A stretch of DNA of 64,000 nucleotides from Curtobacterium sp. MCBD17_032 (GTDB taxonomy: Bacteria; Actinomycetota; Actinomycetes; Actinomycetales; Microbacteriaceae), in assembly GCF_003234855.1 (NCBI RefSeq), contig NZ_QKTO01000001.1, positions 186,001-250,000 of the forward strand, given 5' to 3'. Position numbers and translations under genes: made by a program. The notes under the pieces are model-generated. The model worked only from the letters and a program-made list of their open reading frames with translations, searched no databases and had not been told where the DNA came from. This document shows, one piece after another, positions 1 through 64,000 of the stretch; within the stretch, counting starts at the first letter, position 1, and each line of letters opens with the position of its first letter.

Positions 1-633
1 GAGCGTCGCGGACTCCTCCGCCGCCTCGCGATGGTCCAGGGGTGGGCGTTCTTCCCGCTCCTGACCCTCGAGGGCGCCAACCTGCACTGGCTCTCCATCC
101 GCGCCGTCGTCACCGGCAAGGCCGCCAAGGGCACCCCGCAGGAGCGCCGGCTCGAGGCCGTCCTGCTCCTCGCCCGCTTCGGTCTGCTGGCCTGGTTCGT
201 GTTCGCCGTGATGCCGCTCGGCATCGGGTTCGCCTTCCTCGGCGTCCAGATGGCGGTCTTCGGCGTCATGATGGGCGGGTCGTTCGCACCCAACCACAAG
301 GGCATGCCGGTCATCGCCGAAGGTGCCAAGATCGATTTCTTCTCGCGCCAGGTCCGGACTTCCCGTAACATCACTGGTGGCGTGTGGGTGGACCACCTGC
401 TCGGTGGCCTCAACCACCAGGCGGAGCACCACCTGTTCCCGAGCATGGCGCGGCCCAACCTGCGTCGTGCGAAGGCCCTCGTGCGTGAGCACTGCGAACA
501 GCACGGGGTCCCGTACACGGAGACCACGATCTTCCGCTCCTACGGGATCGTCGTCCGGTACCTCAACCGGGTCGGTCTCGCAGCGCGCGACCCGTTCACC
601 TGCCCGATGGTCAGTGCCTACCGATTGCACTGA
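1..633 (+). CDS. Fatty acid desaturase, C-terminal part (5' end outside window)
   Basis: The open frame enters from the left edge without a stop, so only the C-terminal ~210 residues are seen. A hydrophobic stretch is followed by a third histidine box of the form QxxHH (QAEHH, bases 418-432), the di-iron ligand signature of membrane fatty-acid desaturases (FADS family). The tail after this box has the usual length for acyl-lipid or acyl-CoA desaturases. The enzyme would introduce a double bond into membrane fatty acids at the cytoplasmic membrane. The first two histidine boxes lie outside the window. A cold-shock gene follows, which would suit membrane adaptation to cold, although nothing shows co-transcription. 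Confidence 0.85.
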   Translation, partial: ERRGLLRRLAMVQGWAFFPLLTLEGANLHWLSIRAVVTGKAAKGTPQERRLEAVLLLARFGLLAWFVFAVMPLGIGFAFLGVQMAVFGVMMGGSFAPNHKGMPVIAEGAKIDFFSRQVRTSRNITGGVWVDHLLGGLNHQAEHHLFPSMARPNLRRAKALVREHCEQHGVPYTETTIFRSYGIVVRYLNRVGLAARDPFTCPMVSAYRLH

Positions 634-755
634 ACCTCTGATCTCCGTCGCCCCGCTCGATGCCGGGTGCCGCACACAACTCGATGGCAACGTCGTCGAA
701 ACCCGCGGTGGTGGAATTCTCTCGCCGCGCACGTAAGAAAGTAAGGAACGCCGAA

Positions 756-962
756 ATGGCAACTGGAACTGTCAAGTGGTTCAACAACGAAAAGGGCTTC
801 GGCTTCATTGCGCCGGACGACGGCAGCGCTGACGTCTTCGCCCACTTCTCCGCGATCGGTGGCAACGGCTACAAGTCGCTCGAGGAGAACCAGAAGGTCG
901 AATTCGAGATCACCGAAGGCCGCAAGGGCCCGCAGGCGGAGAACATCACCGTCATCGGCTGA
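756..962 (+). CDS. cspA: Cold-shock protein, CspA family
   Basis: This 68-residue single cold-shock domain protein has the standard length. It carries the RNP-1 core KGFGFI and an RNP-2-like VFAHFS motif, with the conserved opening [12 protein letters not shown] proteins bind single-stranded RNA/DNA and melt mRNA secondary structure. The start is set by AAGGAA at 743-748, about 7 nt upstream. An in-frame ATG at 660 would add 32 residues before the canonical domain and is not favoured; the 120-nt stretch before the chosen start is more likely a long 5' UTR, as is common for csp genes. A strong hairpin follows the stop. Confidence 0.95.
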
Positions 963-977
963 CCTCGGTCATCGTGA

Positions 978-1013
978 GCGCCGGGTCGGAGGAGTCATCC
1001 TCCGGCCCGGCGC
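978..1013 (+). terminator. Hairpin terminator after the cold-shock gene
   Basis: The arms GCGCCGGG and CGGAGGA, separated by one unpaired base, refold on their complements around a GTCA tetraloop. The hairpin begins 15 nt after the stop and is followed by a short T-containing tail. Confidence 0.8.
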
Positions 1014-1060
1014 TTCGTCGTCGCGGGGCGCTACGCGACCTACTGATATGGTGACGTTCC

Positions 1061-1792
1061 ATGTCGAGCGGCTACGTCGTCTACGTGGACGAGAGCGGGG
1101 ACCACAGCCTCACGAGCATCAACGCGGACTTCCCGGTCTTCGTCCTCGCCTTCTGCGTCTTCCGCATCGATGTGTACGTGGACCGCGTCGTCCCCCTCAT
1201 GCAGCGCATCAAGTTCGACTTCTTCAACCACGACATGGTCGTGTTCCACGAGCGGGAGATCCGCAAGTCCCTGCCGCCCTTCGACGTCCTCCTGCGGTCC
1301 GACGTGCGGCAACGGTTCATGTCCCGGATCGACTCAGTCTTCGACGAGCGCTTCGGGGTCATCGCCACCGCCATCCGGAAACTCGAGTTCAAGGAGCGCG
1401 TCGGCGCTGACATCAGCCCGTACCACGTCGCGTTGGAGTACGGCCTCGAACGGGTCTTCCTCCAGCTGCAGCAGCGGGGTGTGGCCCGGCAGGAGACGGT
1501 CCTCGTGTTCGAGAGCCGCGGCAAGCGCGAAGACCGCGAACTCGAGGACGAGTTCGACCGCATCATGGCAACCACGAAGATGCGCGGTATGCCGGAGTCG
1601 TTCCGGTTCACCATCGCCAGCAAGCAGACGAACAGCTCAGGACTCCAGATCGCTGACTTGGTCGCGCGGCCGATCGGGACGCACCTCCTCCACCCAAAGC
1701 AACCCAACCGAGCGTGGGAGCGTGTCTTGGAACGCATGCCGAAGTCGCCCGCGGGCGACGTCCGAGGATGGGGGCTGAAGGTCTACCCCTGA
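1061..1792 (+). CDS. DUF3800 domain protein
   Basis: This 243-residue protein begins with the pattern Y-V-D-E-S-G-D (residues 8-14) that opens DUF3800, a family predicted to have an RNase H-like fold with acidic metal ligands. Further conserved features are the E at the end of FHEREIR, a mid-protein FESRGKREDRELEDEF segment and a C-terminal LQIADLVA segment, also typical. No biochemical function is established; members often occur in variable or defence-associated regions, but here the neighbours are ordinary. No Shine-Dalgarno is visible. TATGGT lies about 8 nt before the ATG, so a leaderless transcript is possible. The gene is flanked by two terminators and looks monocistronic. Confidence 0.8.
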   Translation: MSSGYVVYVDESGDHSLTSINADFPVFVLAFCVFRIDVYVDRVVPLMQRIKFDFFNHDMVVFHEREIRKSLPPFDVLLRSDVRQRFMSRIDSVFDERFGVIATAIRKLEFKERVGADISPYHVALEYGLERVFLQLQQRGVARQETVLVFESRGKREDRELEDEFDRIMATTKMRGMPESFRFTIASKQTNSSGLQIADLVARPIGTHLLHPKQPNRAWERVLERMPKSPAGDVRGWGLKVYP

Positions 1793-1799
1793 CAGCGAA

Positions 1800-1823
1800 G
1801 ACCCCCGGACAGAGCCGGGGGTC
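1800..1823 (+). terminator. Hairpin terminator after the DUF3800 gene
   Basis: A perfect 9-bp stem (GACCCCCGG and its complement) closes a 6-nt loop, starting 7 nt after the stop codon. Confidence 0.8.
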
Positions 1824-1896
1824 GCACGCCGATCGGGCTTTCCCAATCCACTTGCACTAATGCTACCACCGGCTCGCGTGCACCGGCCGGCTTCCG

Positions 1897-2592
1897 TCAC
1901 TCCAGCACGAACTGCACCGACTCCGCCGACTCGATCTCCCCCACCGCGACCTGCAGGTGGTAGCTCGCCCCGCCCGCCGGCACGGCCGCCCGTGCGGCGT
2001 CGCACGTCGTCGACGACGACCGGGTGCGGTCCCATGTGATCGCCGGCGTGGTGAGCTCCTGGCCGGCCTTGAGGGTGACGTCCTGACTCGTCCCGCCGGT
2101 CTGGCAGTCCTTCGAGGACCAGTACTGCTCGGCACCGGACGTGATCGTGAGCACCTGCTGCGCCGACCCGAGGTCCATGTGGCACGAGTTCGAACCCGTG
2201 TTCTCGATCGTCATCGCGATCTGCGGGTCGTCCGTCGCCGCGTAGACGCGCTCGTCGAGGACGGGCGTCAGCACGATCTGGTCCTCGGCGCACGCGGCCC
2301 CGTCCTTCCGGGCCGGAGCGGACGACGACGGAGCGGACGACGGCGGCGTGGAGGACGACCGAGCGGACGACGGCGGCGCCGACGAGCCCGCCGGTGCGGC
2401 TGCGGTCGCCGATGGCGTCCCCGAGGCTCCGGCACCGGCACCGGCACCGGGTGCACCGTTCCCGCGGCCGACGACGATGAGCACGACGACCACCACGACG
2501 AGCAGGACGACCCCGAGCACGAGGGCGCGACGGCGCCAGTAGACCGCGGGACGTTCGGGACCGACGGGACGGCGGATCGACGACATGCGCAC
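1897..2592 (-). CDS. Membrane-anchored extracytoplasmic protein, DUF4232-like
   Basis: The protein has 231 residues. A short basic N-terminus (RRPVGPERPAVYWRRR) precedes a single strongly hydrophobic helix (about residues 24-42). A low-complexity Ala/Ser/Pro/Gly linker follows to about residue 95, then a folded domain with paired cysteines and an IENTGSNSC segment. This resembles the beta-sandwich DUF4232-type domains of actinobacterial surface proteins, but I do not recognise a named family securely. The topology predicts an N-in anchor with the domain outside. The start is either this GTG or the ATG 6 nt downstream. Neither has a clear ribosome-binding site. Confidence 0.65.
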   Translation of the reverse strand: MRMSSIRRPVGPERPAVYWRRRALVLGVVLLVVVVVVLIVVGRGNGAPGAGAGAGASGTPSATAAAPAGSSAPPSSARSSSTPPSSAPSSSAPARKDGAACAEDQIVLTPVLDERVYAATDDPQIAMTIENTGSNSCHMDLGSAQQVLTITSGAEQYWSSKDCQTGGTSQDVTLKAGQELTTPAITWDRTRSSSTTCDAARAAVPAGGASYHLQVAVGEIESAESVQFVLE

Positions 2593-2650
2593 AGGGTAGA
2601 CACCTGCACCGCACCGGTCGGGGACCCCCGCCGAGGCAGGGATAGAGCCG

Positions 2651-3193
2651 TCAGAGGATCTTCAGCATGCGGGTGTTGCCGAGGGTGTTCGGCTTGACCC
2701 GGGCCAGGTCGAGGAACTCCGCGACCCCTTCGTCCGACGAGCGGACGAGTTCGGCGTACACCTCGGGCGGGACGACGGTCTCGCCGATCTCGAGGTACCC
2801 GTGCTTCGCGAAGAAGTCGACCTCGAAGGTCAGGCAGAAGATCCGCGCGATGCCGAGCTCTCGTGCGTCGTGTTCGAGCGCCTCGAGCATCCGGTGCCCG
2901 ACGCGCTTGTGGATCCAGTCCTGGTCGAGCGCGAGTGTGCGGACCTCGGCGATGTCGTCCCAGAACACCGCGAGGGCACCGCACCCGATGGGCACGCCGT
3001 CCGGCCCCTCGGCGATCCGGAACTGCTGGATCGAGCCGTACAGGACGACGTTCTCCTTGCCGAGCAGGATCCGCCGGTCGACGTACGGCGCGATGAGCCG
3101 CTGGATGTGCGGGACGTCGGATGCCAGCGCGGGGCGCACCAGGATCCCGTGCTCGTCCCGTTCGGAGAAGGCATGCCGTCCGTGCTCAGTCAT
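2651..3193 (-). CDS. GNAT amino-acid N-acetyltransferase, ArgA-like
   Basis: The 180 residues form a single GNAT domain. After an N-terminal stretch of about 20 residues come beta1-alpha1 (LVRPALASDVPHIQRL), a central acyl-CoA-binding strand (AEVRTLALDQDW) with a diverged pyrophosphate loop, and FEVDFFAKHGY, which many ArgA-type GNATs share. Length and sequence resemble the short actinobacterial glutamate N-acetyltransferase (M. tuberculosis Rv2747 type), which makes N-acetylglutamate for arginine synthesis. Substrate assignment is by family resemblance only. The ATG at 3193 is chosen because upstream in-frame codons give an Arg/Pro-rich sequence foreign to the domain. It is divergent from the SRPBCC gene. 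Confidence 0.7.
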   Translation of the reverse strand: MTEHGRHAFSERDEHGILVRPALASDVPHIQRLIAPYVDRRILLGKENVVLYGSIQQFRIAEGPDGVPIGCGALAVFWDDIAEVRTLALDQDWIHKRVGHRMLEALEHDARELGIARIFCLTFEVDFFAKHGYLEIGETVVPPEVYAELVRSSDEGVAEFLDLARVKPNTLGNTRMLKIL

Positions 3194-3318
3194 CCGCCAC
3201 AGCCTACGGCGCGGGCGACGATCGGGCCGCGTCATCGGGGGACACACACCGGGACGCCCCACAGGCGCATCGGCCTACCGTCCCAGGTACACCAGTACGA
3301 CGAGCAGGAGGAGCACCA

Positions 3319-3771
3319 ATGCCCCAGATCATCGAGACCGTCGACGTCAACGTCCCCGTGCGTGCGGCCTACGACCAGTGGACCCGCTTCGAGGAGTTCC
3401 CCACGTTCCTGGACGAGGTCGAGAAGATCGTCCAGGTCGACGACACCACCACCGACTGGACCGTCAAGGTCGCCGGCCAGGAGCGTTCGTTCCGCGCCGT
3501 CATCTCCGAGCAGCACCCGGACGAGCGCGTCGCGTGGACCGTCAAGGACGGCGAGACCGAGCACGCCGGTGTCGTCACCTTCCACAAGCTCTCGGACGCC
3601 GAGACCCGCGTCACCGTGCAGATCGACTGGGAGCCCTCGGGCATCCTCGAGCACATCGGCTCCGCGGTCGGCGTCGGCGGCCACGCGGTCAAGAAGGACC
3701 TGCAGAACTACAAGGAGCGCGTCGAGGCAGCCCCCACTGCCGACGGCTGGCGCGGTGACGTCCAGGCCTGA
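3319..3771 (+). CDS. SRPBCC family (polyketide cyclase/dehydrase-like) protein
   Basis: This 150-residue protein has the START-like helix-grip fold pattern: an N-terminal strand (IIETVDVNVPV), the helix and loop containing FEEFPTFLDEVEKI, several amphipathic strands, and a C-terminal helix. The FxxFPxF motif is typical of the CoQ-binding-like / cyclase-dehydrase group. Members bind hydrophobic ligands; the physiological role here cannot be told from sequence. The start is fixed by an AGGAGG motif at 3306-3311, 7 nt upstream. A 17-bp terminator hairpin follows, so it is probably transcribed alone. Confidence 0.8.
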   Translation: MPQIIETVDVNVPVRAAYDQWTRFEEFPTFLDEVEKIVQVDDTTTDWTVKVAGQERSFRAVISEQHPDERVAWTVKDGETEHAGVVTFHKLSDAETRVTVQIDWEPSGILEHIGSAVGVGGHAVKKDLQNYKERVEAAPTADGWRGDVQA

Positions 3772-3795
3772 CCCGGACCGTCCCTGACACCGAGA

Positions 3796-3833
3796 CCGGA
3801 GCCCCCGTGCTGAGAACAGCACGGGGGCTCCGG
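3796..3833 (+). terminator. Strong hairpin terminator after the SRPBCC gene
   Basis: A perfect 17-bp stem (left arm CCGGAGCCCCCGTGCTG) closes an AGAA tetraloop. It starts 24 nt after the stop and lies 15 nt before the next ATG. Confidence 0.85.
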
Positions 3834-3848
3834 CGTACCGTCCAGCCC

Positions 3849-4037
3849 ATGGACAAGGACACGAACCCAGACCGCGACGCGGAGCAGCGCAGCTCACTCG
3901 CGGACCTCGACGACGAATCGATCGGGCACGTCTTCGACCAGACCAACGGCCTCGCCGATGGTCTGACCGGCGACTCCGACGGCGTCGCTGGCGATGACGA
4001 TGCCAGCGACGCCGACCGCGGTGACGCGCAGATCTGA
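3849..4037 (+). CDS. Small acidic hypothetical protein
   Basis: This 62-residue, strongly acidic, cysteine-free protein is rich in Asp, Gly and Ala and has no membrane segment or recognisable motif. Composition suggests a soluble, possibly disordered protein. It begins only 15 nt after the preceding terminator, without a ribosome-binding site. TACCGT at 3836-3841 could be the -10 of a leaderless transcript. It ends just before a bidirectional terminator shared with clpC. I do not recognise a family; it could be lineage-restricted. Confidence 0.55.
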   Translation: MDKDTNPDRDAEQRSSLADLDDESIGHVFDQTNGLADGLTGDSDGVAGDDDASDADRGDAQI

Positions 4038-4060
4038 CCGAGTCGACCACACGACGGACA

Positions 4061-4092
4061 GGAGGCCCGGTACCAGCTGGTACCGGGCCTCC
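4061..4092. terminator. Perfect 32-bp palindrome between convergent genes
   Basis: GGAGGCCCGGTACCAG is followed directly by its exact reverse complement. It lies between the stop of the small acidic gene and the stop of clpC and should terminate in both directions. A diverged relative occurs at 62841-62871. Confidence 0.8.
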
Positions 4093-4115
4093 CGTCTGTG
4101 CTGTGCCTGGGCTGG

Positions 4116-6635
<2,520 letters not shown>

Positions 6636-6673
6636 GTGCTCTCCCTTGGCCCCGTTGGAACGGGGGCCGACAG

Positions 6674-6693
6674 CCGGACTCGTCTGAGTCCGG
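6674..6693 (-). other. Small hairpin in the clpC leader
   Basis: An 8-bp stem (CCGGACTC/GAGTCCGG) with a GTCT loop lies about 40 nt upstream of the clpC start, in the divergent clpC/nadK-like intergenic region. It may be a leader structure or a regulator site; no repressor family is identifiable. Confidence 0.35.
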
Positions 6694-6847
6694 TCACGTA
6701 CATCGAGACTAACCAGCGCTCCCCGGTAGGGCTGCCCCTGTTCGCCGTGGGCGTGACCTCGGTGCGCACGGCGCACCGGCCCGGCCGGGAGGCCCGTCCC
6801 GGCTCCCGCAGACGGCTCCCGCCCGACGGTTCCCGACCGCCGCCAGG

Positions 6848-6853
6848 TACGAT
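6848..6853 (+). promoter_or_regulatory. Candidate leaderless -10 box of the NAD-kinase-like gene
   Basis: TACGAT fits the TANNNT actinobacterial -10 pattern and ends 7 nt before the ATG, with no Shine-Dalgarno between. This spacing is typical of leaderless transcripts. No convincing -35 is visible. Confidence 0.35.
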
Positions 6854-6860
6854 CCGCAGC

Positions 6861-7793
6861 ATGGAGCAGCCCGTCGTCGGCCTCGTCGTCCACCCGTCGA
6901 AGAACGTCCAGGAGTCCGTCGACATCCTCGACCGCTGGAACGCGTCCGGCGCGGGCCGGCTCATGGCGCGGAGCATCGACGCGGCCCGGCTCCGGAGTGA
7001 CATCGACGTCGTGGACGACGACGAGTTCACAGAACGGGTCGACCTCGTCGTCGCGCTCGGCGGGGACGGCACGATGCTCGGCGCCATGCGGCTCGTCGCC
7101 CGTCGGCCCGTGCCGGTGCTCGGCGTCAACTACGGCAACGTCGGGTTCCTGGTGGAGATCGAGCCGCCCGAGCTCGAGGCCGCGCTCGAACGGCTGTCGG
7201 CCGGGCAGTACCAGCTCGAGCCGCACCACGCGCTGGAGGCCCGGCTCTCGTGGGGTGGAGCCCGCACCGACTACCTGGCGTTCAACGACATCACGATCGT
7301 CCGCCGCCCCGGTGCCGGCCAGGTGTCCGCGGACCTCAGCGTCGGCGGGCTCATGTACGGGTACTACCGCGCAGACGCCGTCGTCGCGGCGACGCCCGCC
7401 GGGTCCACCGCCTACAACTACGCGGCGGGTGGCCCGGTCCTGTCCCCCGCACTGTCGGGGTCCGTCGTCACGCCGGTGGCCCCGATGGCGGGGATCGACC
7501 GCTCGGTCGTGCTCGCCGCCCGCGAGCGCTACCGGTTCGACATCGCCGAGGGCACCCGCAGCGCGGCGCTCGAGGTCGACGGGTTGGTCGTCGGCGAGGT
7601 CGCGACCGGCGCGCAGCTCGAGGTGCGGCTCCGCAAGGACGCCGGCAGCGTGGTGCGGCTCGACGCGGAACGGCACGGCCGGACCGGACGGCTCAAGCTC
7701 GGCCTCCTGGACCTGCCGCTCCGGCCGGACCAGCTCATCGAGCTCATCCCGCACGACCTGCGGCAGAAGCTCCGACGCGAGACCGAGGACTGA
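6861..7793 (+). CDS. nadK: NAD kinase family protein
   Basis: The protein has 310 residues. The diagnostic GGDGT loop is at 67-71. The second conserved NADK block appears as TPAGSTAYNYAAGGP, and LGVNYGNVGFLVE matches the LGxNxGxxGFL signature. NAD kinase phosphorylates NAD to NADP in the cytoplasm. Departures from typical sequences are FNDITI where NE-V/A is usual, and a weakened C-terminal block (APMAGIDRSVVL). It may be a second, diverged paralogue rather than the main enzyme, which in actinobacteria usually sits near recN. It is divergent from clpC and ends at a hairpin shared with the convergent sigma-factor gene. Confidence 0.85.
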   Translation: MEQPVVGLVVHPSKNVQESVDILDRWNASGAGRLMARSIDAARLRSDIDVVDDDEFTERVDLVVALGGDGTMLGAMRLVARRPVPVLGVNYGNVGFLVEIEPPELEAALERLSAGQYQLEPHHALEARLSWGGARTDYLAFNDITIVRRPGAGQVSADLSVGGLMYGYYRADAVVAATPAGSTAYNYAAGGPVLSPALSGSVVTPVAPMAGIDRSVVLAARERYRFDIAEGTRSAALEVDGLVVGEVATGAQLEVRLRKDAGSVVRLDAERHGRTGRLKLGLLDLPLRPDQLIELIPHDLRQKLRRETED

Positions 7794-7854
7794 CGGGGGA
7801 CGAGCCTCCCGGCCCCGTGGGTGCACGGAACCGACCGCGCCCGGGAACGACGGA

Positions 7855-7884
7855 AGGCCCGCCCGGTCTGCACCGGACGGGCCT
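7855..7884. terminator. Hairpin between convergent nadK-like and sigma-factor genes
   Basis: A 13-bp stem with one mismatch (left arm AGGCCCGCCCGGT) and a 4-nt loop lies between the two convergent genes; probably bidirectional. Confidence 0.7.
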
Positions 7885-7970
7885 CATCCCATCACCCCAC
7901 GGATCGTCTTCCCACGGACCGACCCGGATCCCCTGGCCGGACCCGTCAGGGCCGGCCGGAGCCTGCTGAC

Positions 7971-9023
7971 CTACTCGGTCAGGTACAGCTGCATGTCCTG
8001 CGAGACCGCCTTGGCGAACAGGCGCAGCTTGGCACGCGACTCGACACGGCTGACCGCCTGTCGGGTGGTGTGCACGATCTTCGAGATCTCGTCGAGGGTC
8101 ATCGGCTTGTCGTCGTCCAGGCCGTAGCGCATGCGGATGACGTTCGCCTCGTCGCTCGGCAGCTCGGCGACGATGGAGCGCAGGTCGCGGTGCAGGAGCG
8201 TCGTCTCGGTGAGCTCGTTCGGGCTCGCGGCGTCCTCGTCCTCGATGAAGTCGCCGAGTTCGCTGTCGTCGGAGTCGCCGACGACGGTGTGGATCGAGAC
8301 CGGCTCGTGCGAGCGGCCCTTGAGGTCGACGAGCTCCTCGACGCTCATGCTCAGCTCGGCGGCGACCTCGTCGGGCGTCGGCGCGCGGCCGAGGTCGACG
8401 GTCAGGTCGCGCTCGGTGCGCGAGATCTTGTTGATGAGCTCGACGGTGTGCACCGGGATGCGGATCGTGCGGGCCTTGTCGGCGAGACCGCGCGAGATCG
8501 CCTGGCGGATCCACCACGTGGCGTACGTCGAGAACTTGTAGCCCTGCGTGAAGTCGAACTTCTCGACCGCACGGACCAGGCCGAGGTTGCCCTCCTGGAT
8601 GACGTCCATGAAGGGCAGGCCGCGCTGCGAGTAGCGCTTGGCGATACTCACCACGAGGCGGAGGTTCGAGGTGATCATCCGCTCCTTGGCGCGCTCACCG
8701 TCGCGGACGAGCCAGCGCAGTTCGCGCTCGAGCGTCTTGTCGAGGCCCTGCTCGTTGTGCAGCTTCTCCTCGGCGAAGAGGCCGACCTCGATGCGACGGG
8801 CGATGTCCGCCTCTTCCTCGGCGGTGAGGAGCGCGAGACGGCCGATGTGGCGGAGGTAGTCGCCGACCTGGTCGACGGAGGCACCGCGGACGCCGGCGAG
8901 CTGCTCGTCGGCCTCGACCTCGGCGACGGTGTCGAGGGTGGTCGCCTCGGTGGAGGTGGTCTTGGTCGCTGCCTTCTTGGTGCGGCGCGAGGTGGTGCTG
9001 GGTGCGGCCGTTGCGATCGCCAT
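7971..9023 (-). CDS. RNA polymerase sigma-70 family factor (group 1/2 type)
   Basis: This 350-residue sigma factor has region 1.2 (~47-80), region 2 with YATWWIRQAI (167-176), which melts and recognises the -10 box, region 3 (IRIPVHTVELINKI), and region 4 to the C-terminus. The N-terminal 40 residues are short, Ala/Thr/Lys-rich and lack a large region 1.1. The region 4.2 recognition helix reads TTRQAVSRVESRA, unlike the TRERIRQIE pattern of principal sigma factors, so -35 recognition may differ. It could be the primary-like factor or a SigB-like group 2 factor; I cannot decide from sequence alone. GGGAG precedes the ATG. Confidence 0.85.
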   Translation of the reverse strand: MAIATAAPSTTSRRTKKAATKTTSTEATTLDTVAEVEADEQLAGVRGASVDQVGDYLRHIGRLALLTAEEEADIARRIEVGLFAEEKLHNEQGLDKTLERELRWLVRDGERAKERMITSNLRLVVSIAKRYSQRGLPFMDVIQEGNLGLVRAVEKFDFTQGYKFSTYATWWIRQAISRGLADKARTIRIPVHTVELINKISRTERDLTVDLGRAPTPDEVAAELSMSVEELVDLKGRSHEPVSIHTVVGDSDDSELGDFIEDEDAASPNELTETTLLHRDLRSIVAELPSDEANVIRMRYGLDDDKPMTLDEISKIVHTTRQAVSRVESRAKLRLFAKAVSQDMQLYLTE

Positions 9024-9365
9024 GGTGACTCTCCCTGCCTGTGACGGATGGTCCTTCGTGGGCTGAGACCGAGTTTGGTGGTCCGGGGCTGTACCCCACA
9101 AACCCGCCGGATCGATTCCCAGGGATCTCCGTGGTTCACGACCGGGGGACAGATCGGAGGCGAGTCGCCACCCCGCCGGACACCTGCTGCCGATCGCCGT
9201 CAGTGCGCCGATCGGGGCGGAATCACACGGGTGCAACTCCCGCTGGGCGCCGAGGGGGACACCTGTACCCCGGGGTGCAACGTCATCCGGACAACGGGAA
9301 CGGGGTACGTCGTGCCGGATCGGGCGATCCGGTCGACGTACCCCGAAGAGGATGCCGCGGCGGTG
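9024..9365. other. Sigma-factor upstream region without a recognised gene
   Basis: These ~340 bases lie upstream of the sigma-factor gene (minus strand) and downstream of a small predicted minus-strand gene. I see no RNA gene, repeat or clear -35/-10 pair. It probably contains the sigma-factor promoter and leader. Confidence 0.4.
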
Positions 9366-9497
9366 TCACCAGGACGGCTCGAGCCACCCGTCCCTGGCCT
9401 TCGAGACCTCGAGGTCGGCGTCGCGGTCGAACTCGTCGTACTCGCTCTCGATGTCGCCGACGAGGCTGCGGGAGGCGGAGGGGTGCAGGACGGTCAT
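9366..9497 (-). CDS. Small acidic hypothetical protein (43 aa)
   Basis: An ATG start gives 43 residues. The C-terminal part reads ESEYDEFDRDADLEVSK and ends in WLEPSW, with strongly biased high-GC third positions as in real genes of this genome. A GTG at 9512 in the same frame would add five residues. It is acidic, soluble-looking and without a known domain. Between it and the sigma-factor gene lies a long leader, and upstream is a repeat-containing stretch. Coding is inferred from composition and a sensible peptide only. Confidence 0.45.
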   Translation of the reverse strand: MTVLHPSASRSLVGDIESEYDEFDRDADLEVSKARDGWLEPSW

Positions 9498-9590
9498 GCC
9501 GACGATGCTCACACCGCAGGACGACGACGGCGTGAACGACGGGTGACCGGCAGGACACCGGACGGTGCCGCAGGCGGACGGACCCCGACT

Positions 9591-9660
9591 CTTCGGCGCT
9601 GGCCCGACGTCTCGGCGCTGGCCTGACGTCTCGGCGCTGGCCCGACTACTCGGCGCTGGA
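9591..9660. repeat. Tandem repeat, ~19-bp unit, 3.6 copies
   Basis: The unit CTCGGCGCTGGCCCGACGT repeats with minor changes. The last copy and a half run into the 3' end of the following minus-strand gene, whose stop codon lies inside the array. Confidence 0.75.
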
Positions 9661-9849
9661 CGGGGCCGTGGTGGCGATGCCGCGCTCGCGCTCGAAGCGG
9701 GCGCGCTCCTCCGCCTCGATCTTCGCGTAGGCGGTGCGCTCGGTCCGGTCGGCGCGGATGATCGCGCGCATGACGAACCAGAAGATGAGCCCGAGCAGGA
9801 CGGTCGGGGTCAGGGCGAAGACGATCCCACTCACGAGTCCATTCGGCAC
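9646..9849 (-). CDS. Small single-pass membrane protein
   Basis: This 67-residue protein has one N-terminal transmembrane helix (GIVFALTPTVLLGLIFWFVM) and a charged cytoplasmic tail rich in Arg and Glu with helical, coiled-coil-like character (KIEAEERARFERERG). Such small lysS-linked membrane proteins occur in actinobacteria, but I know no function. GTG is chosen as the start because it directly precedes the membrane segment. The stop codon lies in a tandem repeat, which suggests the C-terminus has been rewritten by repeat expansion. Confidence 0.65.
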   Translation of the reverse strand: MPNGLVSGIVFALTPTVLLGLIFWFVMRAIIRADRTERTAYAKIEAEERARFERERGIATTAPSSAE

Positions 9850-9874
9850 GTGCTCATGGTACCCCGCTCGGTCC

Positions 9875-9911
9875 GGAGGCCCGGTGTGCGTCCGACGCGC
9901 ACCGGGCCTCC
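9875..9911 (-). terminator. lysS: lysS terminator hairpin
   Basis: GGAGGCCCGGTG pairs with CACCGGGCCTCC through an imperfect upper stem, 16 nt downstream of the lysS stop on the minus strand. The core matches other GGAGGCCCGG hairpins in the window. Confidence 0.7.
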
Positions 9912-9926
9912 CCGGGGGAGCCGGCT

Positions 9927-11471
9927 CTACTTGACCAGCGGGAACAGGATCGTCTCGCGGATGCCGAGGCCGGTGACGGCCATGAGCAGCCGGTCGACGC
10001 CCATGCCCATGCCACCCGACGGCGGCATCGCGTGCTCGAGCGCGCGGAGGAACTCCTCGTCGACACGCATCGCCTCGGGGTCGCCGCCGGCCGCGAGCTT
10101 CGCCTGCTCGACGAAGCGCTCCCGCTGCACGACCGGGTCGACGAGCTCGGAGTACGCCGTGGCGAGTTCGAACCCGCGGACGTAGAGGTCCCACTTCTCG
10201 ACGATGCCCGGTCGCGTGCGGTGCTGCCGGGTCAGCGGCGAGGTGTCGACCGGGAAGTTCATCACGAAGGTCGGCGCGTGCAGCTCGTCGCCGTTGAAGT
10301 GCTCCCAGAGCTCCTCGACGTACTTGCCGTGCGTGGCGTGCGCGACCTCGACGCCCTCGGCCTCGGCGAGCGCCTGCAGCTCGGACAGCGGTGTCTCGGG
10401 GGTGATCTCGTGGCCTGATGCCTCGGACAGGGACCCGTACATGTCCATGCGTGCCCACTCACCGCCGAGGTCGTACTCGGTGCCGTCGGCGAGCGTGACG
10501 ACGAGCGACCCACCGGTCACGGCCTTCGCCGCGTTCTGCACGAGCTCCTGCGTCAGGTCGGCCATCTGCTCGTAGTTCCCGTACGCCTGGTACGCCTCGA
10601 CCATCGCGAACTCGGGCGAGTGCGACGAGTCGGCTCCCTCGTTCCGGAAGTTGCGGTTGATCTCGAACACCCGGTCGATGCCGCCGACGACCGCTCGCTT
10701 GAGGAACAGCTCCGGCGCGATGCGCAGGTAGAGCTCGGTGTCGAAGGCGTTCGAATGCGTGACGAACGGCCGGGCCGAGGCGCCGCCGTGCTGGGTCTGG
10801 AGCATCGGGGTCTCGACCTCGAGGTACTCGTGCGACGTGAAGGTCTGGCGGAGCGACGACATCACCGCGGCACGGGCGCGCACGGTCTTCCGGGCGTCCT
10901 CACGCACGATGAGGTCGAGGTAGCGCTGCCGGACCCGGGTCTCCTCGTTGAGCTCGTTGTGCAGGTTCGGCAGCGGCAGGATGGCCTTCGCCGCGATCGC
11001 CCACTCGTCGACCATGATGCTCAGCTCGCCACGACGTGAGGAGATCACCCGGCCGTGCACGAAGACGTGGTCGCCGAGGTCGACGAACTCCTTCCACCGG
11101 GCGAGCGACTCGTCGCCGACCTCGGCCAGGGAGACCATCGCCTGGATGCGGGCGCCGTCACCCGACTGCAGGGTGGCGAAGCAGAGCTTGCCGGTGTTCC
11201 GTGAGAACACGACACGGCCGGCGACGCCGACGACGTCCTGGGTCTCCTCGCCGGTCTCCAGGGAGGCGTACTGCGCGCGGACGGCCGGGATCGTCGTCGT
11301 GATCGGCAGCTCGGCCGGGTAGGCGTCGACACCCGACTCGAGGAGCCGTGCGCGCTTGTCGAGTCGGACCTGGCGCTGCTCGCTCGTCTCCTGCTCGGCC
11401 AGTGCGGCAGCGTCGGCGACCGCGGTGTCGGCCGCGGTGTCGGTGAGGGCGGGGGCGGTCTCGTCGGTCAT
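9927..11471 (-). CDS. lysS: Lysyl-tRNA synthetase, class II
   Basis: This 514-residue class II aminoacyl-tRNA synthetase charges tRNA-Lys. An N-terminal extension of about 30 residues (Ala/Thr/Glu rich) precedes the OB-fold anticodon-binding domain ([21 protein letters not shown]). The catalytic domain carries motif 2 ([11 protein letters not shown]) and motif 3 ([11 protein letters not shown]). Length is normal for the bacterial family. In M. tuberculosis lysS lies in the same neighbourhood, with panC, panD and coaX between it and the DUF2520 gene; here those are missing and only 73 nt separate the two genes. The ATG start is the natural beginning of the extension. Confidence 0.97.
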
Positions 11472-11544
11472 GCGGGTGCGGCTCCGGAGGTCGTGGGGGA
11501 TCGCGTCGATGCTACCCGCCCGGCTGCACTCCCCCGGCCGTCCC

Positions 11545-12237
11545 TCAGAGCCTGGACTGTCCGTCGGCCGCCGTGAGTGCGTTGTCGACGGCGGACCGCA
11601 CGAGCGCCCCGAGCACCCGCCCGGGGTGCTCCACGCCGATCCCGGCGAGCGCCCCGACGGACTGGTCGACGATCGCCGTCGAGAAGCCCACCGCCGCACG
11701 CACCCCGTCCGCGTACGCCGGCCGGTCCCGCTCGGCGACGACGAACGGCTCGGCGCCCATCTCCACGACGAGGGCCTGCGCGATGGGGAGCACCGGCGCG
11801 GGGGCGGTCACGGCGCAGTACGCGTCCCGGAGTCGGGCGAGGTCCACGCTCGTCCCGGTGAACGCCATCGCGGGGTGGATCGCGAGCGGGATCGCGCCGG
11901 CACGCATGGCCGGGGCGAGGACGTCGACGCCGTGGTCCGGGCTGGTGTGCACGACGAGCTGCCCCGGCTGCCAGATGCCCGCGTCCGCCAGGCCCTGCAC
12001 GAGGGACGGGAGCTGATCGTCCGGGACGGCGAGGAGCACGAGTTCGCTGCGCTCGACGAGCTCCGGCGTCCCGAGCACCGGCGCCCCGGGCAGCATCGCC
12101 TCGGCCCGGTCACGTCCGGCTTCGGAGACGGCCGTGATGCCGACGACGGCGTGCTCGGCGTTCGCGAGCGCCGCACCGAGCACGGGACCGACCCGTCCGG
12201 CGCCGACGACGCCGACGCCGAGGCGCCCGGCCCTCAT
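11545..12237 (-). CDS. Rossmann-fold / DUF2520 protein
   Basis: The 230-residue protein opens with a dinucleotide-binding GxGxxG motif ([10 protein letters not shown]), then has [15 protein letters not shown], typical of the ProC / F420-dependent oxidoreductase-like fold. A C-terminal DUF2520 helical domain contains the [10 protein letters not shown] segment. It is homologous to M. tuberculosis Rv3603c, which sits next to panC. It has been suspected of a ketopantoate-reductase-like role, but this is unproven. The start codon overlaps the stop of the upstream PH-domain gene (ATGA), so translation is likely coupled. Confidence 0.85.
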
Positions 12238-14006
12238 CGCGGGGCTCCCGGCGTGGGGACGGCGTGCCAGTCGGGAGGCCCGTCCTGCGTCAACCACGCG
12301 GGCACCGGCCGGCCGTCGGCCCGGCCTCCGCCGTCCGGCCCGGCCCCATGGGGACCGTGCGCCGACGGGTCGGCGGTGGGTCGGGCCTCCTGGCCGTCCC
12401 GCCAGCGGTGCGAGGTGTCGGCCGCGGCCGCCGCGACCGCGCGCTCGGTCGTGCCGGACCAGAGGCGCTGCGCGTCGCCGGCGTCGAGCGCGCCGACGCG
12501 GGCCGACACCGGGCCGGCGACCGTGTGCACGTGCACGGACGCGACGCGCAGCACGCGCTCGAGCGGTCCCTGCGTCACCCTGACGCTCTGCACCCGTGGC
12601 AGCGGGACGACCACGAGCGACCGCCACACGGCTCCGAGCCGGAGCAGCACGGCCCCGGGCACGAAGCGGTACCCGTTGCGGGACGCGGAGAACGGGCGCA
12701 GCCACCGACCGCGCCGGGGTGAGTGGACGAAGCCGCCCTGGTCGCCGGTGGTGGTGAGGCTGTCGTCAACGACGCCCACGGCCTCCGCCGACCCCTCGCG
12801 CAACCGCTCCATCGACGCCGTCGGGCCGACGACCGCTGTGCCGACGAGCTCCGGCAGGATGATCTCGAGCACCTGTCGGACGTCGGCCGCGGTCCCGACG
12901 GGCAGCACGATCGACGAGGCCTGCTGGTTCGTCGACGCACCGTTGCCGGCGTTCGTCGCCCGGTTGATGCGGATGTCCCACCAGCCGAACGGACGCCAGA
13001 GCAGCGGCTGGGCGACGCTCACCGCGTGGATCCGGCCCGGCGGCAGCGTCTCGTTCGAGGTGGAGAACAGCCCGAAGCCGATCCGGATGCCGTCCCGGGT
13101 CTCCGCGATCGTGTACCGGAGCGACTTCGAGAACTTGCGGACGTAGTAGCTGCCGGCACCGATGACGGCCGGGAACAGCGACACGAGCAGGAAGTACTGC
13201 CCGGTCAGGCTGATGCTCACGATGATCGCGACGACGAGGAGCAGGATGACGACCGTCGTGCCGGAGAGGAGCATCGACGCGATGAGCCGTCCGGGGTGCA
13301 CCCGGACGACCCGGGTCGCCTGCACGGCCTCGGGGTCGAGCTCGGGTGCCAGGAACTCCCCGACGCGCCCGTGCGGCCTCCCGAGCCCCGCAGCGGCCGC
13401 TCGCGGGTCACGCTCCGGGTCCTTCGCGCCCGAGGCGAGCACGAGGATGCGCTGCCGGAGGTCGTCCGCGGCCTTCGCTCCCAGGTACGCGAGCTGCACG
13501 TTGGCGTCGTTGCCGGCCTGTGCGACCTCGAGCTTCGCGGTGCCGAACAGCCGCGGGATGAGCGGCCGCGAGATGTTGATGCCCTGGATGCGGTCGAGCC
13601 GGGCCTTCCGGTGCGTCCGGAACACCACACCCGAGCGCACCTCGACGATCTCGCCCGTCACGCGGAACTCGTGCATCCGCCACGAGAGGTAGAACAACCC
13701 GATCAGCACGAGCAGCAGGACCGCGATCCCGAGCAGCACCCAGCCGACCACGCCGTGCTCGTACACGTAGCGGACGGGGTCGCCGTCCTCCTGCGGACCG
13801 CCCCCGCCCGGGATGAACACCTCGACGATCTGGTCGCGCAGGTTGTTGAGGACGTAGCCGAGGATCACGACGAGGAAGATCCCGCCCTTGAGCAGCGGCG
13901 TGAGCGGGTGCAGGCGGTGCCACTCGCCGTCGGTGAGCGGAGCGGCCGCGGCCGCATCGCCCGAGCGGGGCGGTGCGGGCAGCGGAGCGTCGGGTCGGAA
14001 CGTCAT
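12234..14006 (-). CDS. Membrane protein with repeated bacterial PH (bPH2/YdbT) domains
   Basis: This 590-residue protein has paired membrane helices near residues ~40-55 and ~88-110, then a bPH2-type domain (RVTGEIVEVRSGVVFRTHRKA). A second helical pair (~240-285) is followed by another PH-like domain, and a third PH-like segment (LLRLGAVWRSLVVVPLPRVQ) comes before a disordered Pro/Gly-rich tail. This is the YdbT layout. Together with the smaller PH gene upstream it probably forms a YdbS/YdbT-like pair at the cytoplasmic membrane; in Bacillus this pair contributes to bacteriocin tolerance, which need not hold here. It is seven bases downstream of that partner. Confidence 0.8.
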   Translation of the reverse strand: MTFRPDAPLPAPPRSGDAAAAAPLTDGEWHRLHPLTPLLKGGIFLVVILGYVLNNLRDQIVEVFIPGGGGPQEDGDPVRYVYEHGVVGWVLLGIAVLLLVLIGLFYLSWRMHEFRVTGEIVEVRSGVVFRTHRKARLDRIQGINISRPLIPRLFGTAKLEVAQAGNDANVQLAYLGAKAADDLRQRILVLASGAKDPERDPRAAAAGLGRPHGRVGEFLAPELDPEAVQATRVVRVHPGRLIASMLLSGTTVVILLLVVAIIVSISLTGQYFLLVSLFPAVIGAGSYYVRKFSKSLRYTIAETRDGIRIGFGLFSTSNETLPPGRIHAVSVAQPLLWRPFGWWDIRINRATNAGNGASTNQQASSIVLPVGTAADVRQVLEIILPELVGTAVVGPTASMERLREGSAEAVGVVDDSLTTTGDQGGFVHSPRRGRWLRPFSASRNGYRFVPGAVLLRLGAVWRSLVVVPLPRVQSVRVTQGPLERVLRVASVHVHTVAGPVSARVGALDAGDAQRLWSGTTERAVAAAAADTSHRWRDGQEARPTADPSAHGPHGAGPDGGGRADGRPVPAWLTQDGPPDWHAVPTPGAPR

Positions 14007-14013
14007 GACGGGC

Positions 14014-14535
14014 CTACAGACCCGCGCGCCGGGACTCGGCGAGTTCGACGAGCCGGTCGCGCAGCTCGTCGGCCTGGTCCGCCGGGATGCCGGGGATGCG
14101 GATGTTCGACGAGGCCGCCGCGGTGACGAACTTCAGCTCGCTCATCCCGAGCACCCGGTCGAGCGGTCCCCGGTTCACGTCGACGAGCTGCAGCCGTCCG
14201 TAGGGCACGGCCGTGAAGCGCTGCCACATCAGCCCGCGGCGGAGCACCAGGTCGTCCTCGCGCAACGCGTACCCGATCGACCGGATCCGACGCGGGGTGA
14301 GGGCGGCGGTGACGAGCGTGATCGCGGCGACCGCGGCGGCGAGGACGAACCAGACGAGGCCCGCCGTGCCGCCCGTGCCGCCGCTCGCGACCCCGAGGAG
14401 CACGAGCCCCGCCGTGACGACGACGCCGACCAGGACGGTGCCGACCAGGTCGGTCCAGACGAGCTTCGCGGAGACCCGGGTCCAGGTGACGTCGTGCAGG
14501 CCGAGACCGTGTTCGTCGAGTCGTTCGAGCGGCAT
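14014..14535 (-). CDS. PH-domain membrane protein, YdbS-like
   Basis: The 173-residue protein has two closely spaced transmembrane helices (~residues 30-50 and 60-80) and a single C-terminal bPH2 domain with the characteristic RGLMWQRFTAVPYGRLQLVDV segment. It is the small partner of the YdbT-like protein downstream and resembles M. tuberculosis Rv3604c-region proteins in position. The 49-nt gap from the DUF3180 gene and the 7-nt gap to the next gene make operon membership likely. Function unknown. Confidence 0.8.
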   Translation of the reverse strand: MPLERLDEHGLGLHDVTWTRVSAKLVWTDLVGTVLVGVVVTAGLVLLGVASGGTGGTAGLVWFVLAAAVAAITLVTAALTPRRIRSIGYALREDDLVLRRGLMWQRFTAVPYGRLQLVDVNRGPLDRVLGMSELKFVTAAASSNIRIPGIPADQADELRDRLVELAESRRAGL

Positions 14536-14584
14536 CGGGTCTCCTGGTCTGCGGGGATCGGTCCTCGTCGACCGGCAGCACCGG

Positions 14585-15061
14585 TCAGGCCGTGGTGGCG
14601 CCCCGCCCGTCGTGGTCGTCCTCGTCCGGGGGCGGCGCGATGCACATCCGCTCGGCGACGAGGGCGCACACGGTGAGCACGATCCCGCCGCCGAAGGCCA
14701 CCGCGTTCGGCAGGGTCGAGCCTAGCGAAGGCAGGACCGACCGGGTCAGGAGGTACACGAGCAGTCCGAGGGCGAACGCGCCGAACAGCGCGCCGCAGAT
14801 GCTCGAGGCCTTCGCGAGGAACACCACGCGGGTCGCGTACATCGGGTCGACCCGGCGCTCCGCGCGGCCGCGGGTCTGCCGGCGGATCGGCGCGGCCATG
14901 AACAGCAGCGCGATGCCGATGAACGCGAGCGTCAGACCGAGGGGCACCGACATGAGGAGCGTCGGGGACTGCCGCGCGGTGAGTGCGGTGTCGAGGGCGA
15001 ACCCGGCGACCGCGGCGACCACCGCGACGCCGATCAGCGTGGAGGCCCGGGTCGGCTTCAC
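14585..15061 (-). CDS. DUF3180 membrane protein
   Basis: The 158-residue protein has four hydrophobic helices (about residues 8-27, 37-56, 86-107, 120-142), a conserved DPMYATRVVFLAKASS segment and a polar C-terminal tail. It corresponds to M. tuberculosis Rv3605c, always downstream of folK in actinobacteria; no function is known. The GTG start overlaps the folK stop (GTGA), implying translational coupling. Confidence 0.9.
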   Translation of the reverse strand: MKPTRASTLIGVAVVAAVAGFALDTALTARQSPTLLMSVPLGLTLAFIGIALLFMAAPIRRQTRGRAERRVDPMYATRVVFLAKASSICGALFGAFALGLLVYLLTRSVLPSLGSTLPNAVAFGGGIVLTVCALVAERMCIAPPPDEDDHDGRGATTA

Positions 15062-15594
15062 GAGACGACCTCGGCGGCGGGGGCGGTCGCGTCGAACAGC
15101 CGCGGCTCGTCGACGCGCTCGGTGTCGTCACCCACGGCCGCGAGCAGCGACGCGACGGGGCCGTGACCGGGCAGGACGGCGTCCGGGTCGGCGTCCGCCC
15201 ACGGGGCCAGGACGAACGCGCGCTCGTGCGCCCGAGGGTGCGGCACGGTGAGCGTCGCGGTGTCGATGCGCTCGTCGTCGATCGCGATGACGTCGAGGTC
15301 GAGCGTCCGGTCGCCCCAGCGGACGTCCCGCGTCCGGCCGTGCTCGTCCTCGATGCCGTGCAACCCGTCGAGGAGCTCGTCCGGCGCGAGGTCGGTGTCG
15401 ACCACCACGACGGCGTTCCGGTAGCGGGGCCTCGTCGTGTCCGGGCCGTCGAGGGTCACGGCGACGGACTCGACCTCGGAGCTGGACGCCACCGGACGGA
15501 CCCCGGGCAGCGCGGCGATCGCGGCGGCGGCGGCTCGGAGGGTGCTTCCCCGGTCGCCGAGGTTGGCACCGAGGGCGATGACGGCGCGCGTCAC
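15058..15594 (-). CDS. folK: 6-hydroxymethyl-7,8-dihydropterin pyrophosphokinase (FolK)
   Basis: This 178-residue protein transfers pyrophosphate from ATP to 6-hydroxymethyl-dihydropterin, the step before dihydropteroate synthase. Conserved features visible are the opening ALGANLGD, YRNAV..V, ELLDGLHGIEDEHGR, the metal/ATP-binding RTLDLDVI, and PHPRAHERAFVL. The GTG start overlaps the folB stop (GTGA), within the folP-folB-folK block. Length is normal. Confidence 0.95.
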   Translation of the reverse strand: MTRAVIALGANLGDRGSTLRAAAAAIAALPGVRPVASSSEVESVAVTLDGPDTTRPRYRNAVVVVDTDLAPDELLDGLHGIEDEHGRTRDVRWGDRTLDLDVIAIDDERIDTATLTVPHPRAHERAFVLAPWADADPDAVLPGHGPVASLLAAVGDDTERVDEPRLFDATAPAAEVVS

Positions 15595-15983
15595 TCCTCC
15601 TCCTCGGTCCCGTCGGGCGCACTCGCGCGCGCACGACGGATCGTGATCGACACGTCGGTGAAGGGCACCGTGACCGGCGCCTGCGGCTTGTGCACGGTGA
15701 CCTCGGTCGCCAGGGCAGCCCGGTGGGTCAGGACGACGGCGGCGATGCGCTCGGCCAGGGTCTCGATGAGGTCGACCGGGTCGCGTTCGACCTCGGCGAC
15801 GACCTGCTCGGCGAGCACCCCGTAGTGCACGGTCTCGGCGAGGTCGTCCGAGTCGGCGGCCGCGGTGGCGTCGACCTCGACCGCGACGTCGACGACGAAG
15901 TCCTGCCCGTCGGCGCGTTCGTGCTCGAAGACCCCGTGGTTGCCGCGTGCGCGGACCCCGACGAGGCGGATGGTGTCCCTCAT
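15591..15983 (-). CDS. folB: Dihydroneopterin aldolase (FolB)
   Basis: This 130-residue protein converts 7,8-dihydroneopterin to 6-hydroxymethyl-dihydropterin and glycolaldehyde. The opening IRLVGVRARGNHGVFEHER matches the FolB signature with the active-site GxxGV segment. HYGVLAEQV, LIETLAERIA and VTVHKPQAPV follow the family pattern, with the conserved Lys in the last. The ATG overlaps the folP stop (ATGA). A short acidic tail precedes folK. Confidence 0.95.
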   Translation of the reverse strand: MRDTIRLVGVRARGNHGVFEHERADGQDFVVDVAVEVDATAAADSDDLAETVHYGVLAEQVVAEVERDPVDLIETLAERIAAVVLTHRAALATEVTVHKPQAPVTVPFTDVSITIRRARASAPDGTEEEE

Positions 15984-16942
15984 GATCGAGCTGCCCTCCA
16001 GGCGTCCCAGACGTCGAGCACGGCGCGGGTCGGCGCCGGGTCGTGCACGCGGACGCCCCATGCGCCGCGTTCGGCCGCGAGCAGGCTGATCGCCGCCGTG
16101 GCCAGGTCCCGCTCGGCCGGTGGCGCCCCGGCGGGGCTGCCGACGCCGTCCAGGAACCGCTTCCGGGAGGCGGCGACCAGGACCGGGAGCCCGATGGACG
16201 CGAACCGGTCGTAGCCCGCCAGGATCTCCCAGTTGTGCCGCCCCTGCTTCGCGAAGCCGAGCCCCGGGTCGATCACGACCTGCTCCTGACGGACACCGAG
16301 GACGATGAGCTCCGCGACCCGCATCTCCACCTCCCGCCGCACCTCCTCGACCGCGTGGGTGTACTCGGCGTTCCGGTGCATCCGGTCGCTGTGGCCACGC
16401 CAGTGCATGACGACGTACCCGACACCGGAGTCGGCGACCACGTGCACCATGTCCGGGTCGGCGAGTCCGCCGGAGACGTCGTTCACGATCGCGGCGCCGA
16501 GGTCGACCGCGCGTGCGGCGGTGCTCGCGTTCATGGTGTCGATGCTCACCGCGACGCCCTCGGCGACGAGCTGCTGCACGACCGGGAGCACGCGTTCCTG
16601 TTCGACCTCGGCGGGGACCCGCTCGGCACCGGGCCGCGTCGACTCCCCACCGACGTCCACGATGTCGGCACCCGTGGCGACGAGGTGCCGGGCGTGCTCG
16701 AGCGCTGCGTCGACCGCCAGGTGCAGGCCGCCGTCGCTGAACGAGTCGGGCGTCACGTTGAGGATGCCCATCACCCGGGTGGGGTCCCCGGTGGAGCGGT
16801 CACGGCGACGGCCGGTCACGACCTCCGGCACCGGGGCTGGTGCTCGGAGGTCGATCGCGACCGTCGCCGGTCCTGCTGCTGCTTCGCGCGCCCGACTCAC
16901 CTCGGCGAGCCGACGCGACCGTCTCGTCGGCAGGTCCGTCAT
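15980..16942 (-). CDS. folP: Dihydropteroate synthase (FolP)
   Basis: This 320-residue TIM-barrel enzyme condenses p-aminobenzoate with hydroxymethyl-dihydropterin pyrophosphate and is the sulfonamide target. It shows MGILNVTPDSFSDGG, DVGGESTRPGA, IVNDVSGG, IDPGLGFAK and a C-terminal SRKRFL (pterin/PABA loops). An N-terminal extension of about 55 residues, rich in Arg, precedes the barrel. Only 6 nt separate it from the ftsH stop. In M. tuberculosis folE lies between ftsH and folP; here it is absent. Confidence 0.95.
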   Translation of the reverse strand: MTDLPTRRSRRLAEVSRAREAAAGPATVAIDLRAPAPVPEVVTGRRRDRSTGDPTRVMGILNVTPDSFSDGGLHLAVDAALEHARHLVATGADIVDVGGESTRPGAERVPAEVEQERVLPVVQQLVAEGVAVSIDTMNASTAARAVDLGAAIVNDVSGGLADPDMVHVVADSGVGYVVMHWRGHSDRMHRNAEYTHAVEEVRREVEMRVAELIVLGVRQEQVVIDPGLGFAKQGRHNWEILAGYDRFASIGLPVLVAASRKRFLDGVGSPAGAPPAERDLATAAISLLAAERGAWGVRVHDPAPTRAVLDVWDAWRAARS

Positions 16943-16948
16943 GCCGGC

Positions 16949-18937
<1,989 letters not shown>

Positions 18938-19055
18938 GTGATCCGGGCCCGACGGCCCGACACCTTTCTCTGCCTGAAGTGCGTGCGAGTCAGCATACGG
19001 CGGTCACTCTGTGGCGAGAATGGGTGTCCTCTGCGGGCGAACTCCCGCTTCGCTG

Positions 19056-19610
19056 TCAGGAGTAGACGTGCGGCGCGAGGACGCCGATGCCGCGCAGGTT
19101 GCGGTAGCGCTCGTCGTAGTCGAGACCGAACCCGACGACGAACGCGTCCGGGATCTCGAAGCCGGCGTACTTCACGTCGACCTCGACCTTGGCGGCCTCG
19201 GGCTTGCGGAGCAGCGCGACGATCTCGACGCTCGCGGCCCCGCGGGACTCGAGGTTCTGCTTGAGCCAGGACAGCGTCAGGCCGGAGTCGATGATGTCCT
19301 CGACGATGATGACGTCGCGGTCGTGCAGGTCGGTGTCGAGGTCCTTGAGGATCCGCACCACACCGGACGACTTCGTGCCGGAACCGTAGGAGGACACGGC
19401 CATCCAGTCCATCCGCGCCTGCATCTTGAGGTGGCGGGAGAAGTCGGCCATGACCATGACCGCGCCCTTCAGCACGCCGACGAGCAGCGGGTCGCGCCCG
19501 GCGTAGTCCCGGTCCACCGCGGCGGCCAGCTCGGCGATCTTGTCGTCGATCTGCTCGGGGGTGAAGAGCACTTCGGAGAGGTCTGCCTGCACGTCGGAGA
19601 GTTCCACCAC
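19056..19610 (-). CDS. hpt: Hypoxanthine phosphoribosyltransferase
   Basis: The 184-residue purine-salvage enzyme converts hypoxanthine or guanine plus PRPP to IMP or GMP. The PRPP-binding signature VIIVEDIIDSGLTL is complete, and LLVGVLKGAVMVMADF and SSYGSGTKSSG form the remaining active-site loops. Two consecutive GTG codons occur at the start; the first is used here. It lies just downstream of tilS (6 nt between stop and start), the usual actinobacterial tilS-hpt-ftsH order. Confidence 0.96.
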   Translation of the reverse strand: MVELSDVQADLSEVLFTPEQIDDKIAELAAAVDRDYAGRDPLLVGVLKGAVMVMADFSRHLKMQARMDWMAVSSYGSGTKSSGVVRILKDLDTDLHDRDVIIVEDIIDSGLTLSWLKQNLESRGAASVEIVALLRKPEAAKVEVDVKYAGFEIPDAFVVGFGLDYDERYRNLRGIGVLAPHVYS

Positions 19611-19616
19611 ACCACC

Positions 19617-20654
19617 CTAACCGCCCGCGTGCGGCTCCCTGGCGGCGAAGGACACCCGCTCCCCGGACCGCGTGGCCCGGACGCCCGGCAGGTCGATCGG
19701 CCCCTGCCCGCGCCAGTCGGTCACGAGTCGGCACACCTCGAGCGTCTGCGTCCGGGACAGCGTGACCCCGAACTCGCTCTCCACCGCGAGCCGGACCAGT
19801 CGCTGCCGGAGCGCCGGCGGGTTCGCGGCCAGTTCCGGGACGGACAGGGAGATGCCCGCCTCGGAGTGCTCGGCGAGGTCCTCGGCCATCTCCTCGGCGA
19901 AGTGGTCGAGCGCGGCGGCGTCCTCGCGGAGCTGGTCGGCCGTGCGGGCCAGGGCCTCCGGGACGCCGGCGCCGAGTTCGCGTTCGAGCACCGGCATCAG
20001 CGCGGTCCGGACCCGCACGCGGGCGTACGCCGGATCGGTGTTCTGCGGGTCGTCCCACGGCACCAGGCCGGAGGCCGCGCAGGCCTGCCGGGTCACGTGC
20101 CGCCGGACCCCGAGGAGCGGACGTCCGTACGCCGGCCCCGCGGTGCGGGCCGTCAACGGTGCCATCCCGGACAGGCTGTCCGGTCCGCTGCCGCGGAGCA
20201 GGCCGAGCAGCACCGTCTCGGCCTGGTCGTCGAGCGTGTGCCCGAGGAGCACGAGGGGTGACCCGGTGGCGGCCGCGACCTCGGCGACGGCCGCGTGGCG
20301 GGCCTCCCGGGCGGCGCCCTCCGGACCGCCGTCGGGGCCGACGGTGACCCGGCGGACGGTCACCGGGTCGAGCCCCAGCTCCGCGGCCTGCCGGGAGGCC
20401 CGTCCCGCGACCGCCTCGGACCCGGCCTGGAGCGCGTGGTCGACGACCACCGCGCCGGCACGGAGGTCCTGCTTCGGCGCCTCGAAGGCGGTGGCGGCCG
20501 CGAGCGCGAGCGAGTCGGGGCCGCCGCTGAGGGCCACGAGGACGAGGTCGCCCGGCGCGACGGTGCCGTCGGCGCGGGCGCGGTCGAGCAGGGACCGGAC
20601 GGACCGCCGGATCCCGGCGACCGCGGGGTCCAGCCGGGGGCGCGGAGTGTTCAC
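19617..20654 (-). CDS. tilS: tRNA(Ile)-lysidine synthase
   Basis: This 345-residue PP-loop ATPase modifies C34 of the CAT-anticodon tRNA-Ile to lysidine. The P-loop-like SGGPDSLAL motif is at residues ~44-52. [11 protein letters not shown] and [22 protein letters not shown], the tRNA-binding loop, are clear. The C-terminal domain is short, as in actinobacteria. It starts at GTG, 66 nt from the divergent ppa gene. Confidence 0.95.
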
Positions 20655-20720
20655 CCGGTAACGTTAGCCGGGCCGTCCCGACGGCCGACAGACCACCACC
20701 GGAACAACCAAGGAGTGCAC

Positions 20721-21212
20721 ATGGCCGCGTACGACGTCGTCGTCGAGATCCCCAAGGGCAGCCGCAACAAGTACGAGGTCGACCACGAGACCGGTCGCGT
20801 GTACCTGGACCGCGTGCTCTTCACCTCGTTCGTCTACCCGACGGACTACGGCTTCTTCGAGAAGACCCTGGCCGACGACGGCGACCCCGTGGACGCGCTG
20901 CTCCTGCTCGAGTTCCCGACCTTCCCCGGCGTGGGCGTCAAGGTCCGTCCGGTCGGCGTCTTCAAGATGAGCGACGAGGCCGGCAAGGACGAGAAGGTCC
21001 TCGTCGTCCCCGCGAAGGACCCGCGCTGGGCGCACATCCAGGACATCGCGGACGTCCCGGAGCAGACCAAGGCCGAGATCGCGCACTTCTTCGAGCGCTA
21101 CAAGGACCTCGAGCCGAACAAGTGGGTCAAGGCCGAGGGCTGGGGCGACGCCGCCGAGGCCGAGGCCATCGTGCAGGCCGGCCAGGCCGCGTACGTGCCG
21201 ACCGGTCACTGA
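20721..21212 (+). CDS. ppa: Inorganic pyrophosphatase, family I
   Basis: This 163-residue soluble enzyme hydrolyses pyrophosphate. [15 protein letters not shown] holds the substrate-binding Lys and Glu/Asp. The family I signature DGDPVDAL carries the metal-binding aspartates, and [15 protein letters not shown] matches bacterial hexameric forms. AAGGAG lies 7 nt before the ATG. A strong hairpin follows. It is divergent from tilS. Confidence 0.97.
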
Positions 21213-21236
21213 CGCCGGGGCCTCGCGCCCTCCGAC

Positions 21237-21272
21237 GAACAACGCGCCCCGTTCCGACGGGGCGCGTTGTTC
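21237..21272. terminator. Terminator between ppa and the NlpC/P60 gene
   Basis: A 16-bp perfect stem (left arm GAACAACGCGCCCCGT) closes a TCCG loop between two convergent genes and is followed by GTTG; likely bidirectional. Confidence 0.85.
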
Positions 21273-21290
21273 GTTGCGGCGTCGTGCTCG

Positions 21291-22811
21291 CTAGAGGGAC
21301 CCGCTGGGACGAGCCACGTACGGCAGCAGCTGACTCGGGGTCCAGACGGCCCGCTCGACCACCCCGACGCCGGGGCGCGCGGCCTCGACCATGCGGCCGT
21401 TGCCCGTGTAGATCGAGTCGTGGTACCCACCGGACGCGGCGCCGTTGTTCGAGTAGAAGAGGATGTCGCCCGGCTGGCGCTGCGACAGCGGCACGAGTCG
21501 GCCGATCGAGGCGAAGTGGTTGTACTGCCACACCACGTTGTGCCCGCCGGTCGCGATGCCCTGCGAGTTGTACGCCATCATCACGAGGCCCGAGCAGTCC
21601 CACGTGTCCGGTCCGGCGTGGCCGATGACGTATGCATCGCCGAGCTGCGCGCGCGCGTAGGCGATCGCACCGGCCGCCTTCGACGGGCTGCTGACGACGG
21701 GCTTCGGCGCCGGGGCCGGCTTGGGCGCGGCGGGAGCCGGGGCCGGCTTCGGCGCGGCGGGCTTCGGCGCTGCCGGCTGCGGGGCGGGTGCTGCCGGTCG
21801 GGGTGCTGCCGGCTTCGGGGCGGACGGCTGCGCGGCCGCCGGCTTCTGAGCGGCCGGCTTCGACGCCGACGGCTTCGACGCTGAGGGCTTCGACGCGGAC
21901 GGCTTGGACGCGGAGGGCTTGGACGCGGACGGCTTGCCGGCCGACGGTACGGCGCTCGTCCCGCCGTCGTCGTCGTCGTCCGCGGTGGGGCGTCCTGCTC
22001 CCGAGCCGGTCGGACGGGCGGCATCGCGTGACGCCTGGGCGGCGAGCTGGATCTCGGCCTCCTCGGCCTGCTTCGCCGACCAGTAGGCCTGCTCGGTCGC
22101 GACCGTCGTGCCCTTGAGGAACGCGAGCTGCTCGAGCACCTCGTCCTGCTCCTCCTGACCGGCCTGGAGGTCTGCCTGCGCGGCGGCGGCGACGTCGTTC
22201 GCGGTGTCGAGGGCGTCCTTCGTGGCGGCGGTCGCGTCTGCGAGGGCGGCCGTCGCCTGCCGCTGCTGCGCGGCGAGCGACTCGACCGTCCGCTGGTCGG
22301 CCTGCGCCCGCTCGAGCACCGTCGCCGACCGCTCGGACAGGTGCGACATCGTGCCGACCTGGTACAGCAGGTCCGACGCGTCGTGCGCGTCCACGAGCAT
22401 CGAGGTGGACAGGTCGCCGCCGCCGGAGCGGGACAGCTCCACGACGAGCGCGGCGACCTGACCGGCCGACTCGTCGGCGGCGGCCCGGGCACGTTCCGAC
22501 TGGCCGGTGAGGCCGTCGAGGGTGTCCTTCGCCTCCTGCTGCTCGGACGCGGCGAGGGCGTACGTCTGCCCGGCCTGCTGCACCGTCGCGCCGGTGCGGT
22601 CGACCGTGGCCTGCAGCGACGACAGGCGGTCGGTCAGCTCGTCGACCGTCCGCTGCGACGCGGCCTGGTCGTCCTTGGCCGCCTGCACGTCCTCCCACGA
22701 CGGAGCGGAGGGTGCGGCCTGGGCCGGGACGGCGACCGCGAGGGACAGCCCGAGGCTGAGCATCGAGACGGTGGCGATCCCGCAGACCAGGGAACGTGCA
22801 GGCTTCTTCAT
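21291..22811 (-). CDS. Secreted NlpC/P60 peptidoglycan endopeptidase with coiled coil
   Basis: The 506-residue protein has a Sec signal peptide (basic KKPAR, hydrophobic core, AQA cleavage site near residue 32). A long Gln/Ala/Glu-rich coiled coil runs from ~35 to ~265. A Pro/Lys/Ala/Ser low-complexity linker with a tandem KPSAS repeat follows (~290-375), then a C-terminal NlpC/P60 domain. The catalytic Cys is in DTWDCSGL (Cys406) and the His in GGYHDSI (His464). RipA-like enzymes cut peptide stems during cell separation, and the coiled coil may hold it autoinhibited or bind an FtsEX-type activator. It is 30 nt downstream of the M23 gene, apparently one operon. Confidence 0.9.
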   Translation of the reverse strand: MKKPARSLVCGIATVSMLSLGLSLAVAVPAQAAPSAPSWEDVQAAKDDQAASQRTVDELTDRLSSLQATVDRTGATVQQAGQTYALAASEQQEAKDTLDGLTGQSERARAAADESAGQVAALVVELSRSGGGDLSTSMLVDAHDASDLLYQVGTMSHLSERSATVLERAQADQRTVESLAAQQRQATAALADATAATKDALDTANDVAAAAQADLQAGQEEQDEVLEQLAFLKGTTVATEQAYWSAKQAEEAEIQLAAQASRDAARPTGSGAGRPTADDDDDGGTSAVPSAGKPSASKPSASKPSASKPSASKPSASKPAAQKPAAAQPSAPKPAAPRPAAPAPQPAAPKPAAPKPAPAPAAPKPAPAPKPVVSSPSKAAGAIAYARAQLGDAYVIGHAGPDTWDCSGLVMMAYNSQGIATGGHNVVWQYNHFASIGRLVPLSQRQPGDILFYSNNGAASGGYHDSIYTGNGRMVEAARPGVGVVERAVWTPSQLLPYVARPSGSL

Positions 22812-22841
22812 GGGGTCAGTGCCTCCTGGCAGTGCTCGTGC

Positions 22842-24143
22842 TCATACCGAGATCCCCCGCGCTGCCATGAAGGGGACGGGGTCGACGGCGGCGCCGTTCA
22901 CCCGGGTCTCGAAGTGCAGGTGGCAGCCGGTCGACCAGCCGGTCGAGCCGACCTGGGCGATCTGCTGTCCGGCGGTCACGTGCTGCCCCGACGAGACCAT
23001 GATCCCGCCGTCGACGATGTGCCCGTAGGCCGTCGAGATGCCGCCGCCGTTGTCGAGGACGACCTCGTTGCCGTACCCACCGCCGTTCCCGGCGAAGGTC
23101 ACCGTGCCGGAGGTCGCGGCGTAGATCGGCGAGTAGCAGGCCGGCGCGAGGTCGACGCCCGCGTGCAGCGTGTAGACGTGCGTGTACGGGTCGACGCGGA
23201 GGCCGTACGGGCTCGACTGGTAGCCGGCCGCGGGGCGGACCCACCCGGACGAGGCCGCGGGCACGTTCCCGGTCGCGGGTGCCGGGACACCGGGGGTCGC
23301 GGCCGGCGGCAGGGCCCGTGCCGCTGCAGCGGCGGCTGCTGCCCGGGCGGCCGCGATCCGGGCCTGCCGCGCCTTCTCGGCGCGCACGCCCTTCTCGTAC
23401 TCGGCCTGCGTCGTCTCGGTCTTCGACGTCAGGGCCGCGAGCTGGGCCTCCAGACGGTCCTGGTTCGCCTGCTGGGCGGCGACCGCGGACTGCGCCTCGT
23501 CAGCCGCGTCCTGCGCGGCACGCATCTTCGCCTGGGCCCGCTCGGCGAGCTCGCCGAGCGCGTCCTCGGCGACCGCTGCCTTGTCGGCCAGCGCCTGGGC
23601 GGTGCCGCGGTCCTGACTCGCCTCGGAGTAGATGCCGTCGGCCTGCTCGGTGAGCTTCGACATGGCACCGAGTTCGTAGAGCAGGTCACCGGAGGCCGAG
23701 GGCTTGGTGAGGAGGTCCGTCGTGACGTCCTCGGCGTTCGAGCGGCCGAGCTGCGCGGCGAGCTGACCCGCCTGTGCCTCGGACGCGGCGGCGGTCTTGT
23801 CGGCCTCGTCCGCCTGCTCCTGGAGCTTCCGCTGCTCGAGGGCCTTGCGGTCGTACTCGGTCTGCGCGTCCTGGTAGGCGGTACCCGCGGCAGCGGCGGC
23901 CTTCTCCTTGGCCGCGGACGCGGACTCGAGGTCGGCGATGAGGCCCTTGATCTCCGAGACCTTGTCGGACTGTGCGGCCTGCGACTGCTTGGCGGCCTGC
24001 ACGTCGGCCCAGCTCGGGTAGCTCGCAGCCGACGCGGCGCCGCTCGGCACGAGTGCGACGAGGGCGCCGGCCGCGAGGACGACGGACACCCCGGCGGCGA
24101 CGAAGCGGCGGCGGGGGTGAGCGGGCGTTGAGGATGTCGTCAT
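22842..24143 (-). CDS. Secreted M23-family peptidase with coiled coil
   Basis: The 433-residue protein has a signal peptide (RRRFVAAGVSVVLAAGALVALV, processed after SAASA near residue 40). A coiled coil extends to ~residue 280 and aligns in plan with that of the NlpC/P60 neighbour, both opening with SWxDVQAAK. An Ala/Pro-rich linker leads to a LytM/M23 domain with zinc-ligand motifs HAGVD and HLHFE. M23 enzymes cleave peptidoglycan cross-bridges or activate amidases, as EnvC does. The related coiled-coil halves of the two genes suggest duplication with exchange of the catalytic domain. The start is the ATG just before the basic signal region; its ribosome-binding site is weak. Confidence 0.88.
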   Translation of the reverse strand: MTTSSTPAHPRRRFVAAGVSVVLAAGALVALVPSGAASAASYPSWADVQAAKQSQAAQSDKVSEIKGLIADLESASAAKEKAAAAAGTAYQDAQTEYDRKALEQRKLQEQADEADKTAAASEAQAGQLAAQLGRSNAEDVTTDLLTKPSASGDLLYELGAMSKLTEQADGIYSEASQDRGTAQALADKAAVAEDALGELAERAQAKMRAAQDAADEAQSAVAAQQANQDRLEAQLAALTSKTETTQAEYEKGVRAEKARQARIAAARAAAAAAAARALPPAATPGVPAPATGNVPAASSGWVRPAAGYQSSPYGLRVDPYTHVYTLHAGVDLAPACYSPIYAATSGTVTFAGNGGGYGNEVVLDNGGGISTAYGHIVDGGIMVSSGQHVTAGQQIAQVGSTGWSTGCHLHFETRVNGAAVDPVPFMAARGISV

Positions 24144-24457
24144 TGTCTCGATTTCGTAACAGTGCGGAGCGGCGCGCGTCCCACTGTCAACAACCGCAAC
24201 AGTAACAACACGACCGAGCCCGGGAACACCCCCGTGGAGGGGTAGCGGCCGCCGTCGATGCTTCCACCGGTGTGGGCGTGACCGTGGGACTCCGCTCGGC
24301 TCACTTGCTGAAGGTCCGTGGAGGTCCAGCCCCCGGTGCCACTCCGGTGCCACCGGGGACCCGCGACACGCCGAAGGACGACGTCGGACGGGCTCGATTT
24401 GGCAAGAGGGCCGACCGTCCGTATGCTTGTCCATCGGTAGCGCGATGCACTGCTTGC
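24144..24457. promoter_or_regulatory. Upstream region of the M23 gene with GTAACA-type repeats
   Basis: Between the M23 gene and the tRNA cluster the first 70 bases hold several AACA-type boxes: GTAACA at 24156-24161 and 24202-24207, GCAACA at 24196-24201 and GTCAACA at 24186-24192. MtrA sites at actinobacterial cell-wall hydrolase genes look like this. An inverted pair ACAGTG/CACTGT also occurs. I looked for a c-di-AMP (ydaO) riboswitch, common before such genes, and did not find its conserved blocks. The remaining ~230 bases show nothing recognisable. Confidence 0.35.
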
Positions 24458-24530
24458 GGCCCCATCGTTTAGTGGCCTAGGACACCGCCCTTTCACGGCG
24501 GCAGCACGGGTTCGAATCCCGTTGGGGTCA
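24458..24530 (+). tRNA. tRNA-Glu (anticodon TTC)
   Basis: The cloverleaf folds with acceptor GGCCCCA/TGGGGTC and discriminator A. The anticodon stem CCGCC/GGCGG holds loop CTTTCAC (TTC at 24492-24494), and the T-arm ACGGG-TTCGAAT-CCCGT is complete. No CCA is encoded. Confidence 0.97.
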
Positions 24531-24593
24531 CTCCTCATCGGGGGACAGCAAGCAGAACAGAACGAAACCGAAGCAACAACAGCAATTCCACAT

Positions 24594-24670
24594 GGCCCTG
24601 TAGCGCAGTTGGTTAGCGTGCCGCCCTGTCACGGCGGAGGTCGCGGGTTCAAGTCCCGTCAGGGTCGCCA
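24594..24670 (+). tRNA. tRNA-Asp (anticodon GTC)
   Basis: Acceptor GGCCCTG/CAGGGTC, discriminator G and an encoded CCA. The anticodon stem CCGCC/GGCGG holds loop CTGTCAC, giving GTC, and the T-arm with TTCAAGT is standard. Confidence 0.97.
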
Positions 24671-24671
24671 C

Positions 24672-24744
24672 GGCTGGGTAGCTCAGTTGGTAGAGCGTTC
24701 GACTGAAAATCGAAAGGTCCGCGGATCGACGCCGCGTCCAGCCA
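24672..24744 (+). tRNA. tRNA-Phe (anticodon GAA)
   Basis: Acceptor GGCTGGG/TCCAGCC, discriminator A, and D-arm GCTCAGTTGGTAGAGC. The anticodon loop CTGAAAA gives GAA. The T-loop begins ATCGA instead of TTCGA, a minor departure from the usual T54. It begins two bases after the tRNA-Asp CCA, so the two are co-transcribed. Confidence 0.95.
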
Positions 24745-24749
24745 CGGTG

Positions 24750-24781
24750 AAGAGCCCCTCACGAGAGTGAGGGGCTCTTTT
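24750..24781 (+). terminator. Intrinsic terminator of the tRNA cluster
   Basis: A 13-bp stem (AAGAGCCCCTCAC) with a GAGA loop is followed by TTTT, starting 5 nt after tRNA-Phe. Confidence 0.9.
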
Positions 24782-24790
24782 GCGTTGGTG

Positions 24791-24826
24791 CCGGTGTCGT
24801 GCCCCGGCCCGGTGTCGTGCCCCGGC
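24791..24826. repeat. Tandem repeat, two exact 18-bp copies
   Basis: CCGGTGTCGTGCCCCGGC occurs twice head to tail, followed by a degenerate third start (CCGGCGCCGTGG). Non-coding. Confidence 0.8.
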
Positions 24827-24878
24827 CCGGCGCCGTGGTCGGCCCGGCGCAGCCCCGCCCCGGTGCCGTTCGGCGCCG

Positions 24879-24936
24879 CACAACAGGAAGCGGCTCGAAC
24901 TCCGGGGTCCCGCGGTTCGAGCCGCTTCCTGTCGTG
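24879..24936. repeat. Long palindrome, copy 1 of a two-copy family
   Basis: The 22-nt arms (sharing AACAGGAAGCGGCTCGAAC) pair with one mismatch around a 14-nt loop. The same arm sequence with small changes forms the palindrome at 27321-27378. Both lie between convergent transcription units, so they may be dispersed repeat-derived terminators or REP-like elements. Confidence 0.75.
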
Positions 24937-24941
24937 TGAAG

Positions 24942-24967
24942 CCGGCCGGGAGGCTCCTCCCGGCCGG
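24942..24967 (-). terminator. Terminator of the aldo/keto reductase gene
   Basis: A 12-bp perfect stem CCGGCCGGGAGG with a CT loop lies 10 nt downstream of the stop codon on the minus strand. Confidence 0.75.
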
Positions 24968-24977
24968 GTAGCGCGGC

Positions 24978-25988
24978 TTACGCCTCGCGGGTCTTCGGGC
25001 TGCTGTCGTTCGTCTTCGCCGGGTCGCGCTCGACGACCGACCCGAGGGCGTCGTCGATGCGGGACATCAGCTCGGCCGGGATCTGCACCCCGGCAGCGCC
25101 GGCGTTGTCGTGCACCTGCTCCGGTCGCGAGGCGCCGATGATCGCCGACGCCACGTTCTCGTTCTGCAGGACCCACGCGACCGCGAGCTGCGCCATCGAC
25201 AGGCTGAGCTCGTCCGCGACCGGCTTGAGCTCCTGCACGGCGGTGAGCACCTCGTCGTTCATGAAGCGCTCGATCATCTTCGCGCCGCCCTTGTCATCGG
25301 TCGCGCGCGAGCCCTCGGGCAGCGGCTGACCCGGCTGGTACTTCCCCGTCAGGACGCCCTGGGCGATCGGGGACCAGACGATCTGCGAGATGCCGAGCTC
25401 CTTCGAGGTGGGGACGACCTCCTCCTCGATGACCCGCCAGAGCGCGGAGTACTGCGGCTGGTTCGAGATGAGCTGGAACCCGAGGTCCTTCGCCAGTGCG
25501 GCGCCGGCACGGAGCTGGTCGGCCGTCCACTCGGAGACGCCGACGTACAGGACCTTGCCCTGGCGGACGATGTCGGCGAACGCCTGCATCGTCTCCTCGA
25601 GCGGGGTCTCGTGGTCGTAGCGGTGCGCCTGGTACAGGTCGACGTAGTCGGTCTGCAGCCGCTGGAGCGAGCCGTCGATCGACTCGAGGATGTGCTTCCG
25701 GCTCAGTCCCGTGTCGTTGTGGCCTTTCGGACCGGTCGGGCCGAACACCTTCGTGGCGATCTCGAGCGACTGGCGGCGCTCCCCCTTCAGCGCCTCGCCG
25801 AGGACCGTCTCGGCGCCGGTGTTCGCGTAGACGTCGGCGGTGTCGAACGTCGAGATGCCGACCTCGAGGGCGGCCTTGACGCAGGCGATCGCCGCGTCGT
25901 TCTCGACCTGGGAGGCGTGGGTGAGCCAGTTGCCGTACGTGATCTCGGAGACCTTGAGGCCCGAGTTGCCGAGGTAGCGGTACTCCAT
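24978..25988 (-). CDS. Aldo/keto reductase (Kv-beta-like / YghZ type)
   Basis: This 336-residue (beta/alpha)8 NADPH-dependent reductase has catalytic Asp in FDTADVY together with Tyr of the same motif, Lys in IATKVFGP, and His in YQAHRYD. LYVGVSEW and the C-terminal NADP-binding SAIIGASRPEQV match the AKR6/YghZ-like group. The likely role is reduction of sugar aldehydes or methylglyoxal-like carbonyls in the cytoplasm; substrate unknown. It is divergent from the epimerase gene with ~120 nt between. Confidence 0.88.
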   Translation of the reverse strand: MEYRYLGNSGLKVSEITYGNWLTHASQVENDAAIACVKAALEVGISTFDTADVYANTGAETVLGEALKGERRQSLEIATKVFGPTGPKGHNDTGLSRKHILESIDGSLQRLQTDYVDLYQAHRYDHETPLEETMQAFADIVRQGKVLYVGVSEWTADQLRAGAALAKDLGFQLISNQPQYSALWRVIEEEVVPTSKELGISQIVWSPIAQGVLTGKYQPGQPLPEGSRATDDKGGAKMIERFMNDEVLTAVQELKPVADELSLSMAQLAVAWVLQNENVASAIIGASRPEQVHDNAGAAGVQIPAELMSRIDDALGSVVERDPAKTNDSSPKTREA

Positions 25989-26111
25989 GTGCTGTCACTC
26001 CTGTCGTGGCCGCGTCGGTGCGGCACCGCCCGTGACGGTACGCGGCGTCGACGGTGCAGGATCGCAAGGGACGCGGTGCGCGGATGCACCGCCGGGAGCA
26101 AGGGAGCATCC

Positions 26112-27113
26112 ATGACCGGACCGAGCGTGCTGTTCATCGGCGGGAGCGGCGTCATCAGCGCCGCCTGTGTCCGCGAGGCGGTGGACCAGGGCTTCGACGT
26201 CAGCGTGCTGAACCGGGGCACGACGGAGAAGCGGGCGCTCCCGGACGCGGTGACGCGCCTCCAGGCCGACGTGTCGGACCGTGCGGCCGTCGCGGCGGCA
26301 CTGGGTGACCGCACCTTCGACGTGGTGGCGGACTTCGTGGCGTTCACGCCCGACCAGGTGCAGGCCGACATCGACCTGTTCGCCGGGAAGACCCGGCAGT
26401 ACGTCTTCATCAGCTCGGCCTCGGCGTACCAGACCCCGCCGACGCACCTCCCGGTGACGGAGTCGACGCCGCTGAAGAACCCGTACTGGCAGTACTCGCG
26501 GGACAAGATCGCCTGCGAGGACCTGCTCGTCGCCGCCTACCGGCAGGACGACTTCCCGATGACGATCATCCGGCCGTCACACACCTACGACGAGACGCTG
26601 CTGCCGTTCGACGGCGGGTGGACCGTGGTCGACCGGATGCGACGGGGCAAGCCGGTCGTCGTGCCGGGTGACGGGACCTCGCTGTGGACGCTCACGCACG
26701 TGCGGGACTTCGCGGTCGCGTTCGTCGGCGTGCTCGACCGGGCCGAGGCGATCGGCGAGGCCTTCCACATCACCGGCCAGGAGTCGCCGACGTGGGACCG
26801 CATCCACCAGGAGGTCGCGGCCGCCGCGGGAGCGCCCGAGCCGACGATCGTGCACGTCCCCTCGGACGCGATCATGGCCGCCGACGCCGAGTGGGGCGCG
26901 GGCGTCGTGGGCGACAAGGCGAACAGCATGGTCTTCGACAACAGCAAGGTGCGGACGCTCGTGCCCGGGTGGGCCGCGCGGACGACGTTCCGGGAGGGCG
27001 CCCGCGAGCTGGTGGCCTGGTACGACGCCCACCCGGAGGCGCAGGTCGTCGACGAGGAGAAGGACGCGCTCATGGACCGGCTGGCCGAGGCGTACGCGCC
27101 GGGGCGCGCCTGA
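26112..27113 (+). CDS. NAD-dependent epimerase/dehydratase family protein
   Basis: The 333-residue extended SDR opens with VLFIGGSGVISAACV, a modified GxxGxxG cofactor loop (the third glycine is shifted). It has VLNRGTT, FISSASAY, and an active-site Tyr/Lys in YWQYSRDKIACED. The C-terminal region follows the NAD(P)-binding isomerase pattern of plant and bacterial mRNA-binding-like or UDP-sugar epimerases. Substrate cannot be named. AAGGGAGC sits about 7 nt upstream of the ATG. It is transcribed away from the aldo/keto reductase gene. Confidence 0.82.
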   Translation: MTGPSVLFIGGSGVISAACVREAVDQGFDVSVLNRGTTEKRALPDAVTRLQADVSDRAAVAAALGDRTFDVVADFVAFTPDQVQADIDLFAGKTRQYVFISSASAYQTPPTHLPVTESTPLKNPYWQYSRDKIACEDLLVAAYRQDDFPMTIIRPSHTYDETLLPFDGGWTVVDRMRRGKPVVVPGDGTSLWTLTHVRDFAVAFVGVLDRAEAIGEAFHITGQESPTWDRIHQEVAAAAGAPEPTIVHVPSDAIMAADAEWGAGVVGDKANSMVFDNSKVRTLVPGWAARTTFREGARELVAWYDAHPEAQVVDEEKDALMDRLAEAYAPGRA

Positions 27114-27445
27114 CGCGACCGTGAGCCGGCCGGGAGGCGCGGGGCGGGCGGGCGGCGCGCCTCCCGTCGGCGGGGTGCCGGGCGCGGTGCGGCCGGCGCC
27201 GGCGCGGCAGGCGGGGTGCCGCCGGACGCGACGGTGCCGGCCGGGCACGACGCGGCGCCGCCGGGCACGACGCGGCGCCGCCGGGCACGGCACCGACCGG
27301 CACGGTGCCGACCGGCGCGGCCCAACAGCAACCGGCTCGCACCACGGACGTCCGTGGTTCGAGCCGGTTCCTGTTGTGCTTGTCCGGTCTGCGCCGGGCC
27401 CGGCGCGGTGCCGCTAGGCGCGGGCGCAGGCGCCGCGCCCGCCGC
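27114..27445. repeat. GC-rich intergenic region with 20-bp tandem repeats
   Basis: No gene is supported here. CCGGGCACGACGCGGCGCCG occurs at 27241-27260 and 27261-27280 with a partial third copy to ~27290. CACGGTGCCGACCGGC-like pieces follow, then the long palindrome described separately. The stretch separates two convergent genes. Confidence 0.7.
27321..27378. repeat. Long palindrome, copy 2 of a two-copy family
   Basis: The 29-nt arms match at 26 positions around a central perfect palindrome ACCACGGACGTCCGTGGT. The outer arm CAACAG.AACCGGCTCG is shared with the element at 24879-24936. It lies between the convergent epimerase and rocD genes. Confidence 0.75.
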
Positions 27446-28681
27446 TCAGACGCCGCGCGAGGCGCGAGCGCGGAGCGCGGCGCCGAGGGCCTGCATCGCG
27501 GTGCCGATCTCCTCGTCGGTGACGACGAGCGGCGGGGCGAAGCGGATCGTCGACCCGTGCGTGTCCTTCACGAGCACCCCGCGGGCCGCGAGGTCCTTCG
27601 CGACGTCCTTGCCGGTGCCGAGCGCGGGTTCGATGTCGATCCCGGCCCACAGTCCGGCGACCCGGTGTGCGACGACGCCCTCGTCCATGAGCTCGTCGAG
27701 GTAGCCGCGGAGCACCGGTTCGCCGTCGAGCGCCCGCTGCTGGAAGGTGCCCTCGGCGAGCATCGCGACGACCTCGGACCCGACGGCCGCGGCGAGCGGG
27801 TTGCCCCCGAACGTCGAGCCGTGCTCCCCGGGGCGCAGGACCCCGAGCACGTCCGCGCGCCCGACCACGGCGGACACCGGGACGATCCCGCCGCCGAGCG
27901 CCTTGCCGAGCGTGATGAGGTCCGGCGTGACGCCGACCCGCTGCACGGCGAGGGTGTGACCGGTGCGGCCGAGCCCGGACTGGATCTCGTCGGCGATGAA
28001 CAGCGCGCCGAACGCATCGCAGACCTCGCGGACCGCCGGCAGGTAGTCGGCCGGCGGGATGACCACGCCCCCCTCGCCCTGGATCGGCTCGAGCAGCACG
28101 GCCACGACGGTGTCGTCCATCGCCGCCCGGAGTGCGTCCGCGTCGCCGTACGGAACGGTGCGGAACCCCGGCGTGTACGGGCCGAAGTCCTCTCGCGCGG
28201 ACGGGTCGTCGGAGAACGAGATGATCGTCGTGGTCCGGCCGTGGAAGTTGCCGCTCGCGACGATGATCGTCGCCCGGCCCTGCGGGACGCCCTTGACGCG
28301 GTGACCCCAGGCGCGGGCGACCTTGATCGCGGACTCCACGGCCTCGGCGCCCGTGTTCATCGGCAGCATCATCTCGGTGCCGGTGAGCGCGGTCAGCGCC
28401 TCGGCGAACGGCCCGAGCCGGTCGTTGACGAACGCGCGGCTCGTCAGGGTCACGCGGTCGAGCTGGTCGCGTGCGGCGGTGACCAGGCGCGGGTTGCCGT
28501 GCCCGAAGTTCACCGCCGAGTACGCCGCGAGCCCGTCGAGGTACGTGCGGCCGTCGACGTCGGTGACCGTCGCGCCGTGTCCGGACGCGATGACGACCGG
28601 CAGCGGGCTGTAGTTGTGGGCGAGGGCCCGGTCCTCCACGGCGAGCGCGGCGGCCGTGTTCGCCCCGGTCGCGCCGGGCAT
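27446..28681 (-). CDS. rocD: Ornithine aminotransferase
   Basis: This 411-residue class III PLP aminotransferase has the PLP-lysine motif DLITLGKALGGGIVPVSAV (Lys in GKALGGG) and the upstream FIADEIQSGLGRTG with PLP-contacting Asp. NTGAEAVESAIKVAR completes the cofactor site. The closest match by pattern is ornithine--oxo-acid transaminase, which makes glutamate-5-semialdehyde from ornithine. Its start overlaps the stop of the upstream guanidino-hydrolase gene (ATGA). Together the pair would convert arginine-type guanidino compounds to glutamate. Confidence 0.92.
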   Translation of the reverse strand: MPGATGANTAAALAVEDRALAHNYSPLPVVIASGHGATVTDVDGRTYLDGLAAYSAVNFGHGNPRLVTAARDQLDRVTLTSRAFVNDRLGPFAEALTALTGTEMMLPMNTGAEAVESAIKVARAWGHRVKGVPQGRATIIVASGNFHGRTTTIISFSDDPSAREDFGPYTPGFRTVPYGDADALRAAMDDTVVAVLLEPIQGEGGVVIPPADYLPAVREVCDAFGALFIADEIQSGLGRTGHTLAVQRVGVTPDLITLGKALGGGIVPVSAVVGRADVLGVLRPGEHGSTFGGNPLAAAVGSEVVAMLAEGTFQQRALDGEPVLRGYLDELMDEGVVAHRVAGLWAGIDIEPALGTGKDVAKDLAARGVLVKDTHGSTIRFAPPLVVTDEEIGTAMQALGAALRARASRGV

Positions 28682-29574
28682 CAGGCGCCTCGTGCGACCG
28701 AGGTGCCGGTGCCGACCGGGTGCAGGTCGAGCGTGCAGCACTTCACGCCGCCGCCACCGAGGAGCAGCTCGGACAGGTCGACGCCGATCGGGTTGTAGCC
28801 CTTCTCGCGCAGCTGCGACGCGAACGTGGTGGCCCGGGAGGCGATCACGACGTTGTACCCGTCGGAGTACGAGTTGAGCCCGAGGATCGCGGCGTCCTCC
28901 TCGGTGGCGATGATCGCGTCCGGGAAGCGCTCGCGCAGGATCGCCAGCGACGGCTCGTCGAACGCGCTCTCGAGGTACGCGATGTTGCTCGTGCCGTCCG
29001 CCGCGGGCTCCGGGTCGAGCACGGCGATCGCGGTGTCCAGGTGGTAGAAGCTCGGGTTGACGAGCTTGAGGGTGACGACCTCGCGGCCGTACACCCGGGC
29101 GAGCTCCTCGTGGGAGGTGCTGTCCGAACGGAACCCCGTGCCGGCGTAGATCGTGTCGCCGATGAGGAGGAAGTCGCCCTCGCCCTCGTTCGTCTCCTCG
29201 GGCTCGGCGACGGTCAGGCCCGCCTGGCGGAACCAGTCCATGTACGCCGGGCCTTCGGGCTGGCGCTCCGGGTACTGGAACTTCGCGCCGTACGCGACGC
29301 CGTCGAGCACGAAGCCGCCGTTGGCCGCGTAGACCATGTCCGGCAGGCCCTCGACGGGCTCGATGTAGGAGATGTCGAAGCCGAGCTGCTCGTACACGTC
29401 GACCAGGGACTGCCACTGCTCGACGGCCTTCGAGGTGTCGGTCGGCTCCTCCGGGTGCATCCAGGGGTTGATCCGGTAGCTGACCGTGTAGTGGGTCGGC
29501 TTGCACATGAGGATGGTGCGCTTGGTGGCCGTCCGCTGCGGCGCGACGGTGGGCTGGGGTGCGGTGTTCGACAC
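28681..29574 (-). CDS. ddaH: Arginine-deiminase-superfamily guanidino hydrolase (DDAH-like)
   Basis: The 297-residue protein has the five-bladed propeller family motifs. These are LMCKPTHYTVSYRINPWM near the N-terminus, the acidic YAANGGFVLDG and EGEGDFLL, catalytic His in FYHLDTAI, and nucleophilic Cys near the C-terminus in GGGVKCCTLDLHP. Actinobacterial homologues are annotated as dimethylarginine dimethylaminohydrolase; arginine dihydrolase or another guanidine substrate is equally possible. The GTG start is supported by GGAGG 5 nt upstream. It forms an operon with rocD and is divergent from an Lrp-type regulator. Confidence 0.82.
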   Translation of the reverse strand: MSNTAPQPTVAPQRTATKRTILMCKPTHYTVSYRINPWMHPEEPTDTSKAVEQWQSLVDVYEQLGFDISYIEPVEGLPDMVYAANGGFVLDGVAYGAKFQYPERQPEGPAYMDWFRQAGLTVAEPEETNEGEGDFLLIGDTIYAGTGFRSDSTSHEELARVYGREVVTLKLVNPSFYHLDTAIAVLDPEPAADGTSNIAYLESAFDEPSLAILRERFPDAIIATEEDAAILGLNSYSDGYNVVIASRATTFASQLREKGYNPIGVDLSELLLGGGGVKCCTLDLHPVGTGTSVARGA

Positions 29575-29791
29575 GAGGTCCTCCAGGACCGGGGCCCGAG
29601 CCTGCCAGGAACCACCACGGTGAGAGCTCCGACGAGACGCAGGCTCACTCGCCGGAGGCGGACCAGGTCGACGCCTGTCCTGAGTCTGGCACAGGAGGGC
29701 GGCCCGGCACAGCACCGACGCCGCGCTCCGGGCGCACGTTTCCTGCGTCGTGCGGGCCGGTCTCGCAAGGAGTCCGCGTAGGATCGGCACA

Positions 29792-30229
29792 ATGGATTCG
29801 CTCGACCACCGCATCCTCGACCAGCTCCGGGAGAACGCCCGCGCGGGCTACGGCGAGATCGGCTCGGTCGTCGGGCTCTCCGCCTCCGCCGTGAAGCGGC
29901 GCGTCGACCGGCTCGTCGCCGACGGGGTGATCCAGGGCTTCACGATCAAGGTCGACCCCGCCGTCGACGACCGCGGGACCGAGGCGTGGGTCGAGCTGTA
30001 CTGCCGCGGCACGGTCTCGCCCGACGAACTCCGCACGCTCCTCGACGCCGTACCCGAGGTCGTCGACGCCGGCACGGTCACCGGCAGCGCCGACGCCGTC
30101 GTGCACATGCGGTCGCGGGACCTGCCGGCGCTCGAGGAAGCGCTCGACCGCGTCCGGCTCGCGCCCCAGGTGGACCACACCCGCTCGGCCATCGTGCTGT
30201 CGAAGCTCGTCAGCCGCGGCTCCGACTGA
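29792..30229 (+). CDS. Lrp/AsnC family transcriptional regulator
   Basis: The 145-residue protein has the AsnC-type helix-turn-helix at residues ~4-45 (LDHRILDQLRENARAGYGEIG, then GLSASAVKRRVDRL). A C-terminal RAM effector domain with VDAGTVTGSADAVVHM follows. It is divergent from the ddaH-rocD operon across ~215 nt, the standard arrangement for a local amino-acid-responsive regulator, so arginine or ornithine is the likely effector. This is inference from context. Confidence 0.9.
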   Translation: MDSLDHRILDQLRENARAGYGEIGSVVGLSASAVKRRVDRLVADGVIQGFTIKVDPAVDDRGTEAWVELYCRGTVSPDELRTLLDAVPEVVDAGTVTGSADAVVHMRSRDLPALEEALDRVRLAPQVDHTRSAIVLSKLVSRGSD

Positions 30230-30332
30230 GCCCCTCCGCCGCGACACGCGACGTCAGCGGTTCCTCGCAGCGCGACACCGCTGCGAGGAGACGCCGATGG
30301 TGCGTCCTGCGGAAGGGGCTAGGTTCGCGTCC

Positions 30333-30701
30333 ATGGGACGGAAGACGACAGCCGGGAGGCGCGGCGGGCCTCCCGGGTCGAGCACCGCCCGGCGGATGGT
30401 CACCGCTGCGGCCGTCGCGTACGTCCTGAACTGCCTGTGGGGCACCGCCGTGGCGGTGCGCCTCATCCGCACGCGCAGGCTGCGGATCGTCCACCACGGC
30501 CTGTTCGTCGTCACCGCGACCCTGACCGGCGCCGCCGCCACGACGCCGGTCTGGACCCGGTCGCGCGCCGGTCTGTTCCTGCTGCCCGCGCTCGTCCCGC
30601 TCGCGCTCGCTCCACGGACGAACCCCCGGAGTGGAGCACACTGGAAGACCGCGGTCGCCGCGGCGCCGTCCTACCTGGGGGCGGTCCTCGCGCGGCGCTG
30701 A
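30333..30701 (+). CDS. Small hypothetical membrane protein
   Basis: The 122-residue protein has a basic Gly-rich N-terminus and three or four hydrophobic segments (about 20-41, 55-72, 77-91, 105-118) separated by Arg-rich loops. No family is recognised. TAGGTT about 10 nt before the ATG might be a -10 of a leaderless transcript. It precedes the nitroreductase gene by 32 nt, so the two may be co-transcribed. Confidence 0.6.
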
Positions 30702-30733
30702 CCGCGCCAGTCGACCGAGCCCGGAGGACAGCA

Positions 30734-31576
30734 GTGGAACTCATCGAGGCCATCCGGCGCCGACGCACCACCAACGGGGCGTTCCTGCCCGACCCCGTGT
30801 CCGAGGAACACCAGCGCCTGCTCGTCGAGCTCGCCGGCAGGGCACCGTCGCAGCTCAACAGTCAGCCGTGGCGGTTCGTCCTGGTCGAGGAGCGGGAGAC
30901 GATCGACCGGATCGCGGACATCAGCGGCCGGACGATGACGAAGACGATGTCCGAGGGGACGTTCTTCGAGCGGTACAAGCCGTACTTCCGGTTCTCGCAG
31001 GCCGAGATGGACGAGCGCCGCTCCGGGATGCTGTTCGACAAGCTCCCCGCGCCGCTGCGCCCGTTCACGAGTCAGGTGTTCACGAAGCGCGGGCAGTTCC
31101 TCATGAACGCTCTCCGGGTGCCGCAGACCCTCGGCGAGGAGAACCGGAAGCTCGTCGCCGGGTCGCCGCTCCTGCTCGGGGTCATGCTCGACCGCGACGA
31201 GTACCGGAAGGAGGCCCGCAACGCCTTCTACTCGGTGTTCAGCATGGGCGCCGCGATGGAGAACATCTGGCTCGCCACCACCGAGCTCGGCCTGGGCATC
31301 CAGTTCGTCTCGTTCCCGATGGAGATCGAGGAGTCGTGGAACGAGGTGGAGCAGCTGCTCGAGGTGCCGCCGGAGTTGGAGCTGATGGCCGTGTACCGGA
31401 TCGGGTACACCCCACCGGAGCGACGACGACCCGCGATCGACTGGGTGTCGAACGAGCGGAAGCGGCCGTCGCAGTACGTCTTCCGCGGCACGTGCGCGAC
31501 GCCGCAGGAGGGCTGGGACGACGTCTCGGCGGTGGGGCACATCGAGCCCGAGGCGCCGGACGGGAGCGTCCGGTGA
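30734..31576 (+). CDS. Nitroreductase family protein
   Basis: The 280-residue flavoprotein of the NfsB/nitroreductase fold has an N-terminal [15 protein letters not shown], the FMN-binding [16 protein letters not shown] and a late [10 protein letters not shown] segment. A long insertion (~75-130) separates the FMN loops. Such enzymes reduce nitro groups, quinones or flavins using NAD(P)H. GTG start with CGGAGGAC 5 nt upstream. The stop overlaps the next GTG start (GTGA), indicating translational coupling with the DUF2071 gene. Confidence 0.88.
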
Positions 31577-32373
31577 CGGCGACCGTGCGCGCGGGTGGTG
31601 CGGCGGGCCTCCCGGGCGGGCCCGTCGACCCGGTCTCGCCGACCGCACCCGCACTGCCGGGGCGCCCGTGGATCGAGCAGGCCTGGCGGGACGTCGTCTT
31701 CGTGCACTGGCGGGTGGACGTGTCCGCGGTCGCGCCGCTCCTGCCGGCGGGTACCCGGCCGGACACCATGGCTCCCGACGGCTCCGACGACGGGGTGACG
31801 ACGTGGGTGGGACTGATCGCGTTCAGCTTCGAGGACACCCGGTTCCCGCCGTTCGGGCCGCTCGGCCGGACGGGCAGCCTCGGCGACTTCCTCGAGGTCA
31901 ACGTCCGGGTCTACACGCGGGACGACACCGGTCGGCGCGGGGTCGTCTTCCTGTCGCTCGACGCCGGGAAGGCTCTGCCCGCCGTCGCCGCACGGGTCGT
32001 CACCGGCACGCCGTACCACTGGGCGCGGGTCGCCCGACGGCGGACCGGCGACCGGCTCGGGTACGCGGTGCACCGGCACGGGACGCACCTGCGCTCCCGG
32101 GTGGAGGTCGAGGTCGGCGCACCGATCGTGGAACCGACACCGCTCGAGTCGTTCCTCACCGCCCGCTGGGGCATGCACGTGGGGCGGGCCGGTCGGACGT
32201 CCTGGTGGCCGAACGAACACGACGCCTGGGTCGTGCACCGGGCGAGCCTGGTCGGCGTGCACGACGACCTCGTCCGCGCCGCGGGGCTGCCCTTCGGGCT
32301 CACCGAGCTCGAGCCGGACTCGGTGCTGTACTCGCCCGGCGTCGTCACGCGGTTCGCCGGGCCACGCGCCTGA
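31573..32373 (+). CDS. DUF2071 (YqjF-like) protein
   Basis: The 266-residue protein opens with an Ala/Gly/Pro-rich stretch. Core motifs are [43 protein letters not shown] and [10 protein letters not shown], which match DUF2071, the YqjF family of uncharacterised bacterial proteins with an acetoacetate-decarboxylase-like fold. The start codon overlaps the nitroreductase stop. Downstream are 108-bp tandem repeats. Function unknown. Confidence 0.85.
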
Positions 32374-32375
32374 CC

Positions 32376-32640
32376 GGCTCGGCCCGGCAGACGGGCCGGC
32401 CCACCGCCGGCGCGGCGGGGCCGAGGCTCGGCCCCGCGGACAGGTCGCGGGTTCCGGGAGGCGTGGATCGTCCGCCCAGCCGAGGCTCGGCCCGGCAGAC
32501 GGGCCGGGCCCGCGGCCGGCGTGGCGAGGCCGAGGCTCGGCCCGGCGGACAGGTCGCGGGCTCCGGGAGGCGCGGGTCGTCCGGCCAGCCGAGGCTCGGC
32601 CCGGCGGCGGGCCGGCGGGGCCGGGGGCCGGGCGGACGGG
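32376..32640. repeat. 108-109-bp tandem repeat, about 2.4 copies
   Basis: Copies start at 32376, 32484 and 32593. Each contains GGCTCGGCCCGGCRGACGGGCC, CAGGTCGCGGG and CCGGGAGGCG. The short palindrome CCGAGGCTCGG occurs repeatedly within and between units. The array fills the ~310-nt gap between two genes, and no reading frame through it looks coding. Confidence 0.8.
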
Positions 32641-32687
32641 GGACAACGGCTGACGACCGGCGTCGCAGCGTCCGGTAGAAGGGACGC

Positions 32688-33686
32688 ATGACACGAGTGG
32701 CTGTGGTGACCGGCGGATCGGCAGGACTGGGACGGGCCACGGTCCGGGAACTCGCGGCTCGCGGCTGGGACGTCGCCGTGCTCGCCCGAGGAGCGGACGG
32801 CGTGCACGCGACCGTCGCCGAGGTCGAGGCCGCCGGCCAGCGTGGGCTCGCGCTGGTGGCCGACGTCGCCGACCGCCAGGCCGTCGAGGACGCCGCCGAC
32901 CGAGTCGAGGCCGAACTCGGCCCGATCGACCTGTGGGTGAACGGCGTGATGGTCGGGGTGTTCGGGCGGTTCCTCGACACCGCGCCGGAGGACTTCGAGC
33001 ACGCGACGCACGTCGACTACCTCGGCTTCGTCAACGGCACGCGCGCCGCCCTGACGCGCATGGTCCCGCGCGATGCCGGGCACGTCATCCAGGTCGGTTC
33101 GGCGCTGGGCTCGCGCGGCATCCCCCTGCAGGGTGCCTACTGCGGGTCGAAGCACGCCATCGTCGGGTTCACCGAGTCGGTCGTGTCCGAGCTCATCGAG
33201 CAGGGCAGCAAGGTGCGGATCAGCCGTGTGGACATGCCGGCCCTCAACACGATCCAGTTCGGGTGGGTGAAGTCGTCGCTCCCGCACCACGCGCAGCCGG
33301 TCGCCCCGATCTACCAGCCCGAGGTCGGTGCCCGCGCCATCGCCGCGACCGCCGAGCGCCCTCGTCGTCGCACCTGGGTCGGGGAGTCCACCGTCTACAC
33401 GATCCTGGCCAACCGGATCAGCGGGCGCTTCGCGGACTGGTACGCGGCGAAGACACTCGTCAGCGGGCAGCAGATCCCGGACAAGGACGGCGAGGAGATC
33501 GGCGTCAACCTGTACGAGCCGGTACTCGGTGACCACGGGGCGCACGGGGCCTTCGACGAGCAGTCGCACGACTGGTCACCGCAGACCTGGTGGGTCGAGC
33601 ACCGCCGGCTCGGCAACGGGATCCTCGGAGCGGCGCTCGGCGTCGCCGGGGTCGCCCTCGCCACCGCGGCAGGACGTCGCCGATGA
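32688..33686 (+). CDS. Short-chain dehydrogenase/reductase
   Basis: The 332-residue classical SDR has the NADP-binding TGGSAGLGRATV, the VNGVMVGVFG strand-4 motif (usually NNAG, here VNGV), catalytic Ser in VGSALGSRG, and YCGSK with the active Tyr and Lys. A C-terminal extension of about 80 residues ends in a hydrophobic GILGAALGVAGVALATA helix, suggesting membrane association. The substrate is unknown. The stop overlaps the next ATG (ATGA). Confidence 0.88.
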   Translation: MTRVAVVTGGSAGLGRATVRELAARGWDVAVLARGADGVHATVAEVEAAGQRGLALVADVADRQAVEDAADRVEAELGPIDLWVNGVMVGVFGRFLDTAPEDFEHATHVDYLGFVNGTRAALTRMVPRDAGHVIQVGSALGSRGIPLQGAYCGSKHAIVGFTESVVSELIEQGSKVRISRVDMPALNTIQFGWVKSSLPHHAQPVAPIYQPEVGARAIAATAERPRRRTWVGESTVYTILANRISGRFADWYAAKTLVSGQQIPDKDGEEIGVNLYEPVLGDHGAHGAFDEQSHDWSPQTWWVEHRRLGNGILGAALGVAGVALATAAGRRR

Positions 33687-34054
33687 GCCGCCGCAGCTCG
33701 GCCGGTCGGATCGGCCGCGGCGGTCCGGTCGACCGTGCCGTCGTCGTCGAGGTCCTCCGCGCCGGCCTCGGGGTGGCACACCTGTTCGGGGCACGGCGGG
33801 CGCTCGGGCGTCCGGCGGTGCTCGGACGGGTCCTCGGCGTCCGGCAGCTCGCGCAGGCGACGATCGCCGGACGCGCCGACAGCCCGGAGGCACACACGCT
33901 CAGTGCCGCTGTGGACGCCGTGCACGGGCTCACGATGGTGCCGCTCGCGCTGGTCGACCGGCAGTCCCGGCGGTTCGCGCTCCGGCAGCTGTGGATCGCG
34001 ACGCTGTTGACGGTGCTCGAGATCGGGCTGGTCGGGAGCGGTCGCCGACGCTGA
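33683..34054 (+). CDS. Hypothetical membrane-associated protein
   Basis: The 123-residue basic protein starts in an ATGA overlap with the SDR gene, so it is translationally coupled to it. Segments VVVEVLRAGLGVAHLFGA, AVDAVHGLTMVPLALV and LWIATLLTVLEIGLVG are mildly hydrophobic and could pack in or on the membrane. No family recognised. The SDR C-terminal helix plus this protein suggests a membrane-bound redox pair, which is speculative. Confidence 0.65.
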   Translation: MSRRSSAGRIGRGGPVDRAVVVEVLRAGLGVAHLFGARRALGRPAVLGRVLGVRQLAQATIAGRADSPEAHTLSAAVDAVHGLTMVPLALVDRQSRRFALRQLWIATLLTVLEIGLVGSGRRR

Positions 34055-34148
34055 TCCAGGCGAGCGAAAGTCAGCATCACACTCATGTGAAATACATCAT
34101 TCACGTTGAGAATCCTGGAGTCCACATCACTCTCCAGGAAGGTGCACC

Positions 34149-35537
34149 GTGAACGTCCATCCGGTCCTCCTCGGCTCTGCCGCTGTCATCGGCACGTGCC
34201 TGCTCGCCCCGTCGTTCCTCGCCGCCCCGGCGAACGCAGCCCCGCTCGCTCCGACCGTCCGGACCGTCGCCGCAGCGGCCTCCTCCGTCGTCACCGGCGT
34301 CACCCAGGAACAGCACGCCTCCGGTGCGAAGCGCTGGGTCCGTCTGGCCGTCAGCGTCTCCGCCCGGACCGCCGTCCAGCTCCGCGATGCCTCCGGCGAG
34401 GTCGTCCAGGCGGAGTCGGCGACCCCGCGGAACGACGCCGTCTTCCGGCTCGAACCCACGGGTGCGGACACGGCCCGGTACACGATCGTCACGAACGGCG
34501 TGGAACGGACCGTCGACGTCGACTTCCACGGACTCGGCCTCAGCGCCCCGGTCGACCAGACCGACGAGCGCGGGCTCGAGCGCCTGCGCCGGGCGATCGT
34601 CGCCGGTGACACGGACCACGGGATCCGGTACCACGCCGTGCCAGGCGCTGAGGTCGCGGCGTCGGCGAACGGTCGGACCGAGACCGCGGTCGCTGGTGCC
34701 GACGGGATCGCCACCGTCCTCGTGCACTTCGTCCGCGGTGAGAACGAGGTCTCGGTGCGGCAGACCCTCGGTGCCGCGTCCTCGGACGTGGACGTGGACC
34801 ACTACCTCTTCGACGGCGACGGCGACGGCGGTGGCACCGGTGGCGGGCACCCCGGTCCGGGCGACGGCGACGGCGACGGCGGTGGCACCGGTGGCGGTCA
34901 CGACGGGCACCCCGACCCCGGGGAGGGCTCCGGTGACGGTCACGACGGGCACCCCGGTCCGGGCGAGGGACCCGGTGACGAGGACGGATCGACCGTCCCG
35001 TCCGACGACGCCTTCACGGTCGACGTCGACCGCACCCGTCCCCTCCAGCCCGTCGACGGGAAGGTCACCGTCGGTGGGACCGCGACCCGTGGCGAGGTGA
35101 CGGTGTCCGACGTGCGGGGTGGCCCGTTGGGGACGACGACGGTCCACGACGGCCGATGGAGCATCGAGGTGCCGGTGACGGCCCCCGGCGGACTCCGCCT
35201 GCGGTTCGACCTGCGCCCGGAGCGGGGCGGCCCGATCAGCGACAGCGTCGAGGCGATCGTGCTCGTCGACTCCGCACCGAGCACCCCGTTCACCTTCGAG
35301 CGCGCGGCGCAGTACCAGCGCCACGACGGGCTGGTCCACTTCGAGGGCACCGCGCCGGAGGGCCGCGTGGTCGCGTTCCGCCTCCGCGAGAAGATCGGCG
35401 AGACCCGGGCGTCCGAGGGCCGGTGGTCGGTCGACGTCCCCCTCGCCGCCGGACGCCACGGCGTGCGGTTCCAGTTCGTCCCGGACGGCGCCGGCGCTCC
35501 GGAGGAGCAGACCGCGCTGATCGAGGTCGTCGACTGA
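34149..35537 (+). CDS. Secreted multidomain surface protein, function unknown
   Basis: The 462-residue protein has a Sec signal peptide (hydrophobic core to ~residue 25, cleavage near ANA at 28-30). An N-terminal beta-rich domain runs to ~215. A Gly/Asp/His-rich low-complexity linker with GDGDGGGTGGGH-type repeats follows (~220-275), then two tandem Ig-like beta modules (GGTATRGEVTVSD... and FEGTAPEGRVVAFRL...). GTG start with AGGAAGG 6 nt upstream. The AT-rich bases just upstream (34070-34110) contrast with the surrounding DNA and probably hold the promoter. No enzyme motif is seen. Confidence 0.75.
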   Translation: MNVHPVLLGSAAVIGTCLLAPSFLAAPANAAPLAPTVRTVAAAASSVVTGVTQEQHASGAKRWVRLAVSVSARTAVQLRDASGEVVQAESATPRNDAVFRLEPTGADTARYTIVTNGVERTVDVDFHGLGLSAPVDQTDERGLERLRRAIVAGDTDHGIRYHAVPGAEVAASANGRTETAVAGADGIATVLVHFVRGENEVSVRQTLGAASSDVDVDHYLFDGDGDGGGTGGGHPGPGDGDGDGGGTGGGHDGHPDPGEGSGDGHDGHPGPGEGPGDEDGSTVPSDDAFTVDVDRTRPLQPVDGKVTVGGTATRGEVTVSDVRGGPLGTTTVHDGRWSIEVPVTAPGGLRLRFDLRPERGGPISDSVEAIVLVDSAPSTPFTFERAAQYQRHDGLVHFEGTAPEGRVVAFRLREKIGETRASEGRWSVDVPLAAGRHGVRFQFVPDGAGAPEEQTALIEVVD

Positions 35538-35555
35538 CGTCGGGCGCGCCGACAC

Positions 35556-35595
35556 GACGGAGCCCCGCCGACCAGTTGGTCGGCGGGGCTCCGTC
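35556..35595. terminator. Strong terminator between convergent genes
   Basis: A 19-bp perfect stem (GACGGAGCCCCGCCGACCA) closes a two-base loop. It lies between the secreted-protein gene and the small minus-strand gene that ends 19 nt further on; likely bidirectional. Confidence 0.85.
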
Positions 35596-35613
35596 ACGTC
35601 CGGAGGCTCAGGA

Positions 35614-35826
35614 CTACTCGACCTCGGACGCCGGGTCCTCGGCCTCGACGCCGGTCTCGTCGAGACGGTCGCGGAGGTGGTCGGCCATCACGCCGGCACC
35701 CTCGTCGCCGTGGTCGTGCTGGACCTGCTCCACGAGGCCGTGCAGCTTGTCCTCGTTGGTGGCGTCGGTCGCACCGTCCATCATGGGTTCGGTCTGGACT
35801 CCGTTGTCGCGCTCTGCTGCAGTCAT
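35614..35826 (-). CDS. Small acidic hypothetical protein
   Basis: The 70-residue protein is very acidic and hydrophilic, with no membrane segment. The middle (KLHGLVEQVQHDHGDEGAGVMADHLRDRL) looks helical. Similar short acidic proteins occur in many actinobacteria but I cannot name a family. It lies downstream of the PutA-like gene, separated from it by a terminator, so it has its own promoter. Confidence 0.6.
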   Translation of the reverse strand: MTAAERDNGVQTEPMMDGATDATNEDKLHGLVEQVQHDHGDEGAGVMADHLRDRLDETGVEAEDPASEVE

Positions 35827-35891
35827 GGTCGCGACGTTACGCCGATGCGGCAGTGCCCTCACGGGGACGCCACAGGTCCGCGGGGGTCCGG

Positions 35892-35944
35892 CCGGGAGGC
35901 CCGCCCCACGTGGGCCGCGCACCGGACGTCGGGCGGGCCTCCCG
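35892..35944 (-). terminator. Terminator of the PutA-like gene
   Basis: The outer stem CGGGAGGCCCGCC/GGCGGGCCTCCCG encloses a 26-nt loop with further partial pairing. It begins 28 nt downstream of the stop. Confidence 0.7.
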
Positions 35945-35972
35945 TCCGGCACGACCACCGGCCCGGACCGAC

Positions 35973-38900
35973 TCAGAGGCGGATCCTGGCGAACTCCGGG
36001 TCGACGTCGCCGTGGCGGTGCGCCGTGACGGCGACGGTCTGCTCGCGGAGGAAGTGCGCCATCTCGACGACGCCGGCCTCGACGACGGGCGCGTCGTGGA
36101 TCGCGGTGTCGATGCCCGCTCCGAGCGCTTCCTCGACCGCGAGGGCGTCGCCGCCGAGCAAGCGGATCCGGGAGCCGGGCCCGGCGAACGCGGTGTGCGG
36201 ACGCGGCTCGAAGCCCTGGGACAGCACGATGTCGAGCGCGTCCTGCGGTTCGTCGACGCCGCCCGACCAGTCCTCGCGGAGGAGTGCGCCGGACGCAGCC
36301 CGGGCGAGGAACTCCTCGTCCGTCTCCACCAGGTGGTCGACCACGTCGAGGGGCGAGCGACGCCCGGCGAACAGCTGGGTGAGCGGTCCGGGCAGGGCGC
36401 GGGCCGTGCTGAGCAGGACGTGCGCCCGGGCGGCGGTCGCGGCGGCGAGGGTCCGGACGAGTTCGCCGGTGCCGACGCCCTCGGACTGGCGGACGACCAC
36501 GGACTGCGGACGGTACCGGAGCACGTTCCGTTCGACGCGGAGGTCGGCGGTGTCGCGGGACCGGCCGAACCGCACCTCCCGGGCCTCGGCGTCACTCGTC
36601 GCACCGGCGCGGACCAGGTCGAACTCCTCGAAGGACAGACCGCTCCGGGCGGCTTCGATGAGCGCCGTGACCCGCGGGGGCAGGCCGTGCAGCTGGATGC
36701 TCTTGTGCACCGCGCGCGGGACGGGTGCCCAGTGGCCGAGCACGGCGACGGACTCGGGGCCGCCGCGCTTCGCTCCCGCGCCGACGGCGGCCCGGCCCCA
36801 TCCGCCGGACGGCTGCCGACCGACGACCAGGTCCGTGGTGGGGCGGTTCACGACGAGGGTGCCCGCGGCCACCCGGTCGGTCCACGTGGCGACCTCGTCG
36901 ACGTCGAGCGTGTGCAGGGCCTCGACCAGGCCGTGCTCGGTGCCGTTCTGGATCGCGATCGCCTGGTCGAGGGTCTCGACGTGCACCACGCCGAGCACGG
37001 GGACGGGCACGGGGGTCTGCGCGAACGCGCTGCCGGGACGGACGCCGAGGCGGACGCCGGGCGACCAGAGCCGCCCGGACTCGTCGAGGACGGTCGGCTC
37101 GACGAGCCAGGACTCCCCCGGAGCGAGCTCGGTCAGCGCGGCGCGGGCGGCCCCGGTCGGCTCGACGAGGAGCGGCCCGACCTGTGCGGCGGGGTCCGTC
37201 GGCCAGGCGACCCGGAGCGCCCGGGTGGCGTCGGCGAGCTGGCGTCGGAAGCGGTCGTCCTCGCCGACGGAGCCGACCAGGACGACGAGCGACACCGCCC
37301 CGGTCGCCTGGCCGGACTGCCCGAACGCCGAGGTGACCACGTCCCGCACCGCCTGGTCGACGTCCGCCGCCGGGGTCACGACGGCGGCGTTCACCGCACC
37401 GGTGTCCGCGATGAGCGGCAGCCCCGCCCGCCACCACCGGAAGGACCGGGCGGTGTCCGAGGACCCGGTGAGCAGCACGCGGTCCACCGCGGGGTGGGCG
37501 ACGAGCTCACGACCGAGCTCGTCGACGTCGAGGTCGACGAGCTGCAGGAGCGAGTGCGGGACCCCGGCGTCCCAGAGCACGTCGGCGAGCACGGCCCCGG
37601 ACCGCTTGGCGAGGGGAGACGGCTTCAGCACGACACCGCTGCCGGCGGCCAGCGCCGAGAGCACCCCGTCGGCGGGGGTCGCGACCGGGGAGGTCCACGG
37701 CGACACGACGACGGTCAGGCGCGGCGGGACGAAGACGGCGCCGGCGACGTCGGTCAGGTGCCGGGCACGGTCGGCGGCGTGGTGCGCCGCGTCGACCGCG
37801 GCGCTGACCTGCCGATCGGCGTCGGTGAGGGTCATCGCGGTCTCGGCGACCACGACCTCGACCAGGTCGGCACGACGGACCTCGAGTCCGTGGGCGACGA
37901 GGTCGAGCAGTTCGGCGCGGTCGTGGGGGTCCTGGCGCCCCCAGTTGACGCCCGCCTGCGCGGTCCGGGCGATGGTGCGTTCGAGTCGTTGGCGGTCGGT
38001 GACCCGGGCGCCGCGGATCGTCGCGACACCGAGCTGCGATCGGGGGACCCGACGGAGCAGGTCGGCAGCCCACTCCCGGTTCGCGGCGATCGTCGGGTCG
38101 GTGTCCGCCGCCGGCGGGTGGACGGCGGTGATCGCGGGCGCACCGAGCGGCGCGCGACGGTCCTGGGTGCGCAGGGTCGTCGGCGCCGGGTCGTCGAGCG
38201 CGGCGACGGCGGCCACGAAACGCTCGCGTTCGCGTGCGGCCACGGCGTCGTCCGTGCCGATCGAGAACGCGGTCGAGGTCGCGGACTCGCGGAGCCGGCG
38301 CGCGAGGTACGGGATCGCCGCGTCGAACTCGTCGGGCTGCACGACGGGCGTGCCGACGGAGACGGTCCCGAAGTCGGCGCGGACGGCGTCGAGGGCGGTG
38401 CCGGTCATCCCGAGGAGCATCTCGACCTCGAGCGCGTCGCGCACCCCGCGGCGGTCGGCGAGCACCCGCGCGGCGGCGATCGCGAACAGGTCGTGGCCGG
38501 CGAGCGTCACCCGGACCGCGTTCGTGTGCTCGGGCGTCAGCGCGGTGTCGAGCAGGCGGAGCAGGGCGGTGTCGGTCGCCTGGGGTGTGGCGTACGTGGC
38601 GAGGGGACGATCGTGCACGAGCGCGTCGGCGAGTTCGGTCGCGCCGCGCGCGCCGGCGACGAGCCGGACCCGGATCGGTGCTCCGCCGCGGTGGCGCCGC
38701 GCGGTCGCCCACGTGGTCAGCGAGGTGAGCACCCCGGCGCTGTCGGGCAGTTCCGCCGGCAGGGTGATGCCGGCGGTGGTGTGGGCGAACTCGTCCATGT
38801 CGAGCAGGACCCGGAAGACGGCAGCGGTGAGCTCGAGGTCGCGGGGGTCACCGGTCCGGAAGGTGACCGTGCTGCCCCCGGCGACCGCGGCGCGGAACAC

Positions 38901-39509
38901 CGGGACGAGCCGTTCGACCGCCTGCTCGGTGGCGGTGTCGACCGCCCACGGTGACCACGGCGGCAGGACCTCGGACAGCGCGAAGGACACGGCCGGCACG
39001 TCGGGACGGCCGAGCAGGTCCGCGATCCACCCGAGGCGGCGAGCGCTCTCGGCCGGGCCGAGCACGGCGGGCCCGAGCGGGACGACGTCGACGCGGGTCC
39101 CGTGCGCGGCGACCTTGGCGAGCGCCGACCCGAGCCTGGCGGGAGGTGCATCGACCACCAGGTGCCCGGCGAGGCGACGCAGCACGCGTCGTGCGGTCGG
39201 GATGACCGCCCACGGCGCCATGGTCGCGAACCCGCCGCCGACCGTGACAGCTCCGCGGAGGTACCAGGCGAGGAAGTCCGGGACGTCCCGGCTCGCCTTC
39301 TCGAGGTTCCGCGCCGCCACCTTCGGGTCGTCGGGGCGGATCACCTTGTCGACGAACCCGCGGGCGAAGTCGAGGCCGCGTTCGTCACGCAGGACCTCGG
39401 CGAGCCGGGCCGCACCGGCGTCGGGCTTCGCACCCCGCGAGACGTCCAGCCACCGCCCGACGAGGGCGAGCGCGTCGTCGGTGCAGTCCTGGAGGCGTGC
39501 GGGCGGCAT
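35973..39509 (-). CDS. PutA-like bifunctional proline/P5C dehydrogenase with replaced active-site residues
   Basis: The 1178-residue protein has the full PutA layout: a PRODH TIM barrel to ~residue 440, then an aldehyde-dehydrogenase module (~460-980) and a C-terminal extension. The PRODH part keeps EMLLGM and the paired Arg of YLARRLRE but has RLVAGA where RLVKGA is standard (Ala285 for the active-site Lys). In the ALDH part the catalytic Cys position of GQ-x-C is Thr736 (SGQATGA). The general-base Glu is Asp702, exactly 34 residues before, as in active ALDHs, and the oxyanion Asn of PWNFP is Thr606. It is intact, not frameshifted, so it may be a pseudoenzyme or have a new activity. A MarR gene is divergent. 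Confidence 0.8.
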   Translation of the reverse strand: MPPARLQDCTDDALALVGRWLDVSRGAKPDAGAARLAEVLRDERGLDFARGFVDKVIRPDDPKVAARNLEKASRDVPDFLAWYLRGAVTVGGGFATMAPWAVIPTARRVLRRLAGHLVVDAPPARLGSALAKVAAHGTRVDVVPLGPAVLGPAESARRLGWIADLLGRPDVPAVSFALSEVLPPWSPWAVDTATEQAVERLVPVFRAAVAGGSTVTFRTGDPRDLELTAAVFRVLLDMDEFAHTTAGITLPAELPDSAGVLTSLTTWATARRHRGGAPIRVRLVAGARGATELADALVHDRPLATYATPQATDTALLRLLDTALTPEHTNAVRVTLAGHDLFAIAAARVLADRRGVRDALEVEMLLGMTGTALDAVRADFGTVSVGTPVVQPDEFDAAIPYLARRLRESATSTAFSIGTDDAVAARERERFVAAVAALDDPAPTTLRTQDRRAPLGAPAITAVHPPAADTDPTIAANREWAADLLRRVPRSQLGVATIRGARVTDRQRLERTIARTAQAGVNWGRQDPHDRAELLDLVAHGLEVRRADLVEVVVAETAMTLTDADRQVSAAVDAAHHAADRARHLTDVAGAVFVPPRLTVVVSPWTSPVATPADGVLSALAAGSGVVLKPSPLAKRSGAVLADVLWDAGVPHSLLQLVDLDVDELGRELVAHPAVDRVLLTGSSDTARSFRWWRAGLPLIADTGAVNAAVVTPAADVDQAVRDVVTSAFGQSGQATGAVSLVVLVGSVGEDDRFRRQLADATRALRVAWPTDPAAQVGPLLVEPTGAARAALTELAPGESWLVEPTVLDESGRLWSPGVRLGVRPGSAFAQTPVPVPVLGVVHVETLDQAIAIQNGTEHGLVEALHTLDVDEVATWTDRVAAGTLVVNRPTTDLVVGRQPSGGWGRAAVGAGAKRGGPESVAVLGHWAPVPRAVHKSIQLHGLPPRVTALIEAARSGLSFEEFDLVRAGATSDAEAREVRFGRSRDTADLRVERNVLRYRPQSVVVRQSEGVGTGELVRTLAAATAARAHVLLSTARALPGPLTQLFAGRRSPLDVVDHLVETDEEFLARAASGALLREDWSGGVDEPQDALDIVLSQGFEPRPHTAFAGPGSRIRLLGGDALAVEEALGAGIDTAIHDAPVVEAGVVEMAHFLREQTVAVTAHRHGDVDPEFARIRL

Positions 39510-39615
39510 GGACTCGATCGTATGCCGCTCCCCCGACGTCTCCTCGGAGGCCGCCGTGTGCCGCCCAGGAGTCAGCCGGACGGAGGATCCCCGGTCCGCC
39601 CCGCCCTGCCGTCGA

Positions 39616-39621
39616 TACGCT
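39616..39621 (+). promoter_or_regulatory. Candidate leaderless -10 box of the MarR gene
   Basis: TACGCT lies 6 nt before the ATG with no Shine-Dalgarno between them. Confidence 0.3.
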
Positions 39622-39627
39622 GGCCGG

Positions 39628-40119
39628 ATGGTGGAGCACGGCGCTGACGGCCACGACTGGGCCACGTGGGACGCGTTCCACGACGTCTGGCGCGGCCTCG
39701 ACCGGGCGCTCGACCTCGCCGTGCAGCGCGGCGCGGGCATCTCGATCCCGGAGTTCGAGATCCTCATCGGGCTGCACCGTGACCCCGAGCACCGGCTGCG
39801 GGTGCGCGACATGGCGGCAGGGATCGGCTGGGAGAAGTCCCGCGTCAGCCACCAGGTCACGCGCATGGTCGCCCGCGGCCTCGTCGCGCGCGCGGACTGC
39901 CCGTCCGACGGCCGCGGCAGCTGGGTGGTCATGACGCCGGACGGGCGCCGAGCGGTCCTCGCCGGCATCCGCGCGCACACCGCGGCGCTCGAGCAGCTGT
40001 TCTGGAGGCCCGTGGGGACGGACGCGGAGACCCTCCGGTCGGTCTCGCAGCGGGTCCTCGACGCGCTCGGTCCGGTCGACACCGACACCGACGCCGACCG
40101 CGGGCTGCGCGACGGCTGA
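39628..40119 (+). CDS. MarR family transcriptional regulator
   Basis: The 163-residue winged-helix protein has an N-terminal helix (WDAFHDVWRGLDRALDLAV), a recognition region (RVRDMAAGIGWEKSRVSHQVTRM) and a wing (DGRGSWVVMTPDGRRAVL). MarR dimers usually repress and respond to small phenolic or amino ligands. It is divergent from the PutA-like gene with ~120 nt between, so it is the obvious candidate regulator of that gene. The tail is acidic with Asp-Thr repeats. Confidence 0.88.
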   Translation: MVEHGADGHDWATWDAFHDVWRGLDRALDLAVQRGAGISIPEFEILIGLHRDPEHRLRVRDMAAGIGWEKSRVSHQVTRMVARGLVARADCPSDGRGSWVVMTPDGRRAVLAGIRAHTAALEQLFWRPVGTDAETLRSVSQRVLDALGPVDTDTDADRGLRDG

Positions 40120-40173
40120 CAGCGGCCGGAGCGGGCGTGGGAGGATGCCACGATCGACTTCGCGGGGGAGCAG

Positions 40174-41340
40174 ATGGACACGGACGGTTCGCGGTCCGCA
40201 CGAGCGGCACTCGTGGCGGCGCTGGACATCGTCGACGCAGCCCCGCACGAGCGCCTCGAACGCATCGTCCGCATCGCCCGCGACCTCTTCGGGGTGCCGT
40301 TCTCGTACGTCAACCTGCTCGACGACACGCTCTTGCACACGCTGACGCCGAACACCGCGGGCGAGGCCGCGCCCGTGCCGCTCGGATGGTCGTTCTGCCA
40401 GTTCACCGTGCAGCGCCCCGGGCCGACCGTCGTCCCCGACACCACCGCCGATCCACGCACCGCCGACCTGCCGGGGGTCACCGGGCGCGGCATCCGCTTC
40501 TACGCCGGCGTGCCGCTCACCATGCCGGGCGACGTCGCCATCGGGACCCTGTGCCTGATGGACGTCGTACCGCGGGAGTTCAGCCCGCAGGACGAAGCCG
40601 CCCTGATCGACCTGGGCCGGTGGACCGAGCAGGCCCTGGCGAAGGGCCTCCAGCGCGACCGGCTGCTCGAGGTCGTCGACGCGCTCGCACCGCAGCCCGT
40701 GGACGTGCCGGGCTACCGTCTCGCCGCCCTCAGCGTGCCGTACGGCGACCTCAGCGGGGACGTCCACGACTGGACGACGGGCAGCGACACCGTGACGTTC
40801 ACCCTCGCCGACATCATGGGCAAGGAGCAACCCGCGGCGCTGCTCGCCGCCGGGCTCCGCGCAGCGCTCCGGCAACACGAGGACCTCGGTCCCGTCGCGG
40901 CCGTCGCGGCGATCGAACCCCGGATCAGCGAGGACCTCAGCCGTGCCTCGGCCTTCGCGACGCTCTTCCACGCGAAGCTGACCCCGAGCACCGGCCGGGT
41001 GGACTTCGTCGACGCCGGCCACGGCCTCGTGCTGCACCTCCGGGCGGACGGCACGTCGGAGATCCTGCGGTCGCGGGACCTCCCGCTCGGCCTGCACCCC
41101 GAGGGCGTCGCGTTCCGTGCCGGTTCGCTCGTCCTCGGACGCGGGGACACGCTCGTCGTCACGAGCGACGGGGCACTCGACCTGGGCGACGGGACGATCG
41201 ACACGCTCACCGACATCGGGCGGACGCTGCGGCGGGCGCCGGACACGGCCGCGTTCCTGCGGACCGTGCGGCTCCGGGCCGCGGAGCACGCCGAGGACGA
41301 CGTCACCGTGGCGGTGCTGGCGCGCGACGCTGCCGGCTGA
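40174..41340 (+). CDS. GAF-domain PP2C (SpoIIE-type) phosphatase
   Basis: The 388-residue soluble protein has an N-terminal GAF domain (~22-165; FGVPFSYVNLLDDTLLH, FYAGVPLTM, GTLCLMD). A C-terminal SpoIIE/RsbU-type Ser/Thr phosphatase domain (~180-385) follows, with the metal-binding DLSGDVHDW, FVDAGHGLVLHL and TSDGALDLG motifs. Such proteins dephosphorylate anti-anti-sigma factors in partner-switching stress pathways. No anti-sigma genes are adjacent, so the target must lie elsewhere. An in-frame ATG at 40174 follows GGGGGAG. Confidence 0.85.
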   Translation: MDTDGSRSARAALVAALDIVDAAPHERLERIVRIARDLFGVPFSYVNLLDDTLLHTLTPNTAGEAAPVPLGWSFCQFTVQRPGPTVVPDTTADPRTADLPGVTGRGIRFYAGVPLTMPGDVAIGTLCLMDVVPREFSPQDEAALIDLGRWTEQALAKGLQRDRLLEVVDALAPQPVDVPGYRLAALSVPYGDLSGDVHDWTTGSDTVTFTLADIMGKEQPAALLAAGLRAALRQHEDLGPVAAVAAIEPRISEDLSRASAFATLFHAKLTPSTGRVDFVDAGHGLVLHLRADGTSEILRSRDLPLGLHPEGVAFRAGSLVLGRGDTLVVTSDGALDLGDGTIDTLTDIGRTLRRAPDTAAFLRTVRLRAAEHAEDDVTVAVLARDAAG

Positions 41341-41368
41341 GCCCGAGCAGGGCGACGCGGACGGAAGA

Positions 41369-41402
41369 CGGTGTCGGTACCTGCCCACAGGTACCGACAC
41401 CG
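41369..41402. terminator. Terminator between convergent genes
   Basis: A 15-bp perfect stem (CGGTGTCGGTACCTG) with a CCCA loop is followed by TTGG, between the phosphatase gene and the minus-strand hydrolase gene. Confidence 0.85.
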
Positions 41403-41481
41403 TTGGCTCGTGCGCCTGACCCGAACAGGAACAGCGAACTGGATCGAGCCTCGCGGATGCCACCGACATCCGGCGACGTCG

Positions 41482-42360
41482 TCAGCGGTCGGAGTCCGCG
41501 AGCACCTCCCCGACGGCTGCCGCCACGGCGTCCGCGCCGGCGTGGTCGTCGGCCGTGATCGTCACGACGGCGTCGGCCGCCTGGTCGAACAGCACCAGCT
41601 GCCCGTTCGCCCCGTGCAGGCGCCACAGCCGGCCCGGACCGTCCCATCCGGCGAGCGCGTACCGCTCGTACCCGGGGTCGCGACCGGCTGGGACCCAGTC
41701 GCCGTGCATGGCCTCGACCCACACCGCCGGGACGAGCTGCCGACCGGCGAGCCGACCGCCGTCCCGGACGAGTCGGCCGACGAGCGCGACCTCCGCCGTC
41801 CGGAGCAGGAGCCCGCCGCCGGCTGCGATGCGACCGTTCGGGCAGCGTTCCCACTCGACATCGGCGATGCCGAGCGGGGTGAGCAGCCGGTCCTGTGCGA
41901 AGCGGCCGACGTCCCCGACCCGGGTCTCGAGCACCCGCATCGCCGTGTACGTGCTGGCGTTCGCGTACTGGAACACCCGCCCTCGGGACGGTCGCCGGAG
42001 GAACTCGCGGGCCAGGTCCGGCCAGTCGGTCAGCAGGGCCGGCGTCCACGGCAGGTCGACGCCACTCCTCATGGTCAGCAGGTGTCGGAGGGTGACGGCC
42101 TCGGTCCCGTCGCCGAACTCCTGGTCGACGAGGTACTCCGACACGGGGGCGTCCGGGTCGACCGCACCGTCGCCGACGGCGATGCCGGCGACGAGCACGC
42201 AGACGCCCTTGGCGATGGACTGGACGTCCTCCCGCACGTCGGGCGTCCAGCGGTGCTCGGCGGCTTCGTCGCCCACGAGGACGTGTAGACCGTGCGCTCG
42301 GAAGCCGGTCCGGGCGACCTCGGCCACGACGGCGTCGCGGACGGTCTCGGCGCGTGTCAT
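41482..42360 (-). CDS. Serine hydrolase of the beta-lactamase / class C family
   Basis: The 292-residue protein has the penicillin-recognising SxxK motif in SIAKGV and a Y-x-N motif in YANAS. A C-terminal HGANGQ is in place of the HxG/KTG box. DGxxRHLLTMRSG is typical of family VIII esterases / EstB-like beta-lactamase fold proteins. There is no signal peptide, so it is predicted to be cytoplasmic, and an esterase or peptidase role is more likely than antibiotic resistance. It is divergent from the DUF808 gene. Confidence 0.85.
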   Translation of the reverse strand: MTRAETVRDAVVAEVARTGFRAHGLHVLVGDEAAEHRWTPDVREDVQSIAKGVCVLVAGIAVGDGAVDPDAPVSEYLVDQEFGDGTEAVTLRHLLTMRSGVDLPWTPALLTDWPDLAREFLRRPSRGRVFQYANASTYTAMRVLETRVGDVGRFAQDRLLTPLGIADVEWERCPNGRIAAGGGLLLRTAEVALVGRLVRDGGRLAGRQLVPAVWVEAMHGDWVPAGRDPGYERYALAGWDGPGRLWRLHGANGQLVLFDQAADAVVTITADDHAGADAVAAAVGEVLADSDR

Positions 42361-42463
42361 CCGGCCATCCTCGCGCCTCGGCGGCCGGGAGACGAGTTCG
42401 CGGGCAGCCGCCAGTAGTCTGTGCGATCGGACAGTGTTCGGGAATCGACGAGGAGACCACCAC

Positions 42464-43339
42464 ATGTCAGTCGGACTGCTCGCCGTCGTGGACGACATCC
42501 TCAGCGCGGCCCTCAAGGCCAGCGCGAAGACCGCGGGTGTCGTGATCGACGACGCCGCCGTCACCCCGCAGTACGTGCAGGGCCTCCAGCCGGCCCGGGA
42601 GCTGCCGGTGGTCGGGCGGATCGCCCTCGGCAGCCTGTTCAACAAGTTCGTCATCATCATCCCGCTGGCGCTCCTGCTGTCGGCGTTCGCGCCGTGGGTG
42701 CTGCCGTGGCTGCTCGTCATCGGCGGCACGTACCTGTGCTTCGAGGGTGCCGAGAAGGTCACCGAGTGGTTCGGCGTCCACCACGAGGCCGGCGCGGACG
42801 CCACCGTCTCCGAACCGAAGCTCGTGTTCGGGGCGATCCGCACGGACCTCATCCTCAGCACCGAGATCATGCTCATCGGTCTGGCGAGCCTGGACCCGGA
42901 CCTCGGCTTCTGGCCGACGCTCGGTGCCCTGGCGGTCATCGGTCTCGGCATGACCCTGATCGTCTACGGCGCCGTCGCGCTCCTGGTGAAGGTCGACGAC
43001 ATCGGCCTGCAGATGATGAAGAACCCGTCGCGCGGCACCCGGCGCACAGGCGCCCGCATCGTCGGCGCGATGCCCGCGGTGTTCCGGTTCATCAGCATCG
43101 TCGGGACCGTGGCGATGCTCTGGGTCGGAGGGCACCTGGTCATCGCCAACATGGCGGAGACGTTCTGGGCGGGCCCGTACGAGCTGCTGCACCACGTCGA
43201 GCACGCGGTCGAAGGCGCCGGGCCCGTCATCACGTGGATCGTCGACACCGCGATCTCGGCCGTCGCGGGCCTCGTGCTCGGCATGGTCGTCGTCGGGATC
43301 GTGCTCGGCATCGGCCGCCTGCGGGGTCGGGCGCACTGA
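42464..43339 (+). CDS. DUF808 (YedI-like) membrane protein
   Basis: The 291-residue protein begins with the family signature GLLAVVDDILSAALKASAKTAGVVIDDAAVTPQYV. About six transmembrane helices follow (e.g. FVIIIPLALLLSAFAPWVLPWLLVIGG in its first pair), with MMKNP and RTDLILSTEIM, all diagnostic of DUF808. Function unknown. GAGGAG lies ~9 nt before the ATG. The last codons and stop lie at the beginning of a 17-bp tandem repeat array. Confidence 0.92.
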   Translation: MSVGLLAVVDDILSAALKASAKTAGVVIDDAAVTPQYVQGLQPARELPVVGRIALGSLFNKFVIIIPLALLLSAFAPWVLPWLLVIGGTYLCFEGAEKVTEWFGVHHEAGADATVSEPKLVFGAIRTDLILSTEIMLIGLASLDPDLGFWPTLGALAVIGLGMTLIVYGAVALLVKVDDIGLQMMKNPSRGTRRTGARIVGAMPAVFRFISIVGTVAMLWVGGHLVIANMAETFWAGPYELLHHVEHAVEGAGPVITWIVDTAISAVAGLVLGMVVVGIVLGIGRLRGRAH

Positions 43340-43413
43340 CGGGCGGAGCACACCGACGGGCGGAGCACACCGACGGGCGGAGCGCACCGACGGGCGGGGC
43401 GCACTGACGGGCG
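43331..43413. repeat. 17-bp tandem repeat, about five copies
   Basis: GAGCACACCGACGGGCG repeats with single-base changes, beginning in the last codons of the DUF808 gene. The following ~250 bases to the next gene hold no recognised feature except its ribosome-binding site. Confidence 0.85.
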
Positions 43414-43671
43414 GGCACGGGCCTCCCGACGTGATCGGCCCGTCGAGGACCGGTCGTCGTGTCCGATCGCCCGACGACCGTCCACGGAGAGCCGCCGAGC
43501 AGCCGGATCATCCGCGCAACGAGCCCCCTCGGCAGCGGTCGTCGGTGCGACGTCCGGCCGGGGTTACGCTTCCGCCACTCCAACCCGCGCGGCCGTCGTC
43601 GTCCGCCCGGGTGACAGCGACGTCACCCGGACGCCGTCGGCCGCCCCACATCTGCAAGGAAGCAGGTCCCG

Positions 43672-45549
43672 GTGAACCCCTTCGCCCCAGCGCCCCTCGG
43701 ACGGGCACGAACCCGCAGACGCGTCATCGGCGCGACCGTGGCGGTGAGCGCCGCGGCGCTCGGCGTCCTCGGCACGACGCAGACGGCCGTCGCCGCACCG
43801 CCCGCGCATGCACCGACGAGCGACCTCGGCCAGAACGTGCTCGTCTTCTCCCCGGACATGCCGCAGGCCGACATCCAGGCGAAGGTCGACGCCGTCTACG
43901 AGCAGCAGGTCGACAACGAGATGGGCACGGCTCGGTACGCGCTGCTGTTCGAGCCGGGAACCTACGGTTCGGCGACGAACCCGCTCGACATCCGGGTCGG
44001 GTACTACACGGAGGTCGACGGCCTCGGCCAGGACCCGAGCGGCGTGACCATCAACGGCGGTGTCACGGCCACCGGACGCAACGGCAGCGGTTCACTCGAC
44101 ACCTTCTGGCGGTCGGTGTCGAACCTGACGATCCACGTGGTCCCGACGGCCGACGCCTGCCACACCGGCAACGAGATGTGGGCCGTCTCGCAGGCAGCGC
44201 CGATGCGGCGCGTGCACGTGCAGGACTACACGACGTTCATGCCGTACTGCGAGGACCCGAACTACGCCAGTGGCGGGTTCGTCGCCGACTCGGAGCTCGA
44301 GGGCGGCGCGCTGAACGGGTCGCAGCAGCAGTTCTACGTCCGCAACACCGACCTCGGTGCCGGATGGTCGAACGGCGTCTGGAACCAGGTGTTCTCCGGC
44401 GACCTGAACGCGCCGGCCCAGTCCTTCCCGGTGCCGCCGTACACGACGCTGACGGCGACGCCGGTCTCCCGCGAGAAGCCGTACCTCTACGTCGACGACC
44501 ACGGGGCGTACCGCGTGTTCGTGCCGAGCGCCGCGACGGACTCGGTCGGCCCGAGCTGGGCGGACGGGCACACGCCCGGCCGGTCGCTGCCCCTCGGTGA
44601 CTTCTTCGTCGCGCACCCCACGGACTCGGTGACGACGATCAACGCCGCCCTCGCGAAGGGCAAGAACCTGCTCGTCACGCCGGGCGTCTACGACGTCGCG
44701 AAGAGCATCGCCGTGAAGCGCGCCGACACCGTCGTGCTGGGGCTCGGCCTGGCCACGCTCACCGCCCAGAACGGCGCCGTCCCGATGGTCGTCGGCGACG
44801 TGCGCGGTGTCGACATCGCCGGCCTGACCTTCGACGCGGGCCCCGTCAACTCGCCGACGCTGCTGAAGATCGGCAGCGGCCACCACAAGGTCGACCGGAA
44901 CCCTGCCACCGCCGGCAGCGCCGCCGATCCGACCGCCCTGCAGGACGTGTTCTTCCGCATCGGCGGTCCGCACGTCGGCAAGGCCACGACGAGCCTCGAG
45001 GTCAACAGCAGCCACACGATCCTCGACGACATCTGGGCCTGGCGCGCCGACCACGGCGTCGCCGGATCCGTCGGCTGGACCGTCAACACGGCCGACACCG
45101 GAGTCGTCGTGAACGGTGACGACGTCACCGCCACCGGCCTGTTCGTCGAGCACTACCAGAAGTACAACGTGATCTGGAACGGGGAGCGCGGCCGCACCGT
45201 CTTCTTCCAGAACGAGCTGCCCTACGACGCACCGGACCAGGCATCGTGGCGGCACCAGAAGGTCGACGGCTGGGCGGCGTACAAGGTCTCGGACAAGGTC
45301 AAGACGCACGAAGCCTGGGGTCTCGGCAGCTACATCTTCACCAACGTGAACCCGACCCTCCACGCGACGCAGTCCTTCGAGGTCCCGGACCGACCGGGCG
45401 TGGTGATGCACGACATGACCACCGTCGCGCTCAACACGAACGCGGGGACGATCGACCACGTCATCAACGGCCAGGGGTCCGCCGCGACGGGAGCCGTGTC
45501 CGGGCAGCCGCAGACCGTGACGCGCTACTCGAACGGGGCCGTCGAGTAG
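43672..45549 (+). CDS. Secreted parallel beta-helix protein, GH55-like
   Basis: The 625-residue protein has an N-terminal signal with an RTRRRVIGA twin-arginine-like start and AVAAPPA cleavage region (~residue 42). Two beta-helix halves follow with short repeated turns (GVTINGGV, VGDVRGVDIAGLTFDAG, TGVVVNGDDVTATGLFV). This matches actinobacterial proteins often mis-annotated as adenylyl cyclase that resemble GH55 exo-beta-1,3-glucanases. It probably acts outside the cell on a plant or fungal polysaccharide; substrate is inferred only from fold. GTG start after AAGGAAG. It has no obvious operon partner and is followed by a hairpin. Confidence 0.65.
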   Translation: MNPFAPAPLGRARTRRRVIGATVAVSAAALGVLGTTQTAVAAPPAHAPTSDLGQNVLVFSPDMPQADIQAKVDAVYEQQVDNEMGTARYALLFEPGTYGSATNPLDIRVGYYTEVDGLGQDPSGVTINGGVTATGRNGSGSLDTFWRSVSNLTIHVVPTADACHTGNEMWAVSQAAPMRRVHVQDYTTFMPYCEDPNYASGGFVADSELEGGALNGSQQQFYVRNTDLGAGWSNGVWNQVFSGDLNAPAQSFPVPPYTTLTATPVSREKPYLYVDDHGAYRVFVPSAATDSVGPSWADGHTPGRSLPLGDFFVAHPTDSVTTINAALAKGKNLLVTPGVYDVAKSIAVKRADTVVLGLGLATLTAQNGAVPMVVGDVRGVDIAGLTFDAGPVNSPTLLKIGSGHHKVDRNPATAGSAADPTALQDVFFRIGGPHVGKATTSLEVNSSHTILDDIWAWRADHGVAGSVGWTVNTADTGVVVNGDDVTATGLFVEHYQKYNVIWNGERGRTVFFQNELPYDAPDQASWRHQKVDGWAAYKVSDKVKTHEAWGLGSYIFTNVNPTLHATQSFEVPDRPGVVMHDMTTVALNTNAGTIDHVINGQGSAATGAVSGQPQTVTRYSNGAVE

Positions 45550-45612
45550 GAGCCGCGCTGTCCGCCCCGGCGCCTCAGGGCGGAGCGGCGACCGATCGGT
45601 CGCAAGGGCGAC

Positions 45613-45648
45613 GACAGGCCGTCCCGCTGGGATGCGGGACGGCCTGTC
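45613..45648. terminator. Terminator after the beta-helix gene
   Basis: A 15-bp perfect stem (GACAGGCCGTCCCGC) closes a 6-nt loop between convergent genes. Confidence 0.85.
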
Positions 45649-45733
45649 TCGATCCGGTCCACCATCTCCGGAGTCGCACGTGTGACGTGCTGGTGCGCGC
45701 ACCCGGCCGGAGCCGGGGCGCGATGTCGCTCGA

Positions 45734-46045
45734 CTAGTTCGAACGGCCGTTGCCGTCGCGGCGGTCGTCGTCGTCGTGCTCCGGCTTGCGGACGCCGGCC
45801 TTCGCGATGCCACGGCTGAGGATGTAGGCCATCGTCACGAGCGCGACGTAGAGCCAGGCCTGGTCGGCGCCGAAGCCGGTGTGGCCCTCGTCCGCGTTGT
45901 CGACGACGGCGGACGCGATGAGGATCGCGAGCGAGACGACGATCCACGCGTAGAACTCCGTGGTCTTCAGGGCGGACTTGGTCTCGTTCCAGGTGCGGCG
46001 CACGACGTCGTCGTGGCGTGCGGTGTTCCCTGTCGTGTTCGACAT
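45734..46045 (-). CDS. Small two-helix membrane protein
   Basis: The 103-residue protein has a polar N-terminus (~30 residues), two transmembrane helices (FYAWIVVSLAILIASAVV and AWLYVALVTMAYILSRGIA) joined by a short acidic loop, and a charged C-terminal tail rich in Asp and Arg. No named family. GGAG is 5-6 nt before the ATG. It is divergent from the MarR gene across ~175 nt. Confidence 0.7.
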   Translation of the reverse strand: MSNTTGNTARHDDVVRRTWNETKSALKTTEFYAWIVVSLAILIASAVVDNADEGHTGFGADQAWLYVALVTMAYILSRGIAKAGVRKPEHDDDDRRDGNGRSN

Positions 46046-46220
46046 GGTGTCTCCTTCGTGTTCAGTGCCACCGAGCGTCCGGTGGCCGCGTGATGTCGAC
46101 ACTCCTCTAACCCGGCTTATTACTCACCCAGTTCCGTACTCGGCACAATACGCACTCCGCTTGCTTCGTCTGAACGAGGAGAGCAGCATCGTCGGCAGGT
46201 GGAGACGAGGGGCCGATCTG

Positions 46221-46745
46221 ATGTCGAACGAGGACCACACGCGCAATGCACACCGTTCCGGAGCAGAGGAGCCCCGCAGTGCGGCGGGAGCGGCCGCCAT
46301 CGAAGCCTTGCAGGCACTGAGTGACAGCGTGCACGACGCCGACGAGCAGGCCCTGCGGGCGTTGCAGATGCGTCCCGTCGACGCGGTGGCCCTGCTGCAC
46401 CTGGTGGAGGCCGGGCGCACGGAGCGGTTCCTCAGCCCCACGGAACTGGCGGCGAAACTCCGCCTGACCACGGCCGGCGTCACGAAGCTGGTGGACCGGT
46501 TGAGCGGCGCCGAGCGGGTCGAGCGACGACCGAACCCGCGCGACCGTCGCAGCGTCGTGCTGGTGCCGACCGAGAGCGCGACTGCTGACCTCACCCGGGC
46601 GTACGGGCACATCCACACGCCGTTGATCACCGTCATCGACGAGCTCTCCGACGACGAGGCCGCCGTGGTCACCCGGTTCGCCTCCCGCTTCGCGGACGCG
46701 ATCCGCCGGGCCGGCGAGCGCGACGACGCGAGATCCGACGACTGA
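46221..46745 (+). CDS. MarR family transcriptional regulator
   Basis: The 174-residue protein has the winged helix at ~70-130: FLSPTELAAKLRLTTAGVTKLVDRL as helix-turn-helix and RRPNPRDRRSVVLVPT as the wing with the MarR DxR signature. GACGAGGGG lies before the ATG. The upstream divergent region is AT-richer than its surroundings and would hold promoters for both this gene and the small membrane protein, which is its likely target. Confidence 0.9.
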   Translation: MSNEDHTRNAHRSGAEEPRSAAGAAAIEALQALSDSVHDADEQALRALQMRPVDAVALLHLVEAGRTERFLSPTELAAKLRLTTAGVTKLVDRLSGAERVERRPNPRDRRSVVLVPTESATADLTRAYGHIHTPLITVIDELSDDEAAVVTRFASRFADAIRRAGERDDARSDD

Positions 46746-46838
46746 ACCGCTCCGCCGGGTGTCGACTCGTGGTCGCCGCCCGCTGACGGCGCTGACCGAC
46801 GCGGTCGGGGCCAGCCCAGGAGTCGCGGGGACGCGGGC

Positions 46839-46880
46839 CGGGCTGCTGCAGGCGTCGCGGAGACGCACTGCAGCAGCCCG
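46839..46880. terminator. Large hairpin between convergent genes
   Basis: The outer 13-bp stem CGGGCTGCTGCAG and an inner GCGTC/GACGC stem form an extended hairpin between the MarR gene and the minus-strand surface-protein gene. Confidence 0.8.
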
Positions 46881-46942
46881 GGCCGCACCGTGTCACGCGT
46901 CGCCGCACAGCGAGAGGCCGACGAGTGGCCTCCCGCTGCTGG

Positions 46943-47715
46943 TCACGAGGAGTGACGACGGCGGCGGAGCACGACCGTGGCCGCTCCCGCCGTCAGCAGG
47001 AGCGCCGCCGCGATCAGCGCCGACCGGACGGACGCACCGGTGAAGGCCAGGGCCTGCCCGCCGGTCCCGCTGGTCCCGCTGGTCCCCGCCGGGCTGGACC
47101 CGTCGGGCGAGAGCGCGCCGGGCGCTGCCTCGTTGCCGCCCTGCCCGGGCGCGCCGTCGTCCTGACCGGCGTCCCCGCCTCCCGGAGTCCCGCCGCCGAC
47201 CGGCGGATCGACCCGCTCGGTGGTGACGACGGCTGCCGAGACGTCGGCACCGAGTCCGGAGCGGTCCGTGAAGTGGACGGCTGTGACGGACCGGTCGCCG
47301 TCCGTGGTGCGCTGCTCGTTGAGGACGAGCGTGCCCGCGCCTCCCGGCACTGCGATCCGGGTGTCCGCTGGGACCGGACCGGCCGGGATCGTCGTGCCGG
47401 CGATCCGACCGCCGCCGGTGGTCACCGTGGTGGCCGTCCCGGTGACCGTGACCTGCACGTCGCGCAGCTCACCCGCAAGGCGGGTGCCGGGGAAGAGCAC
47501 GACCCGGTCGAGTCGCACCGCACCGCGGTCCTGTGCGGACCGGACGGAGGCCCCGGTCGCCCGGAGCTGCCCGGCACCACCGTCGCCCACCACGTCCGCG
47601 TGGGCCGTGACCGGACCACCGGAGGCAGCCGGTGCCGCGAGGGGTTGCGCGCCGACGTCACTGGCTCCCGTGCTCCGGAGCCCGTAGGCGTACCAGCGTC
47701 CGGGTGCCGGCTCGT
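46943..47715 (-). pseudogene. 5'-truncated sortase-anchored surface protein (choice-of-anchor type)
   Basis: The C-terminal half is well formed: a beta-rich domain (GRWYAYGL... TRLAGELRDVQVTVTGTATTVTTGGG...), a Gly/Pro/Ser-rich wall-spanning stretch, and a sorting signal with LAFTG, a hydrophobic helix and RRRRHSS. LAxTG-type motifs are substrates of class E sortases in high-GC actinobacteria. Upstream of about 47715 the open frame continues but only as the antisense of a DUF2382 coding fragment, with no signal peptide in any frame. The 5' end therefore appears to be lost, and the product could not be exported. Confidence 0.6.
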
Positions 47716-47725
47716 CGGTGCCGGG

Positions 47726-47923
47726 GAGCACGAGGTCGTCCTCTCCGAGGAGCGCGTCGTGACCGCCAAGGAGACCGTCCCCGTCGAGCGCGTCCGCCTC
47801 GGCACGGGTACCGTCACCGAGCAGCAGACCGTCGACGAGGAGGTCGCCCACGAGGAGATCGAACTCCACGACAGCGAGGTGCGCGGCACCACCCGGACCA
47901 CCGACCGCGACCTCCGCTCCTGA
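47726..47923 (+). pseudogene. 3' fragment of a DUF2382 (YsnF/AvaK-like) gene
   Basis: In frame to the stop at 47921-47923 runs a DUF2382-type unit: HEVVLSEERVVTAKETVPVE, then TVTEQQTVDEEVAHEEIEL. It resembles each half of the intact DUF2382 gene 140 nt downstream. No start codon or ribosome-binding site serves it; upstream of ~47726 the frame runs antisense through the truncated surface-protein gene. A strong hairpin follows it, consistent with a former complete gene. Confidence 0.6.
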
Positions 47924-47970
47924 GCACCACCGGCGAGGACCCCGTCCGTCGCCGGGACTGAGCCCGCTCA

Positions 47971-48011
47971 CACCTGTCGGCCCCGATCATGACGAGCGGG
48001 GCCGACAGGTG
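47971..48011 (+). terminator. Terminator of the DUF2382 fragment
   Basis: A 15-bp perfect stem (CACCTGTCGGCCCCG) closes an 11-nt loop. Confidence 0.75.
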
Positions 48012-48066
48012 TACCCGCCCCTCCCGTTCCCTCACCGGAGCACCGCACGGCCCAACGGAGCAGAGC

Positions 48067-48477
48067 ATGAACCGAGACCAGCAGCACGTGTCCGACGCCG
48101 ACGACCACGTCGAGGTGGTCCGCAGCGAGGAGCGCCTCGCCGTCACCACCGAGCGTCACGCCACGGAACGCGTCCGACTCGAGCGGTACATCGTCACCGA
48201 GCAGCGCACCGTCACGGTCGACGTCAGCCGTGAGGAGATCCGCCTGACCCGCGAGCCGATCACCGGCGGGACCCGCCTGCCGGCCGGCACCGGCGACACC
48301 GTCCGCGAACCGATCGTGGTCGTCCTGCACGAGGAGCAGCTCGTCGTGACCAAGACCGTCGTGCCGGTCGAGCGCGTCACGCTCACCACGCACACCGTCA
48401 CGCACGACGAGGTCGTCGACGAGACCCTCCGGCACGAGGTCGTCGACGTCGACGAGGTGCGCGCGCCGATGGCCTGA
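48067..48477 (+). CDS. DUF2382 domain protein (YsnF/AvaK-like)
   Basis: The 136-residue hydrophilic protein is made of two related halves. The first is HVEVVRSEERLAVTTERHATERV...VTEQRTVTVDVSREEI, the second VVVLHEEQLVVTKTVVPVERV...TVTHDEVVDETLRHEVV. These are the tandem beta units of DUF2382, found in YsnF-like stress proteins and in PRC-barrel fusions. No enzymatic motif is present. ATG after CGGAGCAGAGC. Flanked by terminators on both sides, so it is transcribed alone. Confidence 0.85.
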   Translation: MNRDQQHVSDADDHVEVVRSEERLAVTTERHATERVRLERYIVTEQRTVTVDVSREEIRLTREPITGGTRLPAGTGDTVREPIVVVLHEEQLVVTKTVVPVERVTLTTHTVTHDEVVDETLRHEVVDVDEVRAPMA

Positions 48478-48496
48478 GCAGCCGACCCGAGTGCAC

Positions 48497-48535
48497 CGAG
48501 CCTCCTGGCCGTCATCGCGACGGACGGGAGGCTCG
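48497..48535 (+). terminator. Terminator of the DUF2382 gene
   Basis: The CGAGCCTCC/GGAGGCTCG outer stem with partial inner pairing lies 20 nt after the stop. Confidence 0.7.
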
Positions 48536-48619
48536 TCTCGTTGCCGGTGCCTCGCATGGGCCGACGATGCGACGTCCCTGCCGGACGCGCGCCGCCGACG
48601 ACGAGTTGCGATCCGCTCC

Positions 48620-48648
48620 TTTCCCTGCGGCTGGGGTCGCAGTACCAT
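48620..48648 (+). promoter_or_regulatory. Candidate promoter of the first GH91 unit
   Basis: TTTCCC and TACCAT are separated by 17 bp. The palindrome at 48659-48676 lies over the expected start region. Confidence 0.4.
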
Positions 48649-48658
48649 GTCGGCGAGA

Positions 48659-48676
48659 TGCCAAATCGGTTTGGCA
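48659..48676. promoter_or_regulatory. Candidate LacI-family operator upstream of the first GH91 unit
   Basis: TGCCAAA and TTTGGCA form perfect 7-bp inverted arms with a 4-nt spacer. It shares TGCCAAA with the palindrome in the GH32/ABC divergent promoter. The LacI-type gene in the locus is the obvious candidate ligand. Confidence 0.6.
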
Positions 48677-48697
48677 CACGACGAAGGGGTAGCAGCA

Positions 48698-48871
48698 ATG
48701 ATGGAACACCTCGTGATGTCTCGGCGCACGGTGCTGACGGGGATGGCGGTTCTCGCCGTGGCCGCACACAACGTGCCCGCTCTGCAGGCGACAGCGGGAC
48801 AGAGCCCCTCTGCCGGGCACCGCGGGAAGCTCGAGCCTCGCCGTCGTCGCGTCCCGGTGGGGCTGCTCTGA
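48698..48871 (+). CDS. Tat-type signal-peptide reading frame preceding GH91-A (out of frame)
   Basis: This frame encodes 57 residues with a twin-arginine start, MSRRTVLTGMAVLAVAAHNVPALQA, preceded by a short MMEHLV leader, and then a basic tail before a stop. The stop overlaps the ATG of the GH91-A gene (TGATG). The peptide looks like the export signal expected for a secreted inulin fructotransferase, but it is in a different frame from the enzyme. Either a single-base indel has split an exported enzyme, or a signal-like peptide is coupled to a cytoplasmic one, or this is a sequencing error. AAGGGG lies ~9 nt upstream of the first ATG. Confidence 0.5.
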   Translation: MMEHLVMSRRTVLTGMAVLAVAAHNVPALQATAGQSPSAGHRGKLEPRRRRVPVGLL

Positions 48872-50109
48872 TGCCCGCCGACAAGAAGAAGCCGGTGGCC
48901 ATCCCGCCGGAGCCGAACGTCTACGACGTCACCGACTGGAACCCGACCGGCGCTCTCGACCCGGTGCGGGACATCGGTGCCGTCATCAACAGCATCATCG
49001 GGGACATCAAGCGCCGCCAGACCAACCAGGCGGACAAGCCCGGCGCCGTGATCTACATCCCGCCGGGAACCTACTCGCTAAAGACGCGGGTCGTCGTCGA
49101 CATCAGCTACCTCTGCATCCGCGGTTCCGGGCACGGGTTCACTTCATCGAGCATCCGATACAACTCCGGCGACACGTCCACGTGGCACGAGATCAATCCC
49201 GGGGGCAGCCACATCAAGGTGGAAAACGCCGACGGCAAGTCCGAGGCGTTCCTCGTGCAGCGATCGGGAGACCCTCGGTTGAGCTCGATCGAGTTCGAGA
49301 ACTTCTGCCTCGACGGGGTGTCGTTCACCGGCAACCAGAACTCGTACCGCAACGGGAAGGTCGGGATCCGGTTCGCGTCCGCGACCGATGCAACCCGGGT
49401 GCGCGGGATGGGGATGGTGTACCTCGAGCACGGCCTGATCGTGCAGGACGCGGACGCGCTCGACGTCTCCGGGAACTTCATCGCCGAGTGCGGCAACTGC
49501 ATCGAGCTCACCGGGTCCGGCCAGGCGTCGAAGGTCACCGACAACCACCTCGGAGCGGGACCCATCGGGTTCTCGCTGTTCGCCGAGCAGCACAATGGTC
49601 TCCTCGTCACCGGCAACAACGTCTTCCCTCGCGGCATCGACTCGGTGCACCTCAAGAACTCGACGCGGTGCAACATCTCCGCCAACCGGCTGCACTCGTT
49701 CTACCCGGGCATGATCACGCTCGAGGGGAACTGCAAGGAGAACCTGATCGGCTCGAACATGTTCGAGCGGCAGGTGGAGACGTACGGGCCGTTCATCGGA
49801 GTCGGCAACGGCCGACCGGACGACTTCGGTGTCGTGCAGGTGAACGGTGACGGCAACACCATCACCGGCAATCACGTGACCGTGATCATCCCGCCAGAGC
49901 AGGTCGCGCCCGCCGGCACGACCGCAGCGGTGTTCCGCGTCGCGAGCGGCGATCAGAACCTCATCGGCGCCAATCACGTGATCAGTAACCTGACGCTGCA
50001 CACTGTGGTCCTCGACGCGGGCACGACCAACTCGCACGTCTTGGACAGCGGAACGGAGGCGCAGTTCGCCGCCGCCTCCACGAGCCACGGATTCCGACCC
50101 ACCCCGTAG
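48871..50109 (+). CDS. GH91 family enzyme A (inulin fructotransferase / DFA hydrolase-like)
   Basis: The 412-residue right-handed beta-helix protein is clearly homologous to inulin fructotransferases. It shows PGAVIYIPPGTYSLKTRVVV, GSGHGFTSSSIRY, YLEHGLIVQDADAL, GNFIAECGNCIEL, NNVFPRG, and NRLHSFYPGM. GH91 enzymes cut terminal difructose from inulin as DFA I or DFA III, or hydrolyse DFA III. The acidic residue present in its paralogue at HDNFIAEC is Gly201 here (VSGNFIAEC), while Glu212 of CIEL is kept. As written it starts without a signal peptide; a Tat-type leader lies upstream in another frame. Product specificity (DFA I versus III, or inactive) is open. Confidence 0.85.
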   Translation: MPADKKKPVAIPPEPNVYDVTDWNPTGALDPVRDIGAVINSIIGDIKRRQTNQADKPGAVIYIPPGTYSLKTRVVVDISYLCIRGSGHGFTSSSIRYNSGDTSTWHEINPGGSHIKVENADGKSEAFLVQRSGDPRLSSIEFENFCLDGVSFTGNQNSYRNGKVGIRFASATDATRVRGMGMVYLEHGLIVQDADALDVSGNFIAECGNCIELTGSGQASKVTDNHLGAGPIGFSLFAEQHNGLLVTGNNVFPRGIDSVHLKNSTRCNISANRLHSFYPGMITLEGNCKENLIGSNMFERQVETYGPFIGVGNGRPDDFGVVQVNGDGNTITGNHVTVIIPPEQVAPAGTTAAVFRVASGDQNLIGANHVISNLTLHTVVLDAGTTNSHVLDSGTEAQFAAASTSHGFRPTP

Positions 50110-50120
50110 GACCGTTCGGA

Positions 50121-50163
50121 GACAACGGGCCCGTCACGCATCGTGACGGGCCCGTTGTCTTTC
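50121..50163. terminator. Terminator between GH91-A and the fructokinase gene
   Basis: An 18-bp perfect stem (GACAACGGGCCCGTCACG) with a CAT loop and a TTT tail lies between the convergent genes. Confidence 0.9.
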
Positions 50164-50180
50164 CGTGCGGACGTGATCGG

Positions 50181-51104
50181 TCAGAGTGCGCCGGTCGTCG
50201 CTGCGGAGAGCTCGACCCGTGATGGAGGATTTGCGCCAGCACGGCTCACCGCGACCGACGCCGATGCTGCCGCCGCGCCCCCGACGCGGGTCAGCAACGT
50301 CGTGTCGACAGCGGACTGCTGTATCCGCTGGAGATCGCCTCCCTGCAGCAACGCGAAGAGCAGCCCGGACATGTAGGCGTCTCCTGCTCCGATCGTGTCG
50401 ACAACCGTCACCGCGGGCGCCGTGACCTGCACGCGAGTGTCCCGGCCGGCGACGATCGATCCGGCTGCACCACGGGTGATGGCGGCGAGGCGCACCCCAC
50501 CGTCGAGGAGACGGTCGAGGACGCCATCCGGGTCCACGTTCGGGTAGAGCCAGTCGGCGTCCTCATCGCTGAGCTTGACCACGTGCGTCCGCTCGACGAT
50601 GCGATCGAACTGCTGCAGCGCATCGGCCTGCTCGAGGAGCGCCGGCCGGATGTTCGGATCGAAGCTGCGCACCGTCGCCGCGGGAAGCTGACGGAACAGC
50701 TGCACTGCGGCGTGGCCACCGGGTTGCAAGAAGGCCCCCAACGATCCGGTGTGCGCAACAGCTGGCGCAACCCCGGCAGGGAGCACGGGCGATTCCCGGT
50801 CCCAGACGATGTCGAAGTCGTACCGAGCAGACCCGTCGGCTTGGAGCTCCGCACGCGCAACTGAGGTCGGCCCGTCGGCGCGGTCGACCGTCAGGCCGTC
50901 GTGAGCGAGGTGCTCGGCTATCAGACGCCCGTGTTCATCGTCACCGAACTGCGTGGCGAGGGTCACGGGCACGCCGAGGCGGGCGAGCCCCACTGCGACG
51001 TTCATGGGACTCCCGCCTGGTGTGAGGCGGGTCTCCGACCCGTCGGCGACGGCGTCGATGAGCGCTTCGCCGAAGACGATGACAGGGCGGTAGGAGGTGG
51101 TCAT
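50181..51104 (-). CDS. PfkB-family fructokinase
   Basis: The 307-residue sugar kinase has GEALIDAV at the start, the PfkB signature 1-like GGSPMNVAVGLARLG and C-terminal DTIGAGDAYMSGLL, whose Asp242 is the catalytic base. The pattern fits fructokinase (fructose to fructose 6-phosphate), the expected last step for a fructan locus. It is the last gene of the minus-strand unit, 39 nt after the LacI gene, and ends at a bidirectional terminator shared with GH91-A. Confidence 0.9.
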   Translation of the reverse strand: MTTSYRPVIVFGEALIDAVADGSETRLTPGGSPMNVAVGLARLGVPVTLATQFGDDEHGRLIAEHLAHDGLTVDRADGPTSVARAELQADGSARYDFDIVWDRESPVLPAGVAPAVAHTGSLGAFLQPGGHAAVQLFRQLPAATVRSFDPNIRPALLEQADALQQFDRIVERTHVVKLSDEDADWLYPNVDPDGVLDRLLDGGVRLAAITRGAAGSIVAGRDTRVQVTAPAVTVVDTIGAGDAYMSGLLFALLQGGDLQRIQQSAVDTTLLTRVGGAAAASASVAVSRAGANPPSRVELSAATTGAL

Positions 51105-51143
51105 GGCGATCCTTCCGCGGACGGTGATGTCACCGTCCGGACG

Positions 51144-52181
51144 TCACTGAGATGGTGCGGCGACGGACTCGCGACGCACGATCGGGCAGGTCAAGAACAC
51201 CGGTCCGACGGCTTGCTGCTGCTCGCCGGTCGGGAGGTCGTTCTGCAGCTCGACGAGGCGTTCGAGGGCCCACTCGCCCATCTCGTAGTGCGGCAGCGCC
51301 ACAGTGGTCAGCGCGGGGAAGAGCCCCTCTGCGATGAGCTCCTGGTTGTCGAAGCCCACCACTGAGAGGTCGGTGGGGATGCGGAGTTGCAGCTCTGCTG
51401 CAGCGCGGTAAGCGCCCATCGCCATGCGGTCGTTGTAGCAGAACAGGGCGGTCGGCCGGTCAGGACGCTGCAACAGCGCACGCGCAGCGTCGTAGCCGCC
51501 CGGGGTTTCGGACGGGGCCGCGCGGACGAGCGACTCGTCGACGTCGAGACCGGCTTCCAGCAGGCTCTCCGTGTACCCCGCCAAGCGTTCACGGGTGGCG
51601 GGAACGTCGTCCACGTTGTTGATGAAGCCGATGCGTCGGTGCCCGGCAGTGAGGAGCTCTCCCATCGCGGCGCGGGCACCGCTGCGTTCATCTGGGGCGA
51701 CCGCGGGGTGCTTCCTGGTGCTGTCGGTCGCGTCGATGACCACGGTCGGTATGACATCGAGTTCGGTCGGGGGGGTGATCTCGCGGTGGTACATCGTGGC
51801 GTAGAGGACACCATCGACCTGTTGCCGGATGAGGGCGGTGGCGTTCGCGGCGACGTCGTCCCGCTCGGTGTTGATGATGACCAGCGTCAGCCCGTGGCGT
51901 CGGGCCGCGTTCTGCGCGCCGAGGATGATCCGACCGGCGTGCGGGGTCGTGGCGATCTCTTCGCTGAGCAGGCCGATCATCTCAGAGCGCTGCATGCGCA
52001 GGCCCCGTGCCATCCGGTTCGGGCCGTAGCCCAGGCGGCGTGCAGCGTCCTTGACCCGCTCGCGGGTCTCGTCGCTGGCTCGGAGGAAGTCGACGTCGTT
52101 GAGGATGTGGGAGACGGTGGTGACGGACACCCCGGCCTCGGCTGCAACGTCCTTGATGCCGACGCGTCTCGGAGCCACCAT
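51144..52181 (-). CDS. LacI family transcriptional regulator
   Basis: The 345-residue protein has the LacI helix-turn-helix with hinge (VGIKDVAAEAGVSVTTVSHILND, then RLGYGPNRMARGLR). A periplasmic-binding-like effector domain follows (MIGLLSEE, GVLYATMY, GHRRIGFINN, CYNDRMAMGAY, DLSVVGFDN). It would bind fructan-derived sugars such as DFA or fructose and release operators in the locus. AAAGGAT lies before the ATG chosen, which begins just before the HTH; a longer frame upstream lacks a ribosome-binding site. It lies between the ABC genes and the kinase. Confidence 0.92.
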   Translation of the reverse strand: MVAPRRVGIKDVAAEAGVSVTTVSHILNDVDFLRASDETRERVKDAARRLGYGPNRMARGLRMQRSEMIGLLSEEIATTPHAGRIILGAQNAARRHGLTLVIINTERDDVAANATALIRQQVDGVLYATMYHREITPPTELDVIPTVVIDATDSTRKHPAVAPDERSGARAAMGELLTAGHRRIGFINNVDDVPATRERLAGYTESLLEAGLDVDESLVRAAPSETPGGYDAARALLQRPDRPTALFCYNDRMAMGAYRAAAELQLRIPTDLSVVGFDNQELIAEGLFPALTTVALPHYEMGEWALERLVELQNDLPTGEQQQAVGPVFLTCPIVRRESVAAPSQ

Positions 52182-52266
52182 CGATCCTTTCGTTCCGTGG
52201 GAGGTCGGATCGCGTCCGGCCCTGCGTTGGTCGGCGGCATCCGTCTTGGTCGAGCACACCATCGCT

Positions 52267-52317
52267 GATGCTCGCGACCGTGGGAAGGTCCCGCTCCCGG
52301 TGTGAAACGCGAGCATC
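52267..52317 (-). terminator. Inverted repeat downstream of the ABC permease genes
   Basis: GATGCTCGCG and its exact complement are 31 nt apart with inner ACCG/CGGT pairing, between the last permease gene and lacI. It may attenuate transcription between the transporter genes and the lacI-kinase pair. Confidence 0.5.
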
Positions 52318-52362
52318 TTCACCCTAAGTCCACCGGAAGCGGGATCTCCGAGTGGGCGATGC

Positions 52363-53202
52363 TCACCCCTTGACTGCGCCCAGTGTGAGACCAGCGACGA
52401 TGTGCCGCTGCAGAACGAACGTCAGCAGGATGACGGGTACCGAGTACACGATGCCGAGGGCGGTCATCGTTCCCCAGTCGAGACCGAACTGCGTCTGGAA
52501 GTCGGCGATCATGAGTGGAGTCGTCTGCGCACGCACCGAGGTGAGCAGCAGGGCGAAGATGTAGTCGTTCCACGATGCCAGGAACGCGAAGATCGCGGTG
52601 ACCGCGAGGCCGCCGGCGGTCACCGGCAGGATCACGCGGACCAACGCGCCGATCCTGGAAGCGCCGTCAACACGGGCAGCTTCCTCGAGTTCTTCTGGAA
52701 CAGCCTGGAAGAAGCTCGACAGCAGCCAGATCGACAGTGGCAGGGAGATCGTGGTGTGGGCGATCGCGAGGGCGAATGACGTGTCCTGGATGCCCACGCT
52801 ACGGAACATCGTGATCAAAGGGGCCCCGACGACGATCGCCGGAACCATGCGGGTCACGAGGGCGACGAGGATGAACACCTGCCCGAAGCGGGTCCGGTAC
52901 CGGGTGACTGCGTACGCGGCTGGCACTGCCAGCACGAGGGACATGACGGTGCTGATCGCCGCGGTGACGATGCTGTTGATGAAGGACGCCGGAACTCCGC
53001 TGGTGCCGAGTGCCGAGCTGTAGTTCTCGAGCGTCCAGTTCCGCGGCCAGATGGTCGGCGGCACCGCGATCGTCTCGACCGGCACCTTCAGTGAGGTGAG
53101 CACCATGTAGAGGAAGGGGAACGCGTAGAGCACGACGAGCAGGATCAGGGCGATCCAGAGGATGGTCTTCGTGCCGATGCGCTGTGTTTCGAGGCCGTTC
53201 AC
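52363..53202 (-). CDS. Carbohydrate ABC transporter permease (MalG-type)
   Basis: The 279-residue protein has six predicted membrane helices, starting with ILWIALILLVVLYAFPFLYM. The EAA loop EELEEAARVDGASRIGALVRVILP contacts the ATPase subunit. CUT1 family. The start overlaps the stop of the other permease gene (ATGA). No ATP-binding subunit is in the locus, so a shared MsiK-like ATPase elsewhere is expected. Substrate by context is inulin-derived oligosaccharide or difructose anhydride. Confidence 0.93.
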   Translation of the reverse strand: MNGLETQRIGTKTILWIALILLVVLYAFPFLYMVLTSLKVPVETIAVPPTIWPRNWTLENYSSALGTSGVPASFINSIVTAAISTVMSLVLAVPAAYAVTRYRTRFGQVFILVALVTRMVPAIVVGAPLITMFRSVGIQDTSFALAIAHTTISLPLSIWLLSSFFQAVPEELEEAARVDGASRIGALVRVILPVTAGGLAVTAIFAFLASWNDYIFALLLTSVRAQTTPLMIADFQTQFGLDWGTMTALGIVYSVPVILLTFVLQRHIVAGLTLGAVKG

Positions 53203-54083
53203 TGGTCACTCCCGGGTCGCCAGATCTTGAAGATCGCGAAGATGGCCACGGCCAGCATCGCGATGAGGTAGATGGTGCCCATCGCGCTTGCCAAGCCGGG
53301 GTCGCCGTAGCGGATCTGTGTCTGGTACACCAGCAGTGACATCGTCTCGGTGGCGTTCTGTGGGCCACCGTTGGTCTGCAGCACGATCACGTCGAATGCG
53401 CGAGCGGCGTCCACACCACGGACGATGAGCGCGACGGCGATCACGGGACGCAGCAGCGGGATCACGATGCGGAACAGCAGTGTGGGGTATCGGGCTCCGT
53501 CGAGGCGGGCCGCCTCGAGGACGTCGCCGGGTATGTTCTGCAGGCCGGCGAACAGCACGAGCGTGATGAACGACGTCGTCAGCCAGACGTCCGGGATGGA
53601 GACCGACACCAGAGCGATCTTCGGGTCACTCAGCCACTGGATCGCGTTGGGGGACGGCAGCAGGTGGGCGCTGTAGAGCAGCTGCCCGACGATGCCGAAG
53701 TTGTCGCTGAGCAGGAACTTCCAGAGCAGGCCCGCGACGATCGGCGCGATCATCAGGGGGTAGAGGAAGATCGTGCGGAAGACGCGTGAGCGGTCACCGA
53801 TCGTGGCGAAGAGCAGTGCGACGAGCAGGCCGATGGCGAACTCGAAGAACACCACGATCGCCGTGTACACCGCGGTGCGCCAGGCGGAGTTGCCGAAGTC
53901 CGGGTCGGTGAACGCGGTGATGTAGTTGCTGAAACCGACGAACCGGCGAGTGCCTGCGAGCTGGTTGATGTCGAAGAAACTGTTGGTCACGAACTGGATG
54001 AGCGGCCAGCCGATGAAGATGAGCAGGAACAGCGCCGCCGGCAGGATCATGAGCACGGCGAAGCGTCGGTCGGTTATGCGCAC
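53199..54083 (-). CDS. Carbohydrate ABC transporter permease (MalF-type)
   Basis: The 294-residue inner-membrane protein has six helices (FAVLMILPAALFLLIFIGW first). The EAA loop DVLEAARLDGARYPTLLFRIVIPLL is characteristic. It pairs with the MalG-type gene downstream. The GTG start is chosen because the longer frame would run into the binding-protein gene; the Shine-Dalgarno is weak (GAAAG). The gap from the binding-protein stop is 50 nt. Confidence 0.93.
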   Translation of the reverse strand: MRITDRRFAVLMILPAALFLLIFIGWPLIQFVTNSFFDINQLAGTRRFVGFSNYITAFTDPDFGNSAWRTAVYTAIVVFFEFAIGLLVALLFATIGDRSRVFRTIFLYPLMIAPIVAGLLWKFLLSDNFGIVGQLLYSAHLLPSPNAIQWLSDPKIALVSVSIPDVWLTTSFITLVLFAGLQNIPGDVLEAARLDGARYPTLLFRIVIPLLRPVIAVALIVRGVDAARAFDVIVLQTNGGPQNATETMSLLVYQTQIRYGDPGLASAMGTIYLIAMLAVAIFAIFKIWRPGSDQ

Positions 54084-54133
54084 GAGCGACTTTCGGTTCG
54101 GGGGAGGTGGCGGCCCCGTAGGGCCACCACGCT

Positions 54134-55435
54134 CTACTTGAGGATGTCTTCGACCTTGGACTTGGCCTGGTCGAGGAGCTGCTGGTTGTCCGCACCCGGT
54201 CGGACGGCTTGCTGCAGCATCGGCACGAGCGCGTTGTCGACGATCTGCTGCCACTTGGGGTTCGACGGACGCGGGATGGTGCCCTCCGCCTGCAGGGTCT
54301 CGACCATCGGCGTGAACGCTTCGTAGCCGGGCTTGTCCTGGTACTTCTCGAACGCGGACACCCGCGCGGCGAGCCCGAGGTCCGTGGTCGCGCTCAGGTC
54401 GTTGTGCTCGTACGCGAACTTGATGAACTCCTCGGCTGCGTCCTGGTTCGGCGATGCCTTCGGGACGCTGAGGTAGTAGGGGCCGGGGACGCCAGCAACA
54501 CCGGCGGGGCCAGCGATCATCGGGGCGACGCCGACCTTGCCGGAGACCTTCGAGTCCTCGGGGATCTGCCGGTAGGCGTGGCCCCAGAACAGCATGAGCG
54601 CGGTCTTGCCCTGGTAGAAGAGGTTCTGCGCTGCCGCCCAGTCGGTCTGCGCCGCACCCGGTGCCGACGACTTCAGCATGCTCGTGTAGAAGTCCAATGC
54701 CTTCAAGCTGGCAGCGTCACCGAGGGTGACGTTCCCCTTGTCGTCGACGACCATGTCCTTCTCGCCGGCCTGCGAGAGGGCAGCGAGGTATTCGGTCTCG
54801 ACAGCGCCCTTCGTGGCAGTGCCGTACATGCCGTCCTTCGTGAAGAACTCGGCCTCGTCCTGGTACTGCTCCCACGTCGTCGGAGGCGTGAGGTCGTAGC
54901 CGTACTTCTCCTTGAACGCGGTCTTGTTCGCCGGGTCGTCGAGGAGGTCCTTGCGGTAGTAGAGGATCTCTGTGTTGGTCCACGCGGGCATACCGACGTA
55001 GTCGCCGCCGATCTTGCCCTCCTGCAACTCCGCCGGGAAGAGGTCCTTCTCCACGTCCTCGGTGAAGAGCGAGTTCAGCGGCGTCAGCCCTTCCTTGAAG
55101 GTGGGCAGCCAGATCGCATCGAGCGCGGCGACGTCGAAGGACACCGACCCGGAGTTGAGCTCGCTGTTGACGCGGTTGTAGAGGCCGTCGTAGGGCAGCT
55201 CGACGAACTGGACCTTAGTCCCGGTCTCCTTCTTGTAGCGATCGGCGATCGGCTGGAGCTCGCCGTGCCCCCCGGCTTCGACGAGGACGGTCAAGCTCTT
55301 CGCCGACCCGCCACCGTCGCCGCCACCAGCACCGCACGCGCTGAGGACCAGCGCCGATGCCACGGCCACGGCAGTACCGGCGAGGATGCGACCTCTGTTG
55401 CCGGCACGCGTGCCGGACTTCTTACGAAGCATCAT
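54134..55435 (-). CDS. ABC transporter sugar-binding lipoprotein
   Basis: The 433-residue protein has a lipoprotein signal peptide with lipobox LSAC near residue 33 and a Gly/Asp-rich spacer. A cluster 1 solute-binding fold follows (LTVLVEAGGHGELQPIADRYKKETG, GMPAWTNTEILYYRKDLL). It would capture the imported fructan fragment outside the membrane. AAGGAG 8 nt before the first of two ATGs supports this start. It is the first gene of the minus-strand unit; its promoter region is shared with the divergent GH32 gene. Confidence 0.93.
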   Translation of the reverse strand: MMLRKKSGTRAGNRGRILAGTAVAVASALVLSACGAGGGDGGGSAKSLTVLVEAGGHGELQPIADRYKKETGTKVQFVELPYDGLYNRVNSELNSGSVSFDVAALDAIWLPTFKEGLTPLNSLFTEDVEKDLFPAELQEGKIGGDYVGMPAWTNTEILYYRKDLLDDPANKTAFKEKYGYDLTPPTTWEQYQDEAEFFTKDGMYGTATKGAVETEYLAALSQAGEKDMVVDDKGNVTLGDAASLKALDFYTSMLKSSAPGAAQTDWAAAQNLFYQGKTALMLFWGHAYRQIPEDSKVSGKVGVAPMIAGPAGVAGVPGPYYLSVPKASPNQDAAEEFIKFAYEHNDLSATTDLGLAARVSAFEKYQDKPGYEAFTPMVETLQAEGTIPRPSNPKWQQIVDNALVPMLQQAVRPGADNQQLLDQAKSKVEDILK

Positions 55436-55496
55436 CACTTCGTCTCCTTCGTCTGCAGCAGCAGCGCTGCGATCGGGTACGGTGTCGATGACAAAG

Positions 55497-55511
55497 CGTT
55501 TTGCCAAAACG
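55497..55511. promoter_or_regulatory. Candidate LacI-family operator in the divergent GH32/ABC promoter
   Basis: The perfect palindrome CGTTTTG-C-CAAAACG overlaps the candidate -35 of the GH32 promoter and lies 61 nt upstream of the binding-protein start. A single repressor site could control both directions. Confidence 0.7.
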
Positions 55512-55530
55512 ACTTGGCCCAAGATATACA
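55501..55530 (+). promoter_or_regulatory. Candidate promoter of the GH32-GH91 unit
   Basis: TTGCCA and TATACA are separated by 18 bp, in a locally AT-rich stretch. The -35 lies within the operator palindrome. Confidence 0.6.
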
Positions 55531-55585
55531 TCTACGCAGAGGCCGTCAAGCGAACGGCCCATCGCTCCGAGGGGACCCCTTGCGC

Positions 55586-56815
55586 ATGATCGACGACGAT
55601 CGCCCCAGCATCCACCTGACCGCTCGATCCGGCTGGATCAACGACCCCCTGTCGTTGACCTGGCACGACGGCAGCTACCACGTCTTCTTCCAGTACGTGC
55701 CGGAACAGACCAGCTGGGCCCCGTCCTGCCACTGGGGGCACGCGACGTCCACCGACCTGCGGACGTGGACGGAACAGCCGGTGGCGTTGGTGCCCGGCGA
55801 GGGCGACGACGGGATCTGGTCAGGCTCCCTCGTCATCGACGGCGATCGTGCGACGATCTTCTACACGTCGATCCAGACGCCGGACTTCAGCATCGGCCAG
55901 ATCCGCACCGCTACGCCCACCGCTTCGGACTGGACAACGTGGACCAAGGGGGACGTCGTCGCCGTTCCCCCCGAGGACATCGATGTGCGGGTCTACCGCG
56001 ACCCGTTCGTCTTCCGTGATCGTGACCGATGGCGGATGCTCGTCGGAGCGAACATCGACGGCACCACCGCCGCTGCACTGTCGTACTCTTCGCTGGATCT
56101 CCAGAGTTGGCAGTACGACGGCGTCGCCGCGCAGCGGAACACCTCGCTGACCGAACCGGTCTGGACCGGCAAGCTCTGGGAGTGCCCACAGGTCTTCACC
56201 ATCGATGGTGTCGACGTGCTGATCACCTCCGTCTGGAACGACGACGAGCTCCACTACGTCGCCTACGGACTCGGGGAGTGGCGGGACGGCGTCTTCGAGG
56301 TCGAGCGATGGGGTCGGCTGACGTGGGGGGACAGCTACTACGCACCTTCTTTCTACCGCGACTCCGACGGTCGGCCCGGGCTGGTCTTCTGGCTCCGCGA
56401 GATCCGCGATCACGCCGGGGACACCTGGACCGGTGCCATGAGCGTGCCCCACGTGCTCACGCTGGACGGCGATGAGCTCGTCGCGCGGCCGCACCCTGAC
56501 GTCGTCAGCGGCGATGGCGTCAACACGCACACCGCGTTCGATCGCATCGACCTCACAAGCGATGGGCGCGCTGACATCATCAACTGGGACCCCGATCTCG
56601 GACAGCTGGTCGTCACCAGAGATGAGGAACCGATCCTCACCATCAACCGCACCGGGGACGACCTGCACATCGCGGCAGCGACCGGTGCAGGTGGAACGGT
56701 GCCGGCAGGTGATGGGGTCGTGGAGATCCTCCTCGACGGACCGGTCCTCGAGGTCAGCACCAGAGCCGGACTGTTCGCCGCACCCTTGCGTGCCCCGGTC
56801 GCTGTCACGCGGTAG
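55586..56815 (+). CDS. GH32 beta-fructofuranosidase / exo-inulinase-type hydrolase
   Basis: The 409-residue five-bladed propeller enzyme has the nucleophile in WINDP (Asp20), the transition-state Asp in YRDPF (138-140) and the acid/base Glu in WECPQ (Glu199). The C-terminal beta-sandwich is short. There is no signal peptide, so it acts in the cytoplasm on imported sugars, releasing fructose from inulobiose, fructooligosaccharides or opened difructose anhydrides. A TTG at 55580 is better spaced from GAGGGG than the ATG used here; either start gives the same domain. The GH91-B gene follows 76 nt later, probably in one transcript. Confidence 0.92.
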   Translation: MIDDDRPSIHLTARSGWINDPLSLTWHDGSYHVFFQYVPEQTSWAPSCHWGHATSTDLRTWTEQPVALVPGEGDDGIWSGSLVIDGDRATIFYTSIQTPDFSIGQIRTATPTASDWTTWTKGDVVAVPPEDIDVRVYRDPFVFRDRDRWRMLVGANIDGTTAAALSYSSLDLQSWQYDGVAAQRNTSLTEPVWTGKLWECPQVFTIDGVDVLITSVWNDDELHYVAYGLGEWRDGVFEVERWGRLTWGDSYYAPSFYRDSDGRPGLVFWLREIRDHAGDTWTGAMSVPHVLTLDGDELVARPHPDVVSGDGVNTHTAFDRIDLTSDGRADIINWDPDLGQLVVTRDEEPILTINRTGDDLHIAAATGAGGTVPAGDGVVEILLDGPVLEVSTRAGLFAAPLRAPVAVTR

Positions 56816-56891
56816 CGGCCCTCGAACTGATCCTGCTGTTCCGCTGCGCGCAGTGGCCACAGCAACGACGAGACGAAAGGATCCAACAACC

Positions 56892-58229
56892 ATGCCGAAC
56901 AGCAACGACTACGACGTGACCACCTGGCCGGTCGGCGATCCGGCCGAGGACATCGGCGAGGTGCTCAACAGCATCATCGCCGACGTCAAGAGCCGACAGA
57001 GTGGCACCGACGGCGATGGCGGCAAGCCTGGCGCTGTCGTCTACCTCCCGCCGGGGGACTACCGCCTCCGCACACAGGTCCTCATCGACATCAGCTTCTT
57101 GAAGATCCGCGGCGCCGGGCACGGATTCACCTCCTCCAGCATCCGGTTCAACGTCCCCGAGGAAGAGTGGCCAGACCTGCACGAGCTCTGGCCCGGCGGA
57201 AGCCGCATCCTCGTCGACATGCCACTCCCGGAGGATGCGGACGAGCGGGCCGGCGCCGCGTTCCTCGTGGAGCGCGAGGGCAGTCCTCGGATCAGCTCCG
57301 TCGAGTTCGAGGACTTCTGCATCGACGGCATGCACTTCATCGCAGACGGCTCCGACCTGCTCCCGGAGAACACCTACGTCAACGGCAAGACCGGGGTCCA
57401 CGTCGCCAGCGCCAACGACTCCTTCCGCTTCAACGGGATGGGACTGGTCTACCTCGAACACGGCCTCACGATCCACAACGCCGACGCCCTCTCCATCCAC
57501 GACAACTTCATCGCCGAGTGCGGCAACTGCATCGAGCTCCGCGGATGGGGACAAGCATCGAAGGTCACCGACAACCTCATCGGTGCCGGCTTCAAGGGCC
57601 ACTCCATCTACGCCGAACACCACGGCGGGCTCCTGATCACGGCCAACAACGTGTTCCCCCGCGGGGCGAGCAGCGTCCACCTCAGCAGCGTCACTCGGTC
57701 GAGCATCACCAACAACCGGCTGCATTCGTTCTACCCGGGGATGGTCGTCCTCGCCGAGAACAGCTCTGAGAACCTCATCGCCGCGAACCACCTCCTCCGC
57801 GACCATGAGCCGTGGACGCCGTTCCTCGACATCGACAACGGCCTCGACGACCAGTACGGCCTGCTCCGCGTCGATGGCAGCGACAACACCATCGTCAGCA
57901 ACCACTTCTCGGAAGTCGTCGACTCGCAGCGCGTGACGCCCCCCGGCGAAGCGCCCGTCATCATCCGGCTCGTACGTGGCTCCGGCAACTCCGTCGCGAC
58001 GAATCACGTCGTGGCCAAGGACGCTCACTCGCGCTCGAATGCGTCCGCGTTCTCCGGTCAGGTAGACGCGCTCCTGGCCACCGGAATCAGTCAACTCGCG
58101 GTGCTGGCAGTGATGATCGACCCCACCGCAGTGCACAACGTGGTCCTCGACTCTGGACGGGAGTCAGAGGTCCACATCGATGCAACAGCCAACGTGCTCC
58201 GGCCGACGCCCGATCTCGCCGGGCGGTGA
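56892..58229 (+). CDS. GH91 family enzyme B (inulin fructotransferase / difructose-anhydride hydrolase)
   Basis: The 445-residue beta-helix protein follows the Bacillus sp. snu-7 inulin fructotransferase pattern nearly motif for motif (YDVTTWPVGDPAEDIGEV, WPDLHELWPGGSRILVD, NADALSIHDNFIAECGNCIELRGWGQ, DHEPWTPFLDIDNGLDD). Asp204 and Glu215 stand 11 residues apart and correspond, as I recall, to the essential Asp233/Glu244 of that enzyme. No signal peptide: starting MPNSNDYDVT, it should be cytoplasmic. That favours a difructose-anhydride III hydrolase role on imported DFA over extracellular inulin depolymerisation, though both activities occur in GH91. AAAGGA lies ~9 nt before the ATG. Confidence 0.9.
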   Translation: MPNSNDYDVTTWPVGDPAEDIGEVLNSIIADVKSRQSGTDGDGGKPGAVVYLPPGDYRLRTQVLIDISFLKIRGAGHGFTSSSIRFNVPEEEWPDLHELWPGGSRILVDMPLPEDADERAGAAFLVEREGSPRISSVEFEDFCIDGMHFIADGSDLLPENTYVNGKTGVHVASANDSFRFNGMGLVYLEHGLTIHNADALSIHDNFIAECGNCIELRGWGQASKVTDNLIGAGFKGHSIYAEHHGGLLITANNVFPRGASSVHLSSVTRSSITNNRLHSFYPGMVVLAENSSENLIAANHLLRDHEPWTPFLDIDNGLDDQYGLLRVDGSDNTIVSNHFSEVVDSQRVTPPGEAPVIIRLVRGSGNSVATNHVVAKDAHSRSNASAFSGQVDALLATGISQLAVLAVMIDPTAVHNVVLDSGRESEVHIDATANVLRPTPDLAGR

Positions 58230-58522
58230 ACGACGGCGGGAGGGCAGTCGTCGTGGCGTACCGGAGGCCGACGTCGACTGTCTCGCGTGCGCTCTCACCC
58301 GGTGGCTCCGCGTCGTCGGCGACACCTACCTCGGGCTCCGCGGTGAGGATCGGGCACTTCTCGAAGGACCACGGCAGACCTGTGCGTCCACGACTGCACG
58401 GTGACGCCGCTCGTCGCGCTGGTCGTCGGGGAACGCGGGCGTCGTGTCCGAGATGACTTCCGTCATCGGCGCGCGTCGCGACCCTGCGAGCTCCCGCAGT
58501 CGTTGACTCCGTGTGGCGGAGG
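58230..58522. other. Intergenic region between convergent genes, no gene seen
   Basis: These 293 bases separate GH91-B from the convergent deoR gene. The only structure I can point to is a 6-bp GATGAC-TTCC-GTCATC hairpin near 58451-58466, a weak terminator at best. No coding frame looks genuine. Confidence 0.4.
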
Positions 58523-59287
58523 TCAGGCCGTGCCCACGGTGACGCCCGCTGCTCCGAAGCGCTCGATGAGGTCTGGTGCGATGCCGTCGTCGGTGATCAG
58601 CGTCCATCCGTTCCCGAGTCGGGTCCATGCGTGGAATTCCGACTGCGCGAGCTTCGACGAGTCAGCGAGGACGTACACGGCTGCCGCACGACGAGCGATG
58701 AGTTCCTTCAGCCGGATCTGACCGAGGTCCGCTTCGCAGATCCCGCGCTCCGGCGACACCGCATCCGCACCGAGGTACGCGGCATCGAAGGTCAGGTACT
58801 CGAGCGCAGCCTCCGTCAGGGGACCGACGAACCCGTTGCTCAACGACCGGTACTCGCCCCCGAGCATGACGAGTCGGACGTCGTCGCGGTCGGCCATGTC
58901 GGTGATGACCCCGACGCTGGTGGTGGTGACGGTGAGGTCGGCGTCGATCGGCAGTGCATGAGCGAACGCCGCGACGGTCGAGCCGTTGTCGAGGAACAGT
59001 GACGCCCCGGGTGCCACGGTCGCAGCGGCCCGGCGGGCGATGTCGCGCTTCGCGTCGAAGTGCTCGCCGAGCCGCTGGCGCAGCGACGCCTCCGGGTGCG
59101 CGGCCACCGCCATCGCCCCCCCGAACGTCCGGGTGAGCTTCCGCTGCTCCTGCAGGGTCGCGAGGTCGCGCCGGATGGTGGACGCCGTGACCCCGAACCG
59201 CTCGGAGAGTTCGTCGACGCTCGCGAGTCCGACCGTCGTTGCGAGCGTGACGATGGCATCGCGCCGCGCTCTGGCCGAGATCGACAC
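58523..59287 (-). CDS. DeoR family transcriptional regulator
   Basis: The 254-residue protein has the DeoR helix-turn-helix (ASVDELSERFGVTASTIRRDLATLQE) at ~20-48. A phosphosugar-sensing DeoRC domain follows (TRTFGGAM, LFLDNGSTVAAFA, LGGEYRSLSNGFVGP, DAAYLGADAV). DeoR proteins usually repress catabolic operons and respond to phosphorylated intermediates. It is third in a unit with the DUF1537 kinase and PdxA2-type genes, 34 nt downstream of the latter, and probably regulates them. Confidence 0.92.
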   Translation of the reverse strand: MSISARARRDAIVTLATTVGLASVDELSERFGVTASTIRRDLATLQEQRKLTRTFGGAMAVAAHPEASLRQRLGEHFDAKRDIARRAAATVAPGASLFLDNGSTVAAFAHALPIDADLTVTTTSVGVITDMADRDDVRLVMLGGEYRSLSNGFVGPLTEAALEYLTFDAAYLGADAVSPERGICEADLGQIRLKELIARRAAAVYVLADSSKLAQSEFHAWTRLGNGWTLITDDGIAPDLIERFGAAGVTVGTA

Positions 59288-59321
59288 CGGGCACCTCCGG
59301 ACGGCGGGGACTTGGGACGTG

Positions 59322-60344
59322 TCAGACGCCCTGGGCCGGGCTCGGCTCCCCCGCTGTCGGGGCGAGTTCGGCCGCCTGGCGGAGCGCTTCGATCATGCTA
59401 GCGACATCGGCCCTGCCGGTGCCCGCGATGTCGAACGCTGTCCCGTGGTCGACCGACGTGCGGATGACCGGCAGACCCACCGTGATGTTGACGCCGGCCT
59501 CGATCCCGAGCACCTTCACGGGGCCGTGACCCTGGTCGTGGTACATCGCGACGACGAGGTCGTAGTCCCCGCGACCGGCGAGGAAGAAGAGGGTGTCGGC
59601 GGGCAGCGGTCCGACGGCGTCGATCCCGTCGGCGCGTACGGCCTCGACGCCCGGAGCGATCTTCTCCGCTTCCTCGCCGTACCCGAACAGGCCGTTCTCG
59701 CCGGCGTGCGGGTTGATCGCCGCGACGCCGATCTTCGGGTGCGGGTTGCCCGCGCGCACCAGGGCCTCGTTGCCCCGCCGGATGGTCCGCTCGACGAGTC
59801 CGGGCTCGATCCGCGCGACAGCGTCGATGAGACCGAGGTGGGTGGTCACGTGGACGACCTTCAGCTTGGCTGTCGAGAGCATCATCGACACCTCCTCGAC
59901 GCCCATGAGCTCGGCGAGGAGTTCAGTGTGCCCCGGGAAGACATGGCCACCGGCGTGCAGGGCCTCCTTGTTCAGTGGAGCCGTGCAGATGGCTTGGACC
60001 TTCCCGGCCATCGCCGCCTCGCACGCGATCCGGATGTACTGGAAGGCCGCATCGCCGGCGACCGGCGAGAGCTGCCCCCACGGCAGGTCCTCCGGGAGGA
60101 GTCCGAGGTCCACCACGTCGATGACGCCGTCCTGGTACGCGGCGTCCGCGACGTCCTCGACAGCGTTGAACGTGACCTCGACGCCCCGGATCGCTGCGGC
60201 CTGGCGGAGGCGACCGAGGTCCCCGATGACGACGGGCCGGCACACAGCCAGGACGTCCGGTGACACGACGGCCTCGACGACGACCTCGGGGCCGACACCG
60301 GCCCCGTCGCCCATCGTGACGGCGATGATCGGAGTTGCGTTCAT
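59322..60344 (-). CDS. PdxA2-type 4-phospho-(threonate/erythronate) dehydrogenase
   Basis: The 340-residue PdxA-family enzyme shows MGDGAGVGPE at the start, CTAPLNKEALHAGGHVFPGHTELLAEL with metal and substrate ligands, INPHAGENGLFG, and MYHDQGHGPVK and TSVDHGTAFDIAGTG. PdxA itself acts in vitamin B6 synthesis, but fusion-free pairs with a DUF1537 kinase define the PdxA2 group. These oxidise and decarboxylate 4-phospho-D-threonate or D-erythronate to dihydroxyacetone phosphate. It begins two bases after the kinase stop, so translation is coupled. Confidence 0.9.
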   Translation of the reverse strand: MNATPIIAVTMGDGAGVGPEVVVEAVVSPDVLAVCRPVVIGDLGRLRQAAAIRGVEVTFNAVEDVADAAYQDGVIDVVDLGLLPEDLPWGQLSPVAGDAAFQYIRIACEAAMAGKVQAICTAPLNKEALHAGGHVFPGHTELLAELMGVEEVSMMLSTAKLKVVHVTTHLGLIDAVARIEPGLVERTIRRGNEALVRAGNPHPKIGVAAINPHAGENGLFGYGEEAEKIAPGVEAVRADGIDAVGPLPADTLFFLAGRGDYDLVVAMYHDQGHGPVKVLGIEAGVNITVGLPVIRTSVDHGTAFDIAGTGRADVASMIEALRQAAELAPTAGEPSPAQGV

Positions 60345-60346
60345 CT

Positions 60347-61642
60347 TCAGTGCTGCCTTTCGTTCGTGCGGCGTGCGGCCGCTTGCACACGGCCGCCGGC
60401 CGTGAAGGGGTCTTCTCGAGCGGCCTGGAGGATCGTGGCGGCGTCGAGCAGGTTGGTGACGGTCCCGAAGCTGCCGGGTCGCGTGACCACACGGCGGCCG
60501 TCGTCCGCGCGGGACACGATGCATCCGGGTTCGACGACACCTTCCGGCACGATGGCCGTGATCTCGAGGCGGGTGAGCACGGACCGGGCCGTCTCCCCGC
60601 CGGTCAGCACCAGGGCGGCGCGCCCGCTGATGGCCGCAGCCACGATGCCGAGGCCGTCAGCGAGCCGTCGGGCGAGGTGCGGGACCGGTTCGTGTCGGTC
60701 CTCGACGCAGATCGCGGCGCTCCCGCTGCGTAAGGCGGCCCGCACAGCGTGGAGTGCAGGGTGGTCGATGTCGTCGACCTCCCGGCGGTCGACGGCACGG
60801 AGCAGGACCTCACGGGGCACGGGCGTGACCGGGACGCCGTTCGCCGCGAGGACCTCGAGCTGCTCGGTGGCCTCCGTGCTGGCCGTGCCGACGACGAGCA
60901 GCACGGACTGACGCTCTCCCGGCGCCCCCGTCGGATCTCCGGATCCGGGTGCGGTCGCGGACGGGGCCCGCGCTCCACGGAGCCGACCGATGGCCGCAGC
61001 GATCCCGCCGGAACCGACGACCGTGCAGTCCGCACCGTCGAGCGCCACTGCGATCCGGTCGAGGTCCTCGTCGGAGTCCGCGTCGAGCACGGGGACCGCG
61101 CCGGCAGCATGTGCTCGGACGACCGCGTCGAGGACGGCATCGGAGCCGGCACGGACGACCGCGAGTGGGACGGACCGGGCGCGACGTCCGACCGCAGCCA
61201 GCGGACCGGGGACCACCCGGGCCTCCAGGCCGTGGAGTCCCGCGTCCGCCACGGGCCTGCCGTGGACGAGGAGCCGACCGTCGACGACCGTCCGTCCGAG
61301 CGCCGGGAGCGCGGAGGCGAGCACGACGCGCGCGCCGGCGTCGGAGAGGCCGTCGACGACGTCGCCGACACCGCCGCGTAGCAGCGAGTCGGTCTTCACC
61401 AGCCGGACCGGTGCGCCGGCCGCACGCATGCGGAGCGTGGCCTGCGCGATCACCGCTCGTCTCGAGGACGGGTCGAGGGCTCGCGTGTCACAGTCCAGGA
61501 CGACGTCGGACGAGGCGCGCGCGACGTGCTCGAGCGCGGCGGGGAGTGTGAGGGCGACGGTCGCCGAACCGCTGCCCAGGACGGCCGCGACCTCTGCGGC
61601 TCCGGACAGGTCGTCAGCGATCACGGCGAGGCGGTTCGACAT
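60347..61642 (-). CDS. Four-carbon acid sugar kinase family (DUF1537, DtnK/OtnK-like)
   Basis: The 431-residue two-domain kinase opens with LAVIADDLSGAAEVAAVL, the N-terminal substrate-binding signature with DDxxG/SA. The mid-protein TDSLLRGGVGDVVDGL and C-terminal LVLTGGETARSVL and PGSFGT motifs bind ATP. Family members phosphorylate D-threonate, D-erythronate or 3-oxo-tetronates at O4. Paired with PdxA2 the likely substrate is a four-carbon aldonic acid. GGAGG precedes the ATG. It is the first gene of the unit and divergent from an aldo/keto reductase gene. Confidence 0.88.
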   Translation of the reverse strand: MSNRLAVIADDLSGAAEVAAVLGSGSATVALTLPAALEHVARASSDVVLDCDTRALDPSSRRAVIAQATLRMRAAGAPVRLVKTDSLLRGGVGDVVDGLSDAGARVVLASALPALGRTVVDGRLLVHGRPVADAGLHGLEARVVPGPLAAVGRRARSVPLAVVRAGSDAVLDAVVRAHAAGAVPVLDADSDEDLDRIAVALDGADCTVVGSGGIAAAIGRLRGARAPSATAPGSGDPTGAPGERQSVLLVVGTASTEATEQLEVLAANGVPVTPVPREVLLRAVDRREVDDIDHPALHAVRAALRSGSAAICVEDRHEPVPHLARRLADGLGIVAAAISGRAALVLTGGETARSVLTRLEITAIVPEGVVEPGCIVSRADDGRRVVTRPGSFGTVTNLLDAATILQAAREDPFTAGGRVQAAARRTNERQH

Positions 61643-61687
61643 CGGACCCCTCCTCGGGCTCGGTCGGCGGTTCGTCCATGCGGCATC

Positions 61688-61731
61688 ATGCACGAAACAC
61701 GCTATGTCAGTTGCGTGAAACACGCAAGCGT
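61688..61731. promoter_or_regulatory. Candidate operator region with CGTGAAACACG-type palindromes
   Basis: TTGCGTG-AAA-CACGCAA (61711-61727) is a perfect 7-bp inverted repeat, and a related GCACGAAACACGC lies 20 bp upstream. They sit in the divergent promoter between the acid-sugar kinase and aldo/keto reductase genes. The DeoR protein of the cluster is the most likely binder. Confidence 0.55.
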
Positions 61732-61799
61732 GATCTGCTCGTGGTCTGCCCGCAGCTCGACGACGAGTCGCCCGAGGGCGACCGAACGGAAGGAACCCA

Positions 61800-62771
61800 T
61801 TGCGCGACATCGACATCCGAGGCCGTCGGCTCGCCCCCGCCGTCCTCGGCACCATGACCTTCGGCGACAGCGTCGACGAGCCGACCGCGGCCGAGATGGT
61901 CGACCGGTTCCTCGAGGCCGGCGGGACCGGCATCGACACCGCGAACGGGTACGCCGGCGGCCGCAGCGAGGAGATCCTCGGCTCGGTGCTCGCCGGTCGG
62001 CGCGACGACGTCGTGCTCGCGACGAAGGTCGGCATCGCGAACCCGGACGCCCACGGTGCCGCTCCCCTGTCCGCCGCCGCGATCGACCTATGCGTGCACG
62101 CGAGCCTGCGTCGGCTCCGGACGGACCACGTCGACGTGCTCTACCTGCACCAGCCCGACCGTTCGACCCCGCACGAGGAGACGCTCACCGCCGTCCGGAC
62201 GCTCGTCGACTCCGGCGCGGTCCGCACGTGGGGCGTCTCGAACCACGCGGCCTGGCAGATCGCGGAACTGCGACACACGGCCTCGGGCCTCGGGCTGGCC
62301 GCACCCGTCCTCGGCCAGCAGGTCTACAGCGTCATCGCGACCCGGATCGACGACGAGTACGCCGAGTTTGCCCGGACCGCCGGACTCGGGACGGTCGTCT
62401 ACAACCCGCTCGGCGGCGGGCTCCTCACCGGGAAGCACCGCCCGGACGAGCAGCCAGCGGAGGGGCGTTTCGGCTCCTCGCCCCTCGCAGGCATGTACCG
62501 CACCCGGTACTGGAACGACGAGGTCTTCGGCGCCGTGGAGCAGCTCCGCGCGGTCGCCGAGGACGCGGGGATGCCGATGGCCGAGCTCGCGCTGCGGTGG
62601 ACGATCGGCCGTCCCGTCGTCGACGCGGTCCTGATCGGTGGGTCGCGGGTCGCGAACATCGAGGCGAACCTCGCCGCGCTGGCCGCGGGTGCGCTGCCCG
62701 AGGACGTACAGCGGGCCGTCGACGACGTCGCCGCCGCACTGCGTGGTCCGATGCCGGCGTACAACCGCTGA
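61800..62771 (+). CDS. Aldo/keto reductase
   Basis: The 323-residue AKR barrel has catalytic Asp and Tyr in GIDTANGYAGGRSE, Lys in LATKVG and His in LYLHQPD. The NADP-binding C-terminal part has GGSRVANIEANL. The TTG start follows GGAAGGAA by 4 nt, and no other start gives the full first strand. It is divergent from the acid-sugar operon and shares the palindromic control region, so it may produce or reduce a related sugar acid or aldehyde. Confidence 0.85.
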   Translation: MRDIDIRGRRLAPAVLGTMTFGDSVDEPTAAEMVDRFLEAGGTGIDTANGYAGGRSEEILGSVLAGRRDDVVLATKVGIANPDAHGAAPLSAAAIDLCVHASLRRLRTDHVDVLYLHQPDRSTPHEETLTAVRTLVDSGAVRTWGVSNHAAWQIAELRHTASGLGLAAPVLGQQVYSVIATRIDDEYAEFARTAGLGTVVYNPLGGGLLTGKHRPDEQPAEGRFGSSPLAGMYRTRYWNDEVFGAVEQLRAVAEDAGMPMAELALRWTIGRPVVDAVLIGGSRVANIEANLAALAAGALPEDVQRAVDDVAAALRGPMPAYNR

Positions 62772-62840
62772 CGGCGCGGCGGCGACCGGCGCCCGGCGCC
62801 GGTCCCCAGTGCTGCTCGCGTCGCAACCGTGGGACGGACT

Positions 62841-62871
62841 GGAGGCCCGGTGCCAGCTGGCACCGTCCTCC
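62841..62871. terminator. Terminator between convergent genes
   Basis: GGAGGCCCGGTGCCAG pairs with CTGGCACCGTCCTCC through one bulge. It closely resembles the perfect palindrome at 4061-4092. Confidence 0.75.
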
Positions 62872-62966
62872 CTCGCAGGCTCGGTCGGCGCGCTCCGCGT
62901 GACGCTGGCGCGTCACCGCTGAGCGGAGCGCGCCCGTCCGTCTCGTGGTCGCGGCGGTGCGGCGCC

Positions 62967-63863
62967 TCAGCCCATGCCGGCCGCCTGGTCGGCGCGGACC
63001 GTCTCCGCGATCTTCGCGAGGGCCGCGTCCCCCAGCAGGTTGAAGGGCGCGCGGCAGGGGCCGACGGCCTCGCCGGCGGCGTTCGTGGCCGCCTTGACGA
63101 TCGTGTTCGGGTTGCCGAGCGAGAAGAGGTTGCGCAGCGGCCGGATGGATGCCTGGGCCGCGCGCGCACCCTCGAGGTCACCCGCCGCCCACTTCCGGGT
63201 GATGTCGACCATGGTGCGGGGGTAGACGTTCGCGACGGCCGTGATGCCGCCCGCGCCGCCGGCCTGCAGCGTCGGCAGGACCAGCGAGTCGGTCCCGGCG
63301 AGCACCGCGAAGTGCTCGGGATCGGTGAGCTCGATGAGCTGCAGGATCGCGTCGAAGTTGCCCGAGGAGTCCTTCACGCCGGCGATGTTGTCGATCTCCG
63401 CCAGCCGGGCGACGGTCGCGGGGCTGATGGTGTTCCCGGTGCGAGCGGGGATGTTGTAGATGAGCACCGGGATGTCGACGGCCTCGGCGACCACGGCGAA
63501 GTGCCGGTACAGCTCGTCCTGCGACGCAGCCGCGAAGTAGGGCGTGATGACGGACAGCACGTCGGCGCCCGCTGCCTGCATGCGCTTGGCGATCCGCACG
63601 GTCTCCCTCGTCCCGACGGCACCGGCGCCGCCGTAGACCGGCACGCGGCCCGCAGTGGCGTCGACGACCGCCTCGAGGACGGCGAGGCGCTCGTCCTCCG
63701 TCTGCTGGAAGAACTCGCCGTTCGTCCCGAGGCAGAAGACGCCGTCGGCACCGGCTCGGACGGCGCGGTCGGTGTGCGCACGCATCTGGTCGAGGTTGAG
63801 CGACTCGTCGTCGTGGAACGGGGTGACGAGGGCGTGGATGCTGCCGCGGATCGTGGTGGTCAC
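62967..63863 (-). CDS. Dihydrodipicolinate synthase / N-acetylneuraminate lyase family aldolase
   Basis: The 298-residue class I aldolase barrel has the Schiff-base Lys in AGVKDSSGN and Tyr in LIYNIPARTGN. FCLGTNGEFFQQTEDER is a variant of the DapA GTTGE loop, with TNG where TTG is usual. The family splits pyruvate from 2-keto-3-deoxy sugar acids or makes dihydrodipicolinate. Context of sugar-acid genes and the non-canonical loop favour a catabolic sugar-acid aldolase or dehydratase over lysine synthesis. GTG start. Confidence 0.85.
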   Translation of the reverse strand: MTTTIRGSIHALVTPFHDDESLNLDQMRAHTDRAVRAGADGVFCLGTNGEFFQQTEDERLAVLEAVVDATAGRVPVYGGAGAVGTRETVRIAKRMQAAGADVLSVITPYFAAASQDELYRHFAVVAEAVDIPVLIYNIPARTGNTISPATVARLAEIDNIAGVKDSSGNFDAILQLIELTDPEHFAVLAGTDSLVLPTLQAGGAGGITAVANVYPRTMVDITRKWAAGDLEGARAAQASIRPLRNLFSLGNPNTIVKAATNAAGEAVGPCRAPFNLLGDAALAKIAETVRADQAAGMG

Positions 63864-63909
63864 TTCAGGTGCTCCTTGTGGGCGGGGTGGCCTGGCGGCC
63901 GGTGGGAGG

Positions 63910-64000
63910 TCAGGGGCGGGGCTGCTGCATCACGTGGACGGCGAAGCCGCCGAACTCACCCGCGAGGTAGATGTTCTGCAGACGCCCGTCGTCGAAGTGG
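63910..64000 (-). CDS. C-terminal end of an unidentified protein (cut by window edge)
   Basis: The last ~29 codons read HFDDGRLQNIYLAGEFGGFAVHVMQQPRP and then stop. It precedes the aldolase gene on the same strand by ~46 nt, so it is probably in the same operon. Too short to assign; the sugar-acid context suggests another catabolic enzyme. Confidence 0.5.
   Translation of the reverse strand, partial: HFDDGRLQNIYLAGEFGGFAVHVMQQPRP

Follow-up and report, generated by a model that had tools for sequence, protein, structure and literature searches.

A GH91 gene of the inulin-fructotransferase type, GH91-A, is preceded in the window (the whole 64-kb stretch of DNA analysed here) by a short open reading frame that encodes a Tat-type signal followed by a short tail. 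This leader ORF, which was overlooked in the sequence-only reading, is out of frame with GH91-A, and its stop codon overlaps the start codon of the enzyme gene (TGATG). A signal peptide was sought in GH91-A's own frame, and none was found. The two genes have the arrangement expected of a Tat hitchhiker pair, namely an adjacent partner gene and a cargo without a signal of its own, and TatC is encoded in the same genome. We consider it probable that the leader is a stand-alone Tat microprotein whose C-terminal tail attaches to folded GH91-A, so that the enzyme is taken out of the cell with it. Export of GH91-A seems to need this separate leader, and therein seems to lie the real novelty of the locus.

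Table 1. Features of the GH91 locus, with positions in the window
Feature	Position	Strand	Remarks
Operator-like palindrome, LacI type	48660..48675		GCCAAATCGGTTTGGC; upstream of leader
Leader ORF, 57 aa	48698..48871	+	Tat-type signal (SRRTVL); short tail ending RRRVPVGLL-stop
GH91-A, 412 aa	48871..50109	+	ATG 48871; inulin-fructotransferase type; lid insert of GH91-B absent
PfkB-family sugar kinase	50181..51104	-	Pfam PfkB 3e-39
LacI-family regulator	51144..52181	-	ATG 52181; Pfam LacI and Peripla_BP
ABC importer permease, G type	52363..53202	-	BPD_transp_1
ABC importer permease, F type	53199..54083	-	GTG start 54083; BPD_transp_1
Sugar-binding protein	54134..55435	-	SBP_bac_1; lipoprotein-like signal (LVLSAC); start 55435
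Second operator-like palindrome	55503..55518		GCCAAAACGACTTGGC; between binding protein and GH32
GH32 beta-fructosidase-type hydrolase	55586..56815	+	ATG 55586; Glyco_hydro_32N 9e-60
GH91-B, 445 aa	56892..58229	+	ATG 56892; DFA-IIIase type with lid insert

The locus had previously been read as two GH91 genes flanking a LacI regulator, a PfkB kinase, a sugar importer and a GH32, and Pfam searches bear this out, with every named gene present between 48.7 and 58.2 kb. GH91 genes, which had been called uncommon, occur in 2 of the 66 genomes searched within the genus, counting the present one. The model nearest to the kinase is that of fructokinase, but the score lies far below that model's cut-off. 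No signal peptide was seen in the GH32 protein, the locus showed no ATPase gene, an Rfam search of 48400-58400 gave no match, and a search for consensus promoters and terminators at 48450-50300 found nothing. The GC content of the locus is 64.5-68.4% (five 2-kb bins) as compared to 69-73% in the adjoining bins; other low-GC bins exist in the window, for example 65.5% at 1-2000.

The two GH91 copies are diverged, as the earlier reading held, with 48% identity over 443 aligned positions. GH91-A scores above the cut-off of the inulin-fructotransferase beta-helix model PF18835 (6e-18), and its best solved structures by sequence are the inulin fructotransferase 2INU (455 bits, residues 14-412) and 9J4I. 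In a tree, GH91-A groups neither with the 2INU/9J4I clade nor with that of 8HSN, so that its predicted product may be either DFA I or DFA III. GH91-B lies just below the PF18835 cut-off (29.7 of 30 bits), scores above those of NosD and Beta_helix, and has as its best solved structures by sequence the DFA-IIIase entries 5ZL5 and 5ZKS (729 and 728 bits). In the A/B alignment, the lid insert of the hydrolases is found in GH91-B and is absent from GH91-A. An Asp/Glu pair is present in both (D195/E206 in GH91-A, D198/E209 in GH91-B), and the cysteine that is mutated in 5ZL5 is an alanine in GH91-B. By these comparisons GH91-A is classed as an inulin-fructotransferase type and GH91-B as a DFA-IIIase-type hydrolase. 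The suggestion that one copy is apparently cytoplasmic stands for GH91-B, for which neither a signal peptide nor a leader was seen, but no signal was seen in the GH91-A frame either.

A leader of this kind stands before 29 of the 38 distinct A-type GH91 genes collected, twin arginines being part of the selection of these 29; GH91 matches shorter than 900 nt (among them L043, L151, L152 and L156) were removed before counting. Where at least 250 nt of upstream sequence was available, 26 of 34 A-type genes had a leader with both the Tat-like signal and a C-terminal motif, [VIL]G[LVM][LI], and the three further distinct leaders were taken from loci with shorter flanks or from a twin locus. The same search found no leader before any of 118 B-type GH91 genes or 283 other locus genes. 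L021, a B-type gene, satisfied a looser leader pattern but not the final motif. When upstream ORFs were chosen by signal alone, the C-terminal motif was found in 26/26 regions, two of which also held one further signal-like ORF without it; conversely, ORFs chosen by the motif alone carried RR in 26/26. In the leaders the twin arginine is followed by a hydrophobic stretch, and a loose test finds an AxA-like site in all 29. Furthermore, dN was lower than dS in all 16 leader pairs compared, the pairs being hand-chosen. When 20 genomes were searched with a leader profile of 24 rows, 15 full-length matches at E<1e-9 were obtained, all beside GH91-A, of which 14 are profile members and match by construction; no other place in these genomes reached that score at full length. 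The split between leader and enzyme was found in loci of several families, and L153, a near-twin of 8HSN, whose structure is solved, also carries a leader. Outside the 29, a further leader, with the C-terminus YRSIIGVL, lies some 190 nt upstream of the cut-short GH91-A gene of L151.

In three relatives (L034, L136 and L206) the A-type enzyme instead carries a Tat-type signal in its own frame and lacks a VGLL-like tail, which suggests that the same job is done there by fusion and ties the leader to export of the enzyme. Such fused-signal inulin fructotransferases (Arthrobacter H65-7 and C11-1; the 2INU/9J4I clade) belong to the same GH91 family and likewise lack the lid, but their signal is part of the enzyme and they have no NxDG loop. 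This loop is present in 25 of the 29 leader-bearing enzymes and in 0/5 fused rows, 0/119 B rows and 0/3 proteobacterial A rows, a link to the leader that was noticed post hoc; it is shortened in three leader-bearing enzymes (L040, L041 and L025). Six A-type genes have neither a leader nor a fused signal: L042, L099, L162, L163, L160 (broken) and the second tandem copy in L051.

In the mechanism that we propose, the leader and GH91-A genes would be expressed together, and the tail of the leader, in which a variable stretch precedes the conserved last four residues and their free carboxyl end ([VIL]-G-[LVM]-[LI]-COOH), would dock on folded GH91-A in the cytoplasm, with the NxDG loop at residues 119-122 as the candidate site. 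The Tat machinery, which moves folded proteins, would then take the pair out, and signal cleavage would leave a short peptide from the leader. We also lean a little towards a wider reading, in which the leader is a minimal detachable Tat tag of about 60 residues whose last four to eight, with their free carboxylate, recognise one enzyme family for export in trans. Export in trans would then be the older mode among the inulin fructotransferases of actinobacteria; one Arthrobacter-type lineage would have exchanged it for a fused Tat signal, and the cytoplasmic hydrolases and the proteobacterial copies would have lost it. As a trimer, the enzyme would be large for a Tat cargo, which we counted against export of this kind. 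An AlphaFold model of a tethered L048 chain, computed as a monomer from an alignment without leader relatives, showed no docking, and residues 1-69, the whole leader and more, had pLDDT below 50.

The leader could alternatively be a Tat-exported peptide that acts alone outside or at the membrane, as a folding helper, an anchor or a signalling peptide, with GH91-A leaving otherwise or by lysis. We regard this as unlikely. What is conserved in the leader is a short motif at its C-terminus, a feature also of some secreted signalling peptides, and the lack of docking in AlphaFold is in keeping with such a role; however, within what was searched, strong full-length leaders occur only beside A-type GH91 genes, and the three relatives with a fused Tat-type signal lack the tail. 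Less probable still is an upstream regulatory ORF whose translation sets GH91-A expression and whose product is irrelevant. The stop/start overlap in the window does suggest translational coupling, but dN below dS in every pair, the co-occurrence of signal and end motif at the amino-acid level while third bases vary, and a distance from leader to aligned enzyme core that ranges from -16 to +176 nt (n=29), almost 200 nt, all argue against it. A buried ribosome site behind the VGLL motif was rejected, given that neither the spacing to the enzyme nor the third bases are constant.

We give very little credence to frameshifting or stop read-through that would fuse leader and GH91-A into one precursor. 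The leader immediately precedes the enzyme gene, and the GH91-A frame often stays open back through it, yet among the 29 pairs the frame offset is 0 in 5, 1 in 10 and 2 in 14, three stop codons are used at the same place (TGA 17, TAA 7, TAG 5), and in L052 a stop codon in the frame of the enzyme separates it from the leader. Programmed frameshifting, read-through and sequencing error were rejected on these frames and stop codons. A signal in the wrong frame is what a frameshift usually looks like, but the idea that an ordinary fused signal was disrupted in this genome, by a recent mutation or an error in sequencing, has a negligible chance of being right. It is already contradicted by the 29 distinct loci, from several families, that show this split and keep the end motif ahead of the stop codon.

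Export in trans as proposed for GH91-A resembles that of Streptomyces MelC1/MelC2, a two-gene operon in which a small upstream MelC1 with a Tat signal allows a tyrosinase without a signal to be secreted by hitchhiking, and in which, in S. lavendulae, stop and start also overlap (PMC2758597). The two systems share the two-gene arrangement, the small upstream protein with a Tat-type signal, the enzyme without a signal and the overlap, but MelC1 also loads copper (PMC2758597), and its model spans 127 positions, whereas cleavage of the leader would leave a tail of very roughly 6-30 residues. In E. coli HybO/HybC and the 135-kDa PaoABC, subunits without a signal cross via Tat bound to a signal-bearing partner (PMC4273604); there, however, a complete enzyme subunit acts as carrier (PaoA, 21 kDa), whereas the leader is hardly more than a signal. 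The MelC1 model NF047833 did not match the window leader, and against one of four leaders it gave E 0.027 and 14.6 bits (cut-off 120), a likeness in the signal only. TIGR02811, the 66-position model of another small Tat-signal protein (formate dehydrogenase region TAT target), matched residues 4-41 of one of the four at E 0.012, below its cut-off, and Pfam TAT_signal PF10518 matched the window leader weakly (E 0.013, 15.9 bits, below the cut-off of 22.7). No NCBIfam model matches the window leader, and none of the four leaders scored above any curated model cut-off. Among the open-licence papers listed by the searches, other than PMC10991766, the one that has both fructotransferase and twin-arginine, none was recognised as describing the leader.

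If export in trans holds, MelC1 and PaoA would both be far larger Tat carriers than the leader, which could be put to use as a portable tag for exporting industrial enzymes in folded form. A separate leader would also give a direct, testable answer to the puzzle of the DFA-I-forming enzyme of Arthrobacter globiformis, which is extracellular although its gene has no signal peptide (PMC5448860). More generally, when a short overlapping ORF goes unnoticed, an enzyme that lacks a signal may wrongly be taken for a cytoplasmic one.

Once outside, GH91-A would convert inulin to a difructose anhydride (DFA I or DFA III), which the importer would take up; GH91-B would open the ring to give inulobiose, GH32 would release fructose from it, and the PfkB kinase would phosphorylate the fructose. 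This route, already outlined in the sequence-only reading, fits the gene families, the lid insert of GH91-B, the palindromes and the layout in relatives, its steps and their order remaining predictions. The utilisation route is not new, because it was proposed earlier for Arthrobacter and Blautia (PMC4640833, PMC11538131). The Blautia DFA-III clusters share a DFA-IIIase, GH32, an ABC importer and, in some, a sugar kinase, but, unlike here, the passages describing them name neither a forming enzyme nor a leader (PMC11538131). Operator-like palindromes are common to both gene groups of the locus: the pattern GCCAANNCGNNTTGGC, itself derived from the two sites in Table 1, has only these two exact matches in the 64 kb. 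Words matching this pattern also occur in relatives, upstream of leaders or fused genes.

Reading of open reading frames (ORFs) on both strands, with families assigned from Pfam and from sequences of solved structures, confirmed the fructan/difructose anhydride (DFA) locus with two GH91 genes that the sequence-only reading had described. No ATPase gene for the importer was seen within the locus. The PfkB protein had been called a fructokinase; a fructokinase is its best model, but the score of 122 bits falls far short of the 450-bit cut-off.

Genes of the fructan/DFA locus and the basis of each assignment
Feature	Position	Strand	Basis
leader ORF	48698-48871	+	both-strand ORF reading
GH91-A	48871-50109	+	Pfam; sequences of solved structures
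PfkB kinase	50181-51104	-	Pfam
LacI regulator	51144-52181	-	Pfam
importer permease	52363-53202	-	Pfam
importer permease	53199-54083	-	Pfam
binding protein	54134-55435	-	Pfam
GH32	55586-56815	+	Pfam
GH91-B	56892-58229	+	Pfam; sequences of solved structures

Among sequences of solved structures, GH91-A best matches inulin fructotransferases (455 bits) and GH91-B is closest to the DFA-IIIase 5ZKS/5ZL5 (728-729 bits). Alignment of the two places an insert near the end of GH91-B that GH91-A lacks. Both enzymes carry Asp and Glu spaced eleven residues apart (D195/E206 in GH91-A, D198/E209 in GH91-B), which we take to be the catalytic pair. A tree of 54 rows grouped the A enzymes with the hydrolases in one clade, apart from a 2INU/9J4I clade and an 8HSN clade; the products are presumably DFA III for 2INU and DFA I for 8HSN. 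By its title 9J4I is DFA-III-forming. From this placement, DFA I and DFA III are both candidate products of GH91-A. On catalytic residues, an excerpt of PMC4640833 names E218 together with one more residue; an excerpt of PMC11538131 describes a DFA-IIIase lid covering the active centre. By alignment, GH91-B has Ala where 5ZL5 has its mutated Cys (C387A).

The route of DFA formation outside, import, ring opening and hydrolysis has been put forward in print for Arthrobacter and Blautia, where, in the excerpts consulted, extracellular inulin would be converted to DFA III, taken up, opened to inulobiose by DFA-IIIase and cleaved to fructose by beta-fructofuranosidase (PMC4640833, PMC11538131). The sugar pathway of the locus is a further example of this already known kind. 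The layout also recurs in relatives: matches to the binding protein, both permeases, LacI and GH32 accompany GH91 in 11/11 stretches, all picked because they bear GH91, with leader plus GH91-A in ten and GH91-B in ten. In G043, a genome of the same genus, the B locus occurs but both the leader and GH91-A are missing; the binding protein and permeases of this DFA-IIIase-type locus (L201) are 88-97% identical to those of the window, and it is perhaps a DFA scavenger without a forming enzyme. GH91 matches occur in 2/66 genomes of the genus and, counting weak partial matches, in 22/398 of the family and 15/396 of the order.

GH91-A starts without a signal peptide in its own frame. The leader product, MMEHLVMSRRTVLTGMAVLAVAAHNVPALQATAGQSPSAGHRGKLEPRRRRVPVGLL, is encoded in a different frame, and its TGA stop overlaps the GH91-A ATG. 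That the leader is a broken signal of GH91-A was rejected, a separate leader being present at 29 of 38 distinct A-type genes (those scoring higher in tblastn with GH91-A than with GH91-B; 38 entries minus one twin, plus L206; 35 actinobacterial, three proteobacterial). Three others carry a fused, in-frame Tat-type signal (L034, L136, L206), and six have neither: a second tandem copy in L051, the broken gene L160, the divergent gene L042 from a draft genome, and the proteobacterial L099, L162 and L163. The latter three, showing no signal or leader, are probably cytoplasmic enzymes. In each of them the A-type gene adjoins a DFA-IIIase-type gene; L162 and L163 are Agrobacterium plasmids with importer genes alongside. 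In L051, from a Subtercola metagenome genome, one leader precedes two tandem A-type genes (4833-7239). GH91 matches below 900 nt were excluded before counting, among them L151, a truncated GH91-A gene preceded by a thirtieth leader. GH91-A appears broken or shortened in L156/L160 (G1591) and in L151 (G1332), where the leader is kept 5'.

The leaders span 52-77 residues (script-cut, with starts set by rule and that of L147 outside its locus), end in TGA (17), TAA (7) or TAG (5), and lie at frame offsets 0, 1 and 2 from the enzyme in 5, 10 and 14 cases. Mean between-leader identity is 0.55 in the last six residues and 0.18 in the preceding six. Because the end motif [VIL]G[LVMI][LI] was a selection criterion, its presence in 29/29 leaders is not evidence; the comparison of upstream regions is. 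Among genes with at least 250 nt of upstream sequence, one ORF with both signal and motif precedes 26/34 A-type genes, 0/118 B-type genes and 0/283 PfkB, permease, binding-protein, LacI and GH32 genes combined. Signal-like ORFs occur upstream of 7/118 B-type and 14/283 other genes, none with the motif. Choosing ORFs in the A regions by signal or by motif alone recovers the other half in 26/26, two regions having an additional signal-like ORF without the motif. Of 3400 positions drawn at random from the A loci, 121 gave regions with both, a control that carries no information because the loci are short and their real leaders were left unmasked. Leader dN was below dS in 16/16 hand-picked pairs, several with dS near saturation.

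A profile built from 24 of the 29 leaders and run on 20 genomes gave at least 15 full-length matches below 1e-9; among the matches listed 15/15 adjoin GH91-A, 14 being profile members and one (G1328) a non-member, and weaker full-length matches may exist at other places. Other leaders outside the profile scored 2.7e-5 (G687) and 4.5e-4 (G1172), and that of G608 was absent among the matches listed. In G533 and G1390 the fused enzymes match the profile in their signal part only.

We propose, from sequence, that GH91-A may be exported through the leader. TatC is present in the genome; against the proposal, the Pfam Tat model gives the leader 15.9 bits, under its 22.7 cut-off. Judging from the fused relatives, Tat appears to be the route of this enzyme type, with the tail dispensable once the signal is attached to the enzyme. 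Excerpts of published work establish Tat hitchhiking for MelC2 on MelC1 (PMC2758597) and for PaoB and PaoC, 135 kDa combined, on PaoA (PMC4273604); as far as our searches reach, the leader would be an undescribed, much smaller variant. The excerpted account of Haraguchi (PMC5448860) describes an extracellular DFA-I enzyme from A. globiformis S14-3 whose gene lacks a signal-peptide structure, and two DFA-III enzymes with signals of 32 and 40 residues. The L129 gene, in the 8HSN clade, has a leader and an ORF of 1182 bases, equal to the size given there for the S14-3 gene. The leader reading renders this printed puzzle testable.

Leader-bearing enzymes share 97 conserved columns, four of which the fused and the B enzymes have both lost; three of the four fall within residues 119-122, whose NxDG loop is a candidate docking site for the leader. 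The loop occurs in 25/29 leader-bearing enzymes (HxDG in one more, shortened in three). It is absent from fused (0/5 rows), B (0/119), proteobacterial A (0/3) and L042 (0/1) enzymes and kept in the L051 second copy and L160, both without their own leader. The association was spotted post hoc, and the leaderless enzymes fall into only a few clades. AlphaFold gave the L048 leader-enzyme chain a good GH91 core (274/468 residues at 90 or above); residues 1-69 were below 50 and undocked, in a monomer model whose alignment lacked relatives of the leader.

The operator-like palindrome GCCAANNCGNNTTGGC has only two exact matches in the window, one 5' of the leader and one between the binding protein and GH32. 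The window alone proves little, because the pattern was drawn from these two sites; allowing two mismatches gave three matches vs 1.3 in shuffles. The pattern holds up better in relatives: across the 29 leader loci (171 kb), 5/5 exact matches have a leader no more than 700 nt downstream, a looser pattern finds a site at 14 of the 27 leaders having 700 nt upstream, and the exact palindrome stands at both fused genes checked.
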